This document shows, piece by piece, positions 1 through 64,000 of a stretch of DNA of 64,000 bases. The notes below the pieces were generated by a model that did not search any database, was not told the DNA's origin, and saw nothing but the letters and a program-made list of their open reading frames with translations. How positions within the stretch are numbered: position 1 is the first letter of the stretch; every line of letters begins with the position of its first letter. This stretch comes from Polytrichum commune (lineage: Eukaryota > Streptophyta > Polytrichopsida > Polytrichales > Polytrichaceae), in contig OX485803.1 in NCBI GenBank assembly GCA_950295325.1, forward strand, positions 70,013,554 through 70,077,553, given 5' to 3'. The position numbers and the translations under genes are program-made.

Positions 1-1306
1 GGCAGGAGTTAACCCCATGTTTGGGATGTTTCATGGAAGTAACATGATAATCTCTTTTCCCTTGAAAATAACACTACATATGGGCCAATTATGCTCTAAT
101 TTAGTGTGGGTTGCTATTTGAACCAACACAAATTGTGCTAGATATTTTTGCTAAGGATGTCAATTTTTATTGAGTGATTTATTTGTATTTTTGGATGACT
201 ACATTTTGAATTTTGAAAATTATATATAACATAATAGAAGTTATAGCACATTAACATAACTTCAACTATTCATTCATGTTAATTGCCCTAATCAATGTAT
301 TGTAAGTTCTAATATTTCCAACAGATTTCCATGATTCTAGTAATATTTGAGGCTTCTTTTCAAATAAATTAAAATATTGTGATATTTTTATCAAAAACAT
401 CATATTTTGTAAAAAAATTCCCTACACCGTTTATAGCAACATCCCCCCCCCCCCCCTTTAACAAGTTGTTTCAAGGAAAGGGAGGGGTTGTTAGGCTAGA
501 GCGGCTTTGGACAAGCACAAAGCCTCCACCCCTGCCCAACCATCCACTTTGTAAAAATTGTCTTGCTTGGATCTTAGATGGCCATACTACCTAGTACTTG
601 ATATCTCATATTGAGTACTCTTATTAATTGAAGGCTTGAAATCCCATATAATTATGTATTGCCTCTTGCAAAACAAGTTCATGGCTAGGAAAAAACACAA
701 AGCAAACATGAAGTCAAGAATTCTACACGGCTAACTTGGAGATGTGTTAAGAATGATGTCATCAAACCCTCCACAACTAGCCACATTACTTAGCAATCCA
801 ATATCAATAGACCCCTTATTTGGGCAAACCAACCCATACCCTCATTCCTTGTTGGACGCCTAAACCCTTGGCCCCAAAGAACCAATGTATGGGTTGTTAC
901 GCCCCAACCATAGACCCCCCTAGTTGAGAGTAAAAGGCACCTTTGAGAATTCATGTAGATTGCATATGATTTTTTTTGGGGGGGGGGGGTTGACTCTATA
1001 TAGATTTGCTAATCTATGAATTTCTTTTGAAAAGTTTTCAAGCTACTTAACCTTCCTGAAATAGAAAAGGTTTCTCAAACTGTTGCTTTAAGGCCTCAGT
1101 ACCTTATGGGTGAATCCTGTGTTCCATATATGTAGACTGTCATTTGTTCCACCGGTGGCTCCTGCTGTTACCAAGTGGACTTTTAGCTCAAATACCATTC
1201 AGCCTCTAGCTTACCACATTCTCCTACATGGGCCTACAAAGAGGGAGAGTTGATATATGTGCTGTTTTCTCCTAAGCTACTTTAAGATCAAAAGTTCAAA
1301 AAGAAA
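1..1306. other. AT-rich intergenic stretch, no gene seen
   Basis: I see no coding region or recognisable element here. The stretch contains a run of 14 C at 443-456 and a T run followed by 12 G at 978-989. Short open frames are present but have no recognisable domains. Confidence 0.5.
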
Positions 1307-1564
1307 ATGGCCTGCATATATAAACAATATATCACTGTGGTACTTTTGCAGTGCTGTGGTGATTCACAAACAGACTGTGTGTCTGGAACAGTAAAACTGC
1401 AGGAGGCCGTGTTTCCTTTCCTTACATTTTGGGCACACAATGCAATTCAAGCCCTGGTAAATACGTCCGTGGAACATCAGATTCTTGGAGTTTCAGACAC
1501 AGCACGAAGTTGTACAACTTTGAAAATGCGGAAAAGAAAATCGTACTGGATCCTGGCTAGATAG
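1307..1564 (+). other. Possible exon fragment, unrecognised
   Basis: An open frame of 85 codons starts at an ATG and ends at TAG (1562-1564). It is less AT-rich than its surroundings, and a plausible splice acceptor (TTTTGCAG) ends near 1351, so it could be the last exon of a gene. The predicted peptide has a Cys-Cys pair near residue 16 and a basic C-terminus, but I recognise no family. It could equally be chance. Confidence 0.15.
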
Positions 1565-1867
1565 TACTATAATCCCCTTGTTCCGTTCTTTCTTCTTTTT
1601 TCTGCTCATCATCCCGAAAGAAGATAACGTTCTGTTACGAGACTATTAGCATGTCCACACTACGACCAACGATTGGTTCACAATAGTGGGGGAGTTTCCA
1701 GCTTGATAGGAGCTCTTGTCTTGTATGCAGTAAAATAAATGAACGAAATTGGAGCACATGATATTCAATGAGGCCACTATGAGTAAAACACAAGTCGCTT
1801 ACTGATGATAAAAAAATTCAAAACAAAGAAAAGTTTCCCTATCAAGAGAGACTTCTCTTGCTGCTAA

Positions 1868-2449
1868 GGGCCACTTCACACACGAAGACTGAGAGCATGT
1901 ACCAATACATTTCAAGCACTCTCATTGGTGGAAGAGGCAGAGCCGGTCCAAGTTCGCTTCACACTACGCTTGATACATTGGCCACACCGGGGAGTCCGAC
2001 CAGGGTCCAGCCAACCTGGCCGGTGCGGGCCCTCCCAGTGTGGCCAGTGTATGAGGGACCAACAGAGTTTATGAGTGCAAGATGGATGTAACGTCTACAT
2101 GGATTCCTACATGACATTGAATGGATCATGTGTCATGATCACTTGGATTATTTTCAATAACCGGCTCATGGAGGTAGGCCTAACATGAAACCGGGAGACC
2201 ATGGCACTCTGAACGCTCACAAGCATTGTTCTATTCTATTTTATCATATGTGAGGACACACATGAATAGAAGTTCATTGGAATAACATTTGGTTGAGGCC
2301 CCAATCACATATGACTTCACACACTACACTTGAGGATCCGTGACTCCACTACATAATTTTGGAAGTGTGTTGGGACAGCCTTTGGACACTTTCTTTTGGG
2401 CTCTCACAATTTCATGGTCACGGCTCTTGGCTCATGTGTGAAGTGGCCC
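1868..2449. mobile_element. MITE, PIF/Harbinger-like, copy 1
   Basis: This 582-bp element starts GGGCCACTTCACACA and ends with the inverted match TGTGTGAAGTGGCCC. Two further copies of the family lie at 56476-56955 and 57007-57608. The flanking triplets are TAA (left) and TAG (right), compatible with a diverged 3-bp TTA/TAA target duplication. GGGCC termini and a 3-bp TTA/TAA target are known traits of PIF/Harbinger and Tourist elements. It has no transposase, so it is non-autonomous. Confidence 0.75.
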
Positions 2450-3672
2450 TAGTGCCACGCACATGAGCAAGGATCAACTGCTCCGCCTAGCGAAGTGAAT
2501 GAAACTCATCCTCGCTCTATGCGGGACGTCCTCCCTCCGTTGGCAAGGGCGGCGAAGCATACCTCCGTCGCAGCCCGCAAGCCATGCATTCGTCGCCCTC
2601 CGCTATGCAATTCTCTTACTGCGTTGCTCCACAAACTGCAACAACTACACTACTGGAGGAATTTTCATTTGTAAAAATTATTGGGAGGAGGTAAGCGAAG
2701 AAGACGGTGGGGAGCAGAGGCGAGCGCAGCAAGGTACACCCCGTCCGCATGGCTAAGAAGCCAGCGCGCCGTCAGTGTGAACGCGTCCCTGCCGACCAAC
2801 CACCGGGGACCACCTGGACCTCCGCAAGGTGAATGACGGAGCGCTCCAGCACCATGTGCACCCGAACCCGAAGGAGCAGCGAATGGCCCTAACTTAGTGT
2901 GGGCATGGCATATTGTAATAATGCTCCAGCTGGGGGACTACAGAGCATGTGAGCCCAGGGAGCTGCCACATAACTACCTCGTCCGTTGACTCACTTGGAA
3001 TTCACCTTAATTACACGAGCTGGATTATGGCAAGATTACACCTCCACCTATGAAGTCAACCAAGAACACCTTGAAGAAGGCAAACCAGACCTTTGCACTC
3101 CCTTCCGTGAAGTTACCAATGGCCAACCTTTCCAGCAAAGCCCCAGTAAATCATTGCTTTATTTAGAAACATGCCATTACAAGAAAGTGAAAAGGAAGTG
3201 TGAGTCAGTGTTGAAATGGACCTGATAAGTTAAGTAATACTACTTTATTGGGTGGTAGGGGAGTATGAGCTACACTAGTATGGTATTTATTACTGTCACG
3301 TGGTATTTTACATCACTTTGGTCACTTCTCGGATGACACTTCTTAAGAATGAGTGAACAAATGTTGTCATGGATGAGTTGGCCAAAACCCTGTCAGCAAA
3401 TTGTGATGAAATGAATGACTGAAATTTGGGTGAAAAATCACCTGGTAATTGAGAGTAATTGCAACATTGTAAATCTATAATCCCCAAAAAATTTAAGAAG
3501 GAATGACAAATAATGTTGGGTTAGCAGTTAATGTTGGTGACACTACACCGCGGTTTACAATTTGTATTGACCAAGACAATTAGAATTGATGACACGAGAT
3601 AACATATTCAGTCTACTGAGTGTCTTCTTTAAAAGTAATACTATATTACACAAATTTAGGATATGCATGTAA
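2450..3672. other. Intergenic, possible gene fragments
   Basis: 2460-2900 is richer in GC than its surroundings, and 2986-3225 has an open frame with fairly even codon use on the plus strand. Neither gives a recognisable protein. They could be decayed gene fragments. Nothing else is seen. Confidence 0.3.
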
Positions 3673-5243
3673 CAGTCCTACCTCTTTAATAATACGACAC
3701 TTAATAATACGACAACCTCGATATATCGACACAAATTTTGTAAATCAAACTTGCCAGTTGAAATCTACTTCTATAATACAACTATGACATTGTTAATATG
3801 ACACTCCGGGACCCCCAAATGTCATATTATAGAGGTAATCAATGCATATACAGCAAGTCCTACACGTGTATAAGTACATAATTAATATTAAATATATGTA
3901 GCTTTCACATATGAAATGTGGATAAAATAAAATTTAATATAAAATGATGTTAAAACATGGGAATGAAGGGAACTAGGTTCTCTATCTCTAAACCTAATCA
4001 AGAGACTCGTTACTTTTTGTCTCTTTCACAATATTTTCTCACCTAAACTCTAAACCAAGGTGCATAGTTTGTTTTCGAGCATTTTGAACTCAATATTTAC
4101 TAGATTGTTTTGATCTACGTGCTGTTGGAAAACTTTTGAAATTTCACTTCTCTTGGTGGTAGTTTGTTCCAATTCCGAGTTGTATTTGTGGAGTTATGAG
4201 CATTTGTAGGTATGTTAGATTTAAGCGATTGATTTCAAGACAATTATCTACTATGGCCTTGGGATAGAGAATAAAGCCACATGGTTTTGACCTTAATGCA
4301 CCACCCTAGGCTTGGACTCTTTAGATGTTGATGAGAGACCTCCACCTATTTTGATACTAGCAAATGGTCAACATCATGCTCAATTGTTAGCTATATTTGT
4401 TTTTTTATGGATAACCCATTGGAGTTTACTCTTGCAAACGTAATGAAATTGTAGGCCATATCGGAGACGCTCAATAAGATATTTGTTGCTAATTTGTAGT
4501 GGCAACATCAAGAGACTATTGATTCCTTCTTCAAGTCCACATAGATTTCATGAGAGAAATTTGAATACATTCTAATCCCAATAATATGAAACTCGATAAT
4601 ATGACACCTCGATTGTATGACACATTTCCCATCAACTAAACTTTCTAGTGTTAATTTACCCCAATAATATGACTACGACACTCATAATTCAACATTTTAA
4701 GGCCGGATTTGTCATACAATTGAGGTAATTAATGCGTGCAATGGCGGGACCCATGCTAATGATTTGTCTGGGATCAAGGAGTCAATGATCGATTCATCAA
4801 TGGTTTAACTTAAGCTAACTTGGCTAATTGTTTAAAACTTTGGTTTCAAAACAAACGTTGCACTTTTCAGTCTTTGGATTTAGGTGGAGGTTGAGGGTTT
4901 AGGGACTATTTGATATGCAAACTATAATTTTGAAGTAGTTGATTTCTCTTCTTGATTCAAAATTTGTCCTCACACTTAAATCTCATATCTCTTTGGATTG
5001 GAAAACTTTAGCCCTCGCCAAACTTATACTTCTAGATTTGCCCATGCCACTCTTCAAATTCTTGGTTTCGGAGGTATCAATATTCTTGAGTGGCTGATGT
5101 TTTTCATTTCATTTATAAGTTCAACAATTTCGGTGTTGTTGACCACATTTACACACAAAACAACTTGCATTAACCTCCTCCACATTGCTTATGGCAATGG
5201 AAGATGTTTATAATATGGATGAGAGTAGTTTCTTTATCAAGCC

Positions 5244-5823
5244 CCCGGGTACGCAATTCCCATATTATACACAGGGGGCATCGTACTTAAAACGGCTTAG
5301 AGGACGGCTTTTGTAAAAATTATATCAAATTAAAATGATAAAAAAGTTGGGTGAAGACCAAATTAAATAAAATGAGATGAAAAAAAAGTTGGGTAAAGAC
5401 CAAATTAAATAAAATGAGATGAAAAAAAAGTTGGGTGAAGACCAAATTAAATAAATGAGATGAAAAAAAAGTTGGGTTGCATATTTATTAAGCCTCCCAT
5501 TAAAATTATAAGCCACGAATAGTTGCCTCCCATTAAAATTATAATTCATTCACAATGTTAAAATTTTATTAAAAAGTCCAAAAAGTTGGGTAGTTTGACC
5601 TATGGTACCTGTATTAAAAAAATTCATATAATTAGGTTTTTAATGCAATTATATGCTTCAAAATATATTCATTTCCTATATATAATTACATTTTTGGATT
5701 CCTTGTTAGAAGGGCTACAAGGGTTTCCTACATTAAAACAAATTGTATCACTCAATATTGGACTAAAACGCATTATAAGTGATTATAATCAGGACCATAT
5801 AATACGGGAGTTGCGTACCCGGG
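5244..5823. mobile_element. Nested 580-bp DNA transposon in the pogo transposase
   Basis: The ends are inverted repeats, CCCGGGTACGCAA on the left and TTGCGTACCCGGG on the right. The 8-bp direct repeat ATCAAGCC flanks it (5236-5243 and 5824-5831). Removing the insert and one repeat restores continuity of the transposase-like frame around I-K-P. The 8-bp duplication suggests hAT, but a 9-bp MULE reading is possible because C runs blur the edge. There is no transposase inside. Confidence 0.8.
5345..5480. repeat. 42-bp tandem repeat, about 3.3 copies
   Basis: A unit starting GTTGGGTGAAGACCAAATTA is repeated about every 42 bp, with small differences, inside the nested 580-bp element. A run of 7-8 A ends each unit. 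The open frame on the minus strand merely reads through this repeat. Confidence 0.85.
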
Positions 5824-6608
5824 ATCAAGCCCACCCAAACAAGACGTACACAATGAAAAGTTCATGGGCGCAAAATTCAAAAAGACCATCTCACTCTTGT
5901 TCTTGTTGTAAACACGACATGCACTAACAAGTTGAAACCTATGATTATTTACAAATGTTTGCGCCCAAGATGCTTTGGAAGGTGATTGCCAATATATTAT
6001 GTGTGGTGGTTCGCAAACCAAATGGCATGGATGACATCATGTGTATTTGAGAGTTGGATGATGGCCTCTATGTACATTTTAAAATGCACAAGATTTTCAT
6101 TTCCAACATCAGCAAACATCATCAAAAGATACATATTCTTACTTTTGTTGTGTGTGATATGGTGAAGACATCATCATGAAACTATTTTGGTTTAAACTCC
6201 ATATTTTGTGACGTTGTGAGCATATTTATTTAATAAAAACGTTCTTTCATATCTATGTATCTTCATTGTGTATACATTTTACATTGAAATAGGCCATTTT
6301 CTTGAAAAACATCGATAGCACGACATTGGAGGCCAAAATGTCATATTCCGTAGAATACGACATTTGGATAATACGACACTTTCTTGCGTGACCGAACGTG
6401 TCATATTAAAGAAGGAGAAGAACATTTGTAAAGACACCTAAAAGAATATTTATTTTGTATATGTGGCAAAATATGTAATGTGTGTTCATGAAGTACCCCG
6501 TTATTATGACAAAGAGGGCTAATTTGTCATGTTATCAAATATGTGACACCTAAATAATATGATGGTTTTCTTGTCTCCCAAATGTGTCATATTAAAGAGG
6601 TAGGATTG

Positions 6609-8339
6609 TTTGTACATATAGCCACTGACACTTATTTAAGAAATCAACCTAAATTTTCATAAATATCTGCACATCAACCTATGCCAACACTTTAAACAAA
6701 TGTGGGCTTAAATGACACAATCCAAAATAACATTGTGTCACTTAGATGAGTTCACAAGGAACATATATTGCATCAAAATTGTTGAAGTTGTTCCTTGAGA
6801 GCTCCACTGTTTATGATATTTAGTGTCACATGCATAATCATGTCACTTACCCTATTTTGAGGTATATGTTAGGTTGTACTAATTACCAACAACTTCACCA
6901 TCAGTGTCACTTCATGACACTTGGCATTCAAGTGCGATTCCTAATATCTTGGCAAGACTTTGTTCAAAAATGTTATGAGGTGCATGCCAATGTTACACAA
7001 TGGTCTACAAGTTGACTAAAGTGTACGCAAATGACACTTGGTATTATTATGTTCATAATCTCTTCCTTTCACATACAAAAATGTAAACACATGACACAGT
7101 TAATATGACTGATAACTAATTCAAAGAGGTGGATGACCCATTGATTCGGTTGATTGTCATCCACTCTCCTCTTGTTGGCTACTTGGTCCATATATAGTAA
7201 GCTTAGTTCTTATGTGAATCCTCGTTTGAATTTGCTATGGTGAATGCAACTTATACATCTAATGACAATGATACAAGGAATAATTACAAAAGAAGTTACA
7301 ACACTATTAACTTAAGAAACGTGGTCTTAAAATGTTCCCATTTGACACAGGCAATCATTAGCACATGACCCCATTGACAAGTGTCGAGTCCGATCGTCAA
7401 TTGAGTTTCTAAGAATGGGAGCATGCAGTCCGATATGTGTTTGAACACATGTCATCGTTTTGGAAATCGGTCTTGGAGCCACAGCAAGCCACACACACTG
7501 CACCTCTTAAATATTAGGTTTAGGTGTTCCAATGAGAAAAGTAACTGAATAAGGGATGTCTACTTGAAGAATGGGAGGCCCACGCACTCCGACCCAGGTT
7601 GCTGTTTCTGTCAACGCAGTTTCGGCGGCCACTGCACGCCAAGCCCGCCACACTCTCCGGTGTCCACTCCGGCAGCCCTCGCGAGCGGGACGGGAAGCCA
7701 AAAGGCTAAGCAACGCAGTCGATTAAGTTATCTGCGCACAGGATCAGGAGGCAGGATGTGAAGTAAATCCAACAAAGCAACAGGCAGCTGTAAATTGACA
7801 AGCACTGCAATGCGGTTCCTGGAACCCTTTACACCACCCAGCTTACCCTCTCAGCTTCCGCGTCCGAGCCACTCGAACGTGACGACTCAGGATCATCAGG
7901 ATCGCAGGCCACCATCGTACCTACCGCCCAAGAACTTCGCTTCTACATAATAGCATGCTATCATAATCTTCTAGCAACAACATCTCTGACAACCTTCAGA
8001 TTGCCTCACCAAGGGCAAGTGTTGGTGTGCTTGGATACATCAACATTCAGTGTTGAGTGAGTTCTGTGCAAGTTGCTCAAGATGCAGGAGAATTACAAGT
8101 CTAGCGGCGAGGGAAGTCGAAGCTGCCGGGTCAGAATTTGAAGTTTGGCAGGTGCTGGATTTCTCTTCACGCTACACATGAAACTGCATCGACTTGATCA
8201 TCGCAAGAGTACTGGTGTGCTAAGAAGATAAATCTGCAGGATTTGCAGGCAGGCTGGTTAGAAAGTTTTTGAACTTGGAGCTTGCGAGCACACTAGATTT
8301 GCAGGCTGGTTAGAATTAGCTCAAGTGATTATTGCAGTG
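6609..8339. other. Intergenic, upstream of the peroxidase gene
   Basis: 6609-7500 is AT-rich with short motifs (TTTAGTGTCAC and similar) like the termini of MITEs elsewhere in the window. About 7560-8339 is GC-richer and lies directly upstream of the peroxidase start, so it probably holds its promoter and 5' UTR. I cannot fix a TATA box or transcription start. Confidence 0.4.
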
Positions 8340-10567
8340 ATGGGGGCGAGGGGGTTGATGGGCGTGTTGGGCTTAACTTTGGTGGTACTTGTCCTGGCGA
8401 CAAGCTCTTGGAGCACACCGGCTGAAGCTACGGGGGCTCTCATGTTCAAGAAAGCGACGAAGAAGAAGGCGTCGACCTCGACCTCGACGAAGTTGAAGGT
8501 GGGGTTTTACACTGGTTCGTGTGCAACGGTGGAGACTCAGATCAGGAATGCAGTGGTGGCACAGGCGAAACTGGATCCAACCATCATTCCAGCTCTCATC
8601 CGCCTCTTTTTTCATGATTGCTTCGCCAATGTAAGTCTCAAATATCTCTCCCAACTTATCCTGCTTTCTATATCTCCTCCTGCAAATCGATCTCAAATTT
8701 CTCAGTGCGTGTGGCTCAGAAGAGAAGAGGAGCAGTGATGATGAATGATGTTGTTTACTGACGTTGTTGGAGCATTTTGTATATATCTTTCCTTGAAGAG
8801 GTGATGTCATGTGTGACGAGTCAACGCTCGTGGGTTGCAGGGAAAGTGCGATGCTTCCGTATTGCTCAAGGGCACCAGCACTACGAAGACTGAGCTTGAC
8901 TCGACTACGAATCTGACGTTGCAAGGGTTGAATTTCATTGATTTTCTCAAATCCATGCTCACAAAAGCCAACTGCACCCAAGTGTCTTGCGCTGACATAA
9001 TCGCTCTGTCTGCCAGAGACGCGGTTGTTGCGGTGAGCGGGCTGACCTCACTACCCTGCTCATTATTATTTGTTCAGATATGCAACCGACTGACAGTGCC
9101 TGTCCTCATTGAGAATAAACATAGTTTCGTGGGAAAATGCTGACTTCTGAAGTTGGTGATCATCCCATGAGTCTCATTCTACTTTCAGCACAGGGACCGC
9201 GGATGCAATGTGTTTGCAACTGCGCTGTCTATCTTATCCACTGTAAAGGCATTGTCTTGTCAGCTGTTTTGAGAATAAGATATGGGTTGTGAGTTAGTTT
9301 TTGTATTCTGACGGGTGAAGGTTTCTATGCAATTGTTTGGCAGGGTGGTGGAACATCCTACAGCATACCAACTGGTCGAAAGGATGGCTTGGTTTCTCTT
9401 AAAGCGGACGCAGACAACATGCCCACTTCTCGTACTCCAATCTCTGGCATTCTTGCCCAATTCTCCAACAAAGGGTTTAGTGCTCAGGAAATGGTGGTCC
9501 TCACAGGTATTCCACTATGCCATCGAACTGCCTTCACACGCAGTTCACACTTTGGTTGTATGCACTCGAATATTTTCCTCGGTAGATGTCGAGCAAATGA
9601 ATTGTTTTGAAGACTTTCTAGATAATTACCGGTGAACCTTTTAAACCACGGTATCTTAGTTCTCTTGGAAGTTTGGTTTATCTTAGCTTGTGACAGTAGA
9701 GGGTATAATATGAACTAGATAATGTAGGTAATGGGTTGTAGTAGGCGTCCAACCCATTGAGCTGTGTGCTAGTGGCAAGGTAGGTGTTGGGTGCCTACTA
9801 CAACCGATGGCTAGAGGGCATGCGTTCATTACTTGACATACTTGACTCATCCAAACGGAGAGCACTTTCAACAACTTTCTTGTGCTATTCTATCAATGTA
9901 GAGAACATTTCTTCTAAAATATTTAGTCAATGTTCAGGAGTAGACTAGAGTAGATGGATATTTCATTGTTATAGCATATCGACATTCACACTCCTTTCCC
10001 GGTTATGTAGTTCGTAGTGGTCAAGCTATGGCAGGGTCATCCATTACGTTTGATAATGTGCCTTCTTGCATCCAATTAGGTATAGACATGTGAAAGAAAT
10101 TGCTTAGCATTAAGTCAAAGCTTCTGTCTCTGACGTTCATGCGATGTGCAGGAGGGGGACACACAGTTGGTAAAACACACTGTGGATTCTTTTTCGAGCG
10201 TCTTTGGAACTTCTTCAACACAGGCAAACCCGACCCACAAATGAACTCGACCCTTGTGACGGAGTTGCAGAAAGTGTGCCCAAACCAATCAGGACTGGGA
10301 AACTCCACATTCTTAGACCGAGGTACACCATTGGTTATGGATAATGTCTACTTTAAGCAACTTCTCATCAAAAAGGGAGTAATGCAATCAGACCAAGGCC
10401 TTTTACAAAATACAGAGACGAAGCCTCTAGTTACTTCTCTTGCACAAGGAGCAAATACTGCCTTCCTCCAGCAGTTTGCAACCGCCATGGTGAAGCTAGG
10501 GAACCTTGGTCCCATCACGAGCACCAAACTTGGAGAGATTCGGAAAGTTTGTTCGAAGATTAATTAG
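8340..10567 (+). CDS. Class III (secretory) peroxidase, 4 exons
   Basis: Exons are 8340-8630, 8841-9032, 9344-9506 and 10152-10567; all introns are GT-AG and the joined frame is 353 aa. The family oxidises phenolics with H2O2 in the cell wall or apoplast. Residues 1-32 look like a signal peptide. RLFFHDCF gives the distal Arg (about 88) and His (about 92), and GGGHTVGKTHC the proximal haem His (about 219). All eight disulfide cysteines can be placed (GSC, HDC, KCDAS, NCTQVSC, THC, KVC, and RKVC near the end). Three introns after HDCF-x-N, after ARDAVVA and before GGHTVG fit the ancestral layout of the family. Oddities: a Lys/Thr/Ser-rich linker (about residues 37-54) before the mature domain, and one extra residue in N-G-K-C-D-A-S compared with the usual N-G-C-D-A-S. 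An in-frame GTG lies upstream, but the ATG at 8340 directly precedes the hydrophobic signal sequence. It appears intact. Confidence 0.93.
9734..9805. repeat. Inverted repeat (hairpin) in peroxidase intron 3
   Basis: A perfect 13-bp arm GGTTGTAGTAGGC (9734-9746) pairs with GCCTACTACAACC (9793-9805). A 46-bp spacer lies between. It sits in the 645-bp third intron. It may be a remnant of a small foldback element; no function is evident. Confidence 0.7.
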
Positions 10568-12157
10568 TTCAACCCACTAACTACATAGGTAGTTTATCCA
10601 TTGATCGAGAGGGACATGTCAGCGATGGCTCAAATCTCTTAGTGACATGTAACTCGTGTACTAACTGACTAGGTAGTTTGAAAATTAGGAGCAGGGATTC
10701 TTGTAAAACAAAATTTAAAATTCTGGGTGCGGAGCAAATAGCGAAGCTGGTCCGTGCAAACCCTTTACCCGCCTATCATGATGAGACATGATGTGGGGTG
10801 GAATGAATCTACATTTTAATTCAATTTTTTGCTTCCATGATGTCTTCAACTTTACATGCTCAGTAAAGTGAAGATCTGAGATGAATCCTTGATGGTGTGT
10901 GGTCACTCGTAACCTGTCTGCATCGTATACTAGTACTGCAACAATGCTCATCTTACTGTGTCCATCAGTTTCTTGCCAACCAGAATGAGGGACTCAGACA
11001 ATCCTCTCTACCTAGCACAGAAATTGAAGGAATAATTGCAGCAAGGTATGTAGGTGTTATTCATTTACTTTTCTTTATCGGAGACTAGTGCACCCTAAAT
11101 TCCGTAATATCAACCTCCATAATGTCACTCACTCTCTAATATCTTGAAACCCTCACTCTTTATTGTCACATTACTCTCCTTGATATCACGAATTTTGTCA
11201 TGAATGTAAACCACCCAAGAAGTCAACCCACACCCTTGCATTGTGTCACGTGACAATATGTGGAGTGTCACCTTCTTATTCTTTTTCTTCATCTTATGCC
11301 ACTTGTTGAATGTTGGTGCATGCATATACATCGCCTGGGAAGGCCAAGTGGAGTGGACCACACCACACCATTACAATGTTGCACTTTGTGTTATTCCATA
11401 GTGTCACATGCTACACTAATTCCATAACATCACGCATCCATGTTAATACTACAAAACTCCGTAATATCACGTGCACTTTGGTTGCCGCAGGTGTGATACT
11501 ACAGAGTTTTGAGTGGATTTGATAGTTTGGTGTGTGTTTAGGTGAGGGTCAAAGAACAAATGCCATAAAGACACATGTTTGAAAGAGGTTGGTTGACATC
11601 TTCAAATTTTATTAATTATTTCACACTCAAAGGCAAACACAGTTGGTCTGACCTTTGTATTTAGTTAACAAACATGCACTTCCGATAACCACAAAATAAA
11701 TAAGGGGAGCTCCAATTTTCAATATGGTTTTTGTTGGTGATTCATCATAGATTTGCTAGTGCAAGAAAATTTGTAGATGTTAATATGCTAAATAGAAGAT
11801 GGAGAGCAAGAGAAACGTGTGCTAAATTGTGGGTTCAACATGATTGGAAGCTCGAGACACACATCTAGACAACCAATACCAATCCTTCAGCAATTTGGAT
11901 GTTACAGATGCCAAATATGTCCATTGTGCAAGTAAATTTAGCATTCCTCCACCAATTTATCAAAACTACTCTCATCTTAAGTGGGTGATAACTTGCACTT
12001 GAAACTTCAAGTCCTCAAATTTAGATTCCTTGATAGAAACCTTAAGGTGTACAGACTCTGTAACACCTTTACAAGAGGTGGCCTCATAAGGTAGACTTCC
12101 TTAAGATAATTCTCTTAATTAGACAGCTATATTTGAGTGGTATATGGTTACGTATGG
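10568..12157. other. Intergenic with TCAC/ATATCAC-rich segment
   Basis: No gene is seen. Between about 11095 and 11500 a loose motif (AATATCAC, AATGTCAC, GTGTCAC) recurs roughly ten times in both orientations. This resembles the terminal region of a pogo-like element, but I could not fix its ends. Confidence 0.35.
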
Positions 12158-12394
12158 TGTGGAATTTTATGAGAAAAGAAGAAGATACATACACATGAGG
12201 AAAGTAGTCATGTTAAAGAATAATGTTACAGATTTTCAATGTATGCTTGCACTTGAGAAGAGCCCTCTTCAAGAGTCACAACTCTATGTAAGAGTCACAT
12301 CTCTTCCATGACGACTCTTCAACTTAGATTACAAACTAGTATACTATATGATGTATTATATGATAGATATATTGTCATGAACATATGTCTAACA
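12158..12394 (-). repeat. Copia 3' LTR
   Basis: On the minus strand it begins TGTTAGACATATG and ends TTCCACA, with TG...CA termini. It is 237 bp long and matches the other LTR (19228-20297 minus the hAT insert). The adjoining short purine tract TAGTGGGGG (minus strand, about 12395-12403) is in the position of the polypurine tract. Confidence 0.92.
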
Positions 12395-15064
12395 CCCCCA
12401 CTAGTACACTAGTTTGTTTTCATCCAATTTGAAAGTTTCATCATATACATTATCATTCTTCAACCAAGATGGTTGCTTCCTTTTGTTGAAGTCGCCTCCC
12501 TCTACAACTATCTTGTGTGAAGAATGTGTGCATTTTAGTGCGCAATGCTGGCTCGGGCAAGTGGTTGGTTTCTCCTTCCAACGCGGTTCTTAGAATTTTT
12601 TGTGATGAAATTATTGCTGATAATTATTGTTATAAATTTTCTAGTGACAGTGGTGGCAGTTGTGTGCTCTGTCTTTGCTATTTGTTGCCTTTGCATGGTG
12701 AGTATTTGCTTTGAAGATTTCACAATTATTTGTTTGTTGCTTTGACAAATCTTTCTCAAAAAATTTGATATTTTGAAAAGTGTTTGATTTATGCCAGCCT
12801 TGCTATCATTGTCTCCCACTGAAAGACTTGTCAAAATATAGGGGTGAGTGTCTCCCACATAAAATATAGGGTTATACACTTTGAGATGTGTAAGTAACAA
12901 CGGCTAAAATTTGCGAGTTAAATTGATCTTGAATATGTTGAGGTGTCTGAGATTGAGGGATAAACACATACCAAGTTGAGACATACAAGTGATATGTTTG
13001 TCTTTTGGTAGTAATTTTGTTAGAATGTTAGTTGTCATGTGTGAAGTTGGTATATAGGTGAATGGATATTGGATGTTGACATGTTTGCTTCATGAGTGGT
13101 ATATGGGATTTTCACTTAATGCAATAGCACTTTGGCTATCCGAATAGATGGTGGTAGGTTTAATTTGAGTAAACCAAGTTCTTGTAATAATTTTCAGAGC
13201 CAAATAGCTTCAACTATTGGTTTTGCCAATGCCATATATTATGATTATATAGAGGGGAGTGCAACTGATTATTGTTTCTTGTTGCCCCAAGAAATGACAT
13301 TACAAGTATGAAGCAATATCCAGAGGTTGAATACTGTGTGTCTTTGTCTCTTGCCCAATCGCCATTGAAATAACCATGAAAAATATCTCTCTAAGGGGAT
13401 GTTTAGTATTTGATTCCAAATGTAAGGGTACCTTTGATGTATCGCAGTGTTCTTAACAAAGTTTGAATATGGGATGGAGCTGGAGCTGATAGCTATTTTA
13501 CAAAACTATTAACAATGTGTGCACAATCAAGGCGGGAGTTGATAATGGCATGCATTAAGCTGCCAAGCATTTGCGAGTAAGGATATTGGTCTTCAGTGAA
13601 GGTGAGACTTTCCTCTTTGCTTAGTAGAATGTTTGTTTGCATTGGTGTGCTTAATGGGTTATAATTGAGCATGTTCTTTTCTTTTAGTTTGGATGTCAAG
13701 TATTGTTGTTGGTGTATAATTGTCTAGCCTTCTTGTCAATTTCTAATTATGGCATTTCTAATAATATGCTGAATTTCTCCTTCATCAGACATCTCAAATT
13801 CTTTTTGAAGAATAATTTTGACTTGTTGAATGAGTGAAATTTTGTTGCTTAAAAATATACAATCATCAACAATAATAATTGTGAATCCATGGTCATTTTC
13901 ACTTTTGAGATAGATGTTTCCATCAGATTCTAACCTTTGAAATTCATAGATGAGAAGGTATTGATTCAACCATTGATACCAAACTCGTGAGGATTGCTTA
14001 AGTCCATACAAGGGCCTGAGAAGTTTACAAATCATGTTTGGATTGTCGGATGGAGGTAGACCTTCGGGTATAATCATATAAATGTCTTCTTCTCAAAATC
14101 CATTTAGAGAGGTTGTCTTAACATCTAATTGGTGTATGTATAGATTATATTGTGTTGCAAGGGCTAACAACACTTTGATTGAATTTAATTTGACAACCGG
14201 AGAGTATGTCTCCATGTAATCAATACCATGGACTTGTGTAAAGCCTCTAGCAACTAGCCTAACATTGTACTTGTCAGTTGTACCATCAACTTTGACTTTA
14301 ATCTTAAAAACCCATTTAGAACTTATTGTTTTTTGATTGGATAAAAGAGGGATAAGCTTCCAAGTGTTGTTCTTGTCCAAAGATTGCAACACAACATTTA
14401 TGGCAACTTATCATTCTTTGGCATATGATCATGTTAAGGCTTTTTTCATGATTTGAGGTGGGTTTGATGAAGTATTGACAACATTTGCTGATGATGTCGT
14501 CATAAATAAGGTTTTTTTTTTGTTCTTAGCCTTCAATAGAGTCAATTAACCTTTGTAATGGTTTAATTCATCTCGTAGGTTGAGCTAAAGAACTTGGCGG
14601 TTGGGTGTAAAAGCTTAGAGGTGGACTTGGTGCCCTTAATCTTGAAGTTGCTTCAACTTCATGAGGTAAATTCTCTCTATCATCATGTGATGATAATTGT
14701 GAAAATTTTCAAGTACATCATTATAAGGAGGTGTATTTTGTTGATTTTTGCAAAGATTGTCCTTGTGGAGGTGGAGGCCCAATGTTGCTGAAAGGCAAGG
14801 GTGGTGGTGACCCAACATTACTTGATGGCAATGATGGTTGACTTTTCCTTGTTCTGGAAGAGTTTTTTTTTAATACATTTGGATCTATCAAAATCTCTTC
14901 TTCTATTTGGTCTTGCAATGTCATTTCTTAAGGATATCCATGACTTTCATAAAATATGACATCCCTTGAAATGTTAATTTTTTATTTTGTTTATTCATTA
15001 GTCGATAGGCCTTTGATTGCTCACAATAGCCTAGGAAGCAGTGTGTATGTTTGACAAATTTCAT

Positions 15065-16523
15065 GTGACGTTCAACCTCAAATCCAAAGTGTCACGTGAC
15101 GTTTTTCAAAAACAAAAATGAATGTCAATTGACATCTACATTTTATTCCAAAATGTCACCTCAATTTTTGGCTTACACAATATTTTAGAAAACTAATATT
15201 TTGAATAATAAAAAACAAACTTGATTTGTAAAATAAAAAAACTATCAATCGAAGGATAGTTTTTTCGGTCTCGCATGTTTCTCCACTTATGCAATGCGAT
15301 TAGAGAGAAATGCACAACATACAAAAAAGAAGTCAAGAGCCTTGAATTTAGGCGTCTTTCTCCACTTTTTGCTTCTGAATCTGCAGCCAGACTCTGCTAT
15401 CTCTCCGCCAAAAGCAACGGACAAAAACTCTCAAAGGTGATCAATATGGTGACTCTCTTGCACTTCAGTACGGAGGCTCTGAGGCTCACAATTACGTATG
15501 CTCCTCCCTTTGCTTGATTCTAGTTGAATGTATCTATTTATCTATCTACATATCTACTGAACAATCAATATCAACCGATATCCTCTTGAAGCATATTATA
15601 TCCTTTAGTGGTAAAGAAAAAGAATAAAAAGTTGTTCAATTGGTGAGGTCTGATCTAGGTCTCTGAACTGGAATTGTGAAATATAGAAACACTTCTAGTG
15701 CGTTGGCCAACAAAAGGTTGTTACAAGAAGGAATATTGATTATCGTTGGGAATTAATTGGTTCCAGGTGTTTCTAGAGAGGCAGGGGAAGTGGAAAGCAA
15801 CCACACAATCACAACTTCATAATTACAGGTTAATTATCCCAACAAGATAATTCACTCTGGAACAAAGTGCGCTACAATCAATCCTAACCGAAAGCAGGCG
15901 CTGATCTTCGTGCCACTTCTGCGTCATTTTTGCAATAAGAAGCCTCTCTAGCTCCAAGAAAGCTCAAAGGGATTCAAATGCTTTCAACAAGGAAGCTTTG
16001 CGATTCAAAGGGAATTGCTCAAAACAACTTTGGTTGAAAGCAAAAATAACTCACATTGGTTGGAAGCAAGAAAAAACTCATATGAAGTGGAGGATGTGCA
16101 AGCACCACGGTGATACAAACATTTGCCTCGCCATGTTCCTAGTTAGTCTCGCTCTGCGATCACCGTCTTAGCTCCTGGTTACAAAGTAAATTGCAAGAGC
16201 AAAGTTGAACTTAAGTATGTGAGTGAGTGTAGGAAGTTCTCCTACTGTTATGAGTTATGTTTTCTGGATACTTGAGCTGCACTTTATAGTACTCAAGTAA
16301 TATGTGTCATTTCAATTTCTAGTGTGTCAATTGACGTGTGGTTTTTTTCTTCACAAGTCACAGTACGTGTCAATTTCTAGATTGTGCGTGTCAATTGACG
16401 TGTATTTTTTTTTTGTGCAAGTTTTTGCGTGTCAAAAGAGAAAAACTTGCAAAAACTTTGTCAAACATATACATTGCTAGGAAGGTTGCTTCAAGGGAAT
16501 GCAAATTCATTTTTTTTGGTCAA
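15065..16523. other. Unclassified insertion in the Copia integrase
   Basis: The integrase block ending CKAHVLIHKA (about 16845) and the block CFLGYCEQSK (about 15050) should be nearly adjacent, but about 1.8 kb separates them. This part has imperfect inverted ends sharing GTCAATTGAC with A-rich flanks (about 15124, 16326 and 16391). It also holds an 80-codon plus-strand frame at 15275-15517 of unknown origin. Sequence near 16456-16481 resembles the reverse complement of the native flank at about 15041-15063. I found no target duplication, so the exact edges are uncertain. Confidence 0.4.
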
Positions 16524-16843
16524 TAGAGTTATCCTTTAACTCAAAGGAGTTTGGTAGGGAGTTTCTTACAAAACCTTCCATGTTTGGCAAGCTTGAGGTG
16601 CATGCGTCGGAGGTCGTGTGGAGGTTTGAACCAATAACATTCTACATGAGGGAATTGAGGGTCAAACTCATTTTAGCAACGCATGCGGTGCTAAAATGAG
16701 TTTGACCCTCAATTCCCTCATGTAGAATGTTATTGGTTCAAACCTCCACACGACCTCCGACGCATGCACCTCAAGCTTGCCAAACATGGAAGGTTTTGTA
16801 AGAAACTCCCTACCAAACTCCTTTGAGTTAAAGGATAACTCTA
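16524..16843. repeat. 320-bp near-perfect palindrome, no loop
   Basis: Positions 16524-16683 are the reverse complement of 16684-16843 with only one mismatch seen (16679/16688). The centre is GCATGC with no spacer. Outer ends are TAGAGTTATCC and its complement, so a TA target site is possible. It lies in the Copia integrase just beyond the CKAHVLIHKA block. It could be a foldback element, an inverted duplication, or an assembly artefact. Confidence 0.9.
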
Positions 16844-19211
16844 ATGCCTTGTGAATTAAGACATGAGCTTTGCATCCAAAAACTTTAAGATAAGATAAAT
16901 TTGGTTGTCTTCCATGACTTATTTCAAGAGGAATTTTGCTTGTTGTCATAGCCTTTATAGGATTTCTATTTCGAAGGTAATTTGCAGTTTGAAGTGCTTC
17001 ACCCCAAAATGTCTTTGGTAATTTAGAATAGGATAATATGGTTAGAACCGCTCCAATCAATGTCCTATTTTGCCTTTCTAGCACTCCATTTGTTATGGTG
17101 TGTAGGCTATAGTAAGTTCTCTTTTGATGCCTTCTTTTTGACAATAATCATTAAACTCGTTGGACACATATTCTCCACCTCAATTTGACCTTAGTATTTA
17201 AATTTTGTGATTTGTTTGTTTTTCTTCAAAGCTTTTGTATTGTGAAAATTTATCAAATACTTGCGATTTATGTGTCATTAAGTATACATGACAATATCTT
17301 GGAAGATCATCAATGAACATAATGAATTAAATACACCTTCTATGTGGCCCAACTTGCATGGGTCTACATATATCTAAATGTACTATTTTCAAAAATTCAA
17401 TGACTCTATGTGTTGCTTGATTTGGAAATTTTTCTCTATGTTGTTTGCCTTCAATGCAAGATTGACATAAAGTTGTTTCATTTTCATCAAAAAATTCAAT
17501 ACCTTTTGAATTTGAATTTGTTTCAATATCTTTTTGATTGATGTGGCCTCCTCTTGGGTGCCACAAATTTGCTTTGTTTAGATATGTGGTAGTTGGGATA
17601 GCAATTTCATGATGATTAGTTGTCATAATGACACCTAATTCATATGAGTCAGGATTTAACTTGCATATTGCAATTCCTTGTCCAAACTTGTTGATAAGTG
17701 TTAATTTCTCAACTTTGATGCGGATTTCTCCACCAGCTTTGTCTAATTGTTTGGCCGAAAACAAATTCTTTGCAAATCTCGGTATGTGTAAGACATCAAG
17801 TATGATGTTCTCATCATCATTTACGAATCTTATATTCACATCACCATATCCTTCTATGGTATATGATGTTGAGTTGTCTCCTAAGTAGATAACTTGTTGA
17901 TTTTTGTTTTATTGTATATTTTGTGAAGCCTTCAAGTTGATGACACATATGTTGTGTCAATCCTGAATGCACATACCATGTGGAGTTTGATGATCCTTAA
18001 GCTATTAAATCTACCACATATAGCTTGTTTGTTCTAGTATCAATGTTTGTTTGAGTATTGTTATTACCATTTTTTGCAGCAATTCTTGATCTACAATTTT
18101 CAATCACGTGTCCTTGTTTCTCGTAGTAGAAACATTTATTATCAACATCAACATTTTCCTTTCAAAAGGCTTGGAGTCACTACTCTCTCCCTTTGAATAT
18201 GAAATTTTCCTAAAGTTAATTTTAAAGTAAGGTTTCTTACCTTTAATAGATTTTTTTTACATAGAGTGTTGATGCGTTGTCTATAATAAAGTTCATATTC
18301 TTCATTAGGGTTTCGTCTTGAATCACATCTTTGATTAGTAATTGCAAGGTAGTTGTTGGTTGCATTCTTACAAAGCTAATGAAGGATCTATATATAACTT
18401 GGAGGAAGACTTCTCATCAAGGTGAGTATGGCTTCATTATCAAGAAATGCTATGCTATTAATAATTGCTCAACATGAGCTCTAAAATTATGAATGTGTTT
18501 TACAACACTTCCATTTTCTTTCATTTTTAAAGTGTGTAGTTTATCCTTTAAATATATTTTTGTTACAATGTCATGTGATTCAAATTATTTTAATAGTTTT
18601 TGCCATGCTTGACGAGTAGATGTGCATGATTGTATATGTGAAACAATATTTTTTTGAAGGAAATTATTGATAAATGTTAAAGGCAAAGCATCTTTGTCTT
18701 CCCATGCACCTATCCTAGGCATGTAAATATGGGAATCCAACAACAATTTGTGCTACCATTGGTGCCACCGATAAGAGTTCTACACCACTTACAAGGGGCC
18801 ATAATTTTCTACCTTGAAAATCTATATTAATCTATGTTTGTAGACATTGAAGTAAAAACCATCAAATTTAGATACATGGTTGGTGTCCACTTTTGTGCCA
18901 TTTTCAATATACTTGATTTAATATCACATGTATTTCAAGGTCTTCCAAGAAGATAGTTAAATTGTTCCGCCATGCTTCTATTCCTTCCATTTCACTAATG
19001 CTTTGTGTTGGGTTATTTATAAGAGTGTTGTTTGGTGCAAGATTGGAATCACATTCCACAGGTTTAATAACTTCGATTTCATCAAGAACCTCTTTGTTTA
19101 CAATAGGTTGTTCTTCCATGGCCATTACAAGCTATTTTATAATCAATACTATTCTTTTCTTGTTCAACACTTTACTCACTGACCTCAAGGATCAAGCGTT
19201 CTAAACATAAA

Positions 19212-19227
19212 GATTGCTCTAATACCA
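19212..19227 (-). promoter_or_regulatory. Copia primer binding site
   Basis: Directly next to the 5' LTR, the minus strand reads TGGTATTAGAGCAATC. This differs by one base from the usual plant Copia site TGGTATCAGAGC, which is complementary to initiator methionine tRNA. Confidence 0.88.
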
Positions 19228-19581
19228 TGTGGAATTTTATGAGAAAAGAAGATAGTACATACACATGAGCAAAGTAGTCGTGTTAAAGAATAATGTTACA
19301 AATTTTCAATGTATGCTTGTATTCAAGACGAGCCCTCTTCAAGAGTCACAACTCTATGTAAGAGTCACATCTCTTACATAACAACTCTTCAACTAAGATA
19401 ACAAACTAGTATACTATACATCAGAGCCCAACATTTTCCTTTAAATTGCACCCATACCCAGACCATGCCCATGAGCAGCAACCTATGCCCACCCATAGCA
19501 CGACATGTGCACACCCATGCCCACCCATGCTATTCAAATTGCGCCCATGTATTCAAAAATTGTGTAATGTGTATTACCTGC

Positions 19582-20060
19582 CTACACCAAGTCTTGGTTG
19601 GATCGGACAAATAAAAGCTCGTTCACTATCGCTGGCTTCAGCCCGGAGCGCTTCTTGGTTAGCGTATTCCCTGCATCCGAGAAGTTTGACTCCGATTTGG
19701 AGTTGGATGCAGGGATGCACAAAACCAAACGCACCACTCGCGACATGATGGGGAATGTGGGGGCTCCTTTCAACTTCCACCACAAGAGAATACTAAATTT
19801 AGCAATGATATCCCGATTCATTGGCAATGCTAAGCTCACCACTGCAATGATCTCATTTTTTTCGAGATCAGTGACCTTGTATGTCTCATACATACTGAAC
19901 TCAAGCTCAATACGTGCGTCAAAGTTGCTAACAACGACGATCACAACCCCATTGTCATGAATCTCTTCTAACTCATCCTCAAACTCATTGCACATAAACG
20001 TCATGTCATCATTACAATGCTTCTTTTGTGGTGGGGCCGGTGCATCATCTTTCTCGTGAT
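19582..20060 (-). pseudogene. hAT transposase C-terminal dimerisation domain
   Basis: The minus-strand frame carries WWKLKGAPTFPIMSRVVRLV, then IPASNSKSESNFSDAGNTL and a conserved R-S-G-L-K-P...V-N-E-L-L-F-V-R-S-N end. This is the well-known hAT family dimerisation domain. The N-terminal zinc finger and the DDE catalytic region are absent, so it is a fragment. An acidic stretch (DELEEIHDNG) precedes it. Confidence 0.85.
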
Positions 20061-20096
20061 CCAAATTAGCTAAAACCTCCCCTGTGCCAATTGAGC

Positions 20097-20232
20097 ACAT
20101 GACATGTGCGCACCCATGCCCACCCATGCCCACCCATTATAATATCGAACCCATGCCCACCCATGAACAATAATATCGCACCCATGCCCATCCAAAACCC
20201 ATGGGCATGGGTGGGCATGGGTATGGGCACCC
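20097..20232. repeat. hAT subterminal CATGGGC/GCCCATG repeats
   Basis: CCCATGCCCACC and its complement recur many times, ending in an inverted pair near 20198-20225. A matching cluster lies at 19449-19550 at the other end of the element. Clusters of short motifs near both ends are the usual transposase-binding regions of hAT elements; that role here is inferred. Confidence 0.75.
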
Positions 20233-20302
20233 AATGTAGGGCTCTGCTATACATTATATTACACGATGTGTATATAGTCATGAACATATGTCTAACATAT
20301 GG

Positions 20303-20751
20303 CTCCAAAATCAGACATCAAAAAGACATGGGTTTAAAAGAGATTGGACTAGGTGCTCAAAATATAATAACCATTCTAGGTTCATTTGTCAACGTAATTG
20401 GGGGGGATTGTATAGCCACTTCACAAGCATGAGAATCTTCGCTTTGATAATGAATAAGATACTCATATGAGCTCCAAAAGTCATGAGAAAAGTGGCTATG
20501 TCCTCAGTTTGGATTTGCTAACCATCTCAAGCTAATCAGATGTTTCTACCTTAAGAGAAGTGGGCTAGTTGAAAAAAGCAACCATTTAAGACCCATCTAC
20601 CTTAGCATTGACACCTGCTTCAACAATCACATACATAGTGCAATGACCATCTCACTAGCCAAAACTAATGGTTGAAATGTAAGGTGCGATCATTTGGCAA
20701 AAAAAATTAAAATTAAAATTAAAAATCATCAAATAATCTATAACAAAAGAC
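20303..20751. other. AT-rich intergenic, nothing recognised
   Basis: No gene or element was identified between the Copia target duplication and the next MITE. A short ATTAAA-type repeat lies near 20705-20725. Confidence 0.4.
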
Positions 20752-21193
20752 ACTACACTAATTATCCCATTTAGTGAAGGTGGACTAATAGTGCGTGTGG
20801 GAAATTAGCAAAGGTGATGCTAAATTTCTTGATGCTATGAAATTTGTGCCACGAAAAGATTTAGGGTTTCAGGAACCCAAAGTGTCAAAAGTACCATAAA
20901 CTCTCAATGCAAGCTCTCCTCAATTTCTTAGTATTTAGAGATGCTTAAGAAGTGAGTGGCACCAATTGAAATAGCTCACCAAAACATATCATGCACTCTA
21001 CAAACACCTAAGAGCTCACACTAATTTTCTTGAAATATATGGTCAACAAGCATGTATTTATGAATTTAGTATCACTGAGTAAATAAATGTCATTGAGTAA
21101 AAATTTCAACCCTCAATAATTTTGAGATTTGGCAAAATAGTGCATGTTTCGGTAATTCGTACCACATGCACTAAATGGGATAATCAGTGTAGT
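20752..21193. mobile_element. MITE with ACTACACT termini
   Basis: Left end ACTACACTAATTATCCCATT and right end the complement with one change, giving inverted repeats of about 25 bp over 442 bp. It has no coding capacity. The same terminus is seen at 43914-44321. No convincing target duplication was found, so the superfamily is unsettled. It lies 200 bp from the 3' end of the RAP gene. Confidence 0.75.
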
Positions 21194-21396
21194 TACTCTT
21201 CTGATCATTGATCACTGATCTAATGATAGTCTCCCACATGTTGTAGACACTGGTCTATATCTGGAGCAAGTTAAGAACTTGAAGTTCTAAATCTTCCCAG
21301 ATGCAATTTGTCTAACACTGCTGGCAGATATGGTACCAAAATTGTGCCTCAGGAGGTTTCCTTCTTTGAAATACAAGACATGCATAAATCTGATCT

Positions 21397-24364
21397 CTAA
21401 GTGGAGCCTCCTATGAGCCTCCTGAGATAGTGCATCCTCTCTTGCTCCCCTCGTAGCTCCTCCCACTGATGATAGCAGAGACCAAGTCAGAAATTGATCC
21501 CATTCAACAATCAAGAAAAAAAGAGGACAATTTATTTAAAAGCAACTGAAATTGGTTCATATTCTGACTAAAAACTAAGAGGCTAATCTGTAAGGATCCC
21601 AATGCATGTTTTACCTCCTGATGAGATAGAGGGATGATGGTCCATCCAGATGCTTCTAGAAGCCTCCTCTTTAATGCTGTGTGCCCTAAGAGGGCATCTG
21701 CTTCAAAGCACATTAAGATGCCACCAGTTAATAAGCCATAGAGACATCCTCCAGAAGGAACAGAACCACAAGTGAACATTCCATCGAGGAAAAAAAATGC
21801 TAAATTAAATTACTGTTGTGTGCACTGCACACTCTCAAGTGGTGACTGGATTACATAAAACATCCATCAAGTCCTTCTCACATGTTGAGTCAGATTTCAG
21901 TCAGAGCTTTAGTCAGAACATGTACGTACCAGTGTTTCGAGTAAAATGAGTAGGGCCATCAATCTCAATAGCAACTTTTGATTCCACCAAAGCCAGGTCT
22001 AATGAATACACGGCTCCACAGTATTCTGAGACCCATTTTCGTCCTGTTCCAACAAGTAACCTGTTCACTTCCTTGTGATCTACCGAACTGGATCTAGGAA
22101 TAGCCTTCTCATTCTCCCAAGCCTCGTTTAGCATGTTCTCAAATTCCTTCTCTGTGGCCAAGTTCATGTCTGCGTACTCTAGTCTTAAGGTTAGATTTGC
22201 TTGGTAAAGCTGAGATAAATGCTGGGATCCTTTGGGTTTTCTATCAGCTTGAGAGGTATTCATTTCTGCTCCCCACATGACAGCGCGTGTATTTATATTT
22301 CTCCAAAGAACACTAAACCATGGACGCCTCATCTGTTTTAAAACAGCAGTTGACCAGGCCATGCTTGCAAGTTGTTGTTGAGTGAACCCCCTAAAAATGC
22401 TTGCTTGAGCATCCGGTTTCTCTGCTAATTCATCAAGGGCATCAAATAAGGGATATATGGGCTGGTTCAAGCTTGCAAACGCCCACAAAATTTGCACTAG
22501 CTCTTGTGGCCTAAAGTTTTCTGCATTAAGGCCGGCTTGTTTGCCTATCCCCTCAAAGAGAATCGGGGCTGCATGTAGCATGGAAGCACAAGCACCTGCA
22601 GTGTTTGCAAGATTCTGAGCATTAAACTCTGGTAACTTTTCAAGGGCCGCATTAGCAAGAAGGTCCATCTCTTCAATAAAAAGTGAACTTCCACCAATCT
22701 TTGACAACGCCCATCCAATATTTGCCAGCCCCTGAGCTGAGCACTCTGGTAATGCCTGCACAACAGCTCCTAGGAATTCCTTCAATTCTCTCCTCCTAGC
22801 AAACACCAGCCTCTCAGATTTCAGCATAGAATCGGCTTCCATTCTTTTCGCAATGCGGTGAAGGGCAGTCGCACAATTCAAAGGACTCAAGGGTAGTCTT
22901 CTGGGTTGTCCCCAGTGAGGTTTCCTAAGAGCCTCAGTAACAATGGCTAGTACATACTCAGCATCAGGAGCCTCAACTATGCATCGATTTAGACTACGCT
23001 CCTCACGATACTGACTCCGTCCTATCCAGACCCTATCCTGATGAGTAGGATTTACACTGGCAATCCCTTTGAACCTTTCCAAATCTGACCCCCTTGATGA
23101 AGTGCCTTCACTATGCAGACTACATTCCACATCACCATTGGAGCTCACCATAGTTCTTGCATTGACACATAACTGAGGCATCACCTGGCAGCTGATCTTT
23201 CGCAAACAGTGGGATTCCACACTCCGTCTACCTGCCATTCCACCACTGGTCAACACACAAATCTTGGCAAGAGACACAATGCATGAGAATCAGAAGCAGA
23301 CACCAGGTTTCACCCTGCACCAATATTCATAAGAACCCATAAGGTACATGTGCCTAAAAGCAACACCTCCAGCAAGTTTCTATCTTGTGGTGGCCTTACA
23401 GGAGTCAGAAACAAATCCATGAAATTCTGGCAGCTCTGCAAATGTGCGAGGGGTGCACAGAAAAAACAAATCAAGATAAAATAAAATCATATGCGCCCTA
23501 CAAAATTCTGTGAAGTTGTCTCAGGGTTTAGGCCTTTTATTGTCGAGTAGGGGTCCTATTCCCACATACATTTGCACTGTAAACCTACCTCTCAGCCGTT
23601 AGATATAACCAATTCATTACATGGGATACATTAACAATGGCAGTGCGTGCATGGTTTTAGGACCAAATCTAGATGTTGGCAAAAGGCTCGTAACAGATTT
23701 AGGCAAGCATACCTTACTCTAAATTATACTATTTTGCAACCCTTCCTTCCTCAAAAGCATTCTTGAGCATGTATAAGGACGTTTTCTTTTTTATTCTAGC
23801 TTCAACAATAAAAGTTAAAGGATCAAAGTCCCTGAGTACATACATGAAAGCCAAGCAGAGTCAAGTGGCAAGCTTGCATTAGTCAACACCGCATTGTTGC
23901 CTATCTTTGGACACGAAAGCCTTCTTCCATCTACCAAGATCCAATTGCAGAGGTGCGTCTCCACTGGAATCATTCTTAGGTTATCCGGATCACTTAAGAA
24001 TTCTTCCATTTGCATTAGAACCTAAATAGGCTACTCAAGAATTCTATGATCACTGCAGAAATTTCTGTCCCAATGGGAAGTGAGAAAATGCAAAATGTGA
24101 TCATCACACTACAATTTGTAATTTGCTAACAGACACAAAAAGCACCTTGAGCAATATGTGCTCTGCATCTACGAATAGGTGAAAGATAATGCTCCACATG
24201 GGTTACTCAAATATAGGTTCAGAACAGCTATTGCAGTATGTGTCTTTATCCAAGGTTATGAAAAGAAAAAGCAGAAAGACATTACCTAAATCAAGCTCAA
24301 GGCTGTCCCTCCATGAAAGAGCAGCCAGCTGTCCCTTTGGGGCGAAAGATGACAGTAACTCCAT
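21397..24364 (-). CDS. RAP-domain (octotricopeptide-type) organelle RNA protein
   Basis: My model has exons at 24286-24364, 23844-24002, 21930-23231, 21615-21697 and 21397-21465, all GT-AG, giving 563 aa. The last three are firm; the first two are likely. The central exon holds repeats of the type A-Q-(G/N)-L-A-N-x-x-W-A (about residues 220-360) as in octotricopeptide/RAP proteins. The C-terminal RAP domain starts at VAIEIDGPTHF, continues LLGHTALKRRLLEASGW in the next exon, and ends WEELRGEQ in the last. RAP proteins act in chloroplasts or mitochondria in RNA maturation; Arabidopsis RAP processes 16S rRNA. The N-terminus (MELLSSFAPKGQ) could be a transit peptide. If translation instead began at the ATG at 23238 the protein would be 486 aa. 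No damage is seen. Confidence 0.85.
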
Positions 24365-25343
24365 TGCTCAATGATCAAACAATTGAGCTCTGATCAAATT
24401 GGTCATAAAAACATCCAACAACACCAATAAAACAAAGTCAGCAAAATAATTCCCATGATTGTGTCTCAACTGGGTTCCCAAACCTATACAGAGACATTCA
24501 TCTCAAAATCCACTCAAACAAATACTGTATAATCCCAAAAACAAGAACCAATCCCTCTTCCGTGTTAATTGGAAGCAACAAAACAGTCTCAAGACACATG
24601 TGAAGTACCAAATAGCAGTCCAATATATAACATTATTAATGCAATATCACCTTGAGCCAACTTTATGAAGAACATGCCCATTGTAATTACATTGAAACGA
24701 ATGCATGTTAATATTGCTGCATTTACTTTTATTACTTAGAAATATAAAGTGCCATCTTGAGGTTGGACAGTACAGAAGTTAAACAGGACTCCATGACCTC
24801 ATACATGTTGGTAATCTCTGGACAAGGCAAACCCATCATTATAAGCTTTACGCTGCAATACTCCCACATGATGTTCCCAACTAATATTTCTTAAACCAAG
24901 ATAATTGCACCAAGTTACTATCGTTTCTGGAAAACTAATGACTTGGTTTCATGTTCAACAGCTGAAACTAACATGCAATTGCCGTGATAATAAGAAATTT
25001 ATCACTACTGTGAGATTCTACTAATTCTGGAACTTCAAATTCATGTCATAATAATGCATTGGCTACAACAGGCAGACTCGGAAAGGGATCATAGAGATAG
25101 GTTACATTGGAGAGTCGTTCTTCTCTAGTAGTGATAATTCTCTAAATGCTGCTATGACGACTATGTATCAAAGAAAGGTGAGACAATCACAGAGATCTAT
25201 AGTACTATTAATGCATATTACTCACTAAGTTTCCAAAAGTCGGATGTACATATAGAGTTGTTATTTAATAGATCAGATTCCACTTAAAATCTCAAGCTCC
25301 TATATGAGGTGAAGTTTCTATACACTACTGTAAATAACCTTAC

Positions 25344-25599
25344 CTGCAGATCAGTCAGCCAACTTCGTAAGGCAAAGGAATTCAGTAGACAAATTTGTCT
25401 CTGCTGGAGCCGCAGCTAGTTTACTGTTCACCGTCGAATGACTGTCAAACATGATTCAATCCTCCTCATAATATAATTCATGTGTCTTCACTTCCTTGGA
25501 AATCCTAAGTTTCATAGCTCAAAAATTGATTCCCTTTGGTTGAAATGGTCACCGAGGGATAGCATCATTCCGCGTGACTAGAGTGCATCCACAAAGTCG
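25344..25599 (-). other. Probable noncoding 5' exon of the RAP gene
   Basis: On the minus strand a strong acceptor (TGTTTTGTTACAG, ending at 25600) and a strong donor (CTGCAG/GTAAGG at 25343) bound 256 bp full of stop codons. A further acceptor (TTTGATCAG) lies about 30 bp before the proposed start at 24364. A noncoding 5' leader exon fits best. It needs transcript support. Confidence 0.4.
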
Positions 25600-26216
25600 C
25601 TGTAACAAAACAGAGGACATCAATTAGAGACTTGGCTCTTGGAAATTTATCGTTCTACATTAATGTGCAGCTGAAAGAAAAGCATTAGGAGGGAAGGTAA
25701 GCTTTACCTTCCAGTAAGAGAAAATTGAAGACTCCCCCAACTCCTGCACCAGACGTTACTGTAACAGAGCCAGAACCAGCACATAGAGGTAGACCCAAGA
25801 ATTTAAAGACAAAATCAACATCACTAACAACACGAGAGGTCAAGACTTTACTTCCGGATTTTAGACAATTTATCAACGCTACACAGAAACAGAGCCACTA
25901 AAACTTAGATACGTAACAAAAGAACTACAGATACACTGTTTATTTCTGAGTGAGGAATACGCTGGTTTAATTCGAGAAACCCTGACTCGATTAAAAATAT
26001 AGTTGAAACCTTAATCCTCTAAGAACAAATACATAGGCTCGACAAAATGCATACCACAAGAAATGGAAACGAATTTCACACACATTAGAATTCTGTTACT
26101 AATTCCATTTCCTGGGAACCTGACACCTGATACGAGGTCACAAACTGACCTATAAATTTGCCATTCTACGTGTACCAAACTCTTGTTGCAGCAGGGACTT
26201 GCAGTCGAGACAGAAA

Positions 26217-26231
26217 CCCTAGGGTTTAAGC
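26217..26231 (-). promoter_or_regulatory. Telobox-like motif near RAP gene 5' end
   Basis: The sequence AAACCCTAGGGTTT contains AAACCCTA in both orientations. Such teloboxes are typical near the transcription start of plant genes for translation and organelle biogenesis. Its position, upstream of the proposed 5' exon, suggests the RAP transcript starts near 26.2-26.3 kb. Confidence 0.4.
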
Positions 26232-26299
26232 CATGCGAGAGAGACGAAGTTCCCAACGATCTCAATGTTGTTCCCGCAAGGGAACGTTATCTTGTCCTG

Positions 26300-28022
26300 T
26301 CTTTAAGTTCTCTCAGAGTATTCTATCATGCAATTTAATTGATGAGTTGATACCAGGAGGCTAAGTGATGGTTTCACAATGTAATAACATATAATCTTCA
26401 AATTGAGGGACTTTAACTTTATGGAAGGCCCACTAAGGAACATAAGGATTCTCGAGATACAAAATGAAATTACACTAGTATATGAGGCTGAGTTGATTGT
26501 GATCGTCCATTAGAGTTAATCGAAAAGTATGGGGATCAATGGGGGTCGAATTGCCTTAATGGTCCCTTGTTTGAGTGTAAGTTAACTGGAAAATCTTGGA
26601 GGGTTTCTTTGAGTTTTAGACGCTAACATGTTTTGTCTTTATACAAATAAAAGTCCTCTCGTTCTCTATGCCATATATGACATGCACATACATCTCTTTG
26701 CTCCTCTCATTACTTGTTTACTCCTCAAATAGAATCGCACTTAAGAAAGAACTCAAAGTTTTCTCAAAGCTTTTTTTGTCATAGGATATATAGTAAATAT
26801 TTGTAGCATTGCATAATTTCAAATAGTAAGTGACACTAAATACCATAAATGGTGTAGTTGTATACCTAAGCATATTATAGTGAATCCTTATGATTGTTGG
26901 GTTTGATCGAATACCACCATTGCAAAGGGACGAGGTATTGTCAAGTTCACTATGGAAGCGGTCAAGAAGGCTTTAACAAGCCTCTGACATGGTCTCGGAG
27001 AACCTGTAACAAGTGGGAGAGGTGCAACCACTATTACGCCTTCATTCCTAGTTACAAGATAGTTTCAGTCTCATAATTGGAGAGTCCAACAAGGCCCTCA
27101 TTTAGAGAGATTTTTGTTATTTCCAAGAGGAAAAATGCCATAGCATTGGGTGAAACCAATGAAGGCGCATGAAGGAAGGTATGAGTTCAACCCTCCGAAT
27201 CCATATTGAAGGCCAACCCTCAATGAGTTCTACTATATCCAACTTGGTTCACTCTCCCCTTTACTATTTGAATTTTTTGTAGAGTTATGGGGTTGGGAGT
27301 TTAGAGACCCTAAACCTAAAGGCCTTTTCTAGATGTACAAGGGACAATGTTAAATTTTCTTATTGTTGGTGGGTTTTAAGAAGTATGTATGGATAGACAA
27401 TGGCCATTTTCAAAAATTGTGGCAACAAAGTGAAGAGTGGGGAGTGGAGAACCTTTTTGTAGAATCTTAGCCTAGAGTGAGATAAACTTTTTTAACCACT
27501 ACTATGCTTTCGTAGTCATAGGAGATTTGGAAGCCCGGATTTTATTTTATTACGCCTCTTTAGAAAATCAAGGGTTCTTCAACACCAACTCCTAGTCAAG
27601 GCTAGGAGTAAGGTTTCATGACAGGAGTATGGAACGCAAGTGAGTTCTCAATTTTATGCTCAACCTCTCAGGGTCCCATTTTTTTGTTAAATGGAAAAAA
27701 GGTCCATAGGCTAGAGAGATATTTGAATGAGACTTCAATCCAAAGAAGACCTCTCCTCAATTTGCATGGACAAATTTAGTTTGACTTACCCTCGGTCAAC
27801 TTTATCTCAACCTATCAAAATATAAACTAACCTTTAGTAGGGAGTCCCCTTACGCTCCATTACCTTGGGCAGTATGCTCACATGTATCACCGAAAGAGAA
27901 ACCGGTTCCAATATGATCGGCCATTTCGTGGCTATTAGAAGACTATGGCATATTATCGCAAACTCAGAAGATACCTGCAAATATTTACTATAAAAGAATA
28001 TTAATACAAATAATTTTGTTGG
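26300..28022. other. Intergenic, possible MITE end
   Basis: No gene is seen. At 26805-26865 the reverse complement of the ACTACAC-family terminus (TTTAGTGTCACTTACTATTT) is present, but its partner end was not found. Weak open frames (such as 26894-27076) have no recognisable product. Confidence 0.35.
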
Positions 28023-28027
28023 TAGCA

Positions 28028-28743
28028 TGTAATGCAACTAGAATTATTAAGGAATATTCTAACTACATGTGCCAGTGTGTAAGCAAAGAAAGATGAGAGC
28101 TAGACAACTCTCAGTTGAAGATGAATGGATAGGAGTAAGACAACTCCAGATTGACAAACATGTGCACTAGAGTTAAACAGCTCCGCATTTAGTGCATTGG
28201 AATTAGACTATTCCAATTGAGAACATGTGCACGTGAGTTATTTAGACAACTCTCGATGAGGTGCACGGAGTTAGACCACTCCATATTTGGAAAGATGAAT
28301 GTTATTCATTGGAGTTAGACAACTCTCAATGAATAGATAAAGCTAGTTGGAATTAGACAGTTCCAACTAGAAGATGGAATGGATAAACTAAGTTGGAGTT
28401 GAACAATTCCAACTTGAAGAAGGTTTGAGAAGAACCAAAGATAGAAGATTCATAATAGAACTAGAAGATAGAGCTATGAATAGAATGCTTTTACTATATG
28501 TAAAGATAGAAAGTAAAAGTAGTGCCTTTGGCATAAGAGGAAGCTCAGGGGAGGAGAGAGGGGCTTTTTGATTGTTAGCTCTCTCTCCAATGGTCGGGTG
28601 GTAGAGCTTCTTTGACCAAAACTTACTTGGTCTCGGATTGTATTTAGAGGTCTCACAAGCAATAAATTGTGTTTGTTTCAATTCTTTACTTTGAGATATT
28701 GTTGTCGTGAAACCAACTGCCAACCGGTGAGAGGTTTGTAACA
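28028..28743 (-). mobile_element. Solo LTR with hairpin array, copy A
   Basis: Read on the minus strand it starts TGTTACAAACCTCTCACC and ends GCATTACA (TG...CA), 716 bp. The flanking pentamers are TAGCA (28023-28027) and TAGCC (28744-28748), a 5-bp duplication with one change. It is the same family as 45340-46148 but in the opposite orientation. No internal retrotransposon sequence adjoins it, so it is a solo LTR. About nine hairpin units occupy 28095-28420. Confidence 0.85.
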
Positions 28744-28748
28744 TAGCC

Positions 28749-31700
28749 TAAAGAGGATGTAAATGTGAACAAACTCTTAAGTGAACTGGGAAATGCAATT
28801 GAAATGATATGAATAGGCTACTATCTAGAGATATCAAAAAATGGTAGTTGGAAAAACTATAGTTTGTTGAAAAGGATGTGTGGTTTGGTATCCACATATG
28901 TTGATAGAGGAATATTTAGACGGTGATTAGGAAGGAGGGGGAATTATTTTATCTCAAACAATTTTTCAATGAACCTCTCTTGGAATTAGTTCTGAAGTTC
29001 TGATTTCCCTGGACTTGGAAAAGTTTTGAGTTTATTAAGAGTGATTAGGCTCCAAAGTATGAAAGATTCGTTCTTTGTAAGACCATTGACTCAAATTATC
29101 AATTTAGTGCCTCAAAGATGTTTGTATTGGATCACAACTTGTCTTGACTCTTAATTTAATTTGGTGAAGGACTACGACTTGAAATATGTTTGATATAATT
29201 TCAAGGTATGATTCCTTGATTGTGACGATAATCTAGAAAGTGAAGGTTAAGTTGATGCTAGTTTGTGTGAGTCAAGCTATCATGGTCTTGTTGATTTCAT
29301 ATTGAGATTGCAATTCAATATGTTGATTACAAACTAAGGTAATATAATTTTATTGTCATTCCCTCTTTGAGAGAAAGAGAGATAAGATCCTATGTGTTAA
29401 ATATTTAGGTTGAAGAGGAAGGAGGAGAGATCCATTAGGAAAAAAACCATAGTCTACATTTAAGGTGATTATATTGGATTGTCCCCCTTGAACTTGGAAT
29501 TGGATTTGAATTCTAAGTACATGTGGGAATTACTAAAGTACTAATGCAAGGGATTGTCTCGTAGGAATGATTTTGTGGTTTTAATTTATAAATTGTCAAT
29601 ATTATTATCTTGGAGAACAAGCATGTTTCTCATTTGGATGAATCTGAAAGCAAATTTAGAGTGGCATATTAACAATCAATAGTTTGGTTTTCCATGTGAT
29701 AGAGTGATCCCATGCATGATGATATAATCTTGGTTACAATAATCAATCCGGATAAGCATGAGATTATAGTCTTGTTGTGAACAAGTGAGCAAGAACATGA
29801 TATGCCCAATTGAGTGTGTCGAAGAAGAATTTGATTGTTTGTTACAATGTCATTGTAAATGTAACTTGGTGAAGGCAATATACTAAATTGGTGAAGGCAA
29901 TACTAAGACTTGGTAAATACAATAGTGAACATGCTATGGTCCAAACTATAATTTCTCAAGCAACCCAAAGGTTTGTTATTTTCGTAAATTTTTGACAATA
30001 TTCGAAAGAACAGGGTGACAATACCATTGCATGTGAAGAGACAAATCAAATCACAAATAATGTATTTATTCGGTGGTTGAGCATTAGTAAGTATCAACCA
30101 TAATTGGATGTGAGTGTGATTTCACTTTCATATGCTACAGTGGTAATCTTGGATTAAGTAAAACATGATAACTCAATTCTCTAGCTCATTGTATCAGAGA
30201 CGTTACCATTGGAATAAAGACTAAAATTGAAAAGATGATTTGAGATGAGGATACATAATGAAAGACCAATTAAAAAGAAAAGATTGAATGAATGCACTAG
30301 ACCATATTCTATAAATTTTGTTATGGTTTGGTCTATGGTTATAATCATTGGATATCATGATTATTATGGCCAAGACCGGGACAATATAATTAAAATCATA
30401 TGTGATCCAAGAAAATTGAATATCATATAAGAATGATTGCACTGCAATTTCAAGTTGCATTAAATGGGATTAATTAAAACAATACTATTGACTATACCAA
30501 AGTACCGTTGGCTTTGGTAACGATACTCGAATGGGATACTTCATGCAAGGCTATTATCAATGGTTGTGCCTATCCTTGGACAACGCATTTGATCCAATTA
30601 AAATGAATTCATTGTCAGACTATGGCATGGGTAAGCAGTGTGAGTTGAGAGACAACCACAATTGCATCTATTGTTGTGAGAGTTTGTAAGACTTTACCTT
30701 GAAAATCGTCATCCAATTGCTAGTGAAAAACCAAAATAACTTGAAATAATTATGTGATTGTCTTAATAAAACTTATATGTGATACGTAGATGATGAATTA
30801 CCTTTTAAGTCTTCCTTGGGTGTTTCCCTAGTTTTTGTCTTATCCAAAGTCCTAATTACATTTTGGTGCCACTATTGGGGAAGGTCACGATCGATTTGAG
30901 TCTAGGGAGGTATGTCTGTTAGGAAATAATGAGAGACTATGGTTCTATGCGAGAAGTTTAAATTATAGCTTTGGGAGAAGCATCAAGTGAAATAAACGAG
31001 TGACATATTATTTCTTTTATTTTACAAATCCTAAAGTGGTAATTCAAACTTAAAATTGTAGAAGGTCAAATGTCTAGAATTGATAACACACATTCCATTT
31101 ATGGATCCAACCAAAGTATGGAAGCTTGATAGAAAGAGAAGTCCACCTAGTTATAATTTTAAACCTCACTTAGTTTCATCCACATTACTTATCTAGTTTT
31201 CCACATTCATCCACATACATTTATTTAGGAAGATACTTATGAGCCAAACAAAAGGTTCATCCAATGATTTTTTTCTCATCAACCCACTATGCTAATCCTT
31301 AAGCACCATTGTATAGGACCAAAAGTGATCACTTGGTCTTTGTTGCTAATGGAATAGAGCCAATAAAGAGGGAGAACAATATTCCACTCTCAGTCTAACA
31401 CACAGTTCTCGAGGCGATCACACCCTCTTACGTTTCATAACCACGTGCGATAATGGGGTATTTAATGGGGGGAATATTTATGCACCTCTCCATATTTTTT
31501 CCCTCCCTATTTGTAGATAAAAATCCACTTTGACATATTTTTAGCACCCTATATTTATTTGTAATTTTCTAGAGAGGCTAATTTTTGGCACAATATTTTT
31601 TTAATAAATCATACAAGTACTGAATAGTGGACATAATATTATAGCATTGCGAAACCGACTGAGCAACAAACATTCCATACCATTCAAATTGTCATTCATT

Positions 31701-32540
31701 TGGTTTTAATTAATATTACCAATCCTAAATCATTCAAAGTACCATTCAAAACACAACCAATAGCACTTGGATACTAGTTAAAGGGTTACCAATAAACATG
31801 GAGATAGCAAAATATACAAGCTAAAATTTGGACAAGAACTACACACTTCTTCACCCAAGTAATCAAACCCATGATTATTCTACTGATCCTACTACATGCT
31901 TTTAGGGGGATCCTATGTCTATGACCCTATTTTTTTTTACTGATTATTAAAATGAAGGAAATATCCACCACCTTATTTTACATATAATCATGTAAGGGAC
32001 ATTTTTCTAATACTATGGTAGATCTAGCGAAATTATGGATTTTACCTCAAATGAATTAAATTGACCTTTTTTTTATCTCACATGGTTTTCTAAAATTCCG
32101 ATAGTCACCTCCCCTGGACACATTTATTATTAAGTATAAGTCTTGCCATATTCCATTAAAATCATTATGCCCGATTAAAGAGAATGACCACATAAGGCCC
32201 ATGTACACACCTACCTTATACACAACAATATCCACGTCCAAAATGAGAGTCACATGATTCAATGACCCGGTAATGATGCTAAAAAAGACCCCCAAGTTCA
32301 AACACCATGTTGACAACCGCTTTCAATTTGTCTTCTTCCCACAACCTCCCACTCATTGGGAGTCTTCGGGAAGAACTTAATATCCTTTCTTCGTGGCATC
32401 GGATAAGCACCGATGACCAAAGCATTTATTTTCCCACATATGATCATTACTTTCTTCTACTACAAGTCCGTTGTTGTTGCAAAGTCGCCAAGCATGTGAC
32501 TCACGGAGTTTACTTTCCCTCCCTTATGAAACTACACTAG
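28749..32540. other. AT-rich gene-free stretch
   Basis: No protein-coding region is recognised. Only short, low-complexity frames occur. One retrotransposon-like signal lies at 30861-30882 (separate entry). The rest may be old transposon sequence. Confidence 0.35.
30861..30882 (+). promoter_or_regulatory. Possible Gypsy-type primer binding site
   Basis: TTTTGGTGCCACTATTGGGG resembles the TTTTGGCGCCGTTGCCGGGGA region that follows the 5' LTR of Athila/Tat Gypsy elements. The preceding bases, CTAATTACA, could be an LTR end (CA). No LTR start, second LTR or gag/pol was found, so this is weak. Confidence 0.3.
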
Positions 32541-32549
32541 ATAGTCCCA

Positions 32550-32648
32550 TTAGTGTGGGCCACACTAATTCTTTTTTTCCTAGAACCTATGCTAATCTTC
32601 TAGTAGAAAATTAGTGTGGGCCACATTAATTGTTTTTTTTTCCTAGAA
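32550..32648. repeat. Short direct duplication
   Basis: TTAGTGTGGGCCACA followed by TAATT, a T run and CCTAGAA occurs at 32550-32585 and again at 32611-32648, 61 bp apart. It lies next to an ACTACACTA motif at about 32531, perhaps a MITE end. Confidence 0.7.
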
Positions 32649-35600
32649 ATTGATGTGGGTGGTCATTTTGGTTTTGGCTACTTTGTCGTAAAAGTAATAT
32701 CCAATCAATGTGTTGGTTGAAAAGAAGATACATTGACCAAAATTATCCTGATATGTCAAAATTATAGTGGGCCTCATGAATATGTGTGCAAGGTGTAATT
32801 TGCCACAATATTCAGTGAACAAAGTTTGTGTTTTCAAAATGCATAATTGTTGGTTTGAATTAGTGTGAATCATACTACATTCTAACATTATTTTTATATT
32901 ATATGATGAATACTTACTAGGCAACAATCATTAAAGTTAGGCAAGGGACACATTATGAAGTGGCTCTCATTAACATGGCAAACCAATTGAACATGCAAAT
33001 TACATTAGACCAATGTGGTAGCTTTGTTCCTCACTCCACATATGAGTAGATAGATAGATAGATAGATACGGCAACCTTCTAGAGGCAAGCATACATGAAG
33101 AGTCTCTTCACCCAAAGGCTACTACAAGCATGTTGATGGTGGACTTTGTCATATATGAGCACATTGTGGGCACAACTATTCATCTTTCATATGCTGCAAA
33201 ACTACTACACCCTATATGGTTTTTAGTGTCACATGTGTAAAAGTGACACTTACCCTATGAAGGTTGGGTTTTGGCCAATGGATGAACTCATCCATCATCC
33301 ATGACAGTATTCGTGCACTTATTCATAAGAAGCGTCATCCAAAAAGTTACCATAGTGGCATTAAATACCATATGACACTAAACATCATATTTAGTGTATT
33401 TTAAATGTCAAAGTGTACATGTTTTTTCACTTTAAAAAGTTACTTATGTTGACGAGTGGAATCATATTCATAATTAGCAGGCTTGACACTTTGAGGACCT
33501 CTAGGCACCTAGTTTAGGCCCTTCACGAATAGTGTACGGGACATTGAACATCATAAATGATGTACACCACTTATTTCAACTGGTGTGAATTGAAACTACA
33601 CAATGTTATTTTTCATATGAAAATTTCATAAGTCACGAGTCACGGCTCACATCATTAATAACCCACTCATCAACAACAACAACTTTTTTCCAATCGGAAC
33701 ATTCACATAGGTGACAAGAAATATTGAGATGTTTGCGCTCATATAAGTGATCTATATTGAAATACACACCACGTACATAACATTAGTCAGGAATATTCCG
33801 TGGAAAACTGTCAATCCCACCGGACATTGTTATGGATCTGTATAATGCTATGTATGTCCTTAAAGCCCTTTTAGAAATAGGAGAATGTGACAAGTCAAAT
33901 GTCACCTTGGGGGTTGAAGTGGCAAGGTGATTGTGGGTTACTTAAGTACATACTTCTTTTGTAAAAGTGTTAACAAACCTCATTTAGCACAGATAAAATC
34001 CCATGGCCTAGATATATCGATGTCTATATATATACACACTTCAAATTATGCATGTAAATAAAGGTATATTCCATCCACTCCACAGTAGATTCTTATATTG
34101 TAAGAAGCCATATGTAAATTACTATTTCTGATATGGAAGAACCGTCCTTTGTTTAGTCAATTGGAATCAACTGAGTTTTATAAACCACAAACTCGGGAGA
34201 GATTACTATTGTTGCATCCTCCTTGGTACATCAAAGCCTATTTACGCTTCATGCGATTTAGGATTTGTGGCAGCTAGGCAAGGAGGTACACCCTAAAACC
34301 GATCGCTTTAGATTTAAGATAGATAGTTGGTGCTATGTCGTCACTTTAAGCGCTGAGCTTATATGCTATTATCAATTATAGAAAGTTATAAATGGATCTC
34401 TTTAGCAATTGCGAGAGGATTTCAACGTACTAAAGTATGTCTTATTTGAGTTATGTATGTAATGGTTATAAGGGTTCGCAGTTTAATTGGCAATTGACTT
34501 AAACTCAACATAAGAGTTTGATGTTTCAGGTGGTGGACATTCTCATAAGCATTAAGCATTTGTTGTGTAAGATTTTAGGGTGTTGGTCTTTAGCATTATC
34601 TATCTTAAGACGGATTCATCCCAACTTAATCTCACTATACCTACTATGTGTTGCCTTATGTGTTGTTTTTGGATTATGACTCAAGGTAGGGGACCTAGCA
34701 TAACCCGACCTTCTATATATTTATGGTTGATTCATCCCATATTAGTCTCATTTGAATAATTTGGGGTTTCCATGCCAATTGAAGGGTCAAATTGGCTTGG
34801 TAAAACAATACGGGGTTTCCCACGCTTATTACATTCACCTTAAATGGTTGCTACAAATCCTTGCCATGTGATACATGTAAGGTGTATGATTTATTTTACA
34901 AATGTACTTAACAAAATGTTATAATATCTTGCACTAAATAATCTCATCACATCAATCATGGTAAATAGCAAGGGCAAGTTGATATTGCGACTTACATGAT
35001 GAGCACCTTACAGTGTAGCCCACATTATACACCAACAATAATGAAGTTAATGTGCACCATGGGTTACATTTTTATCACATCCCGCAATATCACCACCTCC
35101 TCTCCTAGGTTTGAACTCTTTCAAATGTAGACTATTTTCAATCTAGAACAAGAGTTTGTAAGTTGCAGTGCATGAACCTCATAATTTGAATCATGTCATT
35201 TAAGAATGTATGAACTCAATTTCATTAATTCCTTGAGAAAATTTCTATTTTAAAAAACTCAAATTGTCTCATACACAATAAGGGTCTCAAGTGCTCAAAG
35301 TGTTCAGTTTCCATGATTCTACCTTACACAACTCTCTTGGATTTGAAGTTGAGACCAAGTTACAAGTAGTCAATGCATCTTATTCTTAGTTTTTGGTTAT
35401 AAGGCCTCCTCCTTATGGTGGCATCCAAAAATAGTTGGATCCAACTTCCATCACAATACCATCCCTCATACTTAAATTGCTACTAAAGCCACCATAGACT
35501 ATTCCTAGCAAAATTGTTCCTCCATCCATTGTGGAAGAGTTTATTTTTTCCGAGTATATTGTTTTGACAAATAAAGTACTCTATTAGATTCTCACTTTAT

Positions 35601-38600
35601 TTACCAAACCGAAATAGTTTAACATCATTATTTTTTTTTAAATCAACAGTCTCAAAATAATATAATTAACGCCAAAACCACTATGGTACTATTTTGGTCT
35701 ACTTTAGGCAGCTCACATACGTACCGTAGAGGGCTCTCCATTCCAACACAAAATTCTTATTTTCCTCTCAAAATTTGCCATGTATCATGCTCATATTCAC
35801 TACGACCCATTTGTATTCTATGTAGAAACTACCTTCCGGCACATGTAAAGTTGAAATAGGAAGCCCTCTACGGGTAGTAGTGAACATAAGTTATGTGTCA
35901 TAGTGCCGCTCTACTTATCGCAAGCTTTTATCATTATATAGCAAAATAAGAAAATGGGTGTCTCTTAAAAAGAAGCATCTATACTTTCTAGACTGTGCTC
36001 ACACCAAGCACATATCAATGGAAATACGCCTCTTATGTCACAAAAAGTTCAAGTTACATTTGAAATTTAACCCTCATTGCCTACAAGAACATGAGAGGTG
36101 AAAGTGTTCTAGTATATGCAATTGGTTAAGAATTAGAGGGTATGATACAAATAAATTTCCCATGTACCATAAGATAATCACATCCATATGGTTAAATTTC
36201 CAATCATGCATCCTCCTAGAATATAATGTTAAAATTTATTGTAATCACAAGTTCCATTGTTCCGTCGAGAAACTCGATCAAATTGGTTGTTATTGCATAT
36301 ACAAATTTATATCTATAATGGTGGAAAGTTGTAGGCATAAAATGATTCTAAAGTGTGAAGGTGCCTTTTGAGTTGTAACCACTTCATGAGGTGTAGAGGA
36401 TATTAACCATGCATGCAATTTCATGATCAAGCCTTTGAAATAATAAATAGTTACAATATCTAGGTCTTTGGAGGGAACTCGTGGGGAAGGGTGGGGTTGG
36501 GAGATAAACAATACTTATTTTGTAGCAGGACTCAAGGAGAGAGTTGGGCATTTCTTGAGCAATCCTATGCTTACTTTCAAGCTTAGTCACTCCTTAGCAC
36601 ATATTCTTGTTCACATGCCATTCCATTCTCCTTTAGTACCCGGGAGGGTGGGTGGGACCAACCCTCAAAGAAAATCTTTGTCTAGCTATTCCCTAACTTG
36701 GTGCTTTCCCATATAAATATGTTTCCTCAAAGTAAAAAGTTACAACCTCGATCATCAATCTAGTAGGGTTTTACCCTCTTTACAATTAGGTAAAGTGTTG
36801 TGCTAAATGTCCAAAGTTTACATGTTGAAGTTCAAAAATGTGTGCAAGACAAAATCAATAGAGCTTCAAATGTCTACATATGCTTTGTATTCTAAATTGT
36901 CTTGTAGAATACCTAAGCAACATGCAAAAAGCTGGAAAAAAGATGAGATACAAAACTTAAGAGTGTTGCCAAAATTGTGAAGGGTCTGCCTCACCTGTGC
37001 CCATGCCACCAATCAAATCCGCAGAGAAGGGTTAATAACGTACACAAGGTAACATCAACATACTTCAATTGTTACCTATGTCACATAATCATGTACAACA
37101 TAAACATCCATTTTGTATCACCGAATACACTTATTGCCGATGAGTCTTCTACATGTTCTTTAGCCATTCGAATCACATGAGACAAAGCTTGTGGTAGGTT
37201 ACACACTCCTTCCACCTCACTACTTAACTTAATCTCAAGGATTACTTAGGGCAAACAACTGGTGATGCTTAATCTATGAAAGAATCTCTCATGGTTTCTC
37301 CTTTACATGTTATAGTATCAGGTAAGTTCTATTGACCATAGATTCATAAAAGCAAATATACGATAAACGTTTGTTAGGTAGATTTTACCAAACCCTATAA
37401 TAATAAAAAATTTGTTAGGGTTGTTTTTTGTCACATGGGTAGATTTAGGAATGTAAACTTCACCTCGATCATAGCCGCGATCTCATATGTGAACCTGAAA
37501 CGGGTTTATTGAGCAGGTCTACGGGACAAGTGCTCGACTCAAGGACATAACAATACTAAGCAATGTTATAATTGAGTTATATTTTCTCATTTAGATAAAA
37601 ATACCAATAATTATGGAATCCACGTTGGACAAAGTTGAGTAGTGTGTAGGATCAACCTCCCATATATGACTTTCAACCTTGGAAAGATCTAGCTTATGAG
37701 ATTCTCACATAAGTATTGTCATGGTAACCCTCGGTAAATAATTCCGGACCCACAAACTCATTCTTCCCGCAATAATGTTGTGAGAACGGTTAGGTCAAAG
37801 CCACAAAAGTCCCTGTAGATATTTAGGTTGAAGGGATTGGCTAATAACTTCAAGGATGATTGTTGAGGTCAGGATTGTCTGAGTAAAGGCCTCAGGGCTG
37901 TGAGATAATAGGCTCCATGAATTGATGAAGAAAAAGGAAAGAAGAAGAAGAAGTTAAAGTACCTATAAACTTTGAGGGACTAGGTCATTCAAAAGCCTTT
38001 GTGGAATGTTGACATCCGCTTTGGTTTCTTATCACCTATCAAGGGGATCATAGTAAAAACCGATTCCTATGTGTTGGTTGTTGATTCATCCCAATTCAAC
38101 TCTTAAAGGTTGAATAAAATACATTTAGAAAAAATTAAAACAATTCAATCCAATCCAATTCCAAGTTTTGAAAGGCATGTAGAGGAACGAGTTCAACCTC
38201 TAAAAAAGAAGATGTTTTTTGAAGTGAGTAAGCTTGAAAGTAAGCATAGATCTACTCAAGACATCTCTCTCTCTCTCTCCTCCTCTCTCTCTCTAGTTAT
38301 AGTTTTTGACTAATGCCATGTTACATAAAAATTCAAGTTTAAACTTTTACATTAATAGACCTAGCGAGGTCTCTTATGTAAAACAAATGATATAAACTCT
38401 GATAATAGTATATCTACACACATGGAAAGAAGTCATACTTACCATGGAACGGATGTAACAGAGATACGGATGAATGAAGTAAAAATAGGGTTACGAGAAC
38501 TTACCATACGTAAGTACTACAATATAAGCCCTTAACCCTAACAAAAATTCTTTTCTACCATTCACGCAAGTGAGAGGTGTGGCGAGCTCTGGGTAGTACA

Positions 38601-39432
38601 CATTAGGGTAATAGATACGTGCTTGAAGTAAGAGTAACTAGGGTTCATCACCAAGAGGAGTTTTCTACTTGGAGTAACCCAATCATGGCAAATGAACAGG
38701 TTTGAACACCCATATGTTGTTTTACAATGAGTGTTGAAGGTGGAAATATTTTGGTGCATTTGAAATGAACTAAGTGTGTGTGACATGGATAACAACTGGG
38801 GCCTGCTGTTATTTACCTCGTGTACGTAACTAATCCTCAATTGTTTGTTGGTTGGTTGCATGGGCACAGGTGAGGCATGCCCTTCGCACAGTCAATGCAA
38901 TGATGTATTGTGATTATGACATTTTATGCACAGATATTGGTTGAGGTTACTAGGTCCTTCTCCTTAGTAAGTACAACATACATGTGGTGTTATAGTTAGA
39001 TGTACTTGATAAGGAGGCAAGAAGGTTGGCAATTAGCTTCCAAAGCATGGGATAGTTAAAATCATTCATGAGGAGATGAATACCATATGATAGCAAAAAA
39101 TCCAAATAAGGTATGTATTCTTGCAAGGCAAACTAGGTATGCAAAGTGTATATGTGTAGTACAACACATACTATGAGACATTAGGCAAATGACTCTATTA
39201 TGCAATGAGGTACTATACTATCAAATAGAAAAAGGCATGAAACGTGTATAGAGAGGGTCTTGAAGATGCTCCCACCCACCCACCCTTGTATTGCAAAGAG
39301 GAAGAAATTGAAGGATTTGGCCTCTAAAAAGAGGAAGTTCAAACTTTGTACAAATTTTGAAAACCCAGCTCTCTCTCTCTCTCTCTCTCTCTCTCGTTGT
39401 AAAACCGGTGGCATCTCCTCCCCCCCCCCCCC
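32649..39432. other. AT-rich gene-free stretch with microsatellites
   Basis: No coding region was recognised. It has a TAGA repeat at 33047-33068, CT-rich tracts at about 38263-38295 and 39371-39396, and a C run at 39420-39432. About 50 bp near 36540-36590 and 38220-38270 are repeated in the same orientation (around AAGCTTGAAAGTAAGCATAG or close to it). ACTACAC-type motifs near 33205 suggest another old MITE. Confidence 0.35.
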
Positions 39433-42225
39433 AAGGATGTCATTTTTCTCCCACATTGTTTGGCTTATACAATGATGAACTCAAAACATATTTGGACGAG
39501 ATTGTCAAAGATTGTCGTGCACCTCTTCATGAGGAGTGCCTGAAACACTATGGGCACAACGGGGGCCTTGGAGTGACACCCGGGACTTGTGGCGCCATAG
39601 GTGAGAGGGCCCAAGTGATCCTAGTGTGGGTGCGGCCCCCATGCATTGAGAATGCCTCCCACCCACAAAGACTAGGAGTCACGAGGGTAAGGCCATGAGC
39701 TACGAGTAGCTTGTGGCGCCCAGATTGTAGAATGCTCAAGAACACCTCAATAAGAGGTGTGAGCTAGGAGATATGGCAATTTGAGTGGGGCGTTGCCTAG
39801 GGATAAGGCCTTGGGACATTGGTGACCTAGGAGTGGCGTCTGAGACTGTCTAAGTTTGAACAAACATAACTTCCTCAATACTTGGATGAAGAAGGCAAAT
39901 GAGGGGTCCGTCGGCATTTACGCAAAGAGTAGATGTTGATAGAGTGGTCACTTGATAACATCAAAGATCATTGGAAGAAGTTATGATAGTTTGTAGCCGT
40001 TGGGGCTTCTAGCCCCATCGACTAAGGGAAAATGTCTACTTGGCCCCAACTCTTAGGACAGAGGCAAAAGGTTTCTGGACGGTGGGGTAGGGGCCTGCCC
40101 AAAGTCCTAGAGGCTTGTAGGGGTGAGGTGGCATCGGTGACCGAACCCACCCGAGGCTAAACGACATGGCCTCCACGGGCTTTGGCCCAACGTGGGGGCA
40201 TAGTTGCCTAGTATGGTTCAGGTTGTTGTATTGTTGCTCCAGCAACGCGATGATCAACTAAAGATTGGATTTTCATGGATGGAAGTTCACATCCAAACAT
40301 TGGCTACCGATTAAGGGGAGAGTCCAAAATGCAAGTGTAAGAGGGTTGGTCCCCCACCTATGAGGTAAAGAGGTCCGTGGTAAGGGGAGCTATCCATTCG
40401 CATGGTGGAATGCAAAGGGTTAGCACTCGTGACCCTTGCTAGAATTGACAAATGGTCAAGATAGTTAAAAGGCGCTAGCAAAAGTTGCAACAAAGATTCT
40501 CTGTGTTTATTTGATATGGTGGTTGCCATTATTCACTATGTTGATGATGTTGTCCTATTCTCTAAATTGGGATCATGCTTATAAAGACTTCTAGACAAAC
40601 TATAATTTTGCACTTTATCTAGCCCTGATGTGAATCTATCTAAGACCAAAATCATGATATTTGACCACGACAAAAGGAAATCAAACCTTGATGTTTTTAT
40701 AGCTAGGAAAATACCAAATCGAGGCAACCTATGAATATAAATACCTTGGGATTGATTCTACTCACATGGCCACATTGAACCATCAAGTAAAAAAGAAAAA
40801 AAAGAATTGCAAGTATGAAAGCCAGTTGGGCACCTTAAGGAAAGAAGCAGTAGTTGGAATTACATCATGGGAACTTAAATCACATCTTTTTAAGACTTTG
40901 GTGCTTCCAACTTTCACATATGGCACTGCAATTTGGGGAGGTGACTTGAAAAACTTTCATTGGAAGGTTTTCAAGAACCTTGATGATACATATGATGTCT
41001 TATGTCAAGGTGTGTTTTCTGACAACCTAACATATTTTGTTGGCCAAATTTGGAGAACTTCCCATGGAATTATATGCTCCAAAGCTAACTCTGAGTTTTC
41101 AACAACAACTTGCCAACCTACCCACCTATTGGTTAGTTAATCAAGCAGTCTCACTTTCTTGTCACCTTGCCAAAAAAGGGTCAAACACCTAGCATAAATT
41201 CTACAACCATGCGGAATCATCATGGGACAACCCAACAACATCAAAAATCACATTTCATAATATCAAAGAGGCTCTTCTTGCTAAATAGTGGAACTCTTTC
41301 CATCTCATGGGAAAGAAACTAGATTACCTTCATCTCAAGGATTTTCTCAAATATGAATGTAAATTGTATTTGAAGCAGCCATTGACACCACCACGACACA
41401 AGATCATTGCCACTTACCACACCTTGAATCATAGACTTGAAATTAAAATTGGACAATGGTCAACTATCCCTATTTCTAGAGATAATAAATTATGTTAGTT
41501 TTGCTCTTATAATGAAAATGAGGCACACTTTGTGTTGGAATATCCCCTATATAAATCCATTAGAGATAAATTTCAATCAATATTTGAGAAGGGATTAGGG
41601 AGCCTCAAGTTTTTCTTTCAATTAGACCAACAGATTGATATTATCCTCTACTCCACGGAGACCACCGCATTCTGCCACTCCAGGGAATGAGCCGGTTTGA
41701 CACCACCCTAATGTATCTTGAGTCCTAGTTATTGAAATTTTGGAAAATTGGTATCTTGTGTAAATAATACTAACTTTACAAATAAGCCATCCATATGATC
41801 ATATCCATCATCAAAGGTATAACTTTTTTTTGGGACAAGTTGTTGAATTGATTTTTTAATTTTTTGTTTTGTTTTTGTTTTAATTGCAATTTTGGGGAGG
41901 TCGCATATCCACTTTTAGGGGTCAAATGGATGATTTGTAGGTGCTTCTAGTGTATAAACAACTTGGTGTGTATGTGTGCCTTAAATGGTTTGATCACATG
42001 AATTGATCTTATCAATTCTTTGATATAAACCTTACACCGATATCCAAAACCAAAGAAACTCCAAAATCGAGCAGTTATATGGATTGCGAGCAAATTTTGA
42101 CCCCAAGGAGTTTACACTAAGTTTGGATCCGAGTTAAGCGCACACTCAACTCAAAAATAAACCGAAATATTGGTCAAAATGCAGACTCAAAAGGCTAGGC
42201 TATTGCAAAAAAAAAAAAAAAAAAA
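39433..42225 (+). mobile_element. 5'-truncated LINE retrotransposon
   Basis: Plus-strand blocks match a LINE reverse transcriptase. QGCHFSPTLFGLYNDELKTY lies at about 39433-39495. YVDDVVLFSKL then NLSKTKIMIF lie at about 40534-40665. LRKEAVVGITSWELKSHLFK and LPTFTYGTAIWGGDLKN are at 40830-40960. A C-terminal F-C-x-x-N-E-N-E-A-H-F-V-L-E segment follows at about 41500-41545. A run of 19 A at 42207-42225 is a plausible tail. A solo LTR (39513-40492) splits the reverse transcriptase. Upstream of QGC the element is lost, replaced by CT and C runs. Several stops show that it is dead. Confidence 0.82.
39513..40492. mobile_element. Solo LTR inserted in the LINE
   Basis: This 980-bp, GC-richer block starts TGTCGTGCACC and ends GTTGCAACA, with a perfect 5-bp duplication AAGAT (39508-39512, 40493-40497). 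Removing it and one repeat restores the LINE frame as DEIVKDSLCLFDMVVAIIHY. It differs from the LTR family at 28 and 45 kb. No internal retrotransposon domains are present, so it is a solo LTR. The orientation is unknown because TG...CA is symmetrical. Confidence 0.85.
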
Positions 42226-43913
42226 CTTTAAAACTTAGTATCATAGGTCGTGGTAAGAATAAGGAGCGGCCGCATAGTAAGCATTGTTGACTCCTGTGCA
42301 TTTTCACCACATCCTTGTTTACCCCTTAATTATAAGAAGCTAGTGTTTGAGGCAAGTCTTCACCAACTTACTACAAGGCCCCGATTAAGTGGCTTTTTTT
42401 GGTGGATTCCTAGTTGTTTATTTAATAAATATAGTATTGTCAAACTTTCAGAATTATCCATGACAACATTGAATGGCGACTTGCATTGGAAATTTCCAAG
42501 TCAATGTCATGAGCTCCTACTTATTTGTCGTTCATAAGTTCACCGTGGCAACGACTTCAACAAATGTTCAAACACAGGCTTTAGGCCCTTTTTGCACTCC
42601 GGCTGAATCTAAGGGATCAAATTTTTAAGTATTGTTGAGTTTGTAGTTTATCATATTTGCAATCTACAAGATTTTTGTGAGTGTATCCAAAATACTAAGA
42701 TCAAGAATATGAGTGTGTATTGATGTCGAGTTCAAGGGTCTAGGTTCAAACCTACTTGTGAACTCGTGAAAGTTTGGCATGTCATCTTACTTAGGGGCTT
42801 GACTTAGAAGTCATCTTGCCAACACCAAAGTCTTGTCAGGTCAAGAAGTGTAAAAAGTAAATAAATCAGATATCATTATGAAAAGAAGAAACATGAATAA
42901 ATGGGAGTTTGAACATGTACATGCTTCAATTGAGAGAAAACATATGCACGAATGCAATGTAGATGTGCAGATGGTAGAATAACACTATGCCATTTATTTA
43001 AATTAGTGAGGATTTTACTTGGAAGTACTATAACTTCTTTAAGACATTGCAACTCTTTAGCACCAAAGTTTAAATGATTAAGGTCCATGAAGTACATATT
43101 ACCTATCTATTTTTCTTAGTACATAGTTCTTAAATGATGTCTCATCATTTAATACTTAGATTACTACGTTATTCCAAATGATAACCCACAATAGTTCAAA
43201 TAAAATGTGTAGTCGCATGTGAATATGACCCTACTTTTAAATCATCAACCCAAGATTAAAACTATATGCAACTCGTCAAACCTATTTGTGAATTTAAAAA
43301 TTAAATACTTAAAATAAAAGTACAAGAAAGAACGAAAGTGTTTCAGTAAAAAAAATGATAGGTAATAAAAGAAAAGAAGAAGGAACTTGGATAATGGATG
43401 ATTTATTGGCTCAAAATTTTGCCCTCTCGTTGCTTCAAAGTTGGAGGACCTTATGAAGAATTACTAAAGACCATGAATTGGAACCCACATCTATTCTACA
43501 ATGTACCATGTGGTGTTCAGGTTGTCACTTTGTTGTTCCCCACCATCCTTGAAAATTGGGGGCAGTGATATGTCATATATATGTATGGGTACAAAGAGCT
43601 GGGATGACAAGAACCCATACTCATAACATACATTTTAACTCTTTGGCATACTTAATGACCTCCTTGTAGTCACTTACATTCTCAAGGAACTAATTTTAGC
43701 AAGACCCATCAAGGCACTAGGTATCAAAACACCAAATAGTCATTACTTTAACCTCTCAAGGCTCCCGGAACCTAAAGTAGGTTGCTAACTAATATTCATG
43801 ATCGTGTCCCTGATGGTCATTTGTCTTCCACCTTGAGATTGGAAGCTCCCTATAGTTGGAATCTTCATGTGATCTTTAGTTTGGTCTTCAAAATTAAAAT
43901 GTGAGAGCCCCTT
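42226..43913. other. AT-rich gene-free stretch
   Basis: No gene or element was recognised. The frame at 42250-42537 has no known domain. Confidence 0.35.
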
Positions 43914-44321
43914 ACTACACTAAATAGGTAGATTAGTGTTGGAAACACTAATAGTCGACGAAAATGCTAAATGTCAATTGTCTTCATAGTGTTAGAATAC
44001 TAAATGTCAACTCTAACACTATTTGTACCAATTAGTAACTTTGAATATTTACAAAAGCGCATTTAGTGTTAGATGACATTTTTTGTAGATCTTCAAATGA
44101 AGAATTGGAGGTAGAATATGTGAGCCTCATAGAAAATGTAATATGCTAGGAATTTGATATTACAAAATTTAAACTTAATGGAACTCAACTTTGACAATGC
44201 AAAATAAAGACAAAGGAAATTGTAACACTAATTGTACTTTCAAGTGACATTTAGTGTTTTGGGTAACTATTGGCTCTAACACTAATCTTCATCTAACACT
44301 AATCTACCTATTTAGTGTAGT
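43914..44321. mobile_element. MITE with ACTACACT termini
   Basis: The left end, ACTACACTAAATAGGTAGAT followed by TAGTGTT, is matched perfectly by its complement at the right end over 408 bp. Inside, AACACTAA/TTAGTGTT motifs recur. There is no coding capacity. No convincing target duplication was found. Confidence 0.8.
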
Positions 44322-45334
44322 TGAATTTAGTGACCAAGCATGCTATTCGTCAATGAGCTTAGTGTGGGTTTATATGTACCGTAGTTTTCTAGCAATTTGA
44401 GCACCTTTTTGCCTAATAATAAATTAAAGTGTGAAAGTAAGTTAGCTAGTCTAAAAAATAATATTCAAAAGTTGGGCAAATTCAAAAAGTAATTTAAAAC
44501 AAAGTTAGACATTCAATCCCGTTTGCTTGTCTCATTCCAGTTTTTATGGTAGTGTGTGAGCATGACTTGTGGAGCAAATTCATGCTTGTATTGATTTAAG
44601 ACCACGAGTGAGATTGATGCCACATGAAGACACTGTTGTAGTTATTTAATTTGATGCTACTTTGTTGGATTCGAGTGAATATCACTTTGCATTATTGTGA
44701 TTTTAGGCACTCTTTGAATGTTATAATTATTTTTGTACACTCAACGAAATTAATTCCCCCAAAATCTATGCACCTTTAAAATTAATTATTTTTTGCCCAA
44801 GCCGCTAGAGAGCTACGGTATTAGGGTGCGGGTTCAAGAAACTCAAGGTCCCAAACACCCCTTGAATGGACCTTACAAGGATTCAAGATTGGACATTTGG
44901 TTGAAGAATGGTTTCTCAAACTAGAATGAGTATTTATGGAATTGTTGAAACCAACAAGATTTGGTGGAAAAGTGGTGTCACACCATTGCCACTAAAAATT
45001 GTAATTTATTTGTACTTTGCACTCAGACCCACAGTGTGAACTCTCTGGGTCCAAACTTTCTTGGCCTCATACCCTAGTGTAAACCCACCATGGCTCCCTC
45101 AATTGAGCATTCTTTTTGGCTCGGTTTCATGGTGCAAGGCATTCATGGTTTATTCTATTAGTTTTCTTGATCATACACCTTTATTTCAAAGGTGAATAAC
45201 TAGTGTGGACCTAATAACAAAAAACCATAAAGACACATATTCGTAAATAATATGGGCAACACCTTCAATTTTTATATTAACTACTCTACATTCAATTGTC
45301 AACACTATTTATTGATTTTTTTATGGGAGGGAAT
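44322..45334. other. AT-rich gene-free stretch
   Basis: No coding region, RNA gene or element was recognised between the MITE and the solo LTR. Confidence 0.4.
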
Positions 45335-45339
45335 CTATG

Positions 45340-46148
45340 TGTTACGAACCTCTCACCAATTGGCAATTTGTTTCTTGACAACAAAATCTCAAAGTAAAGA
45401 ATTGAAACAAACACCAATTTTATTTCTTCTTCTAAGTACAAACCACAACCAAATAAAGTTTGGTCAACGAAGCTCTACCACCCGACCATAGGAGAGAGAC
45501 AAAAAAGATCCTCTCTCCTCCCCCGAGCTTCCTCTTATGCCGAAGCACTACTTTTACTTTCTATATTTACATATAGTAAAAGTATTCTATTCATAGCTCT
45601 ATCTCATAGTTCTGCTATAAATCTTCTATCTTTGGTTCTTCTAGAACCTTCTTTCATCTCTTATCTCAATTCCATTCTTCCAATTGGAACTGTCTAATTC
45701 CAATTGGATTCATCCATTCTTCTTTCTAGTTGGAACTGTCTAATTCCAACTAAATACATCCATCCTTCATTCCAGTTGGAACTGTCTAATTCCAACTTGG
45801 TTCATCCAACCTTTCTCTTAGTTGGAACTGTCTAATTCCAACTAGCTTTATCTATTCATTGAGAGTTGTCTAACTCCAATGAATAACTTCCAAATATGGA
45901 GTGGTCTAACTCCTGTGCACCTCATCGAGAGTTGTCTAACTCACATGCACATGTTCTCAATTGGAATGCTCTAGTTCCAATGCACTAAATGCGGAGCTGT
46001 CTAACTCCAGTGCACATGTTGTCAATCTGGAGTTGTCTTACTCCTTTCCATTCATCCTCAACTGAGAGTTGTCTAGCTCTCATCTTTCTCTGCTTACACA
46101 CTGGCACATGTAGTTAGAATATTCCTTAATAATTCTAGTTACATTACA
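45340..46148 (+). mobile_element. Solo LTR with hairpin array, copy B
   Basis: It starts TGTTACGAACCTCTCACC and ends TTACATTACA, 809 bp, with a perfect 5-bp duplication CTATG (45335-45339, 46149-46153). It is the inverted relative of 28028-28743 and is 93 bp longer, close to two 46-bp array units. A stretch rich in CTCTCTCC precedes the array. There is no internal retrotransposon sequence, so it is a solo LTR. Confidence 0.9.
45680..46085 (+). repeat. Array of 11 short hairpins with conserved GTCT loop
   Basis: Eleven units have the form GGAACT-GTCT-AATTCC or GAGTT-GTCT-AACTC. The loop tetramer starts at about 45692, 45738, 45784, 45830, 45868, 45904, 45934, 45969 (CTCT), 45999, 46035 and 46071. 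Spacing is 46 bp for the first four, then 30-38. Outer stems differ between units but stay complementary, for example CCAATT/AATTGG, TAGTT/AACTA and TTCATTG/CAATGAA. The function is unknown. Confidence 0.85.
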
Positions 46149-46571
46149 CTATGTATTTATTTTCAACACTCAACACACATGAATTTCAATAAAGCATAAT
46201 TAAGTTAATAAGAGGAGGTCCGATTTCAATGATCTTTTGATGTTGTTTCTTTGTCACGTAGAATAAGGTAGATGGTTGTTATATAGCTACTTTTTCTAAC
46301 TAGACCACTTTTCCTAGGTTATGAAAGATGTAATTAGGTGGATGGCAAGTCCAAAGCCACCTCCTCATGATTTTGGAGCTTACATGAGTATCTAATTCAT
46401 TATTATAGCAAAGATTCTCGTGCTCATTAAATGGTCATATAGGACCCCTCCCCCCCAAACTATGTCAATTTTTTTATTTTTTTATTTAATTTCCATTCTT
46501 GAAGACACACTTGACCACATACCACTCATATGTAGGTGTCCAATTAAGATGAGTGCGTGGATTAGGCATGT

Positions 46572-46769
46572 CTACACTATTTATCCAATTAGTGCATGTT
46601 ACTATTTGGAGTTATGCAATGCTATAACTATTTCATGAGAATGTAATATTCTTCAATGTTTGAACACCCTGTTGACCTTTCATTAGTAAAAATTGAATTC
46701 TTGAGCAAGATGTTATTGCATTGTGTAACTCCGAATAACAACACACGCTAATTGAGATAAGCAGTGTAG
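46572..46769. mobile_element. Small MITE, CTACACT termini
   Basis: This 198-bp element has long imperfect inverted repeats beginning CTACACT and passing through GGAGTTA-x2-CAATGC. Related copies lie near 59260-59470 and 60165-60400. It carries no protein. Confidence 0.65.
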
Positions 46770-49700
46770 TCTTTTCACACAAATCCACAACCCAAATTTG
46801 ATCGACACAAAGATGTAGGAAAAAAGAAGAAGAAAGGAACCAACTGAAACAACATCTGCATACCTCACATGCTTGCAGTGACTGTGCCGATGCGGACGTG
46901 GGAGTAAATAAGTTGAGTGGTCCGGGGAGGATTTTTGGTCATAATCGGTCAAAACCCTAGTGTAAGAAAGTCCAACCTGTTACATGTTGTGATCTTTTGG
47001 GGTTTTTCCTTTCTTTATTCGAGGCATATTCCATAGATTCATCTAAACTGATAGGTAATATTTCCTACAGTCTTGAACCTCAACCGGTTGTTTCTCAACA
47101 GGTTCATCTGTAACTAGCTGTTCGTTCTTCCCGTACACTGAATAAGTTAAGCATAAGATGGCCTTGACACGGTCTACTTTCTGCAACTGTTTGGATGCAT
47201 CGTGTGAGGAATGACCCAGAAGTCGCAGGAGAACCGGGAAACTGATTAAGTTAAGCGATTGATTTGAGCACGGGCAGACGACTGAGGTCCATGGAGTTGA
47301 CAGAATACTTTGGGCAATTTGTGTCAAGTGGGCCAAATGTGATCAAACAACCCGAGCACAGTAAGTTGATGACAAAATTGGAATGAACATCATGCAACCA
47401 ACCATGTTGGAAGTTCATAGTTGTTGCAGTGACTCCTCGTGGGCTTTGTCGAATGCTCATATAAGCATAATTTATCATAGTAGTTGCTTTTGCTGCAACG
47501 TCGAATGCTCGTATAAGCGTAATTTATCATGGTTGCTTTTACTGCAATGTCATAGCAAGCCATGAGTGGAGATGTCCGTGCTGCTCCTCGACCAAGAAGC
47601 CCAACGGTCATCATGGGTAAATCGATCTGTTGAAACCACATCAAGTGTGCTTTAAACGTTTTATTTTCAATGCTTTGAGATTTAGTGTGAGGTGTTTTTT
47701 GGAGCTAATTCGCATTATTATACCAATGACGTGGTTCGTCTTTCAGAGTGGATTAGGGATGCTTGGTAATAAAAGCCATCGTAGGGGAGACAAATTTTTG
47801 CAATGTTTCACATGTGCATGTGCAAGGGGAGGATCTGGACCCAAGTCTGTTCCATCCTAAAGTCCATTTTTGTCCATGCTAGCACCTATTATTGAGGGAG
47901 ATGATGGAGACCATTTTAGTTTGTCTTTTAACAAGAAGGTCGCAATATATTTTGATGTTCTCTATGATGTTCGTCAAGAATACCAAATGTAAGTCTCCTA
48001 TTATTCAACACTATTGGTGATAACCTCCAGGGAACAAGTGGGTACACGATATAATTGACATTGATAGGGTTGGATTTCAATAATTAGAAGATTGTTGGGT
48101 GTCATAATATTGTGATGAAAGGACCCCAATATTTAGGGAAAGCTACATCTACTCTTCCATTTAATAAGTTTAGTTTCATTTCCTATTCCCATGAGCATGT
48201 TCCATGGAGCTTCATCACCGAGAGAAGCTACATCATGAGCATGGGCATGCCCCTATTACCAACATTTTGGGGCTTGCCTGCATTTTTTTTGGGACTATTT
48301 TAAAGGCCACACGTGCCCCTATAATTGTGTTGCAGATGCAATTGCCCGAAAGATCGATTTGGCTACTCAAATGAACATTTTGGTTGCCCAAATGATGTTT
48401 TGTGGAGTTTAGGTACGTTGTTAGGGTTCACATGGATTATGGTTTGAAGTTGGCCTTGATTTTATTGCACACACAACATACCCACATTGATGTCCAACAA
48501 CAAACAACATTGATGAATGTATACAATATGCATATTCTTGAAGCTTGAGGGCATGGCACATAATGTTTATTGTACATAGTGTAGTGAAAAACAACCAACA
48601 ACCTCATTAGAGGAATTGAATGCCTAAGAGAACAAAAGTGGCCTACAGGGAACATCTCCAACCCTAAGGTCCAAAACGTTGTTCCCTCATTGAACTCCAA
48701 ACCCTAAGCTGCAACCATGGATGAAGACCCCACAATGCTATGTTGTAGCAACAACAACCTCAAGAAAATTTCAAACATGCACGCCCTCATCTTCAGCTGC
48801 ATTCCACCGATTGAGGCAGAATGATTGAAGTATTCCAAGTCTTGCATTTATTGGTCGTGGTCTGGGTTCAGGTCCAAACTCTCCCCCAAACCTGCAAACC
48901 AAAAATAGTACCAAACGCTGTATAGTGTTGGTTGGCTCACATTGCTTGAAATTGGGCAAGCTACTTTGGGTGATTCCTAATCACTTGGCTCTAGTTAGTG
49001 TTCACAAGATGGAGCTCTAACAACTGAGCAATAACCTCATCAAATGTAGCCTCCATGATCACCTTCAAAATGTGCTCCAAGAAGAGGTCATCTGGAATGG
49101 GATGCAAAACATAGCCCATGTTGTTACTACTTAGGTGGGAGTTGCGAGTTTCAAAAAACAATAGTCATGCCAATCAGTCGCTATTTGCATATAGATGACT
49201 ACATGTAGTCATAAATGTATGACTATATGAGTCATATGGTCTCAAGTCCCACTGCAGGTCCTGTTTTGAGGTCCCAAAACACTGTGGGAACGCAACATTG
49301 GGAACAAGAAGTGTCCGATATGACCCCCAGTCAGATTGTCCGAAGCGACTAAGTCGAAATGACTACAAACAGTGCTAGTCACATTTTGGTTTATGCCCTA
49401 TTGTAGTCATAAAACCTAGTCACATTGGGCTGGTTTTCTTGTAGTGCAAGGTGATGTTTCAAAGCAAAGAATGGATACATACATCTTGGAAAATTGTCCA
49501 CTATCGCATTCCACTCAATGCCAAAATTTGTGCTATTTTGGTTTGTCAAAAGTTACAAACTCCCTATGCAAAAAAAATTCATGCTCTTTATGGTAGTCAC
49601 CATGAATTGTCCAACAACTATTTCACAAAAATGGTAAGTAGTAGGTTGCACTTGACGAACTGCCTTATTATCACACATTGCATGATGTGTGTTGTGTAGT

Positions 49701-50868
49701 TTGGAGAGTGCATGTTGCATGCGCTCATCTAGCCCAAGGTGCAATTACGTTTTTTCACCCAATGTTTCCAATTTGAAACCTCTATCATTGAGCATGAACA
49801 CCTCAGTAATTGTTGTACTAGTTTTTTTTTCATTCACCAAAGAAATGGGACTGTTGGCTTGGAAAGAACAAAGTCACGCACCAAATTCATCACATACATC
49901 CCAATATCGCCTAATCAAAATTGTAGTAAGTTTTTGCTCTCAGTTAAATAACCCAAAACCCAGGGTACAGACTCTCAAGGAAGGTTTAACTAGTGTCTAT
50001 TACAGGCATTTGTCACATTATAGATCATTAATCAAACAATAGGGTTGCTATCTTCACTTTAAATAATGGTTGGTATGTCTTTTACTCTCTTTTTCTCTCT
50101 TAGTTTTTCTCTCAATATTTCTCAGTCAGTAGGGTATGTGTGTCAGTCTCAGTAGCAGCCATCTCGTCATGAGATTGTGTAACAATAGTCTTTCGAGAAC
50201 AATAGTCTTTGAGTATCATAATTGTCTTTCGTAACCATTGGCCAATGCATCTTCAATTCAAAATAATTCCTTCATTACTTGGTCAATGTTAATTCCAATA
50301 CAAGACAAATTGTTTATTCCTTAACTTCATATTTAATCATTACTCACAACTTATGCCACTAACAAAGTCTAATGGTCAGCTATAGTCTTGGCCGTCCTGC
50401 ACAACCTGCACAACAACAACTAGGGTAACACACAAGAAAATAGTTGATCTGGTTAGCTTGCCCCTTTATACTCAAAGATCAAGTCTCTAGACTAAATTCC
50501 AATTTACAACTCCACTTAAGACTCAGATAACTTATGCCTAGGTCTCATTGATAATCCAAAGTTCATCCTATCTTAGACTTACTCTCGATAACCCTAACTT
50601 CTCAAATCCTCTCTAATAAACTGATCATAACTCTTCAAATTTCACTATAATCTCATTTGGTTGAACTATTAGCTTTCTTTATCATGGCCTCTTACATGCT
50701 TCAACTATACTCAATAGATTCTTTCACGGTCAAACACTTGGCCTTACGGCTTCTTTACAGCCTACAGTAGGTTGCGATTATAGTCTATAGTTTCCTCCTT
50801 AGACCGCCTCTTGGCTTTTCGACTCCTTCTTTCACCAGGGCCTTTCACCTATCCTTCCCTTTAAGGGG

Positions 50869-50870
<2 letters not shown>
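46770..50870. other. Gene-free or gene-fragment stretch
   Basis: No recognisable protein. The minus-strand frame at 47043-47336 has fairly coding-like composition (charged C-terminal part) but matches nothing I know. A 52-bp tandem duplication lies at 47448-47551. The rest is AT-rich with weak frames. Confidence 0.3.
47448..47551. repeat. 52-bp tandem duplication
   Basis: A unit beginning GTCGAATGCTC occurs at 47448-47499 and directly again at 47500-47551 with several substitutions. Confidence 0.85.

Positions 50871-50920
<50 letters not shown>
50871..50920. repeat. (TC)25 microsatellite
   Basis: Fifty bases of uninterrupted TC dinucleotides. It is embedded in a strongly pyrimidine-rich plus strand (about 50050-51600). 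Confidence 0.97.
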
Positions 50921-50927
<7 letters not shown>

Positions 50928-53900
50928 CAACGCTCTGCGCCCAAGTCGCTTTCGGCTCAGTCTCTTGCACCACCTTTCTTTCCTCAACCCGACAATGGTT
51001 CAACTATGGTCTTTCAGTCTCTACGCTCATAGTTATACACTTCTTCTCAATTATGGTGTACCACTCATAGTGTTTACTTTGGATTTCTCACTTTGATTCA
51101 CTCAACTATACTCGCAATGTTAATTCAGACGATTGCATCTTCAACAATGGTCAATCATTTCACAATTCGTCCGCTTGTTTCACATCATGACTTACACTCT
51201 CCTTCTCCATGTGGCTGACTCATCCTCTCTTTATTTCTCAACTGTTGAATTACAACAAAGGTTTGACGCTCAGACAATTGTTCGTCCAGTAGTCTATTTT
51301 CTACAACAATAGTTTCCTTCTGGAATTTCACTCGCTCGTCCCTCATACACTCATGGTCCTCTTCTCTTGTTTTATCCTTCATAATTTACTCCTTTCTCTC
51401 AATTCCAGAATCACTCATCTTCTCACCAATCATTCAATTCATTGTTCATTTTACGTCATCCATATCACTTCTCGCAGACTTGCTCTCGCAATCAAGGTTT
51501 ACACAATTCCTCTCACACTTCTATCCTCTTCATTAACTCTCACAACAATGAACAGTGAAACTTCACTCTTGTATTCCAGTAATCAAAATGGAAAATAATT
51601 CGACTTCTCTCTTGGCCATTCAACACAATTCAAAATTCAAATAAGAATGTTCTTTTACAGAAATCGGTAACCCGCAATCACTGCGGTGATTACTCGAAGA
51701 AAATAGTTAACTATTGTCCTCGCCCGAATGTGGTGCTAAGGGAGACAAGACTATTAGTTTTTACAAGGCGCTCAAACTATCGAAGAAATGTCTCCTTGCT
51801 TCTCCCTCGCCAACCCTCTTAGCTTGGCGGGGGAAGACGATAGTTATCGTAACCGACTAAGGGTACCTAAGCCCGTGCCTATGGTCATAACTACTTGCCT
51901 ATAGTTTAACTATGTTCATCTGCTCGGATGGACTTCATCCGAGACTCTACTATAAGCCTATAGTTAAACTAATTGACCAAAAATTTGGCTCACAAAAACC
52001 AATAGACTTTGACTTAGATTTTGACTCTTTGAACAAAGGCAATTTAAAGGGGCCTCCACACATGGTGCAAGGGTATCACTGCCAATGACATTCTTCCACT
52101 TCTCATGGGTCATCATTCTGATGGCAAAGAATTTAATTTTGGAGCCCTTGTTGGTGTGTGAAATATGCCACAATGTAGTGGATAACTTGGTCTCGACTAC
52201 CTTCCGTAGTAGATAAGAAGGGTGGCTGCAAAAGGGTTTTGTGGATTTTTTGTGTGTTGTAGTTTACCCGAGCTAGATAATACAAATCATTAGAGCCACC
52301 CATTTCATTGGAGAAGGATCACTTCACAAATCCAAACTCCATTTCTCCCTCCAAATGTGACACTCGATCATGGAGCTCCGATGCGTGTTTGTCGACAATC
52401 ATTGCAACACCACCAGGGTCATGATGGCAATGCATGGCATGCCACAACAACTCCATTTGATTAATTAAGGCCCTTATTTCAGGATTTGCCAAAGTCCAAA
52501 AAACCAAAGTAATATGACATTTGGGTCATTATTCACGCCAAATCATCCACTGTAATCTCAAAGAAGTTTCACCTTTTTTCCGGGGTGCAACATGCCATCG
52601 GTGATAAATATCATTTGACATCTTATAGTTGGGAGTCATTGTCTGTTGCTCCATGAACATACTCTTTGACACCAAAACATTAACAAAGCGAGATACATAT
52701 GATGGGACACAACATGCCACCAAGAGAAGGAAATAACCCCCAATAGTACCAACAAACTTCATGTCCATAATAACTCACTTTTAAAGTTGCATACCCACAT
52801 TGATAAAATCGAAAGTGCCAATAGGCCAACCACTCTAGGAGAGCATCCTACTCCTTTGAGTTGCATGATAATGATGTTTGTATCCAATGCTTCAACTTCA
52901 TGATGCTCAGTTGAGCATCTTCTTCATATTTGGAAGCCTTGAAATTATAAACCAATTGCACAAAATCTTTCCTCTTGGACTCTTGGATGTGCTTCTTATG
53001 TTTTTCAAAAAACTGCTCCCAGTGAGAAATACATGAACATTCATGGAACCAAACACCCTTCGAGCGCCAATAAAATTGGCTTACGTAAATATCCACCATG
53101 AAGCCCCTTAAATTGGTATGTTGCACTTCATGGTATTTCATCCGATTGATCATATTGAACCATAGCAACACTGTGAATCTACATCCTCAAACCAAATGTT
53201 GCAAATGGAAACAATCATGACATGACAAAAACAGGGTCATAAATGTGACATGCTATTGTAGTCAAACCTTTCACTATGCATGTATGACCAAACATCCTAC
53301 AAATCCCCTCTAGGCTCCATCCTCCTCACCAAGTCCACCCTAGACCCCCCAGGTAGTTCACTTAGTGCATTTTAAAAATGAAGTGCGGTACAAGATAAAG
53401 AGGATTGAATTCGTTTGACATAGAACTTATAAAATAATTCCGAATAATGAAAGGTCCATTAAAAGTAGACAATCCCATTACAAGTAAGGTGATAGGTTTA
53501 AAATGTGGGCCATTCCTTTTTGTAAAAATAATATAGGGGTTGAAAATAAGGATCCTAGGATGTATATTTAGTAGGATCAATTTTGTATGCATGCCTCATG
53601 AGGACTGGATGTGAAATGGCTCATCGTTTGCCCAAAAATGGATGAAAATTGCAACGCCCGTTATTGGTCTTCTTCATGCACTGCCATTTCTAAAAAAACA
53701 CCTAGGGCTTTGTTTCTTCCTTGAGTCCATTGTATTTTAGGCAACTTTTTTTGAAGCTCCTCCTTGTTGAAGCTTATGATAGCAAAGTCCAACAAGTATT
53801 TCTTGTTGTAGTTGGTTTAGGATCTCCTTTGTAGAAACTCCTTTGTAGTTGCTTTAGGATTAGGGGTGGCCATGAAGTTCCATCTAGGGTTTTGATTTTC

Positions 53901-56475
53901 TTGGCTGAAGGTCTTACGATTGTTTTTGAGGCGGTTTAAGGTTTAGAGTTTCCGTGCGTGGCTTGTGATTGATTGTTCCACTTTTGCTAGGGCGGTCATG
54001 TGGTGTTTACGAATGGCAACTCAAGTGAAGATGTGGACTATGAAGGGTGATCTGTTGTGCCGCAGTTTTACAACACATTGAAGATTTTTGAGGAGGAAAC
54101 GTATGCCTCGCTCATGGTTCATTTGGAAGAGAAATTGGCATTGGAGTAGCCGTTTGAGTTTTATGACAATTATGATAAATGTAGGATTCATTTGTATGTT
54201 TTTTTGGTAGTAAATCGCTTGTTTCCTTGATGCATAATTGGACACTGCGGTATGGGACAAGGTTACATAGGTTTGTTTTGTTTTGCATACCGTAACCCAC
54301 TTGCATAGAATCGTAGGGAACCACAAGACTTATGCATAGCTGCAATGGTTGTGGTTATTTTGTGTTTGGGTCAAACTTTTACGGAGCGGGTGTTGTGATA
54401 GTGAACACATGCACACTCTTGTTTTGTTTCCACCCTAAGTCTAATTTTTTGATGCATGAAGGGTATGTTCTATGGGCTGTAAAACTGCAAAATTTCAAGC
54501 AAAATTTAAATTGCATTATGCTTAAGTATCCTTGTGTTCTTCATCACTTGCAATTGTATGATATCATTCAAATTATGGTATTGGAATGATATGCATCATG
54601 TTATCACGCTTGTTTTTCTGTGATGTGGTTAACGGTACACATATTTTGCACAAGTTAATTTTTTTTTGCTAAACACAAGTCTTTTACTTGTATGATAAGT
54701 TTTTTCACTTAGTTTTTGCAATGATATGTATTCTTTATGCCTTTTTGTTGCCATGTTATTTCCCACCACTTTTGCATTGCCTAAACTTTTAAATGAACTT
54801 CTTTTAATTGAAAGGAATGTAGACTACAAAAAATTGTAATGACATGGGCAATAAAAGTAATGGTAGGGTGCAAGAAAATAGGCCATTTTAGAGAATTAAG
54901 TAATTATAGGGAGTTTTTAATTTGTGCCTTGGAGGTAAATAGCCCTTAAACAAATATCCCTCCACTGCATGTGGTGCACAAAAATCCTATAGAGTGGCCT
55001 ACCCGAGCTTAGACCCTATCACCTTCTCACGGGCCATTGGCGTTTACTCATTTCTTCTTCCAACCTGGGAGATGCATTCCCTCACCACTTTCCTTTCAAG
55101 CTTTGACTCATTACTTTGTTGTGCATGAATTTATCCAAGTTATTCTAAGTCTTGAAAAGTTGCTTCTCTCCTTCCTTTCATTAGAGTCAATTGCTTCTCT
55201 TGGACCCTATTGACTTTTAACCTTCTGCAATTTGACTTGCTCACGTAAATGCTTTAAGGCTATCGCCTCATAATTAGACATTCAAGTTTAACTATGGCTC
55301 TCACAACCTTTTGTCTTTCTTGCTCTCATTGATATACAAGACCTTCTTGGACACTTGCACTCTTGGTAATACTCTTAACCACAACATTGGTTGACATCAT
55401 GTCTTATCATACTTACTTTGTTAGTTTATCGCTTATACTCACTCTTCCTTGGCCTATCGCCAACACTTACTCACTTACACTGAACTATGATTATCCCCAT
55501 CTTTGATTAATTAGCTTTTAATCCTCACAATCTTTTTGTCCAGAGTCACACTGACAACCACTATTCTCCAACTCATTTTTTCACTATGATTATTCCCTCA
55601 TGTCAATTTGACTATACTTAGCTTTAACTTTAGCAACCTCAATTTACTTTGCTTATAGTTTGGAAAGTTCACTTGCATAACTTAACGCCCAAAGCCTTCT
55701 CTTTTACACATACCACAACTTCACTCAACTCCAATTGCAGAGTTCAACAATCAACAATTTTTCCCCCAAACAATTGCATAAATACCACATTCATTCACTC
55801 TTATGTTGGAGTTCATTCATAAAGTTTTGGAGTCCAAATCACTCGGCTCCATCAGACTACATCTATCCTCAACTCTTTACTTGGGATTAATTCTAGCAAC
55901 TATACAACCGCTCTTAATCGTTGAGATTGGGGGTTCAAAAAGCCTATTGCTTTGCTAGGATGAGACTAAGTCTGATTCTACAAATGAAAAATAGCCTCCT
56001 TTTTTTTCTTAACCAATCTTCTCCTTATTGAGTCAAAGGGAAGGAGAATGTGGTTACAAGCAATAATCAACTTATCACGGCAATAGCCTTCTAATCCTTC
56101 TACGGATGATATTCCAACTACCAAATGTTGGATGAAAGCCACGTAAATTTGAAAATTTTCCACTTCAACTAGGCTATAGCCCAAAAATGTGGCTTAACGT
56201 AACTTTTTCAATGACACTTCTTATGTACAAGTTTACAAGTACTGTCATTCCGACTAATAATCATGTAATGAACTACTTACAAAGTTTGGTATATTGTGCA
56301 TCCTAACATTTTTGTAATGACATATTGTCGGGATGATTAAAAAGTGGATGAAAATCACTCAGTAAGCGACATCATTTGTAACATTTTAAATCTAGTATTG
56401 CCCAAAACGTTCTACAAGGAATGACAATTTAGGTTTACATTAGTGTTGATGACCTACACTGCCGGTTTACAATTA
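50921..56475. other. Gene-free stretch, pyrimidine-rich in parts
   Basis: No recognisable gene. 50050-51600 and about 55000-55930 are T/C-rich on the plus strand and share a similar style (CTATAGTT and ACTTTGACTC-type words), perhaps one repeat family. Minus-strand frames at 52319-53171 are open but unrecognised and could be a decayed transposon protein. Confidence 0.3.
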
Positions 56476-56955
56476 GGGCCACTTCAAACACGAGACTGAG
56501 AGCCCTCGACCATTACACTTCAGGCACTCTCATTGGTGGAAAAGGCGGAGCCCATCCAAGTTCACTTCACACCACGCTTGAGGGACCAACGGAGTATGTG
56601 ATTGCAAGATGGATGTGAATCCTACATGGCATCAAATGGATCATGTTTCATGGTCACTTGGACGATTCTCAAAAACCACCTCTTGGAGGTAGGCCTCACA
56701 CAAAACTGGGAGACCACAACACTACAAACGCTCACAACCGTTGATTTATTCTATTTTATCATGCGTAAGGACTCGCTTGAACAGAAAATCACTGAAATAG
56801 CATTCGGTTGAGGGCATGGTCACATATGACTTCACACTACACTTCCGTGACCACACTACATGATTTTGGAGGTGTGTCGGGATGGCCTTTGGACACTTTC
56901 TTTTGTGCCCTCACAATTTCATGGTCACGGCTCTTGGCTTGTGTGTGAAGTGGCC
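56476..56955. mobile_element. MITE, PIF/Harbinger-like, copy 2
   Basis: 480 bp, starting GGGCCACTTC and ending GAAGTGGCCT (the last base diverged). The target duplication TTA lies on both sides (56473-56475, 56956-56958). Its interior aligns with copies 1 and 3. Confidence 0.85.
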
Positions 56956-57006
56956 TTTAGTATCGAGCAAGAAAAAGAAAATCGGTGATACTAACTACAA
57001 TATTTA

Positions 57007-57608
57007 GGGCCACTTCACACACAAGGTTGAAGGCCCTTGACCATGGCAATGTAAGAGCTCTCATTGGTCGAAAAGGCGGAGACCGTCCAAGTTCACTTCA
57101 CACTAGGAGGTGAAGGCCTAAAGGCCCAAAGAAAAGTTCGTGGATGAAAAGTCTACATGGAGTCCTACATGGCTGGTTGTGGATAAGGGTGCATGGTCTA
57201 CCGGAATTTGCGTCAGACCCACCTCCAAGAGGTTGGCTTGACGCAAATTTCGGGAGACCATGACTTTTTTAATGTTTTTTCCAACATGACAGATTTCAGG
57301 ACAGACTGCATGGCAGATTCCAGAACAAATTCCAAGACAGATTCCAGGACAAACAAACACCACCAAGTAATTATCTTGAATTGATAAAGTTGGAGACATA
57401 TTATATTAAACCAAATCCTCCCCTCTTTTTCCGCCAACAAAATATGCAATGGTCCCGCAACATGGTTCATTCTCACTTCACACTATGCTTGAGGGCCCAA
57501 GTCTACATAAAATGGCTTTCCCAACACCCATGGTACGGCCTTTGGATGAGATTCAAGGGTCCTCACCATTACAAGGTCACGGCTCTTGGTTCATGTGTGA
57601 AGTGGCCC
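57007..57608. mobile_element. MITE, PIF/Harbinger-like, copy 3
   Basis: 602 bp, starting GGGCCACTTCACACA and ending TGTGTGAAGTGGCCC. A perfect TTA duplication flanks it (57004-57006, 57609-57611). It lies only about 50 bp from copy 2, in the same orientation. Its interior has a long hairpin (57192-57262) and short iterations of AGATTCCAGGACA-like sequence near 57290-57355. Confidence 0.9.
57192..57262. repeat. Hairpin with 24-bp arms
   Basis: CATGGTCTACCGGAATTTGC... (57192-57215) pairs with 57239-57262, about 22 of 24 bases matching, around a 23-nt loop. It lies in MITE copy 3; copies 1 and 2 have more degenerate versions. The shape resembles a small-RNA precursor, but no expression evidence exists. 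Confidence 0.75.
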
Positions 57609-57611
57609 TTA

Positions 57612-59259
57612 ATGTAGTGGCTTCTCCTGTCTCATACACCAAATTCCTCCTAAATCCAGTGTGAAATCTGCTAGATATTCACTGGATTCATGTAACCCAC
57701 ACAGGAACCTTGTGCACTAAACAATGTCATACATGACATCAAGGTTTCCAAAAATGTGAGTCGATGAACAGGGGAGAACTGACCGCTAGGTGCAGATGAA
57801 CCTGTTGAGTTCGAGAACTGTCCGGTCAAATCCAAGACTTCAAAGAACGTCAGCAACCCTTTCGAGTGATCAATTCACAGAACGTTCCTCGATCTAATAA
57901 TGAGAAACTGAGCGGTGTCAACATGGAACCGGTTGGACATGGAAACACCAGAAGGTGTCAACACGTACACCAGTCGGTCTCAGAAACACTCGGATCTTCA
58001 CTGATCATGCCCAAAAATCTTCCCGGACACACTGATGGGTGTGAGTTTCGATCACATCAATCAGCTGGGCCCAGTTGTGAAGCTTCACGTGTAATGTGTC
58101 TCAAGGGCTACGCCCAAAATACTTGTCGAGGCCACACTTCTTTCTATTGGGTTGCAGATCTACCTGTCGGGAGCTGCTCCGCACGGGACCCCAAATTCAA
58201 CGCTTGACTCGATTTTTGACCTGGTGGACCAAATCCCTTGGTGATTGATGACGGATGAGGTGTGTATGAGAAGTTAGTGTGTTCACTCATACAGGTCTCT
58301 CATGCACGGCCACTAGTGCAAGTGAGTATGTGATACATGGAAGCTTGTTATGTACATATAATATTTTGGACTTCCTTAAAGCTCTCAGTTGCCTATTCCC
58401 AGGGAGTCAAGGGTTTGTAGAGTCCTCTGATACTTATTATTGGAAGGAGCCGGCCCCACGTACGGGGGTCACCGTTGCCTTTCGGTACCCTCCTTTTGAC
58501 CTCAATTTTGTTGCAACTTGCACCTCGACTGTGTACTTAATAAGCTTTGGTTTGTTCTGACTGGGTGTCCCAGTCTTCGAAGTTCCTTAGGTGTGTGGGC
58601 TAAGGTAGGCATGCCCAAAACTCATGCCCTCCCCACACTTACCGGTGGGTATAGTCAGTGAACGGCTCTCACTCAGTAAGAGGACAATTTTTGTTGGCTC
58701 TGTCTATAGGACAAAGACTATGCATCAACTTCTTCGTTTCAACAACAAATTTCTTAACCACTTTGTGTTCACACTTGGACGTTACTTGTTCTTGTTATTT
58801 TTGGTCCACTTTATGTAATGTGGATGTTAATTATAGTTTATATATAAGTGCTCCCTAAAATGCATTGAAAGAAATCTAGTTAACTATAGTTATTTCGGAA
58901 TTCTTGATTATTTATTTTAAAAATTTCGGGTGATAAATGAGTAGCTTCAATCCTTGACCCGTGTTTGAGAAGAAGGTGCACAAAATCCAAGAAAGGTTTG
59001 GTATAGTGAATAGCCATGAATTGGCATGAGCAAAGTGGACAACTACAATTGTAGTCTTTCATAATAAAGAACAGAGCCTCACGGTTCTACCGTTTTCTTC
59101 TTGTTCACTTTTATCCCAACAAACATGTAAAACTACATTACATTATCTTACATTCAGTTGTTGGTTAAAAGCGACGAATAAGTTCTTCTTATTTGTAGGA
59201 GCCATTTGTTGGCTAGGCCCATTAGTAAGTGTGGGCATGGCATAACATTGCAAGCATTT
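57612..59259. other. Intergenic, no gene recognised
   Basis: Open frames at 57866-58207 and 58279-58560 are of moderate GC but give no known domain. No RNA gene or clear element was seen. Confidence 0.3.
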
Positions 59260-59470
59260 ATGGTATTTTATCTCACTTACTATTTGAAGTTATGCAAGGT
59301 TATATATTTTTTATATTGTGGAATTTGTTTCTTGAAGTTTAAAAAAAATCAAATAAGTTGTATGGACAATATACAACATATATGACTTTATGTGGTCAAA
59401 AGTCACATTCTTGATGAAAAGTTAAAGCATTGTGTAACTCCGAATAGTACGTGGCATTAGATACTATCAA
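59260..59470. mobile_element. Diverged MITE of the 46.6/60.2-kb family
   Basis: CTTACTATTTGAAGTTATGC near 59275-59295 is matched in inverted form by CATTGTGTAACTCCGAATAG near 59428-59447. The interior is AT-rich. Outer ends are not sharply defined. Confidence 0.5.
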
Positions 59471-60164
59471 TGTTGTAGTATACATTTATAACTTGCTTCC
59501 AAACATATGAATGTGAATACATAAGGTAGGTGATGTCAAAAAAAATTTAAACGTTGAGTATATGTATTCTAATTATATTGAAATCTCATCAACGAACTTC
59601 ATTGACACTTAACATGAGATTTGAATGCACACGCAAAAGTTATAAAGATTCAAACTTTTATTGATAGATGATCCAAAATCAAGTTTAGAACAACTTAATA
59701 TAAAGATGGTGGACATTCTCAAATATAAAGTGCACTTATTGTGAATGAGATGTTGGTGTCAACACTAAACATGTACTTTAGTGTTGGTTCTAGGTTCAAT
59801 GTTGGTTTTGGTTATATGTACTTCAAGTTCATCCTAGGCGGCCACACTATTATCTCACTGCAAGGTGACCCATGCTTCACAATAGCCGATTCTTTGGTCA
59901 CCATTGAAGCCTGCATGAAGCTTTCAAATTGGGTGACATGACCATGTATTATAACTTAAGACTCACTTGGTTACATGTGTTTAAGTTGGAGGGTGGTGCA
60001 AACAATGCCACTATTTTCAACAACTTGTAGTATCATATCCTTGGCCTTGGTATCAGAGCTAGAAGGTATAAACTCAACTTCAATAAGATTGTTACCAAAA
60101 TCATCACCAATTCAAATGTTTCTTGTGATCCGCATCAACTCCCATATGAGTCTCAATCTATGTA
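59471..60164. other. AT-rich intergenic, nothing recognised
   Basis: No gene or element identified. The weak plus-strand frame at 59741-59941 has no known domain. Confidence 0.35.
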
Positions 60165-60400
60165 CACTAACTAAATATTGTATTTAGTGTCGCTTACTAT
60201 TTGAAATTACACAATGCTATACCTATAAATTGTATATCTCAAATTTTGCCAATAAATGCCAAATTGGTTGTTTGGATATTATAGAACATTATAGAACATT
60301 AACAACTATACGTGATAAAAATTCCATAGCAATAATAAAAATATATAGCACTGTGTAACTCCTAGAAACAGTAAATGACACTAAAATATCTTATTTAGTG
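60165..60400. mobile_element. Small MITE, CACTA...TAGTG ends
   Basis: 236 bp with imperfect inverted repeats: TTTAGTGTCGCTTACTATTT on the left, the complement of TTTAGTGTCATTTACTGTTT on the right, extending to inner ACACA-x-TGCTATA. No coding capacity. The 3-bp flanks do not match, so assignment to CACTA is not supported. Confidence 0.6.
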
Positions 60401-63180
60401 CAATGATTTGGTGTGTGGTTGAAGCATGAGGTGAACCTGTGTAGATTATGTTTTGAGGATACATGAAAATCATAGGTATCTCAAACCATAGTGACATCAA
60501 ATAAACATTTATTTGATGTGAAGTAATTGAGTTACCGTACATGTGGTGTGCAAGATTGTTATCGAGTGAACAGGGAGAAATTTGAGCCAACTTGGCCACT
60601 ATCCTTCCTCGAAGAATTTCAAAGACAATATATCAAAATGTTAACACATTCCATATACTCAAGGAGGTTGATGTAATTGAGTTAAATGAGAACTTGACAT
60701 GATTGTGTGATTTGGACACACTTAATGAAAGTCAAAGTTTCTTTGCAACCTAAAGTGAGAATATAGGCCTCCCTTCCCCAATCCCAGCAAATAGTGTTGA
60801 GTGTTGACTTTTTGTCTCTTTCTCAACCAATGACATGCGTCTTTCGATCTACAGAATAATATCATCACTCCCATCTATAGTAAGTTGCTATGCACTTTCA
60901 GACCCCAAAAAGATAGGTGTTTGGAATTGCGTGCTTCCTGTAACTCGTTACCTTTGTGAATCATAATTTATCTCCAGATGTTTTTTTTTGGGTGGTCAAT
61001 ATAGTGGCAGGTAGGTATTAAGGTAACCTGGCATGAAGTCAAGTGACGTGTAAGTTGAAGGGAAGTCACTCAAGCTCCATTCCGGGATGCATAAAGAGAG
61101 GGAGTTATCGCACACAAGCGTATCTCTAATCCATCCAACCTAACTCGACCCCTGTAAGTTTGTGGTCTATTTGTCAATTCCGGGTCAAATCAACTAAAAA
61201 TGGAAACCTTTGGGCTGCATACTATTTCAGGTCTTTTATGTTGGATGAATGAGAGGTGGGTTCGTATGCGATAATTCCCTGTCATATGTGATCATTGGCT
61301 ATGCTGATGATGAAGATCGTCATCACTTTTAGATACATACTTTCTTACAACCTAGGTCAAAATTGAGGAAGTATTTATCGGAGCCAGTGATTCATCGTGA
61401 GGATGATGATGAGGAGGATGCCTTAAGTTAGTAATTTAGTGAGACAATGGGGACCCTGGTCAACTTGAACTAGGGTGATGATCATCGTCACTCCGGTCCT
61501 AATCCTCTGACCTCCTCCTACTTCCCCCTGCCTGCTGCTTAGAAAGCAAAGATTTTTTTTTTTCTTTCTTTTTTTGCCTTCTTCATTGTCCAAGATTCGA
61601 TGAGTGAGCGCATTGCGGGGCTGCACTTTAGACTTCGGTGCAGATGCAACCCACAACATTAATCATCAGCAGAGCGTTTAGTAGCTTAGAGTTAGGTAGT
61701 AGGAGGTGAACCAGAGTACGGATAGGTGATGCATCGACAGCCGACAGGCATGATGGATCGATCGGAGGCTGGAGTTGTAGTTTTAGGCTCGTGGAGTACA
61801 TGTACTATTATAACTCACCATCCCCACATGGACGGATGATACAAGCTTCAGTGCTGTTTCCTGTGAGCAGCAAGTCTGGGTGTCGATCGATGATCATTAT
61901 ATTGCCGGCCGGATCATGAGGAGCCTTGAAGCTCGACCCTGCAGCGCCTATATTTTATGTCGAAGAAGAAGAATATCAAGGTGCTCAAGTTTGAATGATA
62001 TTGCTCAAGGTTCGGGATGGGACTACCTACTCCGTAATATTACTTAGCCCAGTGCGTGTTTCCGGGAGACATCACCATAGTTGTAGGTTACGTGGGTAGA
62101 ATATTCTTGGTGATGGGTTTGCAGGATCCACGAAGCAAGGACGCATTCAACTTAGTTCCAGTTGTTCATGCTGAATTAATTCATCGTGTGCTCATCACCC
62201 GTGTGAAAGAAACTGAGTTGTGATCGACCGGCCACCATTTTTTTTCTTCTTCTTCGCTTCTGCTTTCCTCAACAAGTACTGTAACTCCGGTGACGCAGTT
62301 CGGGGATCTGTGATGCTACTCATTCGGGTTTGGTGGCTTGTGTGGTTTGGGTTGTAGTTGGTGAAAGGTGTTTTGATTTTTTTTTAATAATTTCATTTCC
62401 CTGACCGACAGTAGTACTGCTATAGATTCATTCATTCGTTCCTGCAACCCAAATTGTGGATTTCTGAAACTGCACAAGTTGTCAACTTATGAACCGAGCG
62501 AGGCGCTGATCCACCGTGATGTATAGCGAATTTAGTTGGAGATTATCAACATCTTGGGAGTTACCTAATTTACATGCACTGCCAATGGAGCTGAAGTCGG
62601 GTCATCAACTGCCTGTGGACAGCTGCCGTCCACCGACCATCTGTCACCATCTTCGACGTCTCCCCCGGACTATCCTTCTTCCAAGCTACGACCAGTTACA
62701 GATTTCCAGCTTCACTACGCCAATCACTCCAGCCGGGCTGGTCTTGATGTCGATTGTGAAGAATTAGAGGACAGGATGATCTCGCAACAGCTGCACCACA
62801 CTTGATAAGTCCTGCCCACGTTCTCCCATGTCCAAGCCTTGTAGGAGTACTACTTATACTTGCGGCTGGCTGGCAGGCAAGCAAGCAAGCAAGCAAGGTA
62901 CCTAGCATTTTTCGCCAGTCATGCTAGGGGAGTTATATCACCGATGTTGCATTTGATGGTGAAAATGCTCTAATTCTGGGTGCACTGATATTGAAGACAA
63001 AATGCTTCCTTGTTGCTCTTCCTCTTCCTCTTCCGCACTTCTGTATAGATGTGCAAGTAGCCAAGAACACTGGGAGCTATTAAGTAGCTACGTGCTCCAG
63101 TTTGAGCTGGTGATTCCACCTTAGAGAAGTTGATGATTTGGAGAAATTGAGGCCATCGATCCTTCGGAGACTCCTGCTCC
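60401..63180. other. Intergenic, upstream of the LRR receptor gene
   Basis: No recognised gene. GC rises from about 61 kb on, and 62.4-63.18 kb probably holds the promoter and 5' UTR of the LRR gene. A (GCAA)5 microsatellite lies at 62877-62896. No TATA box or start site could be fixed. Confidence 0.4.
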
Positions 63181-64000
63181 ATGACGAGCGAAAGCTCGTT
63201 GCTATGGAGTTTATTAGTTCTTGTGGCCGGCCTCTACGTGACTGTGCTGGTGGAGGCTGTTAGTACAGATGACGCAACGATCCTCCAGAAATTTAAAAAT
63301 AGTGTGCAGCAAGGTCCGAATGGGGTGCTTGGGTCATGGGGATCATCGGCGGACCCGTGCACTTGGACCGGGGTGAACTGCACATCTTCCAGAGTAACTT
63401 CCCTCACTTTGCAGAATGGGCAGTTGCAAGGCACCGTGAGCGACATCGCTGGGTTAGCAAGCTTGCCTATGCTGAAGTTGCTCACCCTGTCTGGGAACAA
63501 TTTCTCGCAGGGGTCGATCTCAAGTTTGACATGGAGCACTACATCCGGATCAGTGTGTCAATTGGAGTACGTGGATCTCTCCTACAACATCCTCCAAGGC
63601 AACTTCACAGAAAATGGGTTCGGTGTCTGCAAGGGGCTGCAAACCCTAAACCTCACAGACAATGAGCTTGTGGGTAGCATACCTGCGGGGATGTACACAC
63701 AGCTGCCGTCCATCAAAGTGATCGACCTTTCTCACAATTCTCTCACTGGGACCCTCCCAACCGAGATCAATTGCAGCAGCTTGCAGGTGCTGAGCCTCTC
63801 TTTCAACGACTTCAACGGCGCTATCCCTTCTGGGCTTGGCCAGTGCCCGCAACTCACTCAGATCGATCTTACAGGAAACAACTTCACCGGTGGCCTCCCT
63901 GCAGACCTTTTCACAGGTGCCTAATTAAGTTACCTTGCTTCTTCTCAGTCATCGATCAATTGATTTACTTACGATGCCATTTTAATTCTGCCCCATTTCA
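63181..64000 (+). CDS. LRR receptor-like kinase, N-terminal part (BRI1/BRL-like)
   Basis: The ATG at 63181 opens 247 codons; the gene is cut by the window edge or ends at 63924. Residues 1-26 form a hydrophobic signal peptide. Then comes an LRR N-terminal cap with W-G-S-S-A-D-P-C-T-W-T-G-V-N-C, and about seven leucine-rich repeats of the plant type (LxxLxLxxNxLxGxIP): LTLSGNNFSQG, VDLSYNILQG, LNLTDNELVG, IDLSHNSLTG, LSLSFNDFNG, IDLTGNNFTG and a first weaker one. Such proteins are cell-surface receptors; the cap and early repeats recall the brassinosteroid receptor group, but the diagnostic island and kinase domains lie outside the window. After FTG the frame meets TAA (63922-63924). Either a weak donor (ACAG/GTGCCT) leads to another exon, or the protein is truncated. 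Confidence 0.8.

Follow-up and report, generated by a model that had tools for sequence, protein, structure and literature searches.

A conserved-loop hairpin module is widespread in the genome of Polytrichum commune, where it occupies the presumed U3 of a Ty3/gypsy chromovirus family and represents a putative cis-element. The array is tentatively read as a multivalent foldback element that more likely acts as RNA than as DNA, with an enhancer-like array of DNA palindromes as the main rival. The window analysed is a stretch of 64,000 nt (contig OX485803.1, positions 70,013,554 to 70,077,553, forward strand), and coordinates refer to this window.

The array is contained in a solo LTR of 809 bp with TG...CA ends on the minus strand (Table 1), which was classified as solo because CTATG duplications directly flank a single LTR. 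A full copy elsewhere in the genome (locus L001) carries two LTRs that are identical to each other (804/804 bases) and are each about 95% identical to the window LTR. Its one ORF comprises gag, protease, RT, RNase H, integrase and chromodomain. A Pfam scan of one full copy returned Retrotrans_gag/Ty3_capsid, RVP_2, RVT_1, RT_RNaseH, Integrase_H2C2, rve (below its cut-off) and Chromo, which is the Ty3 domain order with the C-terminal chromodomain of a Ty3/gypsy chromovirus. LTR identity was read from the TG/CA ends and CTATG duplications of the window copy and from the primer-binding site TGGTATCAGAGC, which adjoins the 5' LTR of full copies and which we take to be that of tRNA-Met. The primer-binding site was located downstream of the array in 6/6 array-bearing loci in which one was found, and likewise in junction piece L129. 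From the coding ORF, primer-binding site and LTRs of the L001 copy it follows that the sense strand has TAGACA and not TGTCTA.

Within the window LTR, the array spans positions ~67-469, ahead of a TATA-like stretch and AATAAA. Because it lies upstream of the TATA-like stretch, it was placed in the presumed U3; so placed, it would be promoter-side DNA and also 3' UTR of the genomic RNA. The TATA-like stretch is spanned by an inverted repeat (45549-45584; 17-nt arms, 82% complementary, 2 nt between), the sequence of which is present in the L001 full copy too. This repeat could give one more hairpin, at the promoter or in the R region.

Table 1. Positions of the window LTR, its duplications, its presumed signals and the eleven hairpins (numbered in sense order).
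Feature	Position	Strand	Basis
Solo LTR of Ty3/gypsy chromovirus	45340..46148	-	borders read from sequence; ~95% identity over ~807 bp to both LTRs of one full copy
Target-site duplication CTATG, left	45335..45339	.	sequence
Target-site duplication CTATG, right	46149..46153	.	sequence
TATA-like stretch downstream of array, presumed promoter	45561..45575	-	sequence
AATAAA, presumed polyadenylation signal	45419..45424	-	sequence; role inferred
Hairpin 1, loop CTAGACAA, stem GAGAG/CTCTC	46063..46082	-	sequence
Hairpin 2, loop TAAGACAA, stem GGAG/CTCC	46027..46046	-	sequence
Hairpin 3, loop TTAGACAG	45991..46010	-	sequence
Hairpin 4, loop CTAGAGCA, sole non-AGAC centre in window array	45961..45980	-	sequence
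Hairpin 5, loop TTAGACAA, T.T at fourth pair	45926..45945	-	sequence
Hairpin 6, loop TTAGACCA	45896..45915	-	sequence
Hairpin 7, loop TTAGACAA, G.T and bulge, then outer ATTCATTG/CAATGAAT	45854..45884	-	sequence; type in 112 loci
Hairpin 8, loop TTAGACAG, long stem	45819..45844	-	sequence
Hairpin 9, loop TTAGACAG, long stem	45774..45797	-	sequence
Hairpin 10, loop TTAGACAG, long stem	45727..45752	-	sequence
Hairpin 11, loop TTAGACAG, stem CCAATTGGAA/TTCCAATTGG	45680..45707	-	sequence

Other features of the window were recorded separately. A 52-bp tandem repeat in two copies is located outside the LTR (47448-47551), and a perfect (TC)25.5 microsatellite at 50871-50921. Ty1/copia-like remnants with GAG-pre-integrase and retroviral SH3-like domains (16668-17839, minus strand) and an ORF with a hAT transposase dimerisation domain (19582-20133, minus strand) were identified. 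Plant-type genes are represented by a peroxidase fragment (10100-10567, plus strand) and a leucine-rich-repeat N terminus (LRRNT_2; 63181-63924, plus strand). The genome has seven large contigs (42-78 Mb), which would be in keeping with seven chromosomes.

A preliminary description of this DNA had noted eleven hairpins spaced 30-46 bp apart inside an LTR, with a near-invariant GTCT centre. Both points were confirmed at 45680-46082, with the correction that the LTR is on the minus strand. Start-to-start distances are 36, 36, 30, 35, 30, 36, 38, 46, 46 and 46 bp. GTCT (AGAC on the minus, i.e. sense, strand) forms the centre of 10/11 hairpins, and the fourth in sense order has AGAG. The hexamer TAGACA is present in 8/11 (hairpins 2, 4 and 6 deviate), and the sense loop is mostly TTAGACAA/G. 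Outside the 8-nt loop, the first four stem pairs are all Watson-Crick in 9/11 hairpins; in the remaining two, the fourth pair is T.T or G.T. The complementarity ascribed to the stems is firm for about 4-6 pairs and does not cover whole arms in every unit. In units of the hairpin 7 type, the G.T pair was present in 92/152; after it, a bulge of one base separates the inner from the outer stem and recurs across copies.

When 45640-46100 was folded, the plus strand reached -121.2 kcal/mol (z -7.86) and the minus strand -138.4 kcal/mol (z -6.68); either value was reached by 0/100 shuffles. The pattern TAGACA-N18-48-TAGACA-N18-48-TAGACA was matched 3 times in the window vs 0.01 expected. An Rfam search of window positions 44000-48000, up to E 1, returned three hits, all outside the LTR and all below gathering score.

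Genome-wide, the spaced-loop pattern gave 927 matches vs 161 for the pattern read backwards as control; several matches are possible per array, and simple repeats and satellites are among the first ~100 places listed. For the exact core GGAGTTAGACAACTCC, 309 occurrences were counted vs 0 when it was read backwards. With the 406-bp array as query, 629 candidate places were obtained, of which 40 were scored and 40/40 matched. For sampling, 141 loci were cut. Six of these (L127-L132, which are LTR-internal junction pieces or second LTRs of sampled elements) were left out, and the remaining 135 loci plus the window formed the 136-locus set used for haplotype, unit-type and outer-arm counts. Some loop and early co-variation counts were made with the first 106 loci plus the window (107 loci). 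The possibility that the array is private to this locus, raised in the preliminary description, is excluded by its occurrence in the 135 other loci read, in addition to the genome-wide pattern matches.

L001-L046 and the window contain 3-13 units each, a few of which are chance hits outside arrays; old copies only ~75% alike are included. Unit number differs between copies. About a dozen unit types can be told apart, each of them passed down to many loci. The commonest unit spacings are 46, 36, 38, 33 and 34 without a common helical phase.

The loop is the best-conserved class of the array. For this comparison, a set of 51 copies was used (the window and 50 loci aligning over the first six hairpins, including second LTRs L128 and L131). 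Over the six orthologous hairpins, mean majority-base frequency was highest in the loop hexamer (0.958), followed by the two outer loop positions (0.910), the flank (0.908), the spacer (0.899) and the stem (0.884). A subfamily alignment of L001 vs L029 had given spacer 71%, stem 93% and loop hexamer 97%, as if stems and loops were far better conserved than spacers. That contrast was rejected because 46-bp units can align out of register; on the six orthologous units, spacers were as conserved as stems. Of the loop, stem and spacer contrasts, the loop effect alone survives the orthologous-unit alignment.

The loop was also recovered by a search for stems only (six perfect pairs, free 8-nt loop), which returned 428 hairpins in the 107 loci. 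The commonest loops were TTAGACAG (95), TTAGACAA (75) and TTAGATAG (27). The first two account for 170/428 hairpins; many others are one-base variants, and some are chance AT-rich loops.

On the chosen strand of the 136 loci, 843 usable TAGACA were counted vs 19 TGTCTA. In the 107 loci, 18 TGTCTA were present vs ~29 expected by chance. As the strand was set by TAGACA majority, these counts show constant orientation within loci, and orientation to the element was checked only where coding or primer-site evidence was at hand. In 7,001 bases of the L001 full copy, 16/16 TAGACA on the sense strand are in the two LTRs. Two TGTCTA, the loop complement, are present on the same strand, both in the internal region.

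Since AGACA fits RRACH, the loop could alternatively be an m6A acceptor and the array a 3' UTR methylation cluster controlling granule storage or export. RRm6ACH is described as the Arabidopsis motif (PMC4714525), m6A is described as controlling a plant LTR retrotransposon (PMC12786077), and the motif in the arrays is on one strand within loci, which is the sense strand where this can be told. RRACH is, however, short and common, the commonest Arabidopsis forms are given as AAACU and AAACA (PMC4714525), and the motif by itself needs no stems. We regard an m6A cluster as very improbable.

For co-variation analysis, units were picked by exact TAGACA irrespective of their stems, and loci were oriented so that TAGACA outnumbered its complement. 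Among 118 dissimilar units, pairs 3-8 had a Watson-Crick excess of 18, 12, 6, 7, 14 and 7 points on the exact diagonal. Pairs 3, 4 and 7 beat 2000, 2000 and 1999 of 2000 shuffles, and pairs 5, 6 and 8 were weakly beyond shuffles (76, 90 and 64 of 2000 as high). No excess over shuffles was detected in these units for pair 2 and pairs 9-12.

A second set of 94 dissimilar units excluded the window and L001 and kept some chance TAGACA outside arrays. Here 62.4% were paired vs 55.3 (sd 1.4), the co-variation score was 0.330 vs 0.239 (sd 0.018), and doubly changed cells numbered 74 vs 54.4. Each of these values was reached by 0/500 shuffles and was highest at slide 0; percentage paired dropped to 51.4 at slide +1 and 42.2 at slide -1, and the score to 0.277 and 0.164, respectively. 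Two other measures in the 94 units were not above shuffles: pairs changed on both sides (6 vs 6.0; 491/500 shuffles reach) and further pair types (22 vs 21.6; 260/500 reach). It had been proposed earlier that structure is kept in the foldback. This is partly supported, by stems that pair and co-vary above shuffles and slides and by the loop as most conserved class, and is weakened by two of the five co-variation measures.

Compensating changes in both arms had been claimed as well. They exist at orthologous units and are few; many of the stem differences first listed lie between paralogous units. At the sixth pair of hairpin 1, orthologous copies have G-C 29, A-T 21 and A.C 2 of 52 (units with a changed loop being admitted only if 4/6 pairs formed), and the aligned-copy set has G-C 22, A-T 20, A.A 4 and A.C 3 of 49. 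At the third pair of hairpin 4, A-T 43, G-C 6 and G.T 1 of 50 were found. With the core otherwise fixed and A at +2, the third pair is genome-wide G-C 309, A-T 286, A.C 28 and G.T 20, which are copies and not independent events. Fixed mismatches persist in several unit types, e.g. T.T in hairpin 5 (42/50 copies).

These data were weighed against descent alone, by which the array would consist of ordinary diverged tandem repeats of one palindromic unit and the apparent co-variation would reflect shared ancestry of the unit types. Inheritance of about a dozen types by many loci each is in keeping with this. The outer pairs 9-12 hardly co-vary and were discounted as evidence, and some off-diagonal cells of the 118-unit test are also large (16, 15 and 11 points, above several diagonal ones). 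In addition, shuffles leave relatedness in, and the two measures not above them are those least sensitive to it. Shared ancestry alone would, however, not make the exact register best, would not give compensated states at the same orthologous unit and would not keep the loop. We regard it as improbable.

For analysis of how pairing is kept, single-locus haplotypes were compared with the nearest shared haplotype; 243/276 were used (within 3 differences), so larger conversions would escape. Among the private changes, 308 single changes break a Watson-Crick pair. Watson-Crick pairs altered on both sides numbered 24 vs 21.7 expected by chance, and 12 of these 24 became another Watson-Crick pair vs 7.2 expected. 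Decay by private changes, most of them presumably in dead copies, is thus near neutral. The preliminary description had named neutral-rate loss of complementarity in other copies as speaking against kept structure; such loss was seen for private single-copy changes, as expected of dead copies. Strong arm repair or homogenisation in genomic copies is unsupported by the private changes of the 243 haplotypes. Given near-neutral private decay, complementarity must come from the replicating lineage, either by selection or by copying at the reverse-transcription stage.

Fold-back template switching during reverse transcription or replication could make the arms complementary even if selection on the fold were weak or absent. 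For RNA hairpins, a mechanism of this kind has been described (PMC8794818); as here, both arms change together, and the origin there is mutational. The about equal A.C and G.T intermediates of the present stems would fit it. A copying process should, however, mend dead genomic copies too, and among the private changes those on both sides of a pair were not clearly in excess of chance. It leaves the conserved loop unexplained, and inverted loops are at or below chance level. Template switching confined to reverse transcription may be compatible with the private-change data. As what keeps the arms complementary, a copying process seems decidedly improbable, slightly more so than descent alone.

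The preliminary description had left the foldback at RNA or DNA. If sense RNA is under selection, G.U should outlast A.C, and no significant difference was found. Sorted by haplotype sharing, G.T vs A.C was 37:25 for haplotypes in at least 2 loci (p 0.16), 12:10 for at least 3, 9:5 for at least 4 and 8:3 for at least 5, without significant wobble asymmetry. The ratio was 71:63 in the 94 dissimilar units (no significant excess) and 20:28 genome-wide at the third pair (no G.T excess). The clearest wobble bias was observed at pair 9 of 46-bp units (G.T over A.C 27:7 in 176 distinct outer-arm haplotypes of the 136 loci); it was set aside because these haplotypes are probably related. Fold z-scores of 26 hand-picked arrays were alike for both strands (medians -5.05 for sense and -4.93 for antisense; Wilcoxon p 0.25). 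Neither a wobble signature of RNA nor folding specific to one strand is supported by these counts and z-scores.

The lack of significant strand asymmetry in mismatches or folding is what duplex DNA predicts. The array could accordingly consist of U3 enhancer repeats, palindromes to which protein binds at the DNA level, with a transcription factor on GGARTTAGACAAYTCC-like sites upstream of the TATA-like region. Tnt1 belongs to Ty1/copia, and the present host family to Ty3/gypsy. For Tnt1 and other elements, U3 tandem repeats that act in transcription are described (PMC3601003); like these, the present array consists of short tandem repeats in the presumed U3, upstream of a TATA-like stretch with a presumed promoter role, and its number of units varies between copies. 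In contrast to the repeats described there, the present units are hairpins with a conserved non-palindromic loop and with stems that change in step. The centre TAGACA, as the most conserved part, argues against palindromic sites. Flanking half-sites vary together (third pair G-C 309, A-T 286, mixed 48), which separate half-sites would not need, and the commonest spacings of 46, 36, 38, 33 and 34 share no helical phase. An enhancer array has to be taken seriously but is somewhat unlikely.

An RNA platform was ranked first because the conserved non-palindromic loop, the constant orientation and the co-varying stems suit a loop-reading protein and are hard to obtain via duplex binding. Counted against it are stems no better conserved than spacers at orthologous units, and U3 as a seat of enhancers also. 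We tentatively prefer a cis-acting element that would act on single-stranded sense nucleic acid, in the first place genomic RNA, as a multi-loop protein platform. The array would provide up to about a dozen U3 foldback hairpins, most with the loop YTAGACAR on a short stem. As the U3 of the 3' LTR would be 3' UTR of the genomic RNA, the array would fold there. A protein that recognises the loop, either Gag of the element itself or an RNA-binding protein of the host, would occupy many loops at once, and through the resulting avidity the array would serve in packaging, in localisation, in export or in stability. As the stems differ, each hairpin would pair within itself, and the repeats would be less prone to slip or to recombine with one another. 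U3 placement and transcription of the array, an RNA fold in cells, protein binding and the identity of the protein are all steps that we infer.

In synthetic phage-hairpin arrays, stems are varied to stop recombination. The proposed natural array would be similar in design. That this lineage evolved a multivalent 3' UTR RNA docking platform, in which up to about a dozen similar loops on unlike stems would be recognised by a Gag or host protein dedicated to them, is conceivable, and we regard it with somewhat more doubt than the cis-acting element.

Several known RNA elements are comparable in part. The MLV gamma-CTE and the MPMV CTE are described as NXF1-recruiting stem-loops with AAGACA, four and eight tandem copies of which raised Gag output (PMC4174252). 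They share with the present hairpins a retroelement stem-loop exposing AGACA. Their loop has AAGACA, whereas the commonest loops here have TAGACA and do not match that motif, and the gamma-CTE is described as one larger element in pol (PMC4174252). Plants are said to use TREX rather than NXF1 (PMC12786077). The IAP RTE and musD MTE RNA transport elements are likewise structured cis-RNA elements of LTR retrotransposons; they are mouse elements with other folds, and the account in PMC12786077, as far as it covers them, mentions no tandem array. The Ty1 kissing-loop dimerisation elements (PMC5454406) are also retrotransposon RNA motifs with a functional loop. They are described at the 5' end of the RNA, and the present loop, unlike theirs, is not self-complementary. 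No hairpin array of this form was found described in the open-access titles and abstract starts searched.

LTR retrotransposons fill many plant genomes, and their recognition and packaging signals are little known; direct studies of retrotransposon RNA export in plants are stated not to have been done (PMC12786077). As the loop is repeated, has a clear letter code and is preserved in many copies, it could serve directly as bait for a protein partner. The variety of stems is a ready experiment on whether pairing, letters or both are required. Finally, as dead copies provide a neutral control, the array can be used to tell selection on hairpins apart from their upkeep by template switching.
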